This document shows, piece after piece, positions 1-64,000 of a stretch of DNA of 64,000 bases (its first letter is position 1; each line of letters starts with the position of its first letter). The stretch lies in the NCBI GenBank assembly GCA_022925895.1, contig JAKSYS010000141.1:1-64000 (forward strand), read 5' to 3'. The translations under genes and the position numbers were made by a program. This DNA comes from Fragilaria crotonensis. Its lineage: Eukaryota > Bacillariophyta > Fragilariophyceae > Fragilariales > Fragilariaceae. The notes under the pieces were generated by a model, which worked only from the letters and a program-made list of their open reading frames with translations, was not told the DNA's origin and made no database searches.

Positions 1-55
1 AGGAGAAAACGAACTCCCACCTTCGTGGCGATGGCTTAAGTCAGGCTCGAAATGC

Positions 56-897
56 ATGGAGATTTCAGGCTACCTAACGTCATCCAAGGAACGGATTGCC
101 GAGCTATTCCTGAGCTTTGCGTTCTTCGTTTTGGGGCGTCAAATCCCGGTTTGGTTTGATGCGCTTTATGGCGACGATGTTTCAGCGCCTTATCAGGTAA
201 CTGCCAATGGAGACGTCTTGATAGATCTGGGCTTGAACTTTCCCTCGTTTCCCAGACTGTGCCAGTCTCGATGTTGACTCGTTGGCGTGGTCTACCGATT
301 GTCATTCTGTTGGTAGTAGGCATTTGCAACGGCCCTCCAGGTGACGCACACGCTAGTCTGTGTGCCTATTTTCTATCGGTTGGCATGAACTCGTTCGTGA
401 CGGATACGATGAAGAACTACTGCGCAAAACTGCGACCTAACTTCTACAATATGTGCGAGTTCGATGCCGGTACGAAGACGTGCACCAACGATGTGTCCAA
501 CGCACACAAATCCTTTCCTTCCGGACATTCCAGTTTGGCATTCTGCGCCATGTCGATTCTCAGCCTTTATTTTCTTGGCAAAGTGGGTCTGCATCGAATA
601 CCCTTGAAAAATGACCCCACCAAGAATTATCCGTCCCTCGCGACCAAACTCATGGCGTGGGTATCATTTGCGATACCAATGAGCATTGCTCTTTTCGTGG
701 CATGCAGTCGAGTTCACGACTATTTCCATCACCCTGCGGATATTGTGACTGGGGCTTTGATCGGTATTGTTTGCGCTCTCTTCGCTACCAGTTTGTGGTA
801 CCCATCAGTATACTCCAATATGGCTGGGTATCCACTTCATTACACCAATAGCAAATATCCGCCACATCTAACAAGATCTGAAGCCGTCAGTGTGTAG
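56..897 (+). CDS. PAP2-family lipid phosphate phosphatase (5' end may lie outside the window)
   Basis: This is an integral membrane phosphatase of the PAP2 superfamily, which dephosphorylates lipid phosphates such as phosphatidic acid. All three catalytic motifs are visible: KX6RP (Lys-Asn-Tyr-Cys-Ala-Lys-Leu-Arg-Pro, near nt 412-438), PSGH (near nt 520) and SRX5HX3D (near nt 706-740). Hydrophobic stretches lie between them. Two reading frames are joined by a 59-nt GT-AG intron at 197-255, after an in-frame Gln codon and before Thr-Val-Pro. The first ATG is at 56, but the frame stays open to position 2, so a true start upstream of the window is possible. The gene converges on the DHFR gene with about 70 nt between stop codons. 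Substrate and membrane location are not visible. Confidence 0.88.
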
Positions 898-969
898 TCC
901 AAGTGAGCAAACTTTTCCGACGTTTCAGCATAAGCGACGTGACAAAATAGAATCACAAATGAGGTTCCT

Positions 970-1773
970 CTATCTTTTCTTCCGTCCATACACAATGAAT
1001 ATACAATCTGGTACGTCGGTGCCATCACCTATCACGCTTCGCCGTGACTCTTCGTCGAAAAATCGATCCCAACGGTACTTGGCGGGAAACAGGGCCACCT
1101 CTGGGGTCTGGCCATTCGCGAGCGGGACCACTTCTACCACAGCGTCTACCACAGTAAGATGGACCTCCTGTGCTGATTTATGATGGAGCGCTTCGAGGTA
1201 CAATCGTTCACCGCCGCATACCCAACAGTCTAGGCTTTCCTCGTCAGTTGTCAATTCAAGTTGTTTGGCAAGATGTATAGCCTCGGAAAAGACCTGACAA
1301 CCTGCACCTTTTCAGACCCCATATGGTCAGATGCTGTGGTCGATACGACGATGCAATGTCGCACGTGTGCAATGTTGCGTTCTTCAGGTGTGTCATGGTA
1401 GGTCTTGCGCCCAACGATGATGACCTTGTCACGCGTCAAGTTTTGAAATGTTGTCGATCGTTTGGCACATTCCACGGGAGTTTCCGTGAATGCCAATGAC
1501 ACGGTTCTTGGACATGGCCGCAACAATGCCAAACCGCTCGATGGGATCCCATAGATTTTGATCGTTGCCTGTTGTCGGGGTGGAATCGTGAAGTAGCGTG
1601 TCGCTTCTGGTGCGTGTGCCAGCTGTTGTCACTGCAGGGGTAGAACCATTGGACGGTCGTGATGACGATTTACACCAAGATATCTCCTTGACTGAGAATG
1701 ATCGTGATAAAGAAGAGCCAGTTGTTGTCCGCCAGACCCTTCGACTGAGCAGGAGACGCGTCATTGTTGGCAT
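970..1773 (-). CDS. DHFR: Dihydrofolate reductase, stand-alone, with N-terminal extension; frame-disrupted
   Basis: DHFR reduces dihydrofolate to tetrahydrofolate with NADPH. Visible blocks are Ile-Val-Ala-Ala-Met followed by Asn-Arg-Val-Ile-Gly-Ile, then Leu-Pro-Trp-Asn-Val-Pro-Asn-Asp, then Val-Gly-Arg-Lys-Thr-Tyr, then the Cys-Gly-Gly-Glu-Arg-Leu-Tyr region and the typical C-terminal Phe-Pro-Ala-Lys-Tyr-Arg-Trp. The first about 75 residues are Arg, Ser and Thr rich (MPTMTRLLLSRRVWRTTTGS) and look like a mitochondrial presequence. No thymidylate synthase follows, unlike the bifunctional DHFR-TS common in protists. The frame changes three times (about 1475, 1445 and 1280). Each change is explained by one missing base, at least two of them in runs of A or T. 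No GT-AG intron fits, so I favour sequence error over a real pseudogene. Confidence 0.85.
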
Positions 1774-2259
1774 CGCATGTGGATTTGGCAGATCGTTTTT
1801 TCCGAAGTAGTAACAATGACGTCAGCCTATTTCAAGCCCACTGAACAAGGTCTGTACCGGTTACCGTTTGAAGTCGAATCGAGCACCATGCAAACTAAAT
1901 AGCCAGAGTGATTCAATTCAAGATCAACCAACGTAACTGCATCCACGTTGGACAGGTCTACGGTTGCAATGAGGACATTAGCCTGCACTCAAGCCCAGTC
2001 TGAGGCTAGTGCCGAGATTTAATCTACCGAACAAAACAACATTACGAGAATGATATACTAAAGGATTGTAAATTGAACACAGGATGATGGAAGACTTATG
2101 AAAAAGCTAACCCTGCGTAACTGCATCGACGTAGGGCAGCTCTGCGGTTGATAAAAAGTCCTGATCCTGCACTCAAACCCAGCATGAGACAAATGCCGAG
2201 GTTTAATATCCAGTTGCATGGAGCTAGGTTGCCGAACAAGCAACTTGACGTGAACTTAT
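1774..2259. other. Intergenic, DHFR to TOM22-like gene
   Basis: No gene is recognised. The stretch holds the first copy and most of the second copy of a tandem duplication described separately, which overlaps the 3' end of the TOM22-like gene. Confidence 0.5.
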
Positions 2260-2297
2260 TCACTTGAGATTTACTGAAGGATTGTGAATTGAAATTT
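1931..2297. repeat. Diverged tandem duplication, two copies (about 146 and 183 nt)
   Basis: Copy one (about 1931-2076) and copy two (about 2115-2297) share many blocks in the same order: CGTAACTGCATC, CTGCACTCAA, CCCAG, TGCCGAG, TTTAAT, CCGAACAA and a closing AAGGATTGT followed by AATTGAA. Copy two contains the last codons and the 3' flank of the TOM22-like gene, so copy one is probably a duplicated 3' fragment of that gene. Confidence 0.7.
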
Positions 2298-2711
2298 CAG
2301 CGAAACCCATCTCCTGTAGCTGACGATCCGAGTATCCCCTATTTCTGAAGTCCTTCACTTGCGCACGCTCAGATGCAATCATCTGTGAACGAAAAAGAAT
2401 GTTAGAACAGCACCATTAAGAAGTCAGAAACTAGCCTGCGTTGCTTCCTCACCTGTGACTCTACCGATTTCGAAGAGAAGCGGCATAAACACAACCATTG
2501 CTGTTGTGGCCACAACAAAGCCAATCTTTCCAGCCCACTTGGCCATCAACAGACCGGAGTCCTTCGCAAACAACCCTCCATCCCGGAAAGACTTTCCAGC
2601 TTTGATGAAGAATCCTTTCAGGCCTTTCGGCTGCTTCTGTTCCTTTGCCATTGATGTTACTGTTGCACAACGATGGTACTTTTTCACCATGGAGGTTGGG
2701 TGAGAGAACAA
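2260..2711 (-). CDS. TOM22-like mitochondrial import receptor subunit
   Basis: This is a small single-span protein. A basic N-terminus precedes a glycine-containing amphipathic stretch and one membrane segment (Val-Ala-Thr-Thr-Ala-Met-Val-Val-Phe-Met-Pro-Leu-Leu-Phe-Glu), resembling plant and stramenopile TOM22, the central receptor of the outer-membrane translocase. A second exon begins at 2382 after a canonical CACAG acceptor. It encodes a tail with Gly-Tyr-Ser-Asp-Arg-Gln-Leu-Gln-Glu-Met-Gly-Phe and stops at 2260. The donor is near 2447 (GTGAGG), but the simple splice leaves the frame off by one, so either another donor is used or a base is wrong. The likelier start is the Met at 2651 (Met-Ala-Lys-Glu-Gln) rather than 2711. 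Identification rests on topology and motif memory, not on a search. Confidence 0.6.
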
Positions 2712-3050
2712 GGACGGATTTTTGTGTTATTCGTGTCCGTCATGGCGAGGACAGCGAACGCGCTTGGCGGCCACAGTTGCCACTGATCTAAACGGGGGGA
2801 GGACTGACGACGACGTGGATCCAAGATACAAGTGCTCAGTATCGGGTCGTAAGTCTACGCACATGGTACTTGTACCAGTACTGAGTAAGGTGTGCGCTCG
2901 AAGCACAACGAGCCATGTTCGCCTCTACATACAGTTTTTCGAGAAATCCACAATAATTGCTTCGGAACAGTGGATGAGCCCTACTGCCATACTGCTTTCT
3001 CGACGATGACGACGTCTCCCCCACCATCTTATTGTAATGAGGAGTGAAAC
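2712..3050. promoter_or_regulatory. Divergent intergenic region between TOM22-like and HMG-box genes
   Basis: About 340 nt separate the two divergent starts, so both promoters and 5' UTRs should lie here. It contains ACTTGTACCAGTACT, one of the GTAC-rich words common between genes in this window. No TATA box or other defined element was recognised. Confidence 0.4.
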
Positions 3051-3918
3051 ATGGCGGACATGACAGACGATCATTCTGAGCTAGAGAATCAATCACAGAG
3101 CGACATTCTCTCTGATGGGTCCCTTTCCCCGACAAATAAACCTGAACAATCTACCTTGGCAGCATCCTCGAGTGATGTTTCTGAACCACAAGGCATGCCC
3201 GTTGGAGACTCGCAGGACACAGCATCGGAAAATTCCGACCCGATAGATCCCATTCTAGATCTGCTCGAATTCTCGGAAGATGTCATGTGTCCCGATGTGT
3301 CGAATATCTTGACTCGACAGCTTCAGGGAAACAATCCGACACCAGTTCTTTTGGAATTGGCGCGTTTCTTTCGAGCTCAAGCCTGCCTCCTCCGTGAACA
3401 GGCCAAAATACTGGATGAATTGGCGATTCGTGATACTATGCCAGGTCAGGATGAAGATCTCGACGATTGCCTTTATCGGGGTCGGGTGACTCATCTTGTC
3501 AAACTATCTCATGATGCCATGATGGCCACACATGACCGCATCGATGCGCTCGAGGACAGTGTGTACCCCTGGAGTGAAACGTGGTGCGTAATCATGGATT
3601 GATTATCAAATATCATTGTTGTTGTCATCTAGTACTGAATATCCTTCTTCCATCTGAAGTGGCAAAGTCGAGGGAAAGAAATTGTGCAAGAAGAGGACCA
3701 GGCCGGTCAATCGGTATACAGCCTTTCTCCATATGAATTTAAAGTCATGTGGGGCTGAAGGTGGTTCACGGCAAGCCATCTTCAAGTCTTTGGCAGCGCA
3801 ATGGAAGACCTTGGACGAAACCGAGAAATCAAAGTACGATGAGTTTGCCGTGGCAATCAATAGGGAGAAGGCTGCGCGAAAGCAATCAAGTAAAAGGGCG
3901 AAACTCGATGAAGGGTAA
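3051..3918 (+). CDS. HMG-box protein with acidic, Ser-rich N-terminal region
   Basis: This is a predicted DNA-bending or chromatin protein. Exon one (3051-3583) encodes an acidic, Ser-rich region followed by a helical segment (Leu-Glu-Leu-Ala-Arg-Phe-Phe-Arg and onward) of unknown function. A 76-nt GT-AG intron (3584-3659) restores the frame into exon two. Exon two begins with a Lys/Arg patch and then an HMG-box-like domain: Asn-Arg-Tyr-Thr-Ala-Phe near the start, Leu-Ala-Ala-Gln-Trp-Lys-Thr-Leu in the middle, and Glu-Lys-Ser-Lys-Tyr-Asp-Glu-Phe at the end. The C-terminus is basic (Ser-Ser-Lys-Arg-Ala-Lys-Leu), a possible nuclear localisation signal. The start is the first ATG of the open frame. 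Whether it is sequence-specific cannot be told. Confidence 0.75.
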
Positions 3919-5052
3919 AGATTGAGTTTCTTTGGCACCGGTGGTTCGCTGATGTCATATCCTAGCCTATTTATGGTTCAGAAATCTACATTTACGTAGA
4001 GAAATGGGTGTCCATACCGGCTTGAGCCTCGGAAGGCGTCCGTTGTTTGTAAGCCGCGGACGACCGTTTCGGCTAATGACTGTTGTTGTTAAGATAGCAC
4101 CGAAGGGATTTCCTGTTGGCGCAACTGTGTTCATCAATTCAGTGATGTTGAGGATCCTAGGATCGTGTCCCGAAATCCATATTCGCTCTACCAACGTACT
4201 GAACCGATCTGAGTTTGACCGTCCTCCAATATGGAAGAACGTTGGGAATGAATTGGCTTGAGTTCACTGTCACATGTGTGCTTCGTCTTAAGGTATTCAA
4301 TGTTGAATCGTTATCTCGAATGATTGATCAAATGAAACATGTCTCCCAGTCAATCAGTTCGCATTGGGTGCACGGATCGTTTGAAACTACTTGGACTTAG
4401 GATGGCTCAACGTCGTCCCATGCAGTTATAGTGTGAATAAAAACGAATTGAATTGTGTTTCCGTCTCCTACAGGGCAAGCTTGGTGCCAGCAACATCAGA
4501 AACATGAACAGGAGGGAGCGGTAAAAGTGGGCTCTTGAATACCTAAATTGAGACTGAAGGTGGGGCGCAATGCCGGTCCCATCGGAACTGCTTGCTGTTT
4601 TGAAGATGTTCTGACCAATTCTCGGAATTCGAGCTCCAACCAGTAGCAAAAGGAAATGCTGACAATGAGGTGCAGTGCCAACTTGCATGCCTACTGGACC
4701 GCAACCACCTCCCGCGTTTCGATCTCTCCATGCATTGCCAGATATTCTGTGGCGTTGTTATCGTGACACGAACGGGAAATGGATAAATCAGACACACGCT
4801 ACAAAGCCATCACATACACCTTGGGAAACGCTTTTCCCTTGGATGACCCAAATGTACGAGCATCGTTCGGTTATCCTGTTACAACCAACAAGGTACGAAG
4901 TCGAGGCTAGGTGAACCTGTGCGGCGCTGGTGGGAATGCCAAAGACTTCTCTGTCCGGTTCATGTCAACCACTTGCCGCGTGGTGACTCGTGCATAAAGC
5001 GACTGAAAATCCTTAAGATAAACTAATTTATTCAAACACAGGATACACCGCC
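3919..5052. other. Intergenic, no recognisable gene
   Basis: Only short overlapping open frames of fewer than 95 codons occur on both strands. None shows a known motif or supporting splice signals. Nothing else is seen. Confidence 0.5.
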
Positions 5053-7476
5053 TTATGGCGGTTGAACATCAACGTCAACTTCTCTTCTCCTCACTTTCCT
5101 TTGCCTATGCCGGGGGTGACTGACGTTTATTTGGATCATGGTGTCAAAGTCAATTTCATACGTCCACATCTTGCCCTTGAACCTCTGGGTACTCAAAGGT
5201 GAAACATCATTTGTGTATGCCCGGTAAGCCGATTCAACGATTGCCTGCGACTGTGATGCAATAGGGTGCCATCCATCATCTTCATATTCCCACACAAAGG
5301 TCTTATCATCATCGGCGGTCGACGTGTTAGAGCCCTCTTCCGACGGAAAGCTACTCGTTGCCATAGTGGCGGTGCAACTAGTCTCGCCACATCTTCCTTA
5401 CACTTGTATGGAGTACGAGGTCTCTCTCCCCTGTAGTACCTAACCAAATAGTTTGGATATGCTCGACCATTTTCATAAACAACCCAAATGTGCGAACCGC
5501 CCGTCCATCCAGTGACTGTATTATATTTCATACCCGGACGTGGATGAATGGGCGGAACTGTCAATGCACTGCACTCCGCCTTCTTTGTGGGGCTCATCGC
5601 GGTTCATTTCAACTGCGTTCCCAACAAGAAGTTTTGCAAGAATCATCTCTCGTTCGTCACTATACCGTGTCGAATTTTCGTCAGGCTTGAAGGCAAACGT
5701 GTGAGTAGGAGCTTTGGTGGCAAAATAGAGACCCCACCCCAGAACCCTTTACGGGAATATTGCATCATGAATCCGTCATGCTTATCACTGTATATGACTG
5801 ACGGTTCCAGGGAGGACGTGCCGTGCCAGACGTCGAGCTCTGTGTCGTCAATTCCGTTCATCGCAAACCTATTTTTGTGGAAGGAGTAATAGTCCCACAG
5901 CTCCTTGTTTTGGACACGCCACAACTTCGAGATCCATGCGTCTTCCATGCTTTTCGAAGCTTCCTAGTCACGCTCCAATACTCTTCATATTCTGGAAGGA
6001 CCTCAATGACAAGACCTGCTGAAGTAGACCATGTATCTGGTACTTGTACTTCTTGCAACGGTTCACGCTCGGGCGGCAAGATATTCTGGTAATTCCTTGC
6101 GTCCTCAATTCGCGCGTTGATATTTGCGAGCTGCTCACCAATATTGAATATCGCCTCCAATACCTTCTTCATCTCGTGTTTGTTCTTTCTATCTAACAAA
6201 TACGTAATCGACAATGCAGTAATTAACGACGCCATGATTGGAAGTACAATGAAAATCCATATAGGGGTTGAGACGCCAGGCGCATCGTCCAAGGCGGAAT
6301 GGACAAAGCTGCATTTGGTCCAATTGAGTGGAGTAGTTTGCCAACCAACCTGTTGTAAACTTCTAAATTCATACTGAGGGTTTGTCCTGAACCGGCCGTT
6401 CTTATCAAAGGATCGCGTCCACTCACACCCGTGAAATTGGTGTTGCACAGATTGTCGACCACTGCTGTACCATTATCTCGTCCACACACACTCAATAGAA
6501 ACAACGCGCGAAGATCAGTGTGGGCTGGGAGTTTATATTCTGCACCGTGTGCTACCATCACCTCATAGCTGTTGTATCGATCAAGAAATGCCTGATACTT
6601 CAGAAAATGTGGACTATGGAACGGTGTGAGTCCCAAGTTGCCGGTACGCAGCGGCAGCGAAGGAGCATTCCAAGCGTAATTGACCCACCCACCGCTGGCA
6701 TTCCAGATAGTATCAGGCTGGAAATGCGTTTGGGTTGCAAGGCCTTGAATGCGGGATGCATGGTCTGGAGTTGCCATTGCCACGATTATTGGGGATTTGA
6801 CCAGAGGCTTCTTTGTACGCATGCCTTTCAATCCTAGCAGAACTGATTCATCGCTAAAATCCCCATTTCCTTGGAGGCTGATTGTGTGTGAGTAGGCAAT
6901 GGTGGTACGTGTCCACGCATTCCCTCCTTCCTCCGGGGTCGCACTATGATTTCCAACCCATGCTTCCCCAGACTTGGTGATCATATCTCGTGAATAATGG
7001 GTGTCCGTGCAAATAACGGAAACGCGATCCCAGCCGAGCGATCGAAACAGTGCGACAAGAGCGCCAACCTGACCACGAGCGTCGTCGGGCGCGACAGTGA
7101 GAAAGAAGTTCTTAAAATCGTCATCATCACTTAGTTGCGATGTTGAACTCATCGAAACCACTGGGACGTATTCCAACGCAATCACTCGAGCAACACCTGT
7201 TGAAGCGCCAGAGCAGTGGCATCCGATCACGGCATGCGGTATCACGGGATGCCGATTCGTTCTGTTTTCAACCCAGTCCATGTCGACTGCCGGCGTCTCG
7301 TCGAATGTGTCGTTTTTCCAAATCCTGTCAATGACAGTTTCATTGCCCAGGCGATCATCCCACATTCTATCATCAGGATCATCCAGCACGTCAATATCGG
7401 TGTGTAAGATATGAAATCCCAACTCATTGAAGTGTATCAATGCCCCTATCCTCAAAGGAGATGCCATGCTACTCAT
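5053..7476 (-). CDS. Single-pass receptor: ANF-like ligand-binding domain, TM helix, PARP catalytic domain, WWE domain
   Basis: Order from the N-terminus: a type-1 periplasmic-binding (ANF-receptor) domain (7476 to about 6330) with several Asn-X-Ser/Thr sites and a late Phe-Thr-Gly-Val-Ser-Gly motif typical of class C receptors; one TM helix (about 6265-6194); a charged coiled-coil-like linker; a PARP domain (about 5960-5400) with Leu-Trp-Arg-Val-Gln-Asn, His-Gly-Thr, Gly-Leu-Tyr-Phe-Ala and Val-Val-Tyr-Glu-Asn-Gly; then a WWE domain (about 5330-5080). TM and PARP lead-in share one uninterrupted frame (6448-5960), so the fusion is not an artefact of joining neighbours. Five single-base frame changes (near 6420, 5960, 5735, 5580, 5370), mostly in short homopolymers, look like sequence errors. 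The third triad position falls on Val in Tyr-Leu-Val-Arg-Tyr, suggesting mono-ADP-ribosylation. No signal peptide is seen at 7476, and the frame stays open upstream to about 7605, so the start is uncertain. Confidence 0.8.
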
Positions 7477-8610
7477 ACTAATAATTGTAACTAGATTGTA
7501 ATTGCAATGCGTATCGTTTCCTGGGGCATGCGGAAATCCCTGTGGTTTCGGTACTCGTAGCTTCCAAGTCTCCCATATTATGACATACTCCAGTACAGAG
7601 GAGAAGTGCGTTTAAACATATCCTCTTCCCTGTTCGCCAGTACGCATTGCCGATCGGTTCGATCTGTTAATGTGCGAATGAAATGTTGCACAAAGATCCT
7701 ATGTTTGTCGCAGTCGAAATCCGATTCATGCCTATACACAAGATCTACCTGGAACCAGTAATACAGATCGTAGACTCTGGGAGGTCCGGTAAAATGACGT
7801 TTCTCTCGTAGCTTCTACATGCAATGAATACCAAGCAGAGGTGCGTGGCCGGACCTTCATGGGACCAGCGACTGCGATTATGTCATAAGTCATAAGTCGT
7901 GTGACATCCACCGAGCACAAGTATGTATACTAAGTTGAACTGCCGGTATCATACGCGTACTATCATATGTACGCTAGACACTCCACTCTCCACTAGTAGT
8001 AGAGACTCTCCTCTACTAGAGTAGACTCTAGTAGTAGACTTCTGGTACAGATCAGTTCCACGATCGAGAAACCAGGCCTCCCAATTTTCCTGTCTAAAAA
8101 AAAATAAAATTTGCGGCGTCGGTCATCTGCCCTGCTGACTGCTGAGGAAAAGTATGGACGGAGTCGGCTTGGTCGTGATTTGACCTTTGGCGTGCCATGG
8201 ACGCCCGTAGCACCTAGTAGTACCTGGTACCAGGGACCAGGGAATTATGTCGCTGTACAAGTACTTGTACCTTATACCAATACCTGGTACCATGAAGGAA
8301 GCAGGGCATCTCATGTGAACTCAGCATACATACTACTACAACGTACAACTACTCAGTCCTGTTTAGCAACCACGAGTCGGCCTGGGAGATGCGGGAAAGT
8401 ACTCTTTGGAGGTAAACTAGACAGTAGACCGCAGACTACTACGGTACACTATATTGTTAACGTACCTTAACCACCCTTACAAATACATTGTATGGCTGGA
8501 TGCATATTCTGGGTACACGAGGTAGCCCCACGTAGGTCGTAGTATTCAATGTTTTTGTTCAGACGTAGAAAGTATACTAAGTCTACGCAAACGCAAATGG
8601 ATCGAGGTTT
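7477..8610. other. Intergenic, simple palindromic tracts
   Basis: No gene is supported. Around 7990-8040 there are nested CTAGTAGTAGAG and CTCTACTAG words that can pair, and around 8215-8300 repeated TACCTGGTACCAGG and GTACTTGTAC words. If the transposon ending at 8611 has the same layout as its relative at 41.4 kb, its terminal inverted repeat should lie near 8460, but I could not find a convincing match. Confidence 0.45.
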
Positions 8611-11600
8611 CTAATCTGGATTCATCACAAACTTGAAATCGAAGTCCATTACACATCGATGTGTTTTGAACTCCCGAAGCAGTTTCTCCAATGCAACAGG
8701 ACCATACTTTGCACAGTCTTGCTGTATTTCAGCACTGACTTGCCCGCTATCAATGGCGTGGTAAGCAAGAAGATATTGACGAGCTCGTTTCGCAAATTTT
8801 CGAATGCGTTCAATTGAAAGGACTTTCTCCGACAAAGAATATCTAACGCCTGCCATGAAATTTTCCTTCCCTTTCTTTTCTTTTAAGGTGAGATTGCGGT
8901 ATGCACCTTGCTGCATGCCCACATGTACTCAACGCCTTCACCTGCTATTTCGGCATGACACTTGGGGTTAGCATGACTTCCACGCCAATTTTTGCTCCGA
9001 CATGCTCCATCATGCTTTCTTCGTTCAAGAAATCAGAACACATCGCCATTAGATGGCGCAAACTCAAGCTCAAGTCCACGTTTCCGAGCTCATCCTTCCT
9101 GCCGGTAAGTGTATAGCTTGACAGCTTGTTCATATCAATATATCCTCGCTCCCACAACACCTGAAGCAAACCCTTTGCCTTTCCCACCCAACCTTCCTTT
9201 ATTTTAGGAACTTCGCGATTGATCGGGATATTTTTGTCGATACAAATAGCGATCAGTTCTTTTGTTCTTTCCTTTGGTGTTAATGCCTTGACGACGTAGT
9301 TCGAGGATTAATTCGGATTTGTTTCTTGAGACATTTGACGGATCGCCATCGACTTGATCAAGGCGACTGAGAATGCGTTCGTTTGGTATCATCCAGAAAG
9401 GTCCAACATCAACTTCGGTAAATGTCAATCGCTGAGTTTGGCCGGGCTCCAGGATACGTGCATATGGACCGAGGAAGCCGGATTCCCTTTCAATGACAGT
9501 CGGGTGCATGACTGGGCATTTTCCACCAAATGATCTATTCATTTTAGCTGCATTGAGACCATCGGGGCGCTGCTTTGCGTGTCCTGATGAATGATCGAAT
9601 AGAAATACAAAATGGACCTGTGGATGCATAACCTTTAGACAATCAACGACATCTTCGAACTGTAGCACCATGTGATTATAATCCCAGTAGCCCTCTTTGT
9701 TTTCCCTGTAGTCGAAGTATGTTAGAATGGCGACTTGCCAGCTAATAGAAGGGGCTTAAGGGAAGAGCCTAAGACTTCCATTGCTGCTTCTTCATCGGCA
9801 TATCTCGTTCCTTGCCGTATCTCGTTCACTGAGTCTAGTGTGTTTTGATCTAATTCTTGGATCAAACCATATTCCCTGCAGATAAATGATGATATCATCA
9901 CCCCGCTCCTTCATCCTTGGGGAGGAGAGGACGCTCGCCTTTGGGACCTGTCCACATCTTTGAAAGAAACGAGAACTGCTTAAAGATGGCCTCGTCCTGC
10001 CCGACAAAGATGACTATTGGCTTGCTTGTGTCCCGTCGTATGCTTAAGTGTGCTCCAAAGAACGCCGTCCCTACTATATCCGCCACTGCTTCACTCGAAA
10101 TGGCGTCAACGTGATATTCCACCATCTCAACATTACTGATAGGATCTACGTAATGATAGCCACAGTTTTTGCAACCGAATCTTGTGCCTCTAGAATTTTA
10201 GAAGCTACAAGACTAAGCTGAACCCACCGATGAGCTTGAACTTCATGAGCGATGTATCGCTTTGTGAAGACAGGCCGATAAGCAAGTGTTTCCGCCTTCT
10301 CGTGTCCATCAACAAAATAATGCTTGCTGCGGTTTTTGTATCTGAAACCCGTGGCATGCATCCATCGAACAACTGTGGCAATGGATATCTTAGATAAACG
10401 GTAACTTTGAAGGAAGCTCTTCGTCTCTTGCGATAGCTCCAGCACTGGCGGTGTAACAAGGTCATTTTCTTGCGAATTGTCAGAAGTCTCCTCGATGCCT
10501 CGCTCAACTCTTGCCATCATCGTTGGAATCAATGTTTCAAGCACGTACGTGTGCATTCTTTCCACCGACAGTTCTTTCAGAATGCTTACTCCATGTTTCC
10601 TGAAAGCATCCATTGCGTCTGGATTCTCGATAAAGAACGGTGGCAAGCAATTTTTGGGTACAGGTGATTTGATAAAGGTGCCTTTCGGGCTGTAGGCCAG
10701 TCGTCTGTGCCACCTTGCCAGTGGTCGCCAATGGGAGTAGCTTTCAACTCCGACATCATTCATCAATCCAATTGAGTACTCGATACATTGCTGCCATGTC
10801 CACCTCGATGTTTTGCTCGCCTCGTCGACAAATTTTCGCAAGGCACATGCAAGGTACATGCTCCGATGCCTGATCATAAAGATGTCGTGTTCTGAACACA
10901 AATCCTCTTGATCGCCACCATCTACAAGTGTCCTCCAATCTGCAGCAATACTGTTAACCATCTCCAATTTTTCAATTCGATCCATGACAGCTTTCCGAAC
11001 ATCGCAATCAGTGCCATAATACAACTTTGGTGCGAAGAGCTTTCTGGAATCGCCAGATTCCCAATACGAGGATAATTGCAGCGACGGTTCTTGAGCGGTG
11101 AGGATCAACAAGGAACTAGTAGGGGTTGTTTCCTCTATCTGAGTTTCGTTTGCTTGGTCAGAAGCAAGCTTACGCTTCTTAGTATTCACAGGTCCAGGAA
11201 CAGCCGAAAAAAATTGCGAGGAGGATGATGTGGTGAAGTCAACATGTTGACGAGTCCTTGGAGGCAGCGGGTGTGAGGCATTTTGCTCTTTCCAAGCTAC
11301 TGAATTGGATGCGGTCGGGTAGGATTGGGGGACATCCTTTACAGAAACCTGAAAGAAATTGTACTTCTGTTGCTTTCCGTCTTCCCTTGCTTTGAAGTCG
11401 TGTCGAAAAAGCTTCAGTTGTTCGCCGCCACCACCGACAAAGATGTTACCCTCAATGGACTTCTCATGGTACTCCTTTCCCACAACACGTAGAAGCTCTG
11501 ACTTTTTCACCTTCAAATCATCTTGAAGCTGGCACCTTGTATTGATTTCATCCAGCAATGTGTCCGCTTGCCACCAAACTTCATGAAGTCGTGAATCTTG

Positions 11601-11687
11601 CAAAACAGCGTTGAAACTACTTCTAACGAACTGATACCTGATCTGATTTCTGTGGAGCTTCAGCGTGTTTTCACTCATGATGAACAA
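8611..11687 (-). mobile_element. Decayed IS630/Tc1/mariner-like DNA transposon, transposase remnants
   Basis: A long frame (10146-11687) and shorter downstream frames (about 9898-10125, 9204-9671, 8945-9187, 8611-8922) align block by block with the transposase of the element at 41416-44981. Shared blocks are Tyr-Phe/Tyr-Val-Asp-Gly-His-Glu, then Gly-Gln-Asp-Glu (first catalytic Asp region), then Phe-Leu-Phe-Asp-His-Ser (second Asp) and the Leu-Leu-Gln-Val-Leu-Trp-Glu-Arg-Gly block. The third acidic position (Trp-Gly-His-Ala region in the relative) is lost or scrambled. Five or more frame changes show it cannot make a full transposase. The protein differs clearly from its relative, so this is an older insertion or another lineage, not a recent copy. 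Ends and target duplication were not found. Confidence 0.75.
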
Positions 11688-12679
11688 GGAGATGAAATAT
11701 CTTCAAGAAGCTCCACGGAATATCAAGAATTGGTGAAGGTATGGACTGTCAAGGTCAATGGGGTTGAGAAGCAAGTGATTCGACGCATAAATCTATTTTC
11801 GATGCGCACGCATTAAAAAAATCGTGGTACTAGTACGTAGAGCTCTACCTCGCGAATCCTGTTCGTGAATCCAGCCATACGAATGCGATGTAACTTGTGT
11901 CTAAACGGTAGACCTTCATTCGACTTGCGAACGTGAATCAACCTTCAATATCATACGCCGTGGTGGTACTTGTACTTGAACCTGTTACAAGTACTCCGTG
12001 TGGACGAAGCGGATATAGGATATATGCGTACACGAGTATTCTATGTTCTATGTGGTATGTGGTAAAAGTACCAGGTACCAGTACTCCTTACCTGTGCCGA
12101 CAACGTACATATGTTGATCTGTGCTCTGTTAATTGGTGAATGCATAGTACGTTGGATGTATGAAATATGAACAACTGCATAGAGAGTATTGAATTGTGCA
12201 GTACCGTACTGTACCATTGCAGTGGAATACACGAGTGTTGGTAATCGGCACGCGGGATGCTGCAAGCTGTTTGATGGGATTGGAGCAGCCATTTTCATGC
12301 CACGGTTATTTTCATACAGTGCTCGAACTCCACCATAATACTAGTAGACACTACTACCGCTATGTAGCTCCAGCAGAGAATATAGAGAGGTCTCTACTAA
12401 TTGAGTTTTGTGGATTACTGGTGCCGGTGTATTTGGTGGCATATTTTAATACTCGAGTACATGGGGAAGGCCTTTATCATGCTTCGTCTTTAGCCAGTGG
12501 TGTGCTAGTAGTAGTACACTACTACCAGGCACCATACCATACCATACAAAACCACTTGTCTTAATAGTAGAACGTGATCTATGTGTTCACCAGGGCTCCT
12601 TCCTCGAATCACGAGTGACGGACGAAACGGATCAGATATCGGGTCAGATATCTGTCAGATGTTGTACCAGGCGGCTCTC

Positions 12680-13390
12680 GTAGAAAACATCACCTCGTCC
12701 ACCAGATCTGATCAGATGTCGGTCAGATGATCTGTTCAGATCTGCATATATTTACGACCTCGCATGATATTTTTTGTACCACGAGCGTCGTAGAAAAAAA
12801 CAGATATCTGTCCACGATCTGGCAGATATCTGATCTGTTTCGTCCGTCAAGCATAACATTGTTTTTGCCAAACTTTGAGAGCCCATAACTTTGCCAATAA
12901 TGGCACCAAAGTAGATATTGAAACAGATTCGGAAAGCGCGAGATGTGAACTTTCCGAATCTGTCCTTCATTTTATAATAACCTTCTTCGTTCAATTGTTA
13001 TATCCCGACAAATGTTGTCGATTTTGTTGTTTTCGGGAAAAAGTGCTTTCTGATGAGCCTCTAACTCTTCAACGAAGTGAGATACAAGATAAAGTAGTGC
13101 AGATTTGGAAAGCTGCTTCATAGGGCTTTTGATATCTGTTTCAATATCTATGTTGCTGCCATTATTGGCGAAGTTATGGGCTCACAAAGTTTGCCTGAAG
13201 GCAAATAACAATGGAATGCGCACCGTCTTGCCACCGGGACTGACAGATCTGAAAAACAGATCTGTGTCAGATGTTCTCGAGACATCCGTTTTCTTCTACG
13301 GCACTCGTGGTACAAACACTCCTCGGGACCTCGAACAGATGTCGCATCTGAACGGATACGTGCCACGTTGTACCTCATCAGATCTGTCGG
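12680..13390. repeat. Long imperfect inverted repeat (fold-back-like), arms about 250 nt
   Basis: The left arm (about 12680-12930) and right arm (about 13133-13390) are imperfect reverse complements. The clearest paired blocks are TTTGTACCACGAG with its complement at 13306-13318, the block reading GAGCCCATAACTTTGCCAATAATGG, and GATATTGAAACAGAT near 12913-12928 against ATCTGTTTCAATATC near 13133-13147. CAGATATCTG and CAGATCTG words recur in both arms and also upstream from about 12630, suggesting extra partial copies. No transposase is seen. It could be a non-autonomous fold-back or Mutator-like element. Confidence 0.7.
12925..12962. repeat. Perfect 13-bp hairpin inside the inverted repeat region
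   Basis: CAGATTCGGAAAG is followed after 12 nt by its exact reverse complement CTTTCCGAATCTG. A weaker copy of one arm (CAGATTTGGAAAG) lies near 13100. It sits at the inner edge of the left arm of the larger inverted repeat. Confidence 0.7.
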
Positions 13391-14432
13391 CAAGACGGTT
13401 GCGGCTCGTGACTAGCATCATGTTTTCTACATGCAAAATCCATTGCGACTACGACATACGAATAAACTGTATATACATAGATAGAGATACGAAGATTGTT
13501 CACGCGAGTACTTGTCATCCACCTACTACAAGTACCGGTTGGACCATTGACCATTCCAACCAGACTTGACTGCACGATACGCGATGTCGATTGCATACAC
13601 TGGGTAATAGTGCCCATATCACGCATACCTGCAAACTACTGTAGAATCAAAACATACTGGTGTACTGGAGTATCATACAATACAGATCCTCGGACTGAAG
13701 TCTGTGCCCTTTCATGATAGCAAGGGAAAAGCTCGCCTGGAGTAGTACAAGTACTCCAGTACGTCCTCGACAGTAAAATCATCCGTACTGGTACTGGTAC
13801 TACGGACTCACAAAGAGATATGGTATTCAGTATACAGTATGAATATTGTGCCAGTAGCATGCGTTCGCGTATTGGAGTGCAGCACATAGCGCAGTGCACA
13901 CAAGGAAGACGAGAGTGAAATCAATACGCTCCGAGTATCGTACTTGTACTCTGCATGTGTATGCACACAACCCTATTATTGGTATGATAAAAGTACACGA
14001 ATTGCAGTACGAGTACCTACGACGGCACAGATTACGATCATCGAGTCTGTTTTAGTTCGCAGCGTCCGCAGCTAAACCCTAAACCTATTTTACATACAGT
14101 ACGTAATCTTTTTTGGTACCAGTAGCACGTGATCGTTGATACTCTTAGTATTTGTACTGTAGTTGATGATAGTAGTCCGAGTAATGGGAGTACTACAGTT
14201 CTACTCTACCGGTAGTAGAGTAGTAGTACAAGGACCAGTTACAACGAAGCAGAATCTTGCACTCTCCGGGAAAATTTGGACTTTCCCGCATCTCCTGAGC
14301 ATACACGCATACACGTCCAACGGGTGTATACATGTATATGCAGACATAAAATTGCGTGTGCACAGTGCGAAGTGCAATTGTGGAGGTTTGGCTACATACG
14401 CTTGCCTGTGCTTGTCATAATGGGCATACAAG

Positions 14433-14463
14433 TTGTACTGTTGTACTGTTGTACTGTTGTACT
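14433..14463. repeat. Microsatellite (TTGTACTG), about four copies
   Basis: The octamer TTGTACTG is repeated about four times without change. It contains the GTAC core that is common across the intergenic DNA of this window. Confidence 0.9.
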
Positions 14464-14685
14464 ACAGTACCGGCAAGGTGTGCAGTATGCATATGCATAC
14501 TTGGACCTTGGACCTGGTACTTGTAGGTTATACTGCATACTGCATACTGAATACTGCATAGTACAGTAGTACACTTCTATCGCGAATGCAGTCACGGCAA
14601 GATTTTAATGACTATCGTGCGGTTGCTTTTGCAGACTCACCGCTCACATCGTCGAAGCGAATTGACGATCTCAAGTGTATAAAGC

Positions 14686-15852
14686 ATGTTACGACGAGTT
14701 CGAGGCTTCAGCATTAGAAACATCGGAACGAGCCAACGGGATCTGTCAAGTTCCCTTGGCGGAGGCGATGATGCAAGTCATTGGGTCCCAGCCCCCAAGG
14801 GCATAGCGGCGTGCACTCTCCACAAGAATAAAAACGAGGCACTTGGCCGCCTCACCTTCAAATACGACGCGTCGTCATTTCATCAGGCCTTGGAGGAGTC
14901 TCGTGACACGGATAAGCCCGTTATATTGCTATTTCAGGCAATGCACGGGGCACCTGACGCCATTGCAATGGGAAAATCGGTTCTTTCCCATCCACTGTTG
15001 ATTGAAGCAGCCGAATCGTTGTTCATAAGAGTCATTGTGGATATCGCAGGAACAACTCCAGATGATGCGCAGCTGCTGGCCAGATATCACGAAAACTGTC
15101 ATCATGGCACTGTGATTCGCATTGTCAACTGCAAGGGACATGACCTCGCAGTAAAGCTGGAGGGCATTCGCTGCTCTGTTGCGAACATTGCGAAAGCAAT
15201 GCGAGGTGTACTCGATAGAAAGGGATTGAAGGTTCCTAAGTATCTGAAGCTCCTTGAGGCGGAATGCCTTGCTCCTGTTGACATTCCTTCAAAAGCCTCG
15301 ACAGCCAACGCCGTCGTCTTCAAGACCAAGCAATCGACGAAGGCTGAAATCGACTTCGCCGAATTGAAGGGAGTCGTGGCAGTTGAATGTGGGAAACTTT
15401 CCAGAAGCAAGGCTGTCAAAGTTACGTACAATCCTGAAGTCATTGATTGCAAGGAAGTATTTTTGCACGCTTATTCGGTGATGAGCGTAGAATCAGTCCA
15501 CTGGACAAACGTGCGCCAGATGCAGGCGTTGCAGTCTGAATTTGGAAACCTGGATGCTCCACCGTTGCTCGATGAACTCGGGTCGGCACCGTTTAGTCGA
15601 GGGAAAGATCCCAAACATTTCCTTCGAACGACGCTTTTACGCTACGTTCCTTTGACTTCCCTTCAGGCTTTGCGGGCAAACTTGGCCATATCGAGGAATG
15701 AACATGAAGATGTGGATGAGCTCTTGAGCCCGCGACAGCTTGCGATTCTTGAGGCTGTCGAGACGAGACGTCCACGCCTAGAAACTGTGGACGTCGAAAT
15801 AAGCGACGCGTGGACAAGACTAGAGAGCGACGGTGTCTTTGATTGGAGTTGA
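14686..15852 (+). CDS. VPGUxxT-like thioredoxin-fold protein with MsrA-like C-terminal region, redox site lost (paralogue 1)
   Basis: 388 residues, one intact frame. The N-terminus (Met-Leu-Arg-Arg-Val-Arg, Ser rich) suggests a mitochondrial or similar presequence. Residues about 65-170 match the bacterial VPGUxxT thioredoxin-like (seleno)protein pattern: Lys-Pro-Val then Leu-Leu-Phe-Gln, the active-site segment, then Val-Leu-Ser-His-Pro-Leu-Leu-Ile-Glu-Ala. In that family the site reads Pro-Gly-Sec/Cys-X-X-Cys; here it reads His-Gly-Ala-Pro-Asp-Ala, so both redox residues are Ala. Residues about 225-290 resemble the MsrA-like section (Val-Thr-Tyr-Asn-Pro-Glu-Val). The C-terminus carries the family's Tyr-Val-Pro-Leu and Leu-Ser-Pro-Arg-Gln blocks. 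A catalytic redox role is unlikely; a binding or scaffold role is inference. Two close paralogues lie downstream. Confidence 0.75.
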   Translation: MLRRVRGFSIRNIGTSQRDLSSSLGGGDDASHWVPAPKGIAACTLHKNKNEALGRLTFKYDASSFHQALEESRDTDKPVILLFQAMHGAPDAIAMGKSVLSHPLLIEAAESLFIRVIVDIAGTTPDDAQLLARYHENCHHGTVIRIVNCKGHDLAVKLEGIRCSVANIAKAMRGVLDRKGLKVPKYLKLLEAECLAPVDIPSKASTANAVVFKTKQSTKAEIDFAELKGVVAVECGKLSRSKAVKVTYNPEVIDCKEVFLHAYSVMSVESVHWTNVRQMQALQSEFGNLDAPPLLDELGSAPFSRGKDPKHFLRTTLLRYVPLTSLQALRANLAISRNEHEDVDELLSPRQLAILEAVETRRPRLETVDVEISDAWTRLESDGVFDWS

Positions 15853-16368
15853 TGTACATATTCAATGATCTGCGGGTAATTTATGTTAGACAACTCTGGT
15901 AACTCGCAGGAACATGGTTGGCTACCCAATGCTAATTGTATCCGACTCCGAGGCGTCTCTCGGCGATGCCAGGCTGCGACGACCGCCACAGCTCGTAGCT
16001 CAAAGAATGAATGCATGCCCCTATTCAAAAACGAACCGATGCGCAAATTCCTGACACAGGCCTTGGCAGTTACCACACACCGATGACAAGTCGGAAAGTA
16101 TGCTCTTATTTGTAGAGGACACAACAAAAGGAATTCTAATCACAACTTTTACATCACCACTTCACCAGAAAGTACTATGGCTAAATAATCGGAATGTCCA
16201 TTTCTAATTTTGAGTTGTATAACACCTTCCGTTCTGTATCATAGTTGAATTAACTTCTTATTTACCCTTTTCTTCTGGAGTATAATGGTGTTGGAGCACT
16301 CCCCAGTACTCCGAGAAAAACTGTACCACGTATAAGTGTATGCATATGTAGATCAAGAATAATGTCTA
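15853..16368. other. Intergenic between convergent paralogues 1 and 2
   Basis: No gene or strong repeat is seen. The region contains the 3' flanks of the two convergent paralogues. Confidence 0.5.
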
Positions 16369-17528
16369 TCAATCCCAGTCGAAAACTCCATCTTTCTGGA
16401 GTCTCCTCCAAGCATCAGAAATGGGAACGTCAACAGTTTCTCGACCTGGAGGCTTCGTCTCGACAGCGTTGAATATGGCAAGTTGCCTCGGGCTCAAGAG
16501 ATCGTCCACCAGTTCATTTTGATCCTTCGATATTGCTAGGTTTGCCTTCAAAGCCTGAAGTGAGGTCAGAGGAACGTACTTCAAAAGCGTGGTTCGAAGG
16601 AAATGTTTGGGATCTTTCCCTCGAGTGAACGGAGTTGATCCGAGTTCCTCCAGCAATGGAGGATCATCAACTTTCAATAATTGCGATTGCACACTCATCA
16701 TCTGGTGCATGTCCGTCCAGTATACTGACTCGACGTACACGTGGAAAATAGCGTGTAGAAACACTGCCTTGCAATCGATCACCTCGGGATCGTACGTAAC
16801 CTTCACGGCACGGTTGCCGGAAATCTTCCCACATTCAACGGCGATAACCCCATTGAGTTCGCCGAAGCCGACCTCGGCCTTTTTCGTCGCCTTGGTTGTG
16901 AAGACAATGACCTTAGCTGTCGTGCGCACAGCTTTCGAAGGAACATCAATGAGCGCGGCGCTCCTCTTCGAGTAGCCTAAGATAAGTTGGAACCTTCAAC
17001 GTCTTTCTTTCGAGCGCCTCTCGCATGGCCCTTGCAATATTTCCAACAGAGCAACGACTACCCTCGAGCTTTACCGCGAGGTCGCGACCCTTGTAGTTGA
17101 CAATACGAACCACAGTGTCGTGATGGCGGTTCTCGTGGTACCTGGCGAGCAGTTGAGCATCGTCCGAAGATGTTCCTGCGATATCAATAAAGACCGCAAT
17201 AAAGAGCGATTCGGCTGCCTCGATCAACAGAGGATGAGAGAGCACCGAAGTTCCCATCGCTACCGCGTCTGGCGCCCCGTGGGTGGCTTGAAAGATCAAA
17301 GAACAGGCTTTTCTGTGTACCGAGACACCTCTAATGCCCGATGAAACGACGACGCGTCGTGTTTGAAGTTGAGGCGGCCAAGCTCCTCGTTTTGTTCCTT
17401 CGCAGCACGCACTCCTCGATACCTTTGGGGGCAGGAACCCATTCATCTTGGTCCAGTGTTCTGGACAGACTTCTGATGCTGGAGGAGAGACTCCTCAGGC
17501 TGATCCTGCGACTTACTTGTCGAATCAT
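16369..17528 (-). CDS. VPGUxxT-like thioredoxin-fold protein, paralogue 2 (three frame breaks; possible pseudogene)
   Basis: Nearly identical in protein and DNA to paralogue 3 at 21809 and clearly related to paralogue 1. The start Met-Ile-Arg-Gln-Val-Ser at 17528 aligns with the start of paralogue 3. The same Ala-Pro-Asp-Ala replacement of the redox site and the Val-Leu-Ser-His-Pro and Leu-Ser-Pro-Arg-Gln blocks are present. Compared with paralogue 3 the frame is broken three times: one A missing from a run near 17392, one base missing near 17298, and CT missing from CTCT near 16959. The first has the homopolymer form seen in other genes here. Three breaks in one gene leave open a true pseudogene. 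It converges on paralogue 1 and is inverted relative to both others. Confidence 0.7.
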
Positions 17529-20500
17529 TCTGAAGCGATTTCTTTTGTTGGCGGCTTTCCTCCGTTTGTGTGTTCCTTTCTGGTGAGAAGAAGATGATAA
17601 GTCTGGATGTCAGTGAACGGAGGCCTCACAGGTGGCGTAACTCCTGCGTTTTTTGATTGGATTGAGAAGAGGAAGAAGTATTTTATGGCCACCTCGTCAG
17701 ATGTGGGTAACCCTTGCTCGCTTGCCTATTTATTGCCTATTCCCTATTGTACTGGATTGGAACGTACGATAATGTCGAATCTACATGAAATTTGGATTCC
17801 TCTCAAGTACCTGTACGATATGCTTGCTTACTTAAATATTTGTGAAACATCTCGCATCCCACTCGATGCAGAGCATTTAAAGTGCGGATGAAATGTCTGC
17901 ATTCTATATGGGGACCGTCATCCGACAATGTCTAGTGCATGAACTGTACGGAAGTGCTTGGACTACCTGGTACTCGAGTACTGGAGTATAGTACTTGGAC
18001 TCGAATACTAAACTAGTCCCAAGAGCTTCAACCGCATTCACTCGAAGACTCATCAGTTATATATATATAAACTCGACTATATGATTTGTACACCAACCGG
18101 TAGTCTACTTCTGATTTTGCGTACAGCACTTATCGAACTACCCGGTATTCGACCTCGAGCCGGAACACGGAGTATTTAACAACGAACTTAAAAGTCAGGA
18201 AGGTCAAGGTAAAAACAGATAGAAAAACGGTTCTCGTCCGTCGAAACTCCAGACCATGACCAACACTTTTCCGATGGTACATGTACATTTAATTCTGGAT
18301 TCACGATAATAGAGAGTGACCGTTAGTTCGCAGTACGTTCGTGAGCCGAGGGGTCCCGTTAGGCGCTTCTGGCTACGTTTTATGCATCCGTTGTATGTCC
18401 CAAGGATATCTGTTTCTACCTGTTAGCCTGTCTCAGGGCTTTAGAAACCTGTTTGGACATCTTGAAGGTATTACTCCGAGTGCTTTTCAAACGTACTGTG
18501 ACCTACATCCGTTTCAGAATGGTTGAGAGCTTTTTAAACGTGTATACATACTCAAAACTCAACTAAGTCTGGAATTTTTGACGATTCGAGCGCTACCGTA
18601 GTACGGTACTCCAGTATCAAGGATGAAAATGAGTCCTCGTTGGTGCGTGGTGCGCCAATTCGGGGATTGACAAATCAAATACCGTACCATTGTGTTCAGT
18701 AGTGTTTCATACAGTACCAAGTTACTTAAAGGAGAATTTCAAAATACTGTACTCCATTGCTCGGAGCTCGGGTTCATTTTATTACCTTTCAGTTTTGCAG
18801 TAACCAGTAAAAACACCTACTGGGACCAAACCTGTTAAAAATTTCTCGTATTGATGACTTTATTTAACAATAACACTGTTTACGGGTTCGTATTATCACT
18901 GAATTCAGCGTTTAGGGTGATATTTAACCCGATTACAATCAAAAAACTGCTGTTCGTAGCCGGCAGTGCCACTGCTTCACCACAACTTGGCACATGGTAT
19001 TGCAGGTGCCTTCAAAATGACGAATCGATGGTTGATGCCATGGCTTTGCAATGGATGGTTTCATCACAAATGTCAGCACTTAACTGCTGTTACAATCAAT
19101 AGTTCAATAGTTAGTAGCTATGTCATTAAGGGCATGATGCAGCATCAACATTAGTCACAATTCTCAGAACGATTGCTTCAAAGTGAATATTCAACAAACA
19201 TGAAGCACTTCTTATCTCAACATTTTGCATGTCATTCTACATGCTGGTGCTTCACAGGATTCATGGTCTACAGAACGTTACATTCCAAGAATTTGTCAGC
19301 ATTTTGGTGCAATGTTCCTTCATTGCATTCCTCAATCATGTCATCAAGTTTGTGAGCACGACGTTCCTCAAATCACGCCCATCGACAGTCATTTTACCAA
19401 AACTTTTATTGCCTCGTCATCCCCAACAATAATCTTGAAGTAACAATGGATGTGCTCTTTGCAGACAGAATTTAGTGTGGGTATTCAACTGGTGCATTTT
19501 CTGCACTTACCATCCTCTTGACCTTCACCAGCTTCAACAGCGATGCTTGTGTGACATACTTGAAAACACAACTCCCAATGAGTATCGTAAACACGCGCTA
19601 CTGTATAGCAAGATTAAGGGGCTTATGATAGAGTTCAAAGGGCGAAGGATGCCCTTGATTTTTACTTTGGTTTCGAAACTTCAAGGAAAACAGAGCGTGC
19701 AGAGAAGACAAAGTACACCAATGAAAAAATGAAATTGATGATTTTTTAGAGAGATAGAGTCCAGGAAGTTGTTGAAAATTAACCCTTTGAATTCGTTATT
19801 TTTAATCCCTAACGGAGTACAATCGAGCATTAAACCTGCTGCCAGCCAGTGCATCCAATGGGTGTTGTGAGTCCATGAGCAACTTGTTCATCTCAGAACA
19901 CAAACACTTCCTCCACAAGGCAATGTCTTCCTTTTCCGCCTTTTATCATTTGCAAAGCTTTTTGATTGATGGTGAAAATGCCATTCTTGTCAGTAGCAAC
20001 AAAGGATTTGTGATGGTCTTGTTGTCATTCCAGCAAAAGTTGCTTGTCCTCATTTTGACTATACCGATGTTCCTCATGCAATGTTGAAAGTGACATGTAT
20101 CATAAATGATGCTTATGCACTTGGCTGCTTCCAAAGCAGAGTAGGGAACCATTATCTAGCATGGTAGAATACCTTTGGTCAACAAAGTTTATCAAGTGTG
20201 CCTCAAGGTTGAATTTGACGACGATTCTACAAGTGGCTGAAAAACGTTGGTGCGTCACCAACATGTTCATACTGGATAATCTTCAGCCAAAATATGGAAG
20301 TGCGTCATCAACAATATACCGATAGAGGTTGAATGCTGAATGTTGAATGTTGAATGTGTATTGATATGAAATTTTTCACGAATAGTACACCGGGATTTCC
20401 CAACAATTACTCGAGTACAAGAGTACTCCGTACATTGTACTACATACACTCCAACCCGATTTGATTGTAATCGGTACCAGCTACATACAATGCGGGACGC

Positions 20501-21808
20501 ATAGCTTTCCCGCCTCAGCGGCTGCTTGACGTTACGGTACTTGTTATTGTTATGGTGGTGGTCTGTAGCTATACGCAACTATGGGAGATAGGAAAGAGGT
20601 GGGTGTCGTGACATCCTACTAGGAGCGATTTACGGTACCCTGCCCAATTCCTGTGGCGGTAGCACGGACTTGTCAGTGCCTACCGTATTGTGCGGCGGGC
20701 GGGCGGGGTAAAGAAAAACTATGCTAGCTACTCGGTAGCTCCGCTTTACACTCGCGAGGTCACCTGTCACCTGTCTCGTTGCAGGTTCGACGCGTCCGTG
20801 AATGCATAATGTTATTGTTTATTGTCGTTCTCGGACCCTCGTCCGTGTGCGCAAATAATGAGCAAATAGTTGCAAGTGCTTACTCTCGGTTCAAAAGCCA
20901 GTTCTTCGTACAACTCATATCGCCTGTAGGTCTCGGTATCTCTGACTGCCCGAATTCTTGGGTGGGCGACGTGGAGTGCTAACTGTGTGGGAACTTGTGC
21001 TTACGTCGTACCTTCCGTCTGCAGTCTGCACTGCCGCTGCCGGTATGAGGTATGATATGCAATGTAGAGCGTTGAGTTCGATTTGGGTTACGTTGGGCGT
21101 TGGGCAATACGTCAATGTGTCCTGCAAGTCGCAAGAACTGTATGCATAGTTTTCAAAACGGATAATCTATTCCAGAAAATGACCACATTCGGAGAAACCC
21201 CGAAAAGATGGTTGGCATAAAAATGTTGACCAATTGTAGAATAGTATGGGCTTGAAACACGATACAGGACTGCACGAGATTAGCGAGCCATTTATATCAC
21301 TATGTCCTCGAGTGATCGAGTACTCTAAGTAGTAGGACCAGCGCAAGATAACGTGCTGAATTGGAAATACTTATGGGCTTATGCGGTTATAATCCGGGGC
21401 CATGTAAGTTACTCCCTTAGAAACCTCCAAAAATTCCTAAGATACGGGGCTGTTGATTCTGAATACTGATACTCGTGAATGTTATTTACGACATCTGTGA
21501 TGACAGATTTCGGAGCAAAAACAAGAAACCGTAGATCCAAACACCGGCATCCGACATGGGACGAAATCGAATAAAAGATTATAGTACCGTGCAACCTGCT
21601 GCCACACTGCCGCACCTAAGTAACGTTAGCGAGAGGCAAGATTCGATCAAAGCATACAGATATTACTAGAACTTAAGTGCTCGCTCCAACGAACCCCAAA
21701 CGTCCGTCGCCATCACTTATATCCCTCTACTAGAGAATAGAGACTCATCGTCATCTTCACCAGGAAGCACCGTGGAGGAACATTACCAACAACAACAAAC
21801 GCCCCACT
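17529..21808. other. 4.3-kb intergenic stretch, partly AT-rich, no recognised gene
   Basis: From about 18.8 to 20.3 kb the base composition is richer in A and T than the flanks, and many short overlapping open frames occur (longest about 85 codons, 19475-19732). None shows a motif I recognise. A decayed mobile element is the likeliest explanation, but no transposase motif or terminal repeat was found. TGAATGTTGAATG tandem words occur near 20331-20360 and a short TA run near 18059. The last few hundred bases should include the promoter of paralogue 3. Confidence 0.4.
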
Positions 21809-22974
21809 ATGATTCGTCAATTAAGCCGTGGCGTCAGTCTTCAGAGTCTCTCCTCCAGCATTAGGAGTCTGACCAGAACACTGGAGGACCAAGATGAATG
21901 GGTTCCTGCCCCCAAAGGTATCGAGGAGTGCGTGCTCCGAAGGAACAAAAACGAGGCGCTTGGTCGCCTCAACTTCAAACACGACGCGTCATCGTTTCTT
22001 CGGGCATTGGAGGAGTCTCGGTTCACTGAAAAGCCCATTCTCATGATCTTTCAAGCAACCAACGGGGCGCCAGACGCGGTAGCGATGGGAACTTCGGTGC
22101 TTTCTCATCCTCTGTTGATCGAGGCAGCCGAATCGCTCTTTATTGCAGTCTTTATTGATATCGCAGGAACATCTTCGGATGATGCTCAACTGCTCGCCAG
22201 GTACCACGAGAACCGACATCACGACACTGTCGTTCGCATTGTCAACTACAAGGGTCACGACCTTGCCGTGAAGCTGGAGGGCAATCGCTGCTCCGTTGGA
22301 AACATTGCAAGGGCAATGCGAGAGGCGCTCGAAAGAAAGTCGTTGGAGGTTCCAACCTATCTTAGGCTACTTGAAGAGGAGCGCCGCGCTCTCATTGATG
22401 TTCCTTCGAAGACAGTGCGCACGACAGCTAAGGTCATTGTCTTCACAACTAAAGCGACAAAAAAAGCCGAGGTCGGCTTCGGCGAACTCAATGGGGTTAT
22501 CGCCGTTGAATGTGGCAAGGTTTCCGGCAACCGTGCCGTGAAGGTTACGTACGATCCCGAGGTGATCGATTGCAAGGCAGTGTTTCTACATGCCATTTTC
22601 CACGTGTACGTCAAGTCAGTGTACTGGACGGACATACACCAGATGATGAGCGTGCAGTCGCAATTGTTGAAAGTGGATGATCCTCCATTGCTGGAGGAAC
22701 TCGGATCAACTCCGTTCACTCGAGGAAAGATCCCAAACATTTCCTTCGAACCACGCTTTTGAAGTACGTTCCTCTGACCTCACTTCAGGCTTTGAAGGCA
22801 AACCTAGCAATATCGAAGGATCAAAATGAACTGGTGGACGATCTCTTGAGCCCGAGGCAACTTGCCATATTCAAAGCTGTCGAAACAAAGCGTCCGCGTA
22901 AAGAAACAGTTGACATTTCAATTTCAGATGCTTGGAGGCAAATCCAGAAGGATCGTGTTTTTGACTGGGATTGA
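21809..22974 (+). CDS. VPGUxxT-like thioredoxin-fold protein, paralogue 3 (one frame break)
   Basis: About 388 residues when read through one frame change. The order is a presequence-like N-terminus (Met-Ile-Arg-Gln-Leu-Ser, Arg and Ser rich), a thioredoxin-like region with Phe-Gln-Ala-Thr-Asn-Gly-Ala-Pro-Asp-Ala in place of the redox site, then Val-Leu-Ser-His-Pro-Leu-Leu, an MsrA-like section with Val-Thr-Tyr-Asp-Pro-Glu-Val, and the C-terminal Tyr-Val-Pro-Leu and Leu-Ser-Pro-Arg-Gln blocks. The break is one G missing near 22724: paralogue 2 has CGAGGGAAAG where this copy has CGAGGAAAG. This looks like a sequencing error in a functional gene. It is the closest relative of paralogue 2, so those two arose from the more recent duplication. 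Confidence 0.75.
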
Positions 22975-23774
22975 AAGATTTTATGCAATTTAATCACTAC
23001 TCGGAGTACATGTTACTCCTACTGTTCTACAAGTACTGTCGATGAAATGTCGAGTCTACCTGTATGTAGTTCGCTTGCTGCATTCGCACATCTATCTTCC
23101 TATTGCGGGCTTTTTCCGATTGTTGAATCTCCTGGCTTGGCGGTTTGGAACATTTTTCTATTAGTTGTAAAAACCAATTTTCCAAGCAGACTTTCATTCA
23201 TTCTTGCCTTCTAGGTCGCCATTTGATCGCGCTGTCTCGTCAGTCAACCGCTCGTCAGTTTTAGATGGACAGGAAGAAATTTGTTGATCTATTGTAGCGT
23301 TTCCTGTTTAGTTGATCTGGTGGTTGTGAGCACTTCAATGCTTTTCTCTCTTTCATCGTCTGTATCCCTCTGAACGCCGTACGTGCCGAGCATGTGGATA
23401 CACCAATACGATGCTACATGTTAACAGAAATAGGACTAGATTCAGGAATAGCAAAAAAGCGCATAGAAATCCTTGGTCTAATACATGAGAATTGGAATTT
23501 TCTATGAGCGAGGCTGTATCCTTGATCCCAACAGGAATTTGTATAAGCTTGTGTACAGTCGAGTGGAGGGAATCGGATGATAAAGAGCACACTTCGCGTC
23601 GTAGTAGTCGGTGCGATGCAAACGAAGGTGCATGGGATAAGATTTGACAAGTTGCAAATATGATAGGGCTGAATCTTCAGGAATTCGTTCGTCATGAACA
23701 TGAGCAGGAGGGCTGAGTCTTCAGCGGTTGTAGTGGGCACCGGAACTGATGCAGATGTTGTTGCAGCTGTAAGC
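22975..23774. other. Intergenic, paralogue 3 to cyclin gene
   Basis: No gene is supported. A 148-codon open frame on the minus strand (23414-23860) overlaps the cyclin 3' end and shows no domain, so I treat it as chance. Confidence 0.45.
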
Positions 23775-24752
23775 CTACATAATGCGCCGTCTCTTCGCAT
23801 CTGGCACCATGACAGGGGCAACGTCCCGTTTTTGATTGGACTGATGGAAGCTTCCCGCATCTAATGCCCCGAGCTCAGCTGTTCCGTCAGACCTTCTGAG
23901 ACTTAGTGTGTCGTGAGAGACAATTCTCTTGTTGCTCGCAGAGCGCGGGAATTCGTACACCTCATCGGAGTCAGGAATAACGTGGGGCTCTTCCAGACCT
24001 GGAGTGCTTTGGCGAAGGCTCTTAATCCGCTTGCAAAGTGCACTGACTTTTGTAGCATCGAACCGCGCATCTCGCGCCGAGTTAGCCATGTCAATGAAAG
24101 CATCGGCCTCGGAGTCAAGCGCAGTAAGAATGGAAGCGAAAGCCACCTCAGAAGCCTTCATCCCCGAGAAAAAGCTGTCGACCGTGCATAATTCAGAGTA
24201 AAATCCAGCAGTCTCTGCGACGTCAGTGACACGAGCTTGTTCCCATGTGGACGGGAAGTTCTTAATGAGTTCCTGGATGAAATCAGATGGGGTCAAAAGG
24301 CGTCGATCGAAAGACAGAGATCTCGTCATTTCTTTCCCAACCTCAACGATCTCACGGATAGTAACTCCAAGCCTGCTCATCCTGACCAGATCAACGACAG
24401 CAAGATTGCGACTACCACGTATGCTGACAGCTAGGAAGAGCGCCGTCAACGCAGCAGCCTCATAACTCCTGTCAGAAGTATTTTGGGGACACAGAATGAA
24501 GAAGCGGTCTAAAATATTCATGGCAACGTAGACAGTGCTCCTTGAGCCATGAAGGTGATCAACGACATCGTAACACCATTGAGTCACCCTTTCGCGCCAA
24601 ATGTGGCTAGCAGCCTGGGATCCTTGCTTTCGTAAAGCAATGTGATCGAAGGATTTGTGAGTGATATCCTCCTCAATCAACAATTGAGAAAGTTGAGACA
24701 CACTGACACTCTCCTCACACGAGGATACAGAGCCGTCCTGTGGTTCCATCAT
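23775..24752 (-). CDS. Cyclin, probably of the diatom-specific group
   Basis: 325 residues in one intact frame starting with two Met codons. The cyclin box is clear: Trp-Cys-Tyr-Asp-Val-Val-Asp near residue 58, Val-Ala-Met-Asn-Ile-Leu-Asp-Arg-Phe in the centre of the first fold, then Ala-Ala-Leu-Thr-Ala-Leu-Phe-Leu-Ala. A second-fold segment begins Leu-Thr-Pro-Ser-Asp-Phe. Cyclins activate cyclin-dependent kinases. The motif style and short N-terminal region resemble the expanded diatom cyclins that link growth to nutrient or light cues, which is an inference from family knowledge. The Ser-rich C-terminal tail ends in Lys-Arg-Arg-Arg, a possible nuclear signal. No destruction box was recognised. 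Confidence 0.85.
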   Translation of the reverse strand: MMEPQDGSVSSCEESVSVSQLSQLLIEEDITHKSFDHIALRKQGSQAASHIWRERVTQWCYDVVDHLHGSRSTVYVAMNILDRFFILCPQNTSDRSYEAAALTALFLAVSIRGSRNLAVVDLVRMSRLGVTIREIVEVGKEMTRSLSFDRRLLTPSDFIQELIKNFPSTWEQARVTDVAETAGFYSELCTVDSFFSGMKASEVAFASILTALDSEADAFIDMANSARDARFDATKVSALCKRIKSLRQSTPGLEEPHVIPDSDEVYEFPRSASNKRIVSHDTLSLRRSDGTAELGALDAGSFHQSNQKRDVAPVMVPDAKRRRIM

Positions 24753-26410
24753 CGTATTCGAAAGTGAATTGATGTGGTGATGTGACAGGTTCTAGTATAA
24801 GATGAATGATCGGTTTCAATCTGTTCAGATGCAGGTTGAAGGTGAGGCTGATGCTGGAATCAAAGAATTGAATGATATGATTGGCCGTCGACGTGTCACT
24901 CTCTCACGTGGTACAAATTGACGTAAGTGGGTGAGCAGGTCTAGGACACACCTGGCACGCACGAGCGCTGTTTACAAATTCTGCGGAATCGTCAGGATTT
25001 GGTTCAATGGGGTGTTCTTCTTTGGCGTAGAATTCAATATGCGGTCCACGGTAGGAAGGGTAGACCGTCGCCACGAATGGTTTAACAAAATGATGTCAGG
25101 GTACTCATTATTTGGCAGCTGGCGTTTTTGATTGGTTCTCTAGCCTTACCAAAAAACGCATTTCTCACTCAGATTCATCGACGACGAAAACCCCGGGTTG
25201 CGCCAGTCTGATGTCGATATGTTTCGTGCGTCATGATCCGTCTAGCTATTGAAATGTGCGTCAGGATGTAGGAACATGGGTCCCGAGTCCCGAAGTCCCG
25301 AAGTACGCTGTGTCGACGTAGGCATCTGTTATCTTTGTCTTATGGGAAGCACCCAGCCACACTTTGTCTCACCCTCTGGTATTTGTGTCTGCTAGAGTAC
25401 GCATGTTTTTGGTTTTACCGTACGCATTGAAATATTCATACCTGTATACTATGTATCATCTACCGAAACATGATGTCACTCTATGATATTAAAATTGGAG
25501 TAGAGTACTGTAATAATCCGTAAAATAAATAACTCGTCCTATGAATACGAATCAACCATATGCATACATACTAATAGTACCCGAGGATCGAGGTGTCGAG
25601 ATGCGTTCCGTGATTGTCGATGATGAGTACAGATAATAGAATCATAGTGCGCATAGTGTGACTTGTCTTTTTCTTTGTTTTAAGTGTACTTACTGTATGA
25701 TATGTATCAGTAGACGACTCGAGTACGCAAGAATACAAGTTATGATATATGTTATACTCTGATACACAAGATGTGCTTTGGTGCTTTGGTGCTGTTGCAC
25801 TGATTTTGACTCACGCCAGCATGGTACTACGGTAGAGTACCCGGAGAATACCTTCACTTACCGCTTACCGCTACTAGCAGAGCACTCTTCTACCCCATAC
25901 CAAAACAGGACTATTGTACCAGTAGGGATACGTCGCTTCCCCGAACATTTTCGCTTGCACAGACATGAACACAATCAACTGTAAAAAATTCGCCTCGAGA
26001 CGGCGAATTTATGAGGTATGAAAGTCATTGATGGTGGTTCCACTCCTATAGCGGATAAACTACGAACTCTAGCTGTATCGCAACAGTGCACACTTGCTCT
26101 ACCTTCGAGTACCAGTGCTAATATCAGTGCTAATACCAGTAGTAATACCAGTAGAGGGAGAGGAATGGAATAAGTGAGTACTACAGTAGTAGGTAGTCCG
26201 AAGTCCCAAGGATGACATCCTGACTGTGCCACTGCAAACGATGTCAACAACAAAGCGCAAGATTCAAGGGAGTGGAATAAGTGAGTAGTAGGTAGTCTAA
26301 AGTCCCAACGGTGTCATCTGCCACTGCAAACGATGTCAACAACTAAGTGCAAAATACGCCCATGTGGAGATAATGTTCTGCTTCCGCCAGAGCCTGCGAC
26401 GCACTGACCG
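24753..26410. other. Intergenic with tandem duplication near its end
   Basis: The cyclin promoter should lie just above 24752. From 25.3 to 26.1 kb GTAC and AGTACT words are dense. A two-copy tandem repeat lies at 26157-26353 (separate entry). No gene is recognised. Confidence 0.5.
26157..26353. repeat. Tandem duplication, about 110-nt unit, two copies
   Basis: Both copies contain GGAATAAGTGAGTA, GTAGGTAGTC, AAGTCCCAA and GCCACTGCAAACGATGTCAA in the same order. The second copy is slightly shorter, lacking a small internal segment. Confidence 0.85.
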
Positions 26411-27313
26411 TCATAATGTGATGAAACCATCTTCGTCATCGCCCCATCCTTCGCCGTGTTCGCTGCCTTCCTTTTCATTGTTCCTGTCAACGTTGTCCAC
26501 CGTCCGATCAGTTCCGATGGACTCCGATGACGGAAAGATCCTCTTCGTCATCATCCTCTTTTGGCTCGCCAAGGCAACAGAAAGAATCGTCGTGGTAGTA
26601 CCTTGACCTGTTCGTCGTCTCCGAGCTTCGTCCAATACCACCGATGGCGCCTTGGTTTGAGCTGCGCGTGCTTGGACAGGATCTAGGCACGCCAGAGTCA
26701 TTAAGACGTTAGCAATGTCGCCGGGCATCCTCAGTGTATTGGTTTCGCCGCCCGAACTCACGATCAGTTGCAACTTCTTGCCCCTACTCGCTGATTCAAC
26801 GGCTCGAATTGTTTGAATCATGGCCTTGCGATGTGTCAAATGGTGTATAGATGGACCGTACAGAACTTCCATGGCAATATTTCGATCCACAGCGGCCTGC
26901 ACATGACTCGATCGCAACTTAAAGGGTAACCCGCCTCTAGTATAGTCCAACGTGATTATGTTGACAAGCGCTGACGAACACACAGAGTCAAGAATGGCAT
27001 CACTGCACGGTGCGACCGAAATCAGATCATACGAATCAAAGGCTTTGTGATCGTGACTTGTAAAGAACGCAACATCAGATAGATTTTCAAGCAGAGCATG
27101 CAGTCGACGGTAAACTTGCAGCGTGCGCTTTCGTTTCTTATTGCCGCTGAGTATCAGTTCGTAAGGATCAAAGATTTTATCGGTGTCTACGTCCTTGGGT
27201 TTTCCGTAGACTTGATGCACCAAGGCAATGGATGAATATCCAAGAAAATCGAGACGGTCCGTAATTTGTTGGAATTTTAAATATCGGACTGCCGTGTCGA
27301 CCTCTTTCGGCAA
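26411..27313 (-). CDS. RPP30: RNase P/MRP protein subunit Rpp30
   Basis: Rpp30 is a TIM-barrel protein subunit of nuclear RNase P and MRP, which process tRNA and rRNA precursors. Visible family features are Leu-Gly-Tyr-Ser-Ser-Ile-Ala-Leu-Val early, Asp-Leu-Ile-Ser-Val-Ala-Pro in the centre, Ile-Thr-Leu-Asp-Tyr then Leu-Pro-Phe-Lys-Leu, and Leu-Ile-Val-Ser-Ser-Gly-Gly. The tail is acidic and low complexity. Met at 27313 is the first in frame, but the conserved Asp-Leu-X-Val-Pro start appears just upstream in another frame (His-Asp-Leu-Met-Val then Pro-Leu-Pro). It would join if one C were added to GTCC near 27322, so the real start is probably 15 to 60 nt further up. The gene diverges from the ApaH-like phosphatase. 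Confidence 0.85.
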   Translation of the reverse strand: MPKEVDTAVRYLKFQQITDRLDFLGYSSIALVHQVYGKPKDVDTDKIFDPYELILSGNKKRKRTLQVYRRLHALLENLSDVAFFTSHDHKAFDSYDLISVAPCSDAILDSVCSSALVNIITLDYTRGGLPFKLRSSHVQAAVDRNIAMEVLYGPSIHHLTHRKAMIQTIRAVESASRGKKLQLIVSSGGETNTLRMPGDIANVLMTLACLDPVQARAAQTKAPSVVLDEARRRRTGQGTTTTILSVALASQKRMMTKRIFPSSESIGTDRTVDNVDRNNEKEGSEHGEGWGDDEDGFITL

Positions 27314-27750
27314 AGGACCATCAGATCATGATGGGTACCACCATGACATGCATCCTGAAAACAAGAATCATGTTTTGATCCGCGACTGCCTCTTGGTTTT
27401 TTTGCCTTACGGTGTGGCATTGGGCGTTATCGATGTGAGTCAAGGACCCGAAGCGTATTTCTGTCGGCAGGACGTTGATGGCTGAGATGTTGTCGGGTAT
27501 GGTAATGAACCAAGTGATGAAGTCGGCATTGAGGTGCTTCCTGTTCCGAATCAGAAATCTGATTCCAGCTCGCGTGGATGCATCCCGACGCTCGAACTGA
27601 GTTTTCGGGTACAAAACACGCATGGCGCGTGGCTGGTCATGAGCTCCCAATGAAACACTCGTTTTCGCTCGTCTGTCCGGAGTCCGGAGTGACATCTCGT
27701 GGTCGCATGTCATCGTTTCTCCGCTTTCCGCCTTCCCTCTTGGAACAACC
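27314..27750. promoter_or_regulatory. Divergent intergenic region, Rpp30 and ApaH-like phosphatase
   Basis: Fewer than 440 nt separate two divergent genes, both linked by family to RNA metabolism, so a shared promoter is likely. A 150-codon minus-strand frame covers it but shows no conserved motif. No specific element was recognised. Confidence 0.4.
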
Positions 27751-28767
27751 ATGCTCCAGCGCTTACCGATCAAACAGCCTCACCACACTGCATGGCTACG
27801 GCATGCCTCCTTGATCATGTCGCGCAAGGCCAGTTACTATTCCAGACTCGTCATTGGAGCAGGGGCTCTTTCCTGTGCGACAGCGTTTGCATTCTACCGT
27901 GAGCGCGTGTTCTCGAGCCAAGTTGAGAGGCAGCATCCGTTGTTTGCAGCGGCACGCACCTATCAAACACCCGCAGATATCTACTATCAAAAGCACAAGT
28001 ACATTCCTGCTCCAAAAAACATACATACCGTCCTGACCCGGCAAGATGTGCCAAAGGAAAGTAGCGGCGTTCTTGTGGTGGGCGACGTGCATGGTTGTCT
28101 CCACGAACTGCAACAATTGCATCAATTGGCAGTGGCAGCGAACGACAACCGGCAGTTTGAATACGTTATTCTTGTTGGAGATTTGGTCAACAAGGGGCCT
28201 CATTCCGCTGAAGTTGTTCAGTTTGTACAAGAGCAAGATCGATGGTTGTCTGTGAGGGGCAATCACGATAATGCAGCCCTCGTTGGGGTGTTGTCGGAGG
28301 AAAAACGAGTCAGTGACAGCAGATACGCTTGGGTCAACGACTTGACAGATCAGGATGTAGCCTGGCTCGCCGATCTACCGTATACGATCCGTATTCCGGC
28401 CTCGTACTGGAAGAATCAAGAATTAAGTAATGATGTTCTCATCGTCCATGCAGGATTGGTTCCTGGGGTTGCATTGAAAGATCAAACCTTTGAATCGATG
28501 GTGACAATTCGCCAGGTGTCTCCTTCCTCTGTCAATGGGCGACTTCTTTGGTCTACACTTTGGAAGGGTCCAGAGCACGTAATTTTTGGCCACGACGCGA
28601 AAAGTGGCCTGCAGCAACACGACTTCGCGACCGGATTGGACACTGGCTGCTGTTATGGGAAGCAATTAACCGGTATATTACTACCGCAACGACAACTTGT
28701 GAGTGTCCAAGCTCGTGAGGTATACAGTCCGATTGTTGAAAAGTCAAAGTACAATATAGAAACCTAA
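27751..28767 (+). CDS. Membrane-anchored ApaH-like metallophosphatase (ALPH)
   Basis: 338 residues in one frame. The calcineurin-like catalytic motifs are intact: Gly-Asp-Val-His-Gly-Cys, then Gly-Asp-Leu-Val-Asn-Lys-Gly-Pro, Arg-Gly-Asn-His-Asp-Asn, Val-His-Ala-Gly-Leu, and Gly-His-Asp-Ala near the end with Leu-Asp-Thr-Gly-Cys. This pattern is that of ApaH-like phosphatases, the eukaryotic relatives of bacterial diadenosine tetraphosphatase; one trypanosome member is an mRNA decapping enzyme. A hydrophobic segment near residues 33-50 suggests a signal anchor. The start may be Met at 27751 or at 27817, just before the anchor. The substrate (Np4N, capped RNA or phosphoprotein) cannot be read from sequence. 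The gene converges on NSE3 with about 70 nt between stops. Confidence 0.85.
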   Translation: MLQRLPIKQPHHTAWLRHASLIMSRKASYYSRLVIGAGALSCATAFAFYRERVFSSQVERQHPLFAAARTYQTPADIYYQKHKYIPAPKNIHTVLTRQDVPKESSGVLVVGDVHGCLHELQQLHQLAVAANDNRQFEYVILVGDLVNKGPHSAEVVQFVQEQDRWLSVRGNHDNAALVGVLSEEKRVSDSRYAWVNDLTDQDVAWLADLPYTIRIPASYWKNQELSNDVLIVHAGLVPGVALKDQTFESMVTIRQVSPSSVNGRLLWSTLWKGPEHVIFGHDAKSGLQQHDFATGLDTGCCYGKQLTGILLPQRQLVSVQAREVYSPIVEKSKYNIET

Positions 28768-28838
28768 GTTTTTCTCAATGATGTACCCTTAGCATTGAGA
28801 CAAGGTGTCGTCTTCATTTGGATTCAAGACCGCCGTAC

Positions 28839-29842
28839 CTATTGCGTCGCAGCCGTCGGCTGAGTTTCACTGTCTTCGAGCTCCTGCAACATGGTAGGAT
28901 CTGGGGCCTCACCTAGAATTTCGGAACAAAAGAAAATAATCTGACGACGACCAACCTCGAGTGCAGCCCGAGGGCCCATGGTGTACATCGCGACGTCGTC
29001 CGTTTCAGAAGTGTCGTCGGCCTTGATCTTGACAAGATAGTCCATAGCCACAAACTTTTCCATCAAGAAATCGACGTTCGGGGTCGTGCCATCAGCGGAA
29101 GTGATTCCTTGAGAGGGAAGAAGTTTTCGATTCGTCACGGATGGTGGATCCTGAGGTAAATTTTCGTCCAACGTATGAAGGAGTCGATAGAGATCAAGGT
29201 CAGTAATCCAGCGCATGGTGGCAGGGGATCCAGGACGAGGATTGCCCTTGCAAAAACATAAGGCCAAAATGACCATCAATAGACCCTTTCTACTGCAGAA
29301 TCACTGTGAACCGAATGAATCGCCTTGCTGTGACGTCCCTCTTCGTCTTCGGGTATACTATTGACGCAATAGTAGCGATCGTCGTACTTTTTGGGCAATG
29401 TCATGAACTGCGGCGGTTTGACCAGGTCCAATCCAAAGACGTTCTGAAGATTTGACTGGACTTGTTCCCAGACTGCCGTTGAGATACGCGAACTGGGAGG
29501 AATGCCCGCCATCTTGGTGCATTTGAGTCGATCGATTGGCTCTCCGGCGAACGCACGAAATAGCACCAGTCGCGACAAATCGACAATGATTTTCTGACGT
29601 TGATCGGGAGTAATCCTTTCCATCAAGTTCTGACGCTCAGATTCCTTAGCAACCGGAAATGATTGGGACTTTTCAGGATCGCATTGCTGAGTGAAAGTCA
29701 AGGTATCCTCGTCTCGGTCGTCTTCATCACGAATAACTCTTGCAGCCTTTCGTGTCCCTTCGTCGAGTGCTAATTCATCTACTTCGTCGTCATTGTCAAT
29801 GGATTCACGGGCCTTTCGTCGGGATGATTCACGAGGCATCAT
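28839..29842 (-). CDS. NSE3: NSE3/MAGE subunit of the SMC5/6 complex
   Basis: Non-SMC element 3 belongs to the MAGE family and pairs with the NSE1 RING protein in the SMC5/6 DNA-repair complex. The MAGE homology domain is clear: Leu-Phe-Arg-Ala-Phe-Ala-Gly-Glu-Pro-Ile, Val-Phe-Gly-Leu-Asp-Leu-Val, Tyr-Tyr-Cys-Val-Asn-Ser-Ile, the Ile-His-Ser-Val-His-Ser-Asp run, then Leu-Met-Val-Ile-Leu-Ala, Leu-Tyr-Arg-Leu-Leu-His, Met-Gly-Pro-Arg-Ala-Ala-Leu-Glu-Val-Gly-Arg and Ile-Leu-Gly-Glu-Ala-Pro-Asp-Pro. The frame changes once near 29285, where GGG before TCTATTG would need a fourth G; this fits a single missing base. The N-terminus is acidic and charged. Starting at the first of two Met codons seems right. 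Confidence 0.88.
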
Positions 29843-30534
29843 ACAAGGAGAATTGAGGGAGTGTGGTCAGGGGTCAGGGTTAGCGAGGAGGCCCGCAAGG
29901 AAACCCGTCGTAGAGTCGTAGTGGTGGTGGTCGGTGATCGGTATTCGCTGGTAGTACAACGTACAACGTAAAACGCAGTACCTGGTACCTGGTACAGTAC
30001 AATACACGAGTACTCACGAGTTCTCCTTTGAATATGGCGCGAGAAAAATGTTGACATTTTGATGATCGCCTGATGTTGACTTCGTTGTGCTCAACCCAGA
30101 CCCCCCAGACACAACATAACACATAACAGATTACAGGCACTCAAAAAAGCAGAGATGAATTGTGATTATCATACTACACGTCATAGTAGCCAAGAATTCT
30201 CCACTGTAGCACTTGTGTACAAGAACAGTTACCAGTTAGCCTTCCAAGTGCATTGCAACATGGCAAGAATACTGAATGGTAATGCCCCTATCCGCAGTTG
30301 ATATGATACCAGAAACTGACACCCTACATACACAAAAGCTGGTGCATGTACTACGGATGCATTGTTTCAGCCTTTTTATTGTCTGAGGAAAGCCATTCCA
30401 AACATCCTCCCTAACGGGCACTTTCTTTTATTCTTTACGTTGATTTATGGATGCGTATACACAATTATGACCAGATAGCAGCAACACTTGACGAAAAACC
30501 AAGGCTTTGGTGTTGCCCAAATCGTTATGCAACA
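29843..30534. other. Intergenic, NSE3 to mucin-like gene
   Basis: The NSE3 promoter and the 3' flank of the mucin-like gene lie here. Near 29980-30010 GTACCTGGTACCTGGTAC words occur. No gene is recognised. Confidence 0.5.
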
Positions 30535-32119
30535 TTAAACGTCGACCAACGATTGAATTTCGCCTCTTGGTTTTGCTCCCAGGACAGGAGCCGAACTGTA
30601 GTTGGAAAAGTTGAGGTGCGAGTTGTCAACTCCGTCACTTTCTCCTTCATCAGTCGTGTATCCTTCTGAAAGAAGGATGCTCGAACCTCTATCATTCGTA
30701 GATGAGCCTTCGACACTTTCCAAAATGACACTCATGTCAGCCTGACCATCGTCCAGTCGGTATGCGGCAGGAAGCATCTTGCTAAAGGGCGAGAGCGTTT
30801 CGTTGTCCTCGATGGATCCACTATCCATGGTGTCAATATTCAGGACAGCTTGAGACGCTTCCTTCGCTACTGTGACTTCCGACTCGCCGCTGATCAAATT
30901 GTCTCGGTTGGCACGACGTTCTTTGTGGCAACGAAACCAGAAGGCAACTCCAATGGAAACAACAAAGGCCACACCCGCAAACGCAAAAAGAACAATTGAA
31001 CGACTGCTCAACGCGCTGTTTGAATCAGGAGCACTGACGCGACCTGTGTCACCAGGATTCCCAGTATTGACTTCTGATGCTGGTTTTTCAATGTCCGGCC
31101 CAAGGTATTTGGTCGCAAACAATCCGGGAATGACAATAACCGAGTCGAGATAGTTCTTGACCTCTACCCGAACATCGAATCCAGCTGCGGTTCGATCACC
31201 TCCAGAACCAACGAAGTACCTCATCTGACCTTCGACAACGCGACACGTATTTCTCTTAAAAGTGGCCCCACAGAAGCCTAGAAAGAGGAAGGTTAGGAAA
31301 GGGAGTCAGGACACCACACAGGCGGGCATTTTTCGTACCTGTAGTATCTACTTGATCTACAGGGTTTGAGTCAAGTGCAACAAGGCCAACATCATCTGTC
31401 AAGTACCTCCCTGAAAACTGAGCAATATCGCACGGCAATAAAACCATGGCAATGTGACTGTTCATCATGGGTTCCAAAGCTGCAATAAGGTCTGTGATGT
31501 CATAGTTTGACTCGTATTCCATAGCGTAACGAAACGATATCTCATCCACAGAATCGTAGGCTGTTTCACAATCAATGACAGTGGTTTTGTTCGCCGTAGC
31601 GATGGGCTTCGTTGTAGAAGCTATGGTCGGAGACTTGGAAGTTGGTGCTGGAGTCGTTGGGGAGGCTGATGTTGGGGCAGGAGTTGTAGGCGAGGCTGAG
31701 GTTGCGGCTCGTGTCGTGGGCGAGGGGGAAGTTGGGGTACCAGTGACTGGAGAACCCGAAACAGGTGCCTTCGTGGTGAGCGCCGAAGAGGATGGCACCA
31801 GTGTGGTAGGAGCAGCAGTGACAGGTGAAGCGGTCACGTTTACACCAGCAGTTGGTGAGGCGGTCACGGGACTGGAAGCAGTCGGGGATGCAACCGACGA
31901 CGGCGAGTCCACCGCAGCATCTTCTTTTGCCTTCTCCGCTGCTAGTTGATACAAGTCCTGAAGGCTCCCGTCAAAACTGAGATCCTTGGTATCAATTTCA
32001 AATCCCAGGTCTCGTTTCGCTGAGGACTGCCGATTTGCAATGATCCGATAGCCACCATGCTCCAACGCGAATGTACCACCAATCAATGCCCATAGGGACA
32101 ATGCGTGTCTGACGGTCAT
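30535..32119 (-). CDS. Secreted/surface mucin-like single-pass membrane protein
   Basis: A signal peptide (Met-Thr-Val-Arg-His-Ala-Leu-Ser-Leu-Trp-Ala-Leu) is followed by a spacer, then about 110 residues of Ser/Thr/Pro/Ala-rich repeats with Ser-Pro-Thr and Ala-Pro-Thr units suited to O-glycosylation. A globular region with conserved-looking Cys residues follows, then one TM helix (about 31012-30950) and a charged cytoplasmic tail with a run of acidic and Ser residues. Exons 31339-32119 and 30535-31277 are joined by a 61-nt GT-AG intron (31278-31338) that keeps the frame across Thr-Thr-Gly-Phe-Cys-Gly. No catalytic motif was recognised; a cell-surface or frustule-associated role is only a guess. 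Confidence 0.75.
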
Positions 32120-32532
32120 GGATATGGATGCAATTGCCTGGCTTCTGAGTTCTTGTCAGCGGTAAAACACCAAGATGATCGACTCTATCAAGAATGATGC
32201 GCTACAGTACACGACCTTTCAAACCTTTTTGAGCCTCTAATACAAGGGCATGTTGCTGTTTTTAACTTGAAACATCCGTTGTTTTTTGTACAGTGATAAA
32301 TTTGAATCTGAACATACCAGGTTCTACGTGAAAGAGGACGTTATCAAACGAGTACGGTAGTTGAGGTGCGCGCGCCTTTAACGGTTTTTCTTGTCTGTCT
32401 TGGAGATTGGTTTCCCATTCATTTGAATTCTCCAGGAGATGCTGCTGGGTTCTGGGTGTTCATCTCAAGACCCAATCCGAATGTATTTTAACTTTCTATG
32501 CATACAGCCTACAGCCAGAGAATACATGATTT
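32120..32532. other. Intergenic up to the retrotransposon
   Basis: Promoter side of the mucin-like gene, ending at the left terminal repeat of the DIRS-order element. Nothing else is seen. Confidence 0.5.
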
Positions 32533-32799
32533 TTGCAGATAAGACTTTAAGCCAATGCACCAGTAGACGAGTATACACTACTATACTATCATACCTCCAG
32601 TGCACTTCCTTAACGTCATATCCCCAGCAGTCTACCGGTAGTCGCTGCGGAGTTGATCTACTGACGGCCCCAGGACAATCGACCGCCGCGCGGTCGAGGG
32701 CAAACAACTTGTTTCCTGATGGAAATCGATCACTTGTTCCGCAAATGATCGATTTGGATGCATCGGTGATGACATATCTGCCAATGCATTTTTTCGCTA
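32533..32799 (+). repeat. A1 repeat of the DIRS-order element
   Basis: 267 nt, from TTGCAGATAAG to TTTTTTCGCTA. It is identical to A2 once the nested transposon is ignored. It keeps the uninterrupted site CCGGTAGTCG into which the transposon went in A2. It includes a CCGCCGCGCGG self-complementary word. Confidence 0.9.
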
Positions 32800-34097
32800 G
32801 TTTCTCAACAATGTCACGACGTTAACGTCATCTGTAATGCCATGATATCCAGATGTTAGAGACTAAGAGTGGTCCAACATTTTTATTCCGCAAATCATCG
32901 TGCCCATCACTTTTGGCCAATGACACGCGTGCTTTCTTATGTCAATGATAATCGTGAAACACGTAAATCATATGACCCCAATGATTGAGATCTTTTACGA
33001 TCCAATCATTGGTGATTACCTTCTGGATGTCTGGTACCTCGAAAGGCCCAGCATCCTTTCGTCGCAAACCATTGTACCCATCACTTACGGTTAATGGCGC
33101 GCGCACACTTTTCTGTTTTAAATGATCACTGCTACAATTCGAGCAGATCATGTAACAACCTCAATGATCATGATCTGATACTAGTAATTACCCCAACGAA
33201 TGTCCAACACCACGAATTACAGAACCCGCCATCCGCTCGCTACAGTATCCACCACATCAAGTCAACAGCGCGCGCGCATTTATGAATACCGACTATCGAT
33301 GAATAAACACATCGCTTTAATCTTCCTCTATCAATTTGGGACTTATTGCGAGGTTATCAACAAGCGCCACCAGAAGTACGGAAAGGGAGCGATGTCTGAA
33401 TAACAGTTTTAAAGGGATACAATCATGCATACGCTATCGTTCGAATCGATTGATGTCGATGCCGATATTTGCCAAATTTGATATGATACACCTATCCGCC
33501 TCTAACTGCTTCGCATTTGCTAAGTAATGTTTATGTACGAAGACTCTTTAAATCCGAATCGTAATTACCCTGTGGCATCACTTTATCATGGTGTTTTCGC
33601 TGTATAAAAAGCCAAGACGTCCATTTTGTCATAGTTCGAACCAATATACAAAATTCCGACCCATAAATGCATGCAAAATTTAGGTCACACTTTCGTTCCG
33701 GACCGTATCTCAAAAATCACTGTACTCTCGTGCAGGAGTACTACGTCAAATCCATAACCATTTATAGCCCGCATAAAATTATAACCAACATGCATCTGAA
33801 AGATGCCGATTGTGCTACTAAACTAATTACCCTTTAATTTATGTGTCAGTTAAAAATAGAAATCAACCGTGTCTGATAGTAGATGCCCAAACGAAAACAG
33901 TCAGTCACTCATGGCAACGAATTTATCGGCCATTCCCGAACAAGTGTTACTCAATCGAACATTTATTAAGCCGTACAGCTTAGCTCGTGATGTACTAGGG
34001 GCTGATTCACCCAAATTGATACCAATCTTATCAAAGGATCACAATCCGTCGAGTTCATCGATAAGCCATCAAACCAGTAATCACCAACCTCGTCACG
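32800..34097 (+). other. Non-coding leader of the DIRS-order element, with diverged internal repeats
   Basis: About 1.3 kb without coding potential. Related segments occur at about 32870-33050 and 33060-33210, and more weakly at 33230-33370, sharing CCCATCACTT, GTGCCAATG-like and GCGCGCGCA words. They look like diverged tandem units inside the leader. Confidence 0.4.
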
Positions 34098-36626
34098 ATG
34101 CCTGCACCAACGTCCTCCCCTATGGAACCTTCATTCCGTGACCTCGCGCTCCAAGCAGCCGCCTCGGCTAAGATGACCAGCTTTGCTCATGCTACTACGC
34201 CCAACCCGGTTCATGCGGAGAGGGTCTGTGCAACATTTGCTAAAAGCTGCCCAACTCTCACCCGTTTCGCGACACTCTGCGATACGGGAGTGGTGAAGCA
34301 ATTTGCATTCATTTTGCATACTTCCAAAAAGATGGCAGTGTTGTCTTGCCCTTTCCCTGCTCAAGGTCGAAACGACGAAGAAGTGTTCGCCGGGAGCCTG
34401 GGCGACTCCATGGAAATCCCTTGTCCAGTTACTATCCGTATGAAAGATGTCAGGGTGATGTACTGAGTATCTGTGAGACCCGCTGAAGCCAACGTATTCA
34501 AGCTCCCAACGTCCGAATCCAACCCTCTTGAAGAAGAAGCCCTCCAGGCGACGAACAAGAGTTCGTAGTGGTCACTGGACCGGAACGTATCGGAATCGAA
34601 CTGAACGTCCCTACCAAAGAACCATGCTTCGTGGCGATCCCCAAGGTATTCCCGGTACCTAGCGGTGCCAAGGAATACGCCGACTTCAACCCCACTACGT
34701 CTATCGTTGAGACAGAAGTTATGCCATCAGTCCCCGTCGCCAGTATGACTGCCATCTGGTATGAAGCAATGAGATATGGTATCAGGAAGCTTGATAACTG
34801 TTCCATTCAAGCCAGGGACGTCCTTTTCCACTACGAAAGTCTTGAGAAAGCCGAGTTCACCTCCGAGAATCGCAAGCTGGTTTCTCACTTCACAACAATC
34901 GTCACGTACCTCAACCCAGAAGACGAACTTTATCATACGGTCACGAAACACTTCTTCGAAGAAAAAGAGAAGTTATTGTTGATGTATGGAGCAAAGATGA
35001 TTGTGGCGAACCCACCGCATGTAGCAGCACCAGCGCAAGTCCCAGCTCTCATGCTACAGAACTCCAACCAGTACTCAGCAACGACTCCAGCAGGAGCAGT
35101 GAACCCTCTACCATCTGAAATGAACGTTCTGCTCGAAGGGTTGGCTAAGGCCATCAACGACTCGTCATCCAAGACGCTCACCGGAACGGAACGTGAAAAA
35201 GCGTCAGAAGCTGACGACGCTAAACGATTCTACGGGATCTTGTTTGGATCCGTTCGAGACGTTATCGGAGAAGATGGCTCCCAAACCAAAATGTTTGTCC
35301 ATGCAACGATTCAACCTTTGTTTCTACCTGTCTTAGCGGCCAACAAGAACTCCAAAGCTACAAAAGCGATGCACGAAGCCGTCGAAACCATGGCAGCGGA
35401 ACTCAGCATGCAAGACAACCATTTCGCATCTGCAAGTAATTTATTTCCCCGCATGTTCGACCAGCCACTTACCGCTGCACTCCGAACAGGCCAATGGGAA
35501 TACCAGCATACGGTGCTGAACCCAGAAGGGATCAAAACAAATTTTGGTATCCATCACCTCGCCCCACCCGAACATGGACGGCAACTTACATAACGAGGCA
35601 GCAAGGAGAACTCCAGTTAACCCAGCAGGAGCAAGTCGAGGAAGACAAAAGTCGTTACCACGCGAAAACGACCGAACTTTACCACTCGGGATGTATGGGA
35701 TCAATATCCGATATCCACGAAATGATTGGCAATTTTTTTGGACTTATGAATGTGATCATCGAGTTTGATCGTGCTAATCCGCCTCTACTTTGGACAGAAA
35801 TCGCCCAATATGTTCAGATTTTGCGATCAGGTGACGGGAAAGGATTTACCGGTCGCCACCGCAATATTAAGGAAGTCATGTTCAATATTGGACAAGACGT
35901 CCAATCAATCATTGCGGGATTCGTCTCTGAAGCAAGAAAGACGAGTTACAAGGCAGCAGTGAAGATGGGAAATGAAATTTCTCCGCTTATTTTTCATATG
36001 GCGCAAAACCAAGCGAATGAATTGCGTAGCCGATTCACGTTGACAGTGTTGGCAGCGTCGGCCGGAACGTACAAGGATGCATCGGTCGTTTACAAACTCT
36101 TTCTGCCAGAACCGGCAAAGGATGAGAAAGATCGAAAGAAACGAGAAGCGGAGCGGACACCCACTCAAGCTCTTTGTTATCCGCGCGAAACCGTCCATTC
36201 GCCACGACAGGAGGCACTCACCAATTTGGATCATCCAACCAATCCACTCATCATGTAACCCCGAATGGGAGTCCTACCCCAGCAGCTTCTCTACCGGGAA
36301 AGACTGTCTTTGTCCATGTTGCCCCAGCGCCACAGAAGCTACCTCACCCGGGGGCAATTTTCCCGCACCCGACAAGAGCAAACCAATTCACAATCCTCTG
36401 CTGTCGAAGCGCTTTCGAAGGTCGTAGTTGCACTATCCCAACATGCGCCTTCTACCATTTTCCTAACCAATTGACCCAAGTCCCCCGCGACTTGAAAGAC
36501 AAATTGAAAGACTGGGTGTCCAACCATTCCCTGGTCTCTTGGCATGCAGATGCCGCCAACTGGGCCAACCCACCAGGTAATGTCCGTTCCGGCCCTCGCA
36601 CAGCAACAACCAACCCCCCTGCTTAA
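34098..36626 (+). other. Gag-like coding region of the DIRS-order element
   Basis: Predicted nucleoprotein region: helical, charged, without enzymatic motifs, and with a Cys/His cluster resembling a zinc knuckle or CCCH finger toward its 3' end. The position before reverse transcriptase supports the assignment. The region is discontinuous. Confidence 0.6.
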
Positions 36627-36685
36627 ATCTGCCAGGTTTAACTAACGACAGTTATTTAGTACCCGTTTTCTTTCCTAACTTTCGA

Positions 36686-39360
36686 TTGCAGATGCCGATA
36701 ACAACACCAAGTACTCGCCATATACTCCCAAACCTCATCGAGGAGCGTCTGTCGCGAAAGGTATTGTGTCAGTCTACGCCAACGTCGAGTACCGCAAAAG
36801 ATAACATTAGGCACAAGAAAACCGCGTTGGGAACAACTTCTTGTCGCAACCCATACCCAGCCGGCTCGACCAGAACCGATAGCGAAGATGCAGAACCGGT
36901 CACGTCCGAATACTTACAACAGATGTTACCGCCTAGCACTCACCCACCAGGCTCCTCTGCTGAGGCACCATGCTACCTCGCCAAAGTGAGCGACACTTGG
37001 ACACAAGGCAAGCTCACGTCGAAGCGACTGGATAATTTCGCACAGATTGTTCTCCCATCAAATGTGCAAATCCAACTCGCTCAGCCCTTTGGTAAGAACT
37101 CTTTAACCCAATCCTTTTTCGCACAAAAATGTTTTCGCCATGTCTTGTTGCCCGTTTTAAAAAGTGGGTTTTTGTCATGTCGTGCCACAAAGTATCTCGA
37201 AAAGGCATCTCGTCGAGTTCGACAGCTTCAAATGATGCGGAAAAAGTATGCAGATGTTAACTTCCTACCTTTACAGGGATTCCAAGACGACTGGGAATCC
37301 ACCACAACCATCCGTACCGATTGGAAGGCAATGACATCGGCATGCTTGCTCCATTTTAACGGAGACGTTGCGAACATGGTGCGATGGATCGGAGGACCGC
37401 ACGTCAATGCTCACCTTAACGTCCCTGCAATCCTCGCGAAACTCAAGCTGATTGTTGATTCCGACATTCATAAGGACATCAGCAGGATACTTTTGCTGGG
37501 AGCACCAGCACTGTGTAACGCATCTGCTACGGAAGAGAATTTTCAAGCATACCTGCAATACGGTAACCATGAGTCAGTGAAAAAGAACCAACAAGTTTAT
37601 GCCTCGACGATTGTGAAGCAAAATAAAAGGGGACTTACCCTTATCATGGACCCACAGCTCATCCACTTTGCTTTAGACGCACACCTATCACCGCAAGGCC
37701 TTGTTGATGTACTCCACCCCCGGAGAAAGCCACGGCCATTATCGGATAGCAGTTTTCGACCTTGGCCAGGAGCAATGGCCATTAATGATTGGACAAACAA
37801 AAAGAACGAGCCAGCACTCCACTTTGCCAAATCGTTCTTGAACTTCTGTGTGTGGCATTGGAACCTTGCCATTACCTACCCGACCCATGACCGCCACACC
37901 GGCGACGATGACGTCCAATGTGCATTCCCACGTATAAAATATCACCCCCAGTTAGTGGCAATGCACAGTTCCATTTCCAATAACACGTTGGTTATGAACA
38001 CAGGACTCACCTTCGGTGACAACACAAGTCCCTCCAACTGGGAACCAATTGCGAGGGCCCGCCAACAACTCGCACAACACTATTGGCTCCACCAGCCGGA
38101 AATGGTTATCGCAAAAGCAAAACAGTACCTTCCAACTTTCAAGTTTGCTCCCCCAGCGACTCGAGCCGAGAAGGCCGCATTTGCCATTGCAATCCCAGAC
38201 TCTATTAACAAAGGGGTTATGGACAACGATGGGAACCGTCGGGCGCCAACATACGATCACCATGTTGACGACAACATGTATGGCGACATTTCGGAACTTA
38301 TGCCTTTGGCAGCAGCCGCAAGCGTAATAGCATTGTATGATATCTTAGGATACCCCGACGGGAAAATCCCAGACCCAATATCCTGGGACAAGTTCGCAAA
38401 CATCCATGGGCACACGAGGAGAGTCGTAGGATGGGACTTCAACACCCGCGACCTTACCTTTGCACTACCCAACGATAAGCGGGCAGCTATCCTGGCAACA
38501 TTGGATGAGTGGAGTACAAAAACATCATGCACCCTCGTCGAAGCGGCCGAATTGCACGGGACACTTGCCGATGCATCTCGAGCAAATAGGAAGGGTCGTG
38601 TAATGTTCTTTGGCTTCCAAAACGCGCTGCGTCGAACCATTCGGGAACGATATTATAACGTCCAGGGATACTACTCACGACAATCAAAACGCAAGTACTT
38701 GTCCCAACAACTCCCACAGCACTTGCACCATCGCCTGGACGCCCTGGTTGCCCGAGATATGGCTGCTCTCATTTGGCAGACAAAGACAATCCTCCCAGTT
38801 CCCGCGCCAATCCATTTCGAACTCCAAAACTTGCGATCTCTCTTAGATGTGCGAAGGCCATGGTCCATCAGTATTGGGCATGTAATCCCTCGAGATGCGC
38901 AGTTCACTAGCCTTGGCGACGCATGTGGGATCGGTGGCGGAGCTTACTGCCATGAGCTCCGTTATTGGTTTGATATTGTGTGGTCGAAACGCACGTGCCA
39001 GCAATTCGAAAGCGGACAGGTCCATATCAACGTCCTCGAGTTTATTGTTGTTTTACTCCAATTGGCTGCAACGATAACGAGGCACGAAAACGGATTCCAA
39101 GTTGACGGGCAATATATCCGACCTCTTCACAAGCTTTTGATTCGGTCTGACAACTCCCCTTCGTGTAACTGGGCCCACAAGGCATCTGCAAAATCAGAGA
39201 GAGGGCAACTTTTTGTCAGCATCTATGCCGACATGATTGAGCGAACCGAGCTCACAGTTGACTGTACTCACATCGCGGGGACCGATAACGATCTCGCTGA
39301 TTTTATCTCGCGACCCTCCCCGATTCCATCACTCACATTGCCCGATGCCAACAGATATTT
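36686..39360 (+). other. Reverse transcriptase and RNase H region of the DIRS-order element
   Basis: The palm-like segment carries an Asp before Ala-Phe and later a His-Val-Asp-Asp box. The following RNase H-like segment has spaced acidic residues and ends in His-Ile-Ala-Gly-Thr-Asp-Asn. Order and motif spacing agree with DIRS-order polyproteins. Confidence 0.75.
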
Positions 39361-40585
39361 CAAAAGGAGCCGAGACTGCAGTCTTACTGCTTTTTCCGGC
39401 CCCATCCCGAGCTCTTATCATGCCTGGTGTCCAGGCTGTCCACCGTACACTGGCAAGCAAGCCCGCCTCTCCCAAAGTCGCTCGGACGATTCGAAACCGC
39501 CGACTCCATTACCTCTTGTTCTGTTATCATATGAAGATGACGGACGACTGGCTTCTCGAGAACCAGCCACAAGAAAGGGCAAATTTCCAACTGGCCATGT
39601 ATGCAACTCACCTGGCGACGGGATCAACGTTGCACTGCCGTGCTATCAAGTCGAGTACAATCGCAAGTTACTTGCACGACATCGCAACGTTTTTGGGACG
39701 TTTCAGACCCATTGACCCACGGTTTGTATCAGCGGCAGACACAACGTTGGCACCTGCTATCGCAAAGGTGCTCGCCGAACAAAAACGATGGGAAATGGTA
39801 CCGAACAGGAGAGAACCATTCACTGTCGAAATGCATATCGCCATTGCCACATTACCAAGCGCCCAGCAGGATGATTGTTGTCTATCAGCGGCAATGGCAA
39901 ATTGGACATTGTGTAACCTTTATGCGGGTTGCCGAGGCATCGAATGGGCGCAGACACAGCTCATCCACAAGCTCGTCTACAAGTTTCACGTGAACCGTTT
40001 CAAAACGCATATGCCTTTACGTTGTCCGACGTGTTATGTTTCACAACCAATTCAGCTCCCCTAACGTTCGCGCAAGCCTTGACCAACCCACTCATAGTCG
40101 GAAAACTCAAACTTCGATTCGAAGAACAAAAAAATGGTCAAAACGGAGAGTGGAAATTGTTCACAAAAAACCACAGCAATCCACAACTTTGTTTTGTCAT
40201 GCATTTTATGAGCATACTTGCGCGGCATAAACGCTTGACCAATGCGTCACCAACACAACCCTTGAGTGTCTATCGAGGTACGGATGGAGAAGTTTATAAT
40301 ATCACGACAGTCGATATCGATGCGACACTCAGACACGCAGCCGCAACCGTGTACAACCTTGACCCCGTCGCCCACCGCTCCACTCTTAGTTTATGGTCAA
40401 GCCATTCATTACGAGTCGGAGCATGTACACTCTTGTACTCAAAAGGATTCAGTGAGATGGAGATAAAATATCTGTTGCGATGGAAAAGCAATGCATTCAT
40501 GACTTACCTTCGCAATTTGGCTGTCACCTCCCGCCGACAAAACGACGCGGTGAACGACACTAGCGAAATACCTAATTTTGTGTAA
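39361..40585 (+). other. Tyrosine recombinase region of the DIRS-order element
   Basis: Shows the recombinase hallmarks: an Arg in Gly-Cys-Arg-Gly-Ile-Glu, the His-Ser-Leu-Arg box and a C-terminal Tyr in Met-Thr-Tyr-Leu-Arg-Asn. It replaces the integrase of LTR elements and explains insertion without target duplication. It overlaps the end of the RNase H region. Confidence 0.75.
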
Positions 40586-41063
40586 TCAGATTTACACTTT
40601 CGCACAGCGTTTGCATGTGTATTAGTATTCCCGAGCAAGCAGAGCAACATTGGTGCTTGCACCATGTGTTCCGATTAGTGCAAGCGCGTTCATATTGCCG
40701 GCATGCCCCATGTTGAGTTATGGACCTACCGCATATGACAACGTAAGTCATAGCGCAGGTCCAGTAAATTTGACCATCTTAAACAAACACGTATCTCAAC
40801 GTGCAAGTACTAGTAGGTACAGGCAATTGAGATAGTTTCACATGCATGTCGCGTTGTCTTACTCAAACGAGTGTTAGCAACCCAACTGTTTTCCACCAAC
40901 ATTCCAGCTGCGTGCTGCGAGTTACGTTGTCGTGCTCAACGCAATTTAACAACCCAACTGAACCACAAAACTTTTTCTTTTCTTTTTTCCGGCTGTCTGC
41001 CGCCGCACGATATGGCCCTCAACCCTGCTACATCACGCGTAGCAGCGTCAGCAGACGATATGG

Positions 41064-41307
41064 GCAGGCCAGTGCTTTAGTGAACCATCCGGGACTCCGT
41101 TGGACTCCTCGGATACTCTAAATCGTCATAGTCACTACGTTTTTTGCCCAACTTGCCACAGTATATACTTCTAGTACTTCTAGTAGTATACCCTATACCG
41201 TGACACACAGGACAATAACGTTGATTGCTATGTGGTTCCACTAGCACTTCTACTATCGTACGACGGTGCAGTACAGCTGAGGCGACTTCTGGGAATCCAT
41301 AGGATTC
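41064..41307 (+). repeat. B1 repeat of the DIRS-order element
   Basis: 244 nt from GCAGGCCAGTG to CCATAGGATTC, directly followed by A2. Identical by eye to B2. Confidence 0.9.
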
Positions 41308-41415
41308 TTGCAGATAAGACTTTAAGCCAATGCACCAGTAGACGAGTATACACTACTATACTATCATACCTCCAGTGCACTTCCTTAACGTCATATCCCC
41401 AGCAGTCTACCGGTA

Positions 41416-44400
41416 CAGCTGGTTTTCTGTTCTAAAATCCGGGCGCACGTCCCAGTATTAATTCTACGCTAGACCGATTTCACTGCCAATATGACGTCAC
41501 GAGGGCGGGACTTTGTCGTGTTGGAAGCAAGGCTTCCACAATGAGATTTTCAAGCCGTCGTTTGCAACATTTCCATTCTAATCTATAGATTTACCTCCTG
41601 CAGTCACCTTCCTATGTAACTCAGTGAACCTACTGTTGGTGATAAATCTATAGATACAATGGTTGACAAAGGTAAATATGCTATTTTGACTGATGCCGTC
41701 ATGCTACTTCGAACAGACATCACGTATGGTCCGAGATTGTCAAATTGCTGGCTTCCTGCATCAACTTGGGCTGAAGCTTTAGGAGATTTGATGTCAATGC
41801 GTCCCTTGGCGTCATTGATGTAAGAAGGTTCAATACAGGGATGTCCAAGTCGGCTTCTTTCGAGAATTGATGCACCGATTTGATGGATCAAACACAACAG
41901 GAGTGTTCAGAGTCACATACAAGAACACATTCTATTACTACTTCACAGAGAAATCAAGGCAGATACGGTACCCATGTCCACTTAACAGTGCATGGAACGA
42001 AAAAGTAATGGAAGCAGCCGCAAATGTGCTAGTCATTCCAAGCACAAGATCAAGACCCGCTCTCGACACAATGATAACTACACCTGTCAACACGGAGGCT
42101 ACAACGGGAGGAAGGATCGGAGACATTGTTGAGCAATCACCGAGCAAACGAGCAAGGATAGGAGATACTGGTGCGGCCGCTGTAATGATTGCTGCTGATG
42201 CTTCTAGCTCAAGTTACTGGCCATGTAGCCCAGAGGCATACCGAGTGTTCAAACCACCAAAGAAACATGGGACAACGAATTGCGAGGATGGGAATGATAC
42301 TGATTTCGATTCTGAAACTCCAATGGAAGCACTTCAGAGAAGGATTGTACTGCTTCAAAGCGTTCATGAGGAAGAAAATAATTGGAGGAATGTTGTGCAA
42401 GGTAGAGATATCGACAACGTGTGTACCAAAGCTGAGATATGCGCTGTCAGGCAAAGGGCGACGTTTCTTTGTTATGCGTACCGATTGGCTCTTGCAAAAA
42501 TGAATGAATGGACGTGGCAAGACTGTTGCACTGAATCTTGTAAGGTATTGAACACTGTTGGTATGACGCAAGCAACCTTCTATAAAACCATCGCAAATTG
42601 GAACATTGTGTTCCGTAATTTTGAATGCTTCCCAAACCCAAACTTGTCTGTTCAGTGTGGAAACGACCTCTTCCTCGAGTTCTCGAAGTGTTTCCATGCG
42701 CAAAGGAGCAGATTGTTGCATTTGGCGTCGAGAACTTGTCACATCTTTCAATTGAAGCAGTCTATCAATTCGTTCATTCGTCTGTAATCCCAAGGCTGGC
42801 TGCGTTGTGGAAACGTGAATCGGTAGTAGACGAAGATACTGCAGAAACGTCAACATTGAGTACAAGTACTACAGCCATTAATCCTACTAGCAATCCTGTC
42901 GATGTCGATCAAGATGAGGATGATATTGCGCTATTCCTTCGCGCACATAGACTTAAAAACATGAGCTTCACAACAGCATGGCGCTGGATGCGATTACTCG
43001 GATTCAAGTATGATACGAGAAGGAAGAGCTTCTACGTCGATGGCCATGAACGTGAAGATGTTGTCGCACATCGAAATGCATTCTGCAAGAACTACCTTAC
43101 CGTGCTTGAGCCACGTTGTCGGCGTTGGATTCAGCTTCCACTCAGTGAAGCTGCTACGATCAAGACCTTAGACACAGATTTCGGACATCATTACTATGAT
43201 ATTATATCTGATGAGACTCGGGTTGAGTTTCACGTTGACTATTGGAAGAATTGCATATCAAGAATCAAAAGGGGAGAAGAGGCAGCGCGAGATGTTGAAG
43301 CAAAAACAAGCATACGAGTGTCATCATCAGTCAGGCCCTTGATGATTATTGGTCAAGATGAGTCTGTCTTCGCGCAGTATCTACTGTCCTCCAAACAATG
43401 GGTTGGGCCAAAGGACAAGTGCCACTTCTGCCCAAGTCGGAGGGCGATGGGTATATGCTTTCTGCGTTCGTGTCACGCGAATTCGGCTTTGGCAGGCAGA
43501 TGACAGAGGATGAGTTACAAAGAGTGAATATGGCAAGGCAAACAGCAGCTCTCGGCGGTGGAAATTACCTCGATACAACAGCTGCGATGGAAATCTTGGG
43601 AACAACGAGGAAGCCGATTTTGTTGGAATCCCCCTTCGTAAAATACTTGTTCATCGGAATCAATAATCAGGGTTATTGGAATTCATACCACATGAGTCTT
43701 CAGCTTGAGGATGTGGTTGATTGCCTACGAATCCTATATCCAAGCTTCGATTTTGTATTTTTGTTCGATCATTCTCAGGGACACGCTCGCAAACGTGATG
43801 GTGCACTCAGTGCGATCAACATGCAAAAGAACTTTGGAGGATCAAAACAGCAGATGAGAGACACAGTCATAATGTCACAAGAGGGTTATCTGGGCACACA
43901 CTCACCAACCCTGGGCATCGGAGACACACAGTCAATGGTATTCAATACTGACGACTGTGGCCCATGGTATTTGACACCAGAGCAACGTGACTTACAACGT
44001 CATGATCGAATAATGGGGAAAGAAGCAAGCCAATTGAAAAAACAGAAGACCCTTCTTGAAGAGCTCAACGAAAAGGGTGTGACGCTCCAACAAAAACGCG
44101 GTACACTAAAGCCGAACTTCAGGAATTGGCAAGAAACAATTCAATCGAAACTCACAAAGAAGTCGACAAAATCCTATCTGGATGGGAAGGAAAATCTAAA
44201 GGCATGCTACAAGTTCTGTGGGAAAGAGGACTGATTGATCCAAGTGAGTTAGATAAATACACTGTCGACGGAAAGAAAGACACAATTTCAGGGAAGATTG
44301 ACTTACGGTATTCCCTACGCCATCTCATCGCAGAGTGTGCTGATTTCAAGGATGAGGAAACGGCACTTCAGTACCTTGGATCTCAGCTGGGCATCACGGT

Positions 44401-44981
44401 ACTTCTAACACCAAAGTTCCATGCCGAATTAGCAGGGGAAGGCATTGAATTTTGCTGGGGTCACGCAAAGGCTTTCTACCGACGGGTTCCTGTATCTCAA
44501 AAGAGGGGACGAGAGAATTTCAAACAACTTGTGAGAGATTCAACGTGTTCAATCAAGGAGTTGACCAAAGAAAGGATGGGAAAGTTTGCTTCGAGAGCAC
44601 GCGCATATATTTGTACTTACCATCATCTTTTTGAGAGTCAGCAGAGAATGAGGCAGCAAGGTCGTACCCACAACTTCATCGCCACAAGTATAACAGAAGA
44701 TCAAGGACTTCTGTACTCCGAAATCCAACGCCTGATGAAATTGTTCAAGTCTCACAGGTGTGCATTGGACTTCGATCGTGGCTTCGTCAACAGTGCACTC
44801 AAAGAAGCAAAGACAAGAAACGAGGAGGACGAGGTGTGATCATCATGTCGACAGAGATGGATTTTTATGGTCGCAGGAGACAGCTGCTACTAAAACTTGA
44901 TAAAGGATATGGAAATAATATGCGTGCATGGTACGAATTGTACACAACCTACGTTCGGACGCTTCAACGAAAAACCAGCTG
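41416..44981 (+). mobile_element. Tc1/mariner-superfamily DNA transposon nested in the A2 repeat
   Basis: 3566 bp. The left end reads CAGCTGGTTTTCTGTT and the right end, reversed, CAGCTGGTTTTTCGTT, giving a short inverted repeat of about 16 nt. Both sides are flanked by TA (41414-41415 and 44982-44983). The unoccupied site exists in A1 at CCGGTAGTCG, which fixes the boundaries and the TA duplication by direct comparison. TA duplication plus a DDE-type transposase places it in the IS630/Tc1/mariner superfamily, though the transposase is much longer than classic Tc1. It inserted after the retrotransposon and is therefore very young. Confidence 0.92.
41867..44839 (+). pseudogene. Transposase of the nested Tc1/mariner-like element, frame-disrupted
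   Basis: Order: a variable N-terminal region, a helix-turn-helix-like block with Trp-Arg-Trp-Met-Arg, then Tyr-Val-Asp-Gly-His-Glu, the first catalytic Asp in Gly-Gln-Asp-Glu, the second in Phe-Leu-Phe-Asp-His-Ser-Gln, and the likely third acidic residue in Gly-Ile-Glu-Phe-Cys-Trp-Gly. Four overlapping frames (41867-42787, 42625-43503, 43398-44234, 44126-44839) carry successive blocks, so three frame changes near 42690, 43415 and 44190 interrupt it. Given that the element is young and that similar single-base breaks occur in host genes nearby, these may be sequence errors and the transposon could be active. An upstream open frame from about 41659 may be a 5' exon. The relative at 8611-11687 aligns along its length. 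Confidence 0.8.
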
Positions 44982-45167
44982 TAGTCGCTGCGGAGTTGAT
45001 CTACTGACGGCCCCAGGACAATCGACCGCCGCGCGGTCGAGGGCAAACAACTTGTTTCCTGATGGAAATCGATCACTTGTTCCGCAAATGATCGATTTGG
45101 ATGCATCGGTGATGACATATCTGCCAATGCATTTTTTCGCTAACCCACCACCATCCCCAGCTGCCAC

Positions 45168-45411
45168 GCAGGCCAGTGCTTTAGTGAACCATCCGGGACT
45201 CCGTTGGACTCCTCGGATACTCTAAATCGTCATAGTCACTACGTTTTTTGCCCAACTTGCCACAGTATATACTTCTAGTACTTCTAGTAGTATACCCTAT
45301 ACCGTGACACACAGGACAATAACGTTGATTGCTATGTGGTTCCACTAGCACTTCTACTATCGTACGACGGTGCAGTACAGCTGAGGCGACTTCTGGGAAT
45401 CCATAGGATTC
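45168..45411 (+). repeat. B2 repeat of the DIRS-order element (right end)
   Basis: 244 nt, identical by eye to B1. The host sequence resumes with GTCAGGTTTCGG. Confidence 0.9.
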
Positions 45412-45747
45412 GTCAGGTTTCGGCACACCAACGTGATATCCGCTGTTCTTCTCTGGTTCCAGATTTATCACAACGCTTGAGTGCTTGCACATTGTATAAA
45501 TTGCATCCGTAATAGTACTGGTACCACCTCCATCTCAGCTACACTACATTGGTTGAATACTACCTCATAAATTGCTAGCTGTTGACAACACTAGGAACAG
45601 TACTTCTCGTTTTTCTTCATTCTGACGTTGACGAAGTTTGGTAGTTGCATGCAACGTCGATTGTGAAGAAAATAGTGTGTTCTCGTCGAGCACATCGATT
45701 CTGGCGAAGCCGAACTTGTTCCATAACGTTGCCTCAACAGAAAGAAC
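45412..45747. other. Intergenic, retrotransposon to RING gene
   Basis: Promoter and 5' leader side of the RING ligase gene. No other feature is seen. Confidence 0.5.
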
Positions 45748-47019
45748 ATGGACTCAGCAATTTTGGTTGCTGGCGATGAAAGGGTGCATCTCCTTAGCGA
45801 AGCTGAAGGAATCAATTATGGCACCAATCGTCAACAACGTCCAGGGCCAGAGGCTGATGAAGAAAATCCCGGCCTGGAAGAACCCGCCGAAAGAGAGAAC
45901 GAACGAGAAGTTATGGTTGAACGCCTCACGGGAAGACTGCGATGTCTTTTTTCAGCAATCACATGGCCCATTGTTCCTCTAGGAACACTTGTGACATTAT
46001 GCCTCGTTTGGGTCATGTATTCAGCATTTGTGATGGATGTCAAGTCCTCGTGTTCACATCCACTGCATGTCTATGCACTCGCCTCCATGTGCTTCCTCCT
46101 CTACGCACCACATCATTCGCAAATTCGATCCTTTCTATTTCGATACTCACGCGAACGTGATGGTCCTATACGGCCAACACGGGTCCGCCTGTACGACCAA
46201 CTCTTTCATACATTGTGCATTCTATACGTGTACGGCGGCGTCACTTTAATGCAAGGCTGCAAACAGGATTTTGGGGTAAAACACGATGATTTCGATAATC
46301 CCACTGCTGCTTCGCACAATCAGACTTCTACCGACGGATTCGCAAATACATGCGACTCAACCTGTCCTCACTTGTATTCAGCTCTGGATGTGTACATTAC
46401 TATGCTCGAACTCTTTACACTATCCCTCATACTACCCTTGCTATTCCTCCCGTGCATATACTTGTGGATCTTGCGACGCGCCTCGAGTGAAGCCGACAAC
46501 TTTTGGCACGAATCGTTGGAGGACAGCGATGATTTGTTTGGACGCCGCCCGCCTCGTCTCACAGCGCAAGAATTGATGGAGTCGTTGGAGCCTGTCACGT
46601 TGGTACGACAGGGGGACCGTTTGGTGCTGTTAGGGAGGAGATTGTCCTCGTCAACAACAACAGCGGCGTCCTTGTGCTTGTTTGAGTCTCCCGATGTTGT
46701 CAAGGAATGTTGCATTTGTATGTCGGATTTCAAAGTTGAAGAACAAGAAAGTGACGATGCTGCCGCATCCGCACCACCGCTGGACGCCGACGCCATTGTG
46801 CGTACAAAGTGTGGTCATGTCTTCCACGCCACGTGCTTGCGTGGTTGGGTGGGTGGACGATGGGAGCCTCTCGACCGGCGTCGACGAAGTCGACAGACAT
46901 GCTGTCCCCTGTGTCGAGAAGACTTGCAGCCGTCAGCAGCTGGAAGACATACTGCAGTAAGACCGACGGCACAAAGCAGTGTCGACCCGGAGGCTGCATC
47001 TCAGCCAGATCGTGTATGA
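45748..47019 (+). CDS. Multi-pass membrane RING-type E3 ubiquitin ligase
   Basis: 423 residues in one frame. After an acidic N-terminus come about four hydrophobic helices: near residues 70-95, 106-122, a third around Leu-Cys-Ile-Leu-Tyr-Val-Tyr-Gly-Gly, and a strong one near 220-245. A Cys-rich loop between the later helices may face the lumen. The C-terminal RING starts Cys-Cys-Ile-Cys-Met-Ser-Asp-Phe, continues with Cys-Gly-His-Val-Phe-His-Ala-Thr-Cys and ends Cys-Cys-Pro-Leu-Cys-Arg, with a long insert between the first and second Cys pairs. The Cys/His order is compatible with a RING-H2/HC ligase acting on membrane or ER proteins. The start at 45748 is the first ATG of the frame. Confidence 0.85.
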   Translation: MDSAILVAGDERVHLLSEAEGINYGTNRQQRPGPEADEENPGLEEPAERENEREVMVERLTGRLRCLFSAITWPIVPLGTLVTLCLVWVMYSAFVMDVKSSCSHPLHVYALASMCFLLYAPHHSQIRSFLFRYSRERDGPIRPTRVRLYDQLFHTLCILYVYGGVTLMQGCKQDFGVKHDDFDNPTAASHNQTSTDGFANTCDSTCPHLYSALDVYITMLELFTLSLILPLLFLPCIYLWILRRASSEADNFWHESLEDSDDLFGRRPPRLTAQELMESLEPVTLVRQGDRLVLLGRRLSSSTTTAASLCLFESPDVVKECCICMSDFKVEEQESDDAAASAPPLDADAIVRTKCGHVFHATCLRGWVGGRWEPLDRRRRSRQTCCPLCREDLQPSAAGRHTAVRPTAQSSVDPEAASQPDRV

Positions 47020-47512
47020 ATGTATCTGAGTACAAATATATCATTGGCGTTGAGAAATCGAAGTTGGTTTTTTCGTACTGTTAATCCTAATGATCAAATA
47101 AATTAATGACACGAAGAGCATTCCATCACGTCATGTTTGGCCATTGGTGCGGCGCGGCTGTGTGCCGGCATAAACTTGATGTCCGCTGGGTTATCAACAT
47201 TTAGTCTACACCAGTAGCCCTGATTGCATCAGTGAAGCTCGCCAATTAGTCGAAATGATCTGCAAGCCTGCTCTTTACGGTGTACTCCGTACAACTGAAT
47301 AAGGGAGGAAATTCTGCACTTTGATCCTTAAGGTAGCGCGAACCTATCGCAATGATAGAACTAGAGCGTAGGCGAGTTTCGTCTTTGTGCCATAGTGTTA
47401 CCCTTGATTGGTTAGCGATACTTTAAACATCTTTGCAGACTTCTTTATGCCACGGCTAGAACTCCAGACTATTAATACCGGCAATTGATCCGAGGAGCCA
47501 AAACCTTTCACG
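47020..47512. other. Intergenic between convergent RING and phospholipase genes
   Basis: 3' flanks of two convergent genes. No gene or repeat is recognised. Confidence 0.5.
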
Positions 47513-48229
47513 TCATTGCGAACATTTTTTCTGTTGGGCGACCGTACATTTGTCTCTACTGTCTTTGCAGTTGAAAATACCTCCCTTGTCTACGGCTGTG
47601 TAAAACACATTAGCCAACAGTTGGCACGTAGATACGCCCTTGCATTGTGCGTACATGTTGTTTTTGAACTCAGCGTCGCATTGTGAGCGTGTTTTGCTAC
47701 AACCAGCATAGCACACATCATGAATATTGCAAGAGTCTTCAAACCCGCTGACAGAGTCGGCAATGTCCATGAGCCAAGGGGGGAACAACGCACTTGGTCC
47801 GCAACCACCCCAGCTCACATCACCGCAGAAAGCTTCGTTGGCAGTGACTGTTACGGTCCCAAAGTTGGCTACTTTGGTTTGGTCGTGATTGTTCTTGGTT
47901 GCCGTCTTCTTCGGGGCAATGCATTCTTCGGATACTTCGCAATAGATGTCTGGATTTGACAAGATACAGCCGTCCCATCTATTCCGGCAGTTCCAAATAC
48001 TGGTGATTTTGGTCTGGTAAGTAAGTTTGACGCATCCTTGGCTGTCGGTGGTTCCTTGTGTCATAAAATCGTCGTTGTTCACATCGTCGTCAAAGCACTC
48101 CACAAGGGCGCCTGGAACAGGTTTGCCGGCCATCTTGACGCAGAGCTTGATCGTCCCAGCATCAACAAAGGACGACATGGCGAAAATGGACGCCAGGAAC
48201 ACAATTATTCGCCCAGCTTTCATTTTCAT
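47513..48229 (-). CDS. Secreted protein fusing a transthyretin-like domain to a phospholipase A2-like domain
   Basis: 238 residues with an N-terminal signal peptide (hydrophobic core Ile-Ile-Val-Phe-Leu-Ala-Ser-Ile-Phe, cleavage likely after Val-Asp-Ala). Residues about 25-125 resemble transthyretin-like domains: Gly-Lys-Pro-Val-Pro-Gly-Ala-Leu-Val-Glu-Cys, then Gly-Thr-Thr-Asp-Ser-Gln-Gly, and an Asn-Pro-Asp-Ile-Tyr strand. Residues about 135-238 are Cys rich and contain the phospholipase A2 active-site pattern Cys-Asn-Ile-His-Asp-Val-Cys-Tyr, then Cys-Asp-Ala-Glu-Phe; the His-Asp pair is intact. A Gly-rich Cys-Gly-Pro segment before it could be the calcium loop. Secreted PLA2 hydrolyses the sn-2 ester of phospholipids. 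The double-domain arrangement is unusual to me. Confidence 0.75.
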   Translation of the reverse strand: MKMKAGRIIVFLASIFAMSSFVDAGTIKLCVKMAGKPVPGALVECFDDDVNNDDFMTQGTTDSQGCVKLTYQTKITSIWNCRNRWDGCILSNPDIYCEVSEECIAPKKTATKNNHDQTKVANFGTVTVTANEAFCGDVSWGGCGPSALFPPWLMDIADSVSGFEDSCNIHDVCYAGCSKTRSQCDAEFKNNMYAQCKGVSTCQLLANVFYTAVDKGGIFNCKDSRDKCTVAQQKKCSQ

Positions 48230-50408
48230 TTCTTTCTACTCGGAGTACTATATAAACAATATTCACTGTGATACGTTAAAGAGGTTAGAGCGGCGAATTG
48301 CGAAATCTTCACATGAAACAACGAACTTTGTAGGTGTCTCACATCTTGTGCTCGCGTCGTCGTCAAATTCTTCACTGCTTTGAGCGGTGGAAAGATTAAA
48401 TATCTAATTTGTGAGTTCGTTGTTTGTCTGTGGTTGTGAAACTTGTGAACGATGTGTGGAGTAATCTTGTTCACTGCTGACACACGTAAGGGGATGTTGT
48501 TGAAATAAGGGACTCAAGACTCACGACTCATCCAAGAGGTGAATGTCCAGAGTCCAGACTGCAGTACTAAAGGTACCAGGAAGTGGTACCGTAAGCTGTA
48601 AGCACACCGCGCAACGACTTCGAGACTCCGAGTATACAGAACTTCGCATTCGTCTGTTTTCGTATATTTATTTCGCACATATAGCGAGTATGTATCTGTT
48701 TTTGAAACTTCAGGAAAACGCTTGATGCCCATATGTACTGTAGATTTGTCCCGACGTAGTCGTGCTTGTCGTCCCATTTTTAACGCCTTTCCATGGATAA
48801 CTACGAATACTCGTTTTCCAACGACCTTCAACAGATTCAATATAAAATATCAATATATTTCGTTTTTGTAATTCAAGCACCATGACACGCGACACGTGAT
48901 CATACAGTAGCTACGTAGGTCTCCAGTACTCCTATAGTAGTAGAGAAGAGAAACGATTCCTGACAGACAGTTTGAAAATACTCTCTACAAGTACCAGGTA
49001 GAAATCATACGCGTAGTATACCTTGTCATCGAAGGCACTTACGACTATTTCAACTTTGCCCCACGAAGGGATGGAGGATCTCCTTTTGTTCCTCTTAATC
49101 CCATCCCATATGGGTGTATGGACGATTGCTGGTATTTTGGTAGGTTGTGTGAAAGTGATTGCTGTGTGAGTGCTTCCGTGAAACATGGGTGTTCTTGATG
49201 TTTGCTACATGTAGTGAATTGCTCGCTCATACAATGGCTTTGCCTAGTTTCATCAAAATATGAAGTGCAGTGCCTTGGCAAAAACAAGCGTTTCATGAAT
49301 TTGCAAGTTTGAGATGGGTGCATTGATGTGATGTATTTTGTTGCTAGTAGTTTGAGGTGCGGGCATGATATTTAGGTAAATTTCTCATCAAGAACCTACA
49401 GGTCAATGCAAGAACTTTAGCACATAAGGGTGGTGCCCAACCAGGTACTGTAGTACTAGCTAGTGGATCACAAAGCAATATGATGGTACTGGTGTTGGGC
49501 ATTAAAACATGTTGGAATGGAAAATCTGTTTGTGATGATGATACATTTGAGTGCCCAGAGCTTAAATCAAGATTTCAAAAACTGGTACAAATAGCCTGTA
49601 ATCATGTGAACAAGAATACAATATTCATTGGCAGCAAGGCTATAGAGGAGACCTAACAGCAAGACAAATGGTGAAAGTACTACCAGATGCAGATTGGCCA
49701 TCAATGTAACAAAACATGGGAAATTCCAATGCAAGAGCCCTTGGTTTCCAGTGAAGCAGTGCTGAAACTGTATGCTCTAAGAACAATTGACACCAGGATG
49801 GAATCTACCTGAAATTCAATCTTTTTTAGAAATGAGATCATCATTCCATTATCCAAGACCAGTAGATTTGGTAAGCAAATTATGTTAGTGCAGCAATTTC
49901 ATTCTTAAGCAAATTTTTGTGTCCGCAAGCAATTTTTTGCAGATGTCAGCAGCACGATAATCAAGCGGGCAGGTCCAGTTTTTCGCCAGACAGATTTCGA
50001 TCGGCGCGTTTTTTCCTTTCTGTATTCACGACTTCTACTACAAGGTATGTCATATACATACCGGTAGACGGCCCCTTATGCTATGATATTCATATATGAA
50101 AATCTATATCGATATGAATTCACAATTCACGCTACTAAGTAGCGACGCTTTATGTCATAGATTGTGCTGATTTGGATTCCTCCTCCGAGTACTGGACTAC
50201 TTGCAACACGTACTGTAGTACGAGCATATGTGTTTTTTGTTAAAACACACAATTTGAAGTCTACATACTGACGATTGATGAACAAGGCCTCTGGCAACTG
50301 CTACAGTACCAGTACTAGAGTAGGCATAGCCTTCTCAAGCTCGGCACTGCTTCCCTCCTCCATTCTTGCGTGCTTCTAATCGAATTATTGTCGTTCTATC
50401 GTGCAATC
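48230..50408. other. Intergenic with AT-rich, possibly decayed mobile DNA
   Basis: The promoter of the phospholipase gene lies near 48.25 kb. From about 49.1 to 49.95 kb the composition shifts toward A and T and resembles the 18.8-20.3 kb stretch. Short open frames such as that near 49497-49660 show no known motif. No terminal repeats were found. Confidence 0.4.
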
Positions 50409-51682
50409 ATGAGATGTACCAGTCAAGCGTCCATGGTCCTTGCTGCGGTTGTGGCTATGGCGTTGAGATTTTTTCACGTTGAAAACCTCCGACAGCCGAA
50501 ACAAAGCTCCGATGCTGCAATATCTTGGTTGCCGAATCCCACTGGGCGTTGCCGGGCGCCTAGGTTGGATTGGAACTCTTCGACCCGCGAGGAACGCTTT
50601 CCGTCCGTGGAGGACCGTGTCTGCCTCTACATGACGCGCTGGTACGATCCGTATTATGGAACCGCCAAACAATGGAAGCCAGTGTTGAGATATCGCCACG
50701 ACGATGCGTCGACCCTAGAAATATACCTGAACAACGTTCTTATATACATCATAGAAAGGATTGATAACGACCTCGCGAACGACATTCCTTTCTTCTTATT
50801 CAGAAACAACATGTCGTTGATTGAAACGATTGCCGGACAAAAACACTGGATCCTGGTTTTGACCTATGGACGAGATACAAGTAAGGTTTGCAACAAATTC
50901 AATCACTCCAACCCTCTTCTATTCGCCTGGGGCGATCAAGAACTAAAGATTGACGTTCACTTACCAATTTTCGGGAAGTGGCGCTTCAACAATGTGGACC
51001 ACCACGACGCACCAGCACCAATTTTGGCACCTCTCGATACATTTAGGCACTTTGGACAATTCAACGTAGTCCACGAAAATGACATCCCATGGGAGCAAAA
51101 GATTAACAAAGCTGTCTGGAGAGGTACCATGACCGGGATCGTTGAGAATGGCAGGTTTCCGTACGATTATGATTTAGAGGCAAATGCGTTAGACACTTGT
51201 CTGAAGTTCGAGCGCTGTCGCCTAGTTTATCGCAATCACAACCACACTGACACCGACGTTGGTTTTCTCACTGCTCTCACGAAGAATTGAAAATCGTCAA
51301 TGGTGTTGATATGATGCAACCCTACCTGTCAATCAAAGATCAGCTACAATACAAAATGTTGATCAGCATCGAGGGTAACGACGTGGCGACTGGCTTGAAA
51401 TGGAACTTACTCAGCAGGTCTGTAGTCCTGATGCCTCCGCCGACGAAAACAATTTTCTCGTTAGAAGTCTTGCTTGAGCCGTGGGTTCACTACATACCGC
51501 TCAATATCGACAATGTCAGTGAAGCTATCCAATGGGTTTTGCAGAACGAGGACGAGGCGCAGAGGATATCGAAGCGAGCAACAAACTTGATTGAAGACCT
51601 GTTCCTTCATCCGAAGGCCGACCAGGATCGAGAGGACGTGCTCCAGGAGGTAGCGAATCGCGTCACTGCTCTGTGGCAGTAG
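50409..51682 (+). CDS. Glycosyltransferase family 90-like (CAP10-like) protein, type II membrane
   Basis: The short N-terminus is followed by a signal anchor (Met-Val-Leu-Ala-Ala-Val-Val-Ala-Met-Ala-Leu), suggesting a Golgi type II topology. Family blocks are Lys-Ala-Val-Trp-Arg-Gly, then Ile-Glu-Gly-Asn-Asp-Val-Ala-Thr-Gly-Leu-Lys-Trp, Val-Val-Leu-Met-Pro-Pro-Pro, and Leu-Glu-Pro-Trp-Val-His-Tyr-Ile-Pro-Leu, all typical of GT90/CAP10 enzymes that transfer xylose or glucose to glycoproteins or polysaccharides. The frame changes once near 51287, where one missing base (Lys-Asn-Leu-Lys expected) would reconcile both halves. The start at 50409 is the first ATG before the anchor; an open frame extends upstream without ATG. 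The donor sugar is unknown. Confidence 0.8.
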
Positions 51683-51900
51683 AAATCACGTTCGGCATTG
51701 GTTCATGAAGATGGATAGCATAACATGAGCTCGTTGTCGCAATTCACAAATTCAGCAATCCCTAATCAATCCATGGTTACTATCATTACACTATGCACGT
51801 CGCTCCAGCTTCGAGAACTATCAAACATGAGAAGATTAAATATCATAGCATGAGTCCTTCGACCAAGACTCTCTTGCATGTTTCATCACGGCGAAGAATG
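51683..51900. other. Short convergent intergenic gap
   Basis: About 220 nt between the stops of the GT90-like and bHLH-PAS genes. Nothing is seen in it. Confidence 0.5.
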
Positions 51901-53401
51901 CTAGAAGTTCCCTACCCGGTGGTGTATGCCGGAGATCCATAGAAGCTCTCTTCTTTTGCAAGGAGAAATGATTTGCACAAGATCTGCTGTCGCTGGGACT
52001 GGTTGAGATGTGTCAGACGAAGAGGTTGGATTCTTGATGAGTGTGACACAAAAGCACTTGGCTACGTCGTCATCTCCCCTGATCAGCGCCACGCTTAAGC
52101 CAAGGTCATTTCGATTCTTCATCGACCCTCTCAGTACGCACGGTCGAGGCTTCACGTGATCCTTGCGACCGAGGGGAGAAGGTGAAATCATCTGGCTAAT
52201 CAAATCAAAAGCGTTTTGCAGGTCATGGTGGCTCGTCAGATTGAAAATGGTCATGGAGCAGACCTCTTGCTTGGAATAGTTAGAAAGTTGGGTGAACAGA
52301 TGGTTACAATCAATGAGTGCACCGCCCATGGATGCTATCGCCTATGGAGGGATATAGGTGATTAGCGATTTCGTTTCAACGCGAGGATAACACTGCCCAG
52401 TGATACGTACCATTCCAACAGAGCATGAATTGAAGATGAGCCTGCAGTCGTTATCATCAACGTTTGTCTGAAGTTTGAAATTGTTGTCATCGACGTCACG
52501 AACACACTGCTCCGCTGGGTTGTTCATCGTTGACGTTGGTTGAGAGCTTTCGAAATGGCTCATGGCCGACGTCGGCGGAACGCCACCAAAGTTTCCCAGT
52601 GACCAAACACCATTCTGAGCAGCAACATGTCGAACCGTCTGTGCTGCCTCTGGTCCGTGGGCGCCACTTCCTATCGCTTGTATTTGTTTAATAAGCTGGT
52701 GTCGATCGATTTCCGAGCGGTATTGATGTTGTTGCAACATGCGAATATAGCTGGCAGCTTCTGTCAGAACAGAAGACTTAGTACCTTTGGAACTATGACA
52801 CCTCCAGAAGAAAGGAGATTCCGAATTTCGTTGATTTGCCTCGAGATCCTAAATGACCGTTCTTTTTCGCGAGCATTACGTTCTTCTCGAACATCCTCGG
52901 TGATAGCGGGAGTAATAGCCTTCTTCCCCCTTTTCAAGGGACGGTCATCATCTGCTAATGATGATGAATTTGATGAAGCAGCGCCGTTATTGGAGAATGA
53001 AACGATGGAGTTCAAAGAATAATCAAGGTTTGATTCGTGTTCAGCCTTCTTGACTGAGAAAACTGGTGTGAGTTTGGTGCAGTGAAGCTATGGAATGCAC
53101 AAGAGATATTCGTTGTGCAAAATGGCTCACCCTGAACCTCTTTCGAATAGCTTGTGGCAATCGATGCAAGGCTAGCAACAGCTACCTCGGCAGCTTGCCT
53201 ATCTGCTGCTTGCCGCTGATCGTTGTTCATCATAGCCTCGTCCGTAGCCATGTGCGCAGCGTCAAAATTGAAGGCGAAGGAGTTGCTTCCAATGCTACAG
53301 CTTCCAGAGGCATCAGAGTTATTGCTACTATCTCTGTTACCATTCTTTCTTCTCAAAGTTACCTGTGCCCAGTCTGGGTCGTTGTCAGCAAGTGCATTCA
53401 T
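51901..53401 (-). CDS. bHLH-PAS transcription factor of the diatom type
   Basis: Three exons: 53131-53401, 52411-53053 and 51901-52341. Introns 53054-53130 (77 nt) and 52342-52410 (69 nt) both have GT and AG ends. The N-terminal region is Asn and Ser rich. The basic helix-loop-helix reads Arg-Glu-Glu-Arg-Asn-Ala-Arg-Glu-Lys-Glu-Arg, then Ile-Ser-Arg-Gln-Ile-Asn-Glu, a Gly-Gly-Val-Ile-Val-Pro-Lys loop, and helix two ending Ala-Ser-Tyr-Ile-Arg-Met-Leu. A PAS domain follows (Asn-Ser-Cys-Ser-Val-Gly-Met, then Asn-His-Leu-Phe-Thr-Gln-Leu). One frame change near 52787, where AAAGGTAC would need an extra G, separates loop and helix two and looks like a missing base. In diatoms a bHLH-PAS protein paces daily rhythms; whether this is its orthologue needs a tree. 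Confidence 0.85.
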
Positions 53402-54329
53402 CTTGCTTTTTTGTGTGAAACAGCTGATGTGGAAGATGAAAGGTCAGCGAGATGCTAAAAGTTTTAGATCAATGCGAACGATTCACGATCGTCATCGAAT
53501 TTGTGTTTTTTACAATCGCATTTCCTTTTCTAAGATGTTTCATAAATAACAATGGGGCAATTTATGACGAAACACTTCATGTGGAATGAATGATGTCATC
53601 GATTTTGGGTTTCTTACTTAGGCGATTTATACATCTGACGTTTCTTATATATGGACGTTTCTTTAGTACCCAGGGGTAGTCCAGACAACTGTCTTCCATC
53701 TGGGGCTGACTCAGCCGAAGACGGTTTGAGACTCGAAAGCATGACACTCCAATCACATCGTCTACTACCAGTACTCAAGCTTGCATTGTACAAGTACTCC
53801 AGTACTATTGAACAGAGTTGACAGCCACATGTATCTATGCACGCACCTCATGATTCGTGGAGAGTATCATAGTCGCCCTCGTTCACTACTCTAGGTACGA
53901 GTAGTTCTTGAACTCAACTACAACGCATACTTCTGGAGAACAGTTACTTAGGCGTGACACAAGATGTAGTGTTGTTTTTGCATACCAGGTACTGTATCAA
54001 CTCTGTTCATGTGGATAAAAAAAAATGATATCAAGAGTGTGCATAAGCATGAAACTTACATTCGTTGAGCTCGTGAATGCATGTGCAGGTATCTCAGGAT
54101 ATCCGGTATTGTATAACATATTTTTGAATTGTACGTTATTGTGGCGTATTTATTACGTCATAGGTGTTCTCATATTTGTGCAGGGTGGCTTCCACATGCT
54201 CGTAGTTTCCTCGCTGTTCGCGCACCACCTTCAGTTACACATGGTCGCACCGATCCTCGTTCTAATGCTCACAAATTCAGCAAGGCGGGCTCCACACACC
54301 ACACCATCTCTTCCACGATAGTAGCGACA
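53402..54329. other. Intergenic, bHLH-PAS promoter side
   Basis: The bHLH-PAS promoter should lie here. CCAGTACTCAAGC and GTACAAGTACTCCAGTACT words occur near 53770-53805. No gene is recognised. Confidence 0.45.
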
Positions 54330-54778
54330 ATGCACTCTACGTTTGCTCTTCTTTCCTCTTCATTTATACGGCTGCAGCGTTTAGTCTCCGATCCATCCCC
54401 GTCTCCACCAAAAGGCTCTTCCTATCGGCAAAGCCCATTGCAACACCGGCCATTGCTATCTCCGATGATGTTTCTGAGCCTAAGATAGCCATCAAATTGA
54501 ACGACTATCTCTCATCGCTCCAATCTAACGTCATTCTCGGTGCTGGTACTCCACTTTGTAATGTCTACCTGGATTTGATCAACGATCCTGAGCGCTATTT
54601 GGCTACCATCCAACGCGATATCAACCAAGGTATTCATCAGAAGTGGAACATCTGGTCCCTGGTTTCCCGTTGCGTTGGTTCTGTCTTCCGACGCCTCCGC
54701 CTCCGCAGCAACAACAAAACCCAGCCAATCCAACAGAAAGCTGCGCCTGAGTCGCATTTGGCTGTCGAACATGCTTGA
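54330..54778 (+). CDS. Hypothetical small protein
   Basis: A candidate start at 54330 (Met-His-Ser-Thr-Phe-Ala-Leu-Leu) begins a short hydrophobic, Ser-rich leader. The frame that continues to the stop at 54778 encodes Lys-Leu-Asn-Asp-Tyr-Leu-Ser-Ser-Leu and later Asn-Asp-Pro-Glu-Arg-Tyr-Leu with a basic, Arg-rich region. The two halves are in different frames, and one base change near 54380 would be needed to link them, as in other genes here. No domain is recognised. An organelle-targeted protein is possible. Low confidence. Confidence 0.35.
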
Positions 54779-55883
54779 CTCTCACCTTGCTTGTAGCAAT
54801 GTGGACTCATTAAAACGCAATACTCGAGGTTGTTGTCAAGGCGCATGAACGTTGGATTGGATTAGATTTCTACTGTACCTGGTATACCACGAAGCAACTA
54901 GTCTACGGTAGATCAGCCCGCAACAAGTAGTAAGTCCGAAAGGATGAGTTACTAAGCACTGGTAGTTCATTATCAATTGTCCAAATTCCAAATAAAAAGT
55001 ACAGCAGTATGATAATGGCGCTGTCAAGCACTGGAGTGCTTGCTTGGCACTGTGTGTCGTAGAAGTACTTGAGTGTTACTCCAGGCTGAGACTGCAGTGC
55101 TAGATTGACGGTAACGAAGAATTACTGCAATCTGAAGCGCTTGCATCACCACATCGTCAATTGTATGCTGCTGAGAGTAGAGAGTAGGGTGTGCATTGTG
55201 GTAGGACTACCGTATTTCTCGGTGTTTTGTACCCCCCAAATGTACATCAAAAATGTCCGAAGGGTACAGGTCACCGAGGAAAAAAACCAACGCGCAAACC
55301 AGTGAAAAACTTGAAAACAAACATTTAAACTTATCACTTGATCATTGAAGTTATACATGTAAAACTAGGTTTCGGCACGAAGAATTCAAATGACCTGACG
55401 TTTCAGCAAAATGCCAGAATTTGCTCTGCAAAAGGATCTAAAAAGGGCTCACTTTCTTGAGTCGAGTGGGTCAAAAATGTACATCGATTTTCGGCAAAGG
55501 GTACAGGATTCCGTGGTGTACAAAATTCCGAGAAAAACGGTCGCTTGCTCCTGTACATAATCCTTTCCCAACTTCAAAAGTTGAGGCCAGAGGTTGCACC
55601 CGTGCCGCTTGTGCACTTGTTATGACTCTACCAGGCACTTGGCGTCCTGCATCCTGCATCATCATTTTATCAGATCGACGTAGAAGCATGTGACAGCATG
55701 AGACACAAGGTTCGTACTCGTTCTGGAGTTGGGCGCGTACTAAAAAAAGCTCCGACGCACTCCGCGAGTTTAAACTTAACGCTTGTAGATATGCATATAT
55801 ACAAGCCTGAGAATAAATAACATACAAATCGCATATCACTATATCACACTGCCACATGCCATAGGATACTCGTACCCGTGTTA
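54779..55883. other. Intergenic before the first MITE
   Basis: No gene is recognised. GTAC words are frequent. Near 55470-55560 and 55200-55300 the words GTACA and AAAATGTACATC recur but form no clear repeat. Confidence 0.45.
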
Positions 55884-56621
55884 GAGCATGCCCACTCGTG
55901 GGGCTATTTGTTGGACATATTGGTATTCTGCCCTGATTTCTCAGATTCTGACCCCAAAATCATACCACCGGTTGGGCGTGTTTGACATTTTTAGTGTTTG
56001 TCGTGGAACATTTTGTAATCTTTTGGAACAGATAGCTATTTCGGGTGTCAGATCTGTTCCAAAAAATACGAATTCAGCTACCATTCTAAAAAGTAGCCCT
56101 GCTCAATTTGTCCTGTTTGATATGCCCTTCCACCCCGATTGATTAGTTGGATTCAAGCATTTTAATCATGATGTGATGATGTGCCATACTTGCGCCATAC
56201 GTTGTACGGCATTGTAGTCGGTGAAATCTCAGAGTGACAGTGCGTCCAGCACCACCACCGCGCTGGATGAAGCCGAGTCGGACCTTATCCCAAAACATCG
56301 ATCCATTCTGATCGGTGGCGATTGCGGCGTTTGTCGTGACGACAACATACGCCTCAACAAGCATCACGTCTTCTGCAACCTTGAAGTTTGGCTGGCCTCT
56401 CGCACGCCCAGCAGCAACAGCAGCAGTTGGAGGTATGATATGTACTGCTCGAGTCAAATATTGTATGGCGCGCGCCCGTTTTCATCCCAAACCGAAGTGA
56501 AATAGCGCCACTGGTGTGGATCGGAGGGCACTTGGACACATCGGAAATATCCAAAATAAGCTTTTAAAGGCGCTATACGGAAAAGGGTCACAAAAAAACA
56601 GCGCCACGAGTGGGCATGCTC
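55884..56621. mobile_element. PIF/Harbinger-type MITE (copy 1)
   Basis: 738 bp. Ends are GAGCATGCCCACTCGTGG and its exact reverse complement, flanked on both sides by TTA (55881-55883 and 56622-56624). A 3-nt TTA duplication is the hallmark of PIF/Harbinger elements. There is no transposase, so it is non-autonomous. It shares terminal and internal words (TCAATTTGTCCT, GCCATAC near the middle) with the element at 62130. A perfect 13-bp hairpin TTTTGGAACAGAT with its complement lies at 56021-56064. Confidence 0.88.
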
Positions 56622-56959
56622 TTATACTTCGCACTTCGCACGCATCTGAGGTCTAAATAATGTCGGATGTCTATTTACGTGTGTATTACGTATGCATACT
56701 AGTATGACGTACGTACATCGATACAAAGTTTACCATACATACAGTAGCGTTCATATGTCATAGTACTCTACTGCAGTACCATATAGTATCATATGATCAT
56801 AGTGTCATCATATGTATTATTACAAATCATACGTCCTGGTCGATCCCTTCAAGAATATAAACGTAACAAGGACGAATTGATCGATTGATGTTCCCCGCAG
56901 TCCATTAATCCTCATGGTGCTGCTCGTTTTTGTCTCTGTACTTGGCGAGAGCATAGAAT
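56622..56959. other. Intergenic between MITE and plastid membrane protein gene
   Basis: Promoter side of the following gene. ATATGATCATAGTGTCATCATATG near 56790-56815 is partly palindromic. Nothing else is seen. Confidence 0.45.
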
Positions 56960-57759
56960 ATGAAGTTGTCGGCTGTGATCCTTGCCTTGCACTTTTCTTT
57001 TGCTGCAGGGTTCAGCACGTTGCTGTCAGCTGCTGAAGGCAAATGGTTGCCTGTTCGCGTCAAGGCAAACCGTATCGATCAAAACTTCCGAGCGCTCCCC
57101 AGAAAACCCAACAATCAAAACTACCGATCGCTCCCCAGAAAACCCAAGGCGACGAAAACAAACCATGTCTTATCCAATCCCTATTTAAACGCCATCAACC
57201 GACCATCGAAGCGATCCGCGTTCCTAGCTTACTGGAAGAAGATGCATGCAAAGGGCGTTACGAGAATGTTGGCCAACGCGCTACTCGCCTATCTGTTCGT
57301 TGGAAGCGCATCGCGATGTATAGTTTTCTCTTGCTCGTGGTATTTGGCGTCGAAACAGGTACGATAAAGCAAGATCTGTCCAAGTTGGTGGATTTTGATT
57401 TGTTGAAATGCCTCAGAAGTCTCACGGCACGTTATCGCCCATTACAGACACTCCTTCCACCTCTGGCGTCTGGCCAGTGGACGAACTTCTCTCGCATTTA
57501 TGAACAGACGTTTGCCGATTGGTATGCTATTTTCGTCATCATGCTTCACATTGCCCGTCCAGTAAGAGCGTCATTAGCCCTGGCAGTGAGTGGATACTGG
57601 AATACAATGGTGTATTCGTTGAAAAAACGACTCAAGGTGAACCACGCTGTCGCCGTCGCTCTAGTCGCCTTGTTTGTAGATATACTTGGTAGTTGTGTCC
57701 TTCTGGCAGCTGGTGTTGCATTGGCAAGTTTATTTTCTGGCGTACCGTTTTGGAGATAG
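56960..57759 (+). CDS. Predicted plastid membrane protein with bipartite-like leader
   Basis: Two exons joined by an 89-nt GT-AG intron (57359-57447); the splice keeps the frame across Ser-Lys-Gln-Thr-Leu-Leu. The N-terminus is a signal peptide (Leu-Ser-Ala-Val-Ile-Leu-Ala-Leu-His-Phe) followed by Phe-Ala-Ala-Gly-Phe-Ser, where Phe after the likely cleavage point is the feature of diatom plastid leaders. A short repeated Leu-Pro-Arg-Lys-Pro motif occurs twice near residues 47-62. The mature part has about four hydrophobic stretches, including Arg-Pro-Val-Arg-Ala-Ser-Leu and a C-terminal helix ending Ser-Gly-Val-Pro-Phe-Trp. I recognise the general pattern of a conserved algal membrane protein but no named function. 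Confidence 0.65.
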
Positions 57760-57866
57760 TAGAGTTGAGCGCTATTTGAGGAAAACTCGCCAGGTGCGCG
57801 GACGCGAGCATGATAGATGAGTGACAAACAACTTAAGTATGAGGCAGCTCGCGGTCGGCGTTTAAG

Positions 57867-58892
57867 CTAAAATCCTTGGTAATCCCCGCCTTCGCTGTTA
57901 ACTGAGGAATGCTCCTCTGACCCGAGAGCTCCTGATTCAATAACCGACTTCTGATACTTTGCCCAATCCAATGACGCGCTTGATTCCAGATAATTTCGAG
58001 TTCGGAATTCAAAGTTTTTGGACTTCGTACTTTTCAAGTCGCCGATGCAAGAGGACCAAAACCTGCTCACCAGTAGCAAGTCCTCAGTAAATACGGGAGG
58101 AAGACATCCAGCTCGCAAGACCGCACCAGTATAACCAGCATCCTTGAATCGCTTGGTTTCCGATCCCATTCGACCGCCTCCAGCTGAGACACTAATGGAA
58201 CCAACAATCGGCAACCTCTTGCGAAGGTCTTTGCTGACCGAGGGCAACGGAACGGATACCCTATCAGATTCTTGCTCGGAAGTTGACTGGATAGTGACGA
58301 AAATACTAGCTGGTTCATGTCCAACAATATCCGTAAGCTTCGACACCACCTCCTCCATGAAACTTTCCCCCGTCCAACTTGTCGCGTCACTTTCTGACAG
58401 CAGCAGCTCTGGGAGGGGCTGCAGGCCGACTTGAATGGCAGTTTCACACTTGGACTTGAGTGCATCCAAATCACTCAAGCTACAAGGAATCAACACACCA
58501 CACACCCCTGATTCCGCCAGCTCCTTCCAGGATTGCTCCTCCTCGCCACAGTATACGACGGGAATGGGTCCAGGAAATTCCCCGCGAGCAAGTTCTTGTT
58601 CGTTGCAAAACATCTGGACTGCCGTTAATGATCCCGACAAAAATGCGGCATTTGCCTTGGCTTTCGTGCGGATAAGCGTGGATAGTTGAGTAATGGCAGT
58701 CGATTGGAGCAAGACTGCCGTGGGATCCTTGGGTTCTGGGATAGCAATCTCGGGGCTGAGAGTCAGCTTGCCAGAAAGCGATTTGAGAGAATCGTGCAGA
58801 CGAGACTTGGCGAGTTGAAGAGTTTCAGAAGGACTTGACGTACTCAAGCCCGAGGCGAGCGTCGCCAGGCAGGTGTAGATGAGGAAACGCAT
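57867..58892 (-). CDS. Conserved protein, possible TIM-barrel, with N-terminal signal or plastid leader
   Basis: The start is placed at Met 58892, because the signal-peptide-like Phe-Leu-Ile-Tyr-Thr-Cys-Leu-Ala-Thr-Leu follows it; the open frame continues upstream to 59174 without protein-like content. About 341 residues. Alternating hydrophobic strands such as Ile-Pro-Val-Val-Tyr-Cys-Gly and Gly-Val-Leu-Ile-Pro-Cys, then Gly-Ser-Ile-Ser-Val-Ser-Ala-Gly-Gly-Gly, suggest a TIM-barrel like indole-glycerol-phosphate synthase relatives, but I see no catalytic signature. The C-terminal Trp-Ala-Lys-Tyr-Gln-Lys-Ser-Val block looks conserved. The function is unknown. It converges on the plastid membrane protein gene with about 107 nt between stops. 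Confidence 0.6.
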   Translation of the reverse strand: MRFLIYTCLATLASGLSTSSPSETLQLAKSRLHDSLKSLSGKLTLSPEIAIPEPKDPTAVLLQSTAITQLSTLIRTKAKANAAFLSGSLTAVQMFCNEQELARGEFPGPIPVVYCGEEEQSWKELAESGVCGVLIPCSLSDLDALKSKCETAIQVGLQPLPELLLSESDATSWTGESFMEEVVSKLTDIVGHEPASIFVTIQSTSEQESDRVSVPLPSVSKDLRKRLPIVGSISVSAGGGRMGSETKRFKDAGYTGAVLRAGCLPPVFTEDLLLVSRFWSSCIGDLKSTKSKNFEFRTRNYLESSASLDWAKYQKSVIESGALGSEEHSSVNSEGGDYQGF

Positions 58893-59243
58893 GGTGCCGG
58901 ACGAGACAATGGGGGTGACAGGAAGAGGTCGAGTGTCGAGTGGCGAGCTGAATTTCTTTGAAATGAGTGAACGCGAGGGTCTGTGGATCGTTGGATCGTG
59001 CGCACTTGATTTGATGAGATCGTCTCTGCCAGTCGTCCGGGATGAGAGACACTGACATACGGCGCACCCGACCCAAGTACACAGACACCGGTATAGAACT
59101 TGTGAGATTCCATACATACACACAGTATATGCATACCTGGTACGAGTACATGTACTTGTAGCCGTTGTGACCACAGACCACAGTCACGCCACGCACAGAG
59201 GTTCGTTTTCATGTTTCGAAGGATTGTCAGAACACTTTCCAAA
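58893..59243. promoter_or_regulatory. Divergent intergenic region, TIM-barrel-like and LYR genes
   Basis: About 350 nt between two divergent starts, likely holding both promoters. It contains ACCTGGTACGAGTACATGTACTTGTA near 59137. No defined element was recognised. Confidence 0.4.
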
Positions 59244-59657
59244 ATGGCGAGCGCTGCTCCCTCTGCCAACCGCATCCTTCACACGTATCGCGCCATGGCG
59301 CGTATGATTCAGCGATTGCCAGAGTCCAAATCAGAGACGTTCCGAAAGGAGCTTCGAAGCAAGTTTCGTGTCCCATTAGGGGACGAGAAGGACCTCGACG
59401 ATCGATTGAGAGAAGCTGGGGAGAAGATTGCGTTTCTTCGCATTATAACCCCAAAAACAAAGAATGAAGGTGGTGGTCGGTGGGTTTATAAGAATGGAGA
59501 GCGGATTGAAGAAGGAGAAACCACTTCCATCACTGGACGACGAGTCATCAGTAGCTTCACCGGTTATAACTTGGATCCGTGCATGGTCAAGAGGCACAAC
59601 GTGGGCCTGAAACGAGCCGGCTTTGTCAACAATTTGCATGCTAAAGGCATCTTTTAG
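59244..59657 (+). CDS. LYR-motif (Complex1_LYR-like) mitochondrial protein
   Basis: A short basic protein with a Thr-Tyr-Arg tripeptide in a helix (Ile-Leu-His-Thr-Tyr-Arg-Ala-Met) followed by Arg-Lys-Glu-Leu-Arg-Ser-Lys-Phe-Arg, the spacing seen in LYR proteins that assist Fe-S or respiratory-complex assembly together with acyl carrier protein. An ATG at 59211 gives 11 more residues (Met-Phe-Arg-Arg-Ile-Val-Arg) that look like a presequence, so either start could be used. The C-terminal half has no recognised domain. The gene converges on the ABC1 kinase gene with about 80 nt between stops. Confidence 0.6.
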   Translation: MASAAPSANRILHTYRAMARMIQRLPESKSETFRKELRSKFRVPLGDEKDLDDRLREAGEKIAFLRIITPKTKNEGGGRWVYKNGERIEEGETTSITGRRVISSFTGYNLDPCMVKRHNVGLKRAGFVNNLHAKGIF

Positions 59658-59739
59658 GCGAAGGAATAGTTGCGTGAAAATTAGAATTTTAGAATCAGCC
59701 GTGATTACCGTCCTCTGCTCTTATGTGATGATCATAGTT

Positions 59740-61584
59740 TCACGAAGTCGAACGGTTCTTTTCTGATTGAAATTTGCCAATCCATCGTCGGAAGGCGGAT
59801 GGTTCTTCTGAGTTTCCAAGTGAGAGGAGCTTACGCGCTTTTCGAATGGCTGCTCCCTCCAGTATGATAGGATTGGCAACCTTCCAGATCTCCATGTTAG
59901 GATCCAATGCTATGAACGACAGCAAAAAAGTGGTACGTTTGGGGCAGACACACCCGAAAATAGAGAACGAGAGATGGTAAGGAACACGAGAAGAACCAAT
60001 ACACGCATCGCAACCTCAAATTGATGACTTACACAACACAATGCCCTCTTGAACTTTGATGGCCAATGCCGCGGAGACAAAGGATTGGTTCATAAGCACG
60101 TGGTGCGTCGCTGCCGCTTCACAGATTTGCGAAATGTAGGATCCCAGATGCTCCATCAAGTAATTGCTACCACGCGCCAATTGGGACAAGGCATCCATTT
60201 TATCCACGAACAACTCTTCTTCGAGGGCGCTGCCAACCCTTGCCTTGGAATTGTCCACCATTAGTCGGCCAGCGGTGCGGCCGTCGTAACGAATGAATGA
60301 GGTGAGAATATCGACAATCAATTGATGGTCCATATCGGTGTACTCATTGACTATACCAACATCCAACAATGCCAGTCGATGGTCGTTCGTTACGAGGACG
60401 TTACCTGGATGCAAATCACCATGACAATGATTTTGTATAAATATCATTTTGCAGACAGCGGTAATCCCATTGACACATAACTTTCGCAGCAATGTGTGGT
60501 CATCAGCGTTGCGCTTGGCAAACTCCAAGATGGGTAGACCTTCAATAAAGGTTTCGACCAACACATTATGAGTGGCGTGGAACTCCGGCACAAGTTTCGG
60601 GAAGATAACCTTATCTGCATCCCGTTCAAAATCTCGATTGAACCGTTGTAGATTGCGCGCTTCGTATCGAAGGTCTAACTGCAGCATAAGCATGCGACCG
60701 AATTCTTCAACTGCGCCCTGTGGATTGAGCCACGACAGGGGTTCCCATATGCGAGGGATGACATCAGCCGCGAAACGCATCAAGTTCAAATCCGTTTCCA
60801 TATCTTGATCAATCGATGGGTGCAATACTTTAATGGCCACGGGCACTTCCTCCACCGACGATGGCAGTTTAACGTATCCCTTGTAGACTTGACCAATACA
60901 ACCACTACCAATCAACTTGTCGATGCGTATCTTGTCACGCCAATCATTGCCATAAGCATCTTGTAAGGCTTGTTCGGTGTACTTCCAGGCATGAGGAGTT
61001 GTGTCATCCTGAAGCCTTTGGAATATGGAACAAAACTCATGACCAACCAAGTCTGGTCTCGAACTCAACCATTGCATTAGTTTGACCACTGCCGCACCCG
61101 ACCATTCGACATTGCGGACGCAGCGGTTGAGGTAGAATTGAGAAAACCAAGACAGTTTTTCTGCTTCTGCCGACGACAAAGCTAGCTCGTGCGCGTCCTT
61201 CTGTGGAGGCTTGCGGTGCAGGAGAGGATACAACAGCAACAGAGGCGTCAGGGCGACGGCGAGTTTGACAACGCGAGCGAACATGCGCAACGCCTTGATA
61301 ACTTTTTGCTTGAGCGTTGATCGAGATGAATTCGATAACGAATCTGTTGGTAAAAGGGAAGTAACTGCAGTTTCCTCGGGTGGAACAACTAGTGACGTTT
61401 CACAGGAGGACATGGCTGCTTGATATGTAGTGCATAGCGCAATCGACGGGATTATCAGCGTAGTCGTTCGAAGAGCGACGTTCGAAACATAACTCTTGCT
61501 TCCGTTTTTATTGCAAACCAAAGTTCTCCTGCTGCTTTTCAGCAATCTCGCAGCAACGGAGAGTGGCTGGCGAGAGGACAGCAT
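59740..61584 (-). CDS. ABC1/ADCK2-type atypical kinase, mitochondrial
   Basis: Two exons, 60033-61584 and 59740-59909, joined by a 123-nt GT-AG intron (59910-60032) across Gly-Ile-Val-Leu-Ser-Leu-Asp-Pro. The N-terminus (Arg, Ser and Leu rich, no early acidic residues) is a typical mitochondrial presequence, followed by a hydrophobic segment near residues 108-122. The kinase-like core shows Gly-Ser-Gly-Cys-Ile-Gly-Gln-Val-Tyr, Val-Ala-Ile-Lys-Val, Cys-His-Gly-Asp-Leu-His-Pro-Gly-Asn and Leu-Leu-Asp-Val-Gly. In canonical ABC1 proteins the loop is Ala-rich; here Gly-Ser-Gly-Cys-Ile replaces it, and Asp-Val-Gly replaces Asp-Phe-Gly, as in the ADCK2 branch. Family members support coenzyme Q biosynthesis or lipid homeostasis. 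One intact frame per exon. Confidence 0.88.
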
Positions 61585-62129
61585 GGCTCATCCGTTACGT
61601 TGAATGAAAATGCTCAATGCCAAGTCCTCGGCAGTGTGTACAATGACGTACAGTGTACCTTGTACTGTACCACCCCAATTGGTTCACAATTCACAGTGGT
61701 TCAAGGAACAAGTGTCAGGGTTCCCTTTTTTGGATCAGAAGACAAACCAAGGTCTCTGGTACAGGTACATGTACCGTGGACGTGGACTTTGGAAAACGGA
61801 ACTTCAGTGGGCGGGATACGGTATACGGTATACCGTATACCCTCGACAATTTGAAGTTCGATGGGGGTGCAGCTCAGTCTTCGGTACTTGTACGTTGTAC
61901 TGTAGAGAGTGAATTCGATTTTGGATTTTGGAGCTTACCGGTAGATTGACACAGTATACAGTACAAGTACCTTCTACTCCAGAGTACTGTAGTACATTCT
62001 ACATGCTACTTGTACCTGGTCCCTGTACACGTGCTTTCAGAAATCGGAATATACGGGGGTCGCTTGTCGCTTCAGACTTCACAGAATACTGAATACTGAC
62101 ATCCTCGGAGTAGAGTACAGTGTACTTTA
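61585..62129. other. Intergenic, GTAC-rich
   Basis: Promoter side of the ABC1 kinase gene. GTACAGTGTACCTTGTACTGTACC near 61648 and GGTATACGGTATACCGTATACC near 61820 are strongly palindromic. No gene is recognised. Confidence 0.5.
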
Positions 62130-62768
62130 GAGCATGCCCACCGGAGGAGCTTTTATTTGAGTTTAGCGTTAAAGTGTTACAAATATGTCCGAGAGACATA
62201 CCACCCATTGGGCCTTAACGCTATTTTTTAGCTCTTCAACAATGAGAAACGCTACTCACGCAGCTATAGCTGGTCCGAAATCAATGATTTCAGCTTCGAC
62301 GCTAAAAAATAGCTTTGTTCAATTTGTCCTATTTGATCAGTTGGCTGGATTAAAGTTTTTTGGTCGCGGGTTCGATGTTCCATGCATTTGTAACGTGATT
62401 GACATCTGGTGCGCCATACTGTGCACACGGCACACCATTCGACAATTGCAAAACGACAAACAACATGGACTTCACATTGGAAGACAATCTTGATGTCATC
62501 GACATTGCGATGATCCTTTTCTTCGAGGGAGGTGATTTTTCCCTCGAAAACGATGTATTTCACATTGTGGAGGAGGAACAGGAAGAACACGTACAGCCCG
62601 TTTGTACTAGTATTTTTATTGCGCGCGCATCCGCGCCCGTGTTTCATCCCAAAAATTAGCTCTTCCGGTGGCAAATCGACATATCCGAAACGCCCAAAAT
62701 ACATTTCTAAAGACGCTACTCGAAGAAGTAGTAGCGTTCGAAAAATAGCTCCTCCGGTGGGCATGCTC
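62130..62768. mobile_element. PIF/Harbinger-type MITE (copy 2)
   Basis: 639 bp. Ends are GAGCATGCCCACCGGAGGAGC and its reverse complement, flanked by TTA on both sides (62127-62129 and 62769-62771). The first 12 nt of the terminal repeat match copy 1 at 55884; the next bases differ, so the copies belong to two subfamilies. No transposase is encoded. Confidence 0.88.
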
Positions 62769-62845
62769 TTAGCCCCCGACAGAAAACCTCGATTTTGTCC
62801 TACCGGGAAGGACAAAAAAATAAGAAAAATAAAATAAAAAAAAAA

Positions 62846-62883
62846 GATTTTGTCCTTCCAGGTTTGAGTGGAAGGACAAAATC
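62846..62883. repeat. Perfect 15-bp hairpin, AGGACAAA family word
   Basis: GATTTTGTCCTTCCA is followed after 8 nt by its exact reverse complement. TTTGTCCT or AGGACAAA recurs at least six more times downstream to 63.86 kb and once upstream near 62795. Confidence 0.85.
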
Positions 62884-63259
62884 TAACCTGCTTATAACCG
62901 CGGGTTAATGAAATATAACACGATGATCACCATGTCAACGTCTATCACAAGACCTTCATCTGATTGGCTTACTCGCTGTATGTCACGGATTGCGCTGTAT
63001 GACCCACAGTAAGTTGGTTGTATTCATGTGTATGGCTCTGCGTACTCAGTTTAACCATCAGAGCACCGGTTCGAGCGTTAGTTCCAATTATATAATCACA
63101 TGGTCATGGCGGCAAGTTTCGGCGATAAACACAACAAAAAAATGCGAAACACGACTTGTTTTTAGCAAACACACCCGGAGATGATCCGGAAAATATCGAA
63201 ATTCACCCGGATATTATCACGATTTGGCAACAACAATGATAAAGGTGCCTATTCACCAG

Positions 63260-63566
63260 CCATTTGATGCCAGACAGCAACAAGGTGATTGCAAGACCCA
63301 AAAGGTGGGCAAGGCTGAGCCTTTTGATGTGATGGAAAGTGGTTTCCTCGGTTTTTTCAGTGACAGGGGTCATGATTTTGGTGAAGATGAGATTTAGCAT
63401 GGGAAGTGCCAATATTCAAGACACTTGATGCCAGACCAAAAAAAATGACTGCAAAACCCAAGAGATGGACTAGACAGAGCTATTTGATGTGATAGAAAGT
63501 GGGGTTGTCGGTAAATTCAGAGATAGCAGTGATCATCATGGTGAAGATGTGATTTAACACGGGAGT
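63260..63566. repeat. Diverged tandem repeat, about 163-nt period, two copies
   Basis: Both copies (63260-63404 and 63421-63566) contain TTGATGCCAGAC, then CAAAACCCAA or CAAGACCCAA, TTTGATGTGAT, GAAAGTGG and GTGAAGATG followed by GATTTA. Substitutions and small gaps show that the duplication is old. Confidence 0.75.
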
Positions 63567-64000
63567 TTACCGCGTTAAAATCTAGAAATCAATTTTTGTA
63601 CGGAGAATTTTAATAGAATTTGTCCTATAATTGACAATTTTTTCTAGGACAAAACATAAAATGACCTCGTAAAAGTCAGCTATCTTTGTGTCGTCATATC
63701 TTCACCATTATCAGTGTCCTTATTTCAAAAGTAGGACGGATTAAGAAAGGCAATGCATTCAGGAGTAATTTGTACGCTTCAGTTTTTTTAGGTATTGAGA
63801 ATTGGAAGTAAGCGGTGGACGCCAAAATTTGTCCTCTTTTTTGTCCTACAAAATTTCATTGATGTAGGGCATTTCTCAGTAGATATAGAAGGTCATTCGT
63901 CATGATTTATGTGCTTACGTGTACTAGTACCAGTACACCTGTAGAGAGTGCGATCTCCGCCAGCAGGACAGAAGAATGTCTGACTGTCGATTATCGACGT

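Follow-up and report, generated by a model that had tools for sequence, protein, structure and literature searches.

Enzyme-linked receptors fall into classes according to their output, which can be a kinase, a phosphatase or a cyclase, and a ligand-gated ADP-ribosyltransferase would, if true, add one further output to this list. The receptor guanylyl cyclases are built from an ANF ligand domain, one transmembrane (TM) helix, a coiled-coil-like linker, and kinase-homology and cyclase domains. The gene described here, from the diatom Fragilaria crotonensis, resembles these receptors, and in particular the natriuretic peptide receptors, in its ANF ligand domain, its one TM helix, its coiled-coil-like linker and the enzyme placed inside, whereas PARP and WWE domains replace the kinase-homology and cyclase domains, so that the output would be protein ADP-ribosylation. 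Similarly, the Venus kinase receptors (VKRs) of invertebrates combine a Venus flytrap domain like that of class C GPCRs with one TM helix and an enzyme inside, and can bind amino acids (PMC2680970). Their output is a tyrosine kinase, whereas here it is a PARP. By analogy, the protein would rather probably work like the receptor cyclases and the VKRs while belonging to neither.

WWE-bearing mono-ADP-ribosyltransferases (mono-ARTs) include PARP7, 11, 12, 13 and 14. The clade 3 enzymes of this kind share with the present gene the combination of WWE and PARP and the replacement of the catalytic Glu, the third position holding Ile, or Val in two cases, in the WWE-bearing animal PARPs of clade 3E (Citarelli and co-workers, PMC2964712); unlike it, they are without a sensor ectodomain and carry the WWE domain before the PARP domain, whereas in the ANF type described below it follows. 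PARP and a TM helix within one chain have been described for PARP16, for a sponge PARP12-like protein with an N-terminal TM helix and for some rhizarian clade 3 proteins, but the account given of them reports no ligand-binding ectodomain (PMC4245714). None of the matches listed in a search of the open-access literature mentioned an extracellular sensor on a PARP; the author of a previous sequence-only reading of this locus knew of no described receptor ADP-ribosyltransferase of this design.

The gene, its paralogues and a second sensor type

The window, that is the whole stretch of 64,000 nucleotides analysed, carries the gene on the minus strand, from the first ATG at 7476 to the stop at 5053 (5053..7476). 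Both ends, and all the domains that the sequence-only reading had placed between them, are borne out, but that reading gave no strand and omitted the frame breaks: the window copy is spread over five overlapping frames (7611-6223, 6472-5858, 5963-5643, 5603-5193 and 5397-5053), and an intact copy lies on contig C658. The sensor domain, of the ANF_receptor or periplasmic-binding type 1 (Venus flytrap) kind, occupies 6415..7476, with a Pfam core at 7254-6415 that scores 62.5 bits for PF01094, above the cut-off. It is followed by a single TM helix (IWIFIVLPIMASLITALSI, 6206..6262, Kyte-Doolittle 19-residue mean 2.43), flanked by no Lys or Arg in the 15 residues before and by five in the 15 after, and by a charged, coiled-coil-like juxtamembrane linker (6041..6205), in which the hydrophobic share of a/d positions is 0.56-0.62 across six genes by a simple raw heptad count. 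As had been stated earlier, the TM helix and the lead-in to the PARP domain share one frame, 6472-5858. The limits of the PARP catalytic domain (5436..5986) were mapped from the C658 copy; in the window copy the domain is broken over several frames and therefore scores below the PF00644 cut-off of 26.7 (12.3 bits, E 0.12). The WWE domain, C-terminal to PARP at 5086..5298, exceeds its own cut-off (PF02825, 48.9 bits in the window frames and 49.5 bits in the genome search).

On C658, the same order of ANF domain, TM helix, linker, PARP and WWE is held by one open frame of 846 codons, or 812 counted from the ATG of the window, with ANF, PARP and WWE at 67.2, 45.0 and 44.7 bits. Single frames also encode the architecture on C328 (863 codons; 139.4, 52.1 and 47.3 bits) and C843 (859 codons; 120.9, 51.3 and 36.9 bits), all nine scores being above the Pfam cut-offs. 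Three further genes, two on C94 (C94:18k and C94:22k) and one on C299, show this domain order over two exons, separated by introns of 76, 71 and 85 nt with GT-AG ends, a GTAAGT donor and phase 2, which lie within a GLWG-RGIYF motif (GYWG in one gene) that is uninterrupted in C328. In all three, ANF and WWE exceed the cut-offs; PARP scans covered the second exons of C94:18k and C299 singly and gave 24.7 and 23.6 bits, below the cut-off of 26.7, the first-exon half of the domain being recognised by alignment. The frame of C94:18k extends beyond the usual C-terminus. Counting the window and C658 as one, there are six ANF-type loci, and these are not alleles of one another, since pS is at least 0.259 between any two of them in both the ANF and the PARP parts.

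Because the whole architecture stands in a single frame at three loci and across one short intron at three more, neighbouring genes or a misassembly are strongly disfavoured as its source, and the protein of the window gene is almost certainly one chain with ANF, TM, PARP and WWE, as far as can be judged from the genomic sequence. The sequence-only reading had likewise argued for one gene rather than two neighbours, and a misassembly, which it had named as grounds for giving the fusion up, is countered by its recurrence in unbroken frames on C658, C328 and C843. AlphaFold2 was run twice, with mean pLDDT values of 39.5 and 28.5, and the models were unusable.

A second family, on contigs C89 and C41, has the TM helix followed first by WWE and then by PARP, the reverse of the ANF-type order; the earlier statement that WWE follows PARP holds for the ANF type, and fails for these two genes. 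The C89 ectodomain consists of Cache repeats, with dCache_2 at 59.1 bits in two stretches (its one match in the whole genome) and four repeats by eye, and its N-terminal part reaches 25.5 bits for sCache_2 against a cut-off of 25. Its first frame, of 768 codons from the ATG at C89:75113, runs through the TM helix and is overlapped directly after it by a 509-codon WWE-PARP frame, a frame change between TM and WWE that would come from an intron or an assembly error. On C41, TM, WWE and PARP lie in one frame of 723 codons; the contig ends within the ectodomain, and the Pfam scan gave no Cache match there. The two PARP domains are 84% identical and score 82.7 bits (C89) and 78.4 bits (C41) for PF00644 against the cut-off of 26.7. 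Two unrelated sensor types, ANF and Cache, are thus joined to the same PARP-WWE output.

In the genome as a whole, ANF gave 21 matches, seven of which belong to the ANF-PARP family including the window; several of the remaining ones, from frames inspected by eye, continue into seven-TM sequence, as confirmed for C230 by a 7tm_3 match of 109.2 bits. Neither a guanylate cyclase nor a 7tm_3 domain was matched by Pfam in the ANF-PARP and Cache-PARP frames scanned, which were those of the window, C658, C328, C843, C89 and C41 and the second exons of C94:18k and C299. C94 also carries, at a distance of about 12 kb from its two ANF-PARP genes, an ANF-TM sequence that is followed by a protein kinase domain (PF00069, 71.1 bits; L031 about 2511-5022). 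The frames of this gene are discontinuous, with one TGA inside the ANF match, and it looks as if the receptor output had been swapped.

The PARP-WWE output and its possible partners

The catalytic His and Tyr of PARPs bind NAD+, and both residues, within HGT and YFA, are present at all eight loci; the His codon of the WHGTS motif was verified at 5823..5825 of the window (minus strand). The third catalytic position, in the window the Ile of HIWVVYENG (verified at 5487..5489, minus strand), is hydrophobic at eight of eight loci, in keeping with what had been noticed in the window: Ile in C658, C328, C843, C41 and C89, Val in the C94 and C299 genes, and at no locus the Glu of the poly-ADP-ribosylating PARPs. 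H-Y-I/L enzymes such as PARP10, 12 and 14 are active mono-ARTs; PARP13 is inactive. Judged by these residues, mono-ADP-ribosylation is the likely activity of the diatom PARPs. The closest solved structures to their profile, as the best of 48 listed matches, are those of PARP15, PARP14 and PARP12, and RCD1 is the weakest of the 48 (E 1.3e-4).

Selection was compared between the parts of the protein by the Nei-Gojobori method, using those six of the 15 pairs for which dS was finite in the PARP part as well as in the ANF part. The dN/dS ratios, all well below 1, were 0.107-0.213 for PARP, 0.245-0.480 for the ANF part, 0.192-0.506 for WWE and 0.201-0.665 for the TM-linker region, PARP lying below the ANF part in six of six pairs and, in this descriptive comparison, below WWE and TM-linker too. 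A conserved output combined with a more variable sensor fits the pattern of a receptor family.

It is conceivable, though we regard it as unlikely, that the PARP domain is catalytically dead and that the PARP-WWE part of the receptor serves as a scaffold or as a reader of ADP-ribose or ubiquitin, as in plant RCD1 or in PARP13, with the recruited proteins doing the signaling. The hydrophobic third residue would allow for this, being Val in the C94 and C299 genes as it is in PARP13, and RCD1 has been described as inactive, with poorly conserved catalytic residues, and the WWE domain in general as a postulated interaction module (PMC2964712). Unlike RCD1 so described, however, all eight loci keep the His and Tyr of the triad; moreover, the best of the 48 listed profile matches fall into the PARP10/12/14-like group of active mono-ARTs with RCD1 at the far end of the list, and dN/dS is lower in PARP than in any of the other three parts compared.

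PF00644 gave six matches in the genome, five of them above the cut-off and all six at receptor loci, in a search that missed the PARPs of C94:22k, C299 and the window and may likewise have missed other intron-split PARPs; PF02825 (WWE) gave nine, again all at receptor loci. With the C41 PARP as query, four matches were returned, all of them receptors, and the WGR domain of PARP1-3 type enzymes (PF05406) had no match in the genome. An early survey reported diatoms to be without PARPs (PMC2964712), and T. oceanica was later credited with at least two (PMC4245714). With every PARP detected in this genome belonging to a receptor gene, in a group first reported to be without them, the question of ADP-ribosylating receptors becomes a testable one. 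Outside the diatom, the PARP profile gave 463 pattern matches and no relatives in a viral contig collection, and 27 pattern matches with one relative in a prokaryotic one. This relative, L076, belongs to a MAG catalogued as Opitutaceae; it has a PARP of 25% identity and no TM helix of the receptor kind, its one weak hydrophobic stretch, at 1.67, lying far from the PARP. The profile of the full protein yielded 59 prokaryotic and 34 viral pattern matches in these collections, with no relatives in either. The genome searches also returned six Macro domain matches, with frames at C560:15994 and C560:21919 as possible ADP-ribose readers or erasers, and 19 matches to silicon transporters, as befits a diatom; three silicon transporter units share one frame of 1,456 codons at C97:29749-33762.

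In animals, DTX2 reads the mark made by PARP7 (PMC12402299), and in the pairs PARP7-DTX2 and PARP9-DTX3L a Deltex E3 ligase of the RING-DTC type works with a PARP. Here, DTC genes adjoin a receptor-PARP gene, but the tie is one of gene neighbourhood at one locus. The three DTC matches found in the genome all map to C89:70470-73902, next to the Cache-PARP gene, where they occupy two open minus-strand frames of 528 and 280 codons. The 528-codon frame (L069 1285-2868, on C89) holds two DTC domains with 257.1 bits and a RING above its cut-off, a second RING being recognised by eye, and the third DTC domain is at C89:70470-70859. They and the Cache-PARP gene stand head to head, and 745 bases separate the 528-codon frame from the ATG of the receptor gene at C89:75113. 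We hypothesise from this one locus of eight that Deltex is linked to the receptor-PARP family. Members of the Deltex family are upregulated during sex in all four diatoms of an expression study, the main text of which contains none of the terms PARP, ADP-ribos and receptor (PMC12618581).

Topology, ligand and proposed mechanism

In each of the six ANF-type proteins, one strong TM helix (19-residue mean 2.37-3.34) sits where expected, and Lys and Arg number zero to one in the 15 residues before it and five to seven in the 15 after. Glycosylation sequons number 1.01-2.23 per 100 residues before the helix and 0.42-0.78 after it. Both the charge bias and the sequon density fit an ANF domain outside and a PARP inside, from which we infer an N-out/C-in topology with a predicted surface location. 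The comparison with receptors drawn in the sequence-only reading gains from the single helix, from this charge bias and from the second family, in which Cache takes the place of ANF. Weaker hydrophobic stretches (1.65-1.79) in C843, C94:22k and C299 coincide with the signal peptide or lie within the ANF domain. On visual inspection, the genes of C94, C299 and C89 have starts that resemble signal peptides, and among them C94:22k alone exceeds the 19-residue threshold of 1.6. No clear signal peptide was found upstream of C658, which represents the window locus, or of C328, and this is the chief weakness of the proposed topology; a hydrophobic candidate upstream of C658 is without a counterpart at the same place in C328, and the search at C843 covers 241 bases upstream.

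In surface receptors, ANF and Cache ectodomains act as sensor modules. Together with the signal-peptide-like starts in three ANF-type paralogues and C89, and with the higher dN/dS of the ANF part compared with PARP, this makes it quite improbable that the protein is a sensor of luminal state in an inner membrane, be it that of the ER or another. The latter reading takes PARP16, a TM-bound PARP of the ER, as its precedent and can point to the window locus with its lack of a clear signal peptide, but in the available description PARP16 carries a C-terminal TM helix, with no mention of a sensor domain. A signal peptide by itself does not separate the surface from an inner membrane.

The ANF domain of C328 has mGlu6, mGlu8 and CaSR as its closest solved relatives. 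With the residue numbers of mGlu1 placed on the mGlu6/8 alignment where we take them to belong, equivalents of its main amino-acid contacts number five of five in C328 and C843, four of five in the window locus, and three of five (Ser, Thr and Tyr only) in the C94 and C299 genes. The five contacts are Ser165, Thr188, Asp208, Tyr236 and Asp318 (PMC2680970); at the Asp318-like position C328 and C843 have Asp and the window locus has Gly, and the latter also shows a 9-residue gap in lobe 2 relative to C328. Amino-acid-like compounds may be what some members of the family sense, and the member in the window may respond to a different ligand; the amino-acid-like ligand once suggested for the window fits C328 and C843 better than a pocket with Gly for Asp.

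Taken as a single chain of ligand domain, one TM helix and enzyme with a predicted surface location, the protein follows the plan of enzyme-linked receptors, and we consider it reasonably probable that the window gene encodes a ligand-controlled mono-ADP-ribosyltransferase receptor. In such a receptor, the outer Venus flytrap domain would bind a small extracellular ligand, and the closure and re-pairing of two flytrap domains would be relayed via the TM helix and the coiled-coil linker to two cytosolic PARP domains. These, being of the H-Y-I type, would then alter the mono-ADP-ribosylation either of the receptor or of targets bound to it. The WWE domain would hold or read partners that carry ADP-ribose or ubiquitin, and the ADP-ribose mark may be converted to ubiquitylation by Deltex E3 ligases (RING-DTC). 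To our knowledge, few of the receptors with which diatoms perceive sex pheromones or bacterial cues are known. Tentatively, one may think of a diatom receptor class with mono-ADP-ribosylation as its output, in which Venus flytrap or Cache sensors act on one PARP-WWE module, Deltex-type E3 ligases read the mark and lead on to ubiquitylation, and the PARP family of the genome serves surface signaling as a whole. Mating or neighbour signals would be possible inputs, proposed because in four diatoms the expression of the Deltex family goes up during sex (PMC12618581).

The window copy compared with C658

Over window positions 2975-8492, an alignment of 5,556 columns with C658 contains no substitutions and 22 short indel events, of which 21 are losses in the window copy, 20 sit in homopolymers or tandem units and nine fall within 5053-7510. 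The flanks are collinear except for one mobile element: window positions 486-736 are identical to C658 (251/251), and collinearity resumes at 11878-13328 with one mismatch and three gaps. Since indels, mostly in homopolymers and tandem units, occur here with no substitutions, consensus errors are favoured over gene decay, and the two contigs are read as two haplotypes, that of the window carrying such errors; they may also represent a duplication too recent for substitutions. Decay after duplication, or a chimera assembled from two genes, is very improbable as an account of the window copy, for although this copy is spread over five frames with a PARP score below the cut-off, the indel pattern speaks against decay, the collinear flanks against both, and the full unbroken architecture at three other loci, in single open frames on C658, C328 and C843, led us to reject a chimera or misassembly of neighbouring genes.

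The mobile element, of about 3.39 kb at window positions 8491-11879, is flanked by a TA target duplication, has terminal inverted repeats (TGGCTGGAT/ATCCAGCCA) and is missing from this site in C658. At least 13 near-full copies of 99-100% identity exist elsewhere, with 36 of 274 candidates scored. Its frame at 10146-11702 (minus strand, 518 codons) matched no family above the cut-off in the Pfam scan. Elsewhere in the window, a DHFR-like piece lies at 1251-1628 on the minus strand (24.2 bits against a cut-off of 25), and the plus strand carries an HMG box at 3658-3918 (26.6 bits) and a PAP2 phosphatase at 160-897 (87.3 bits).
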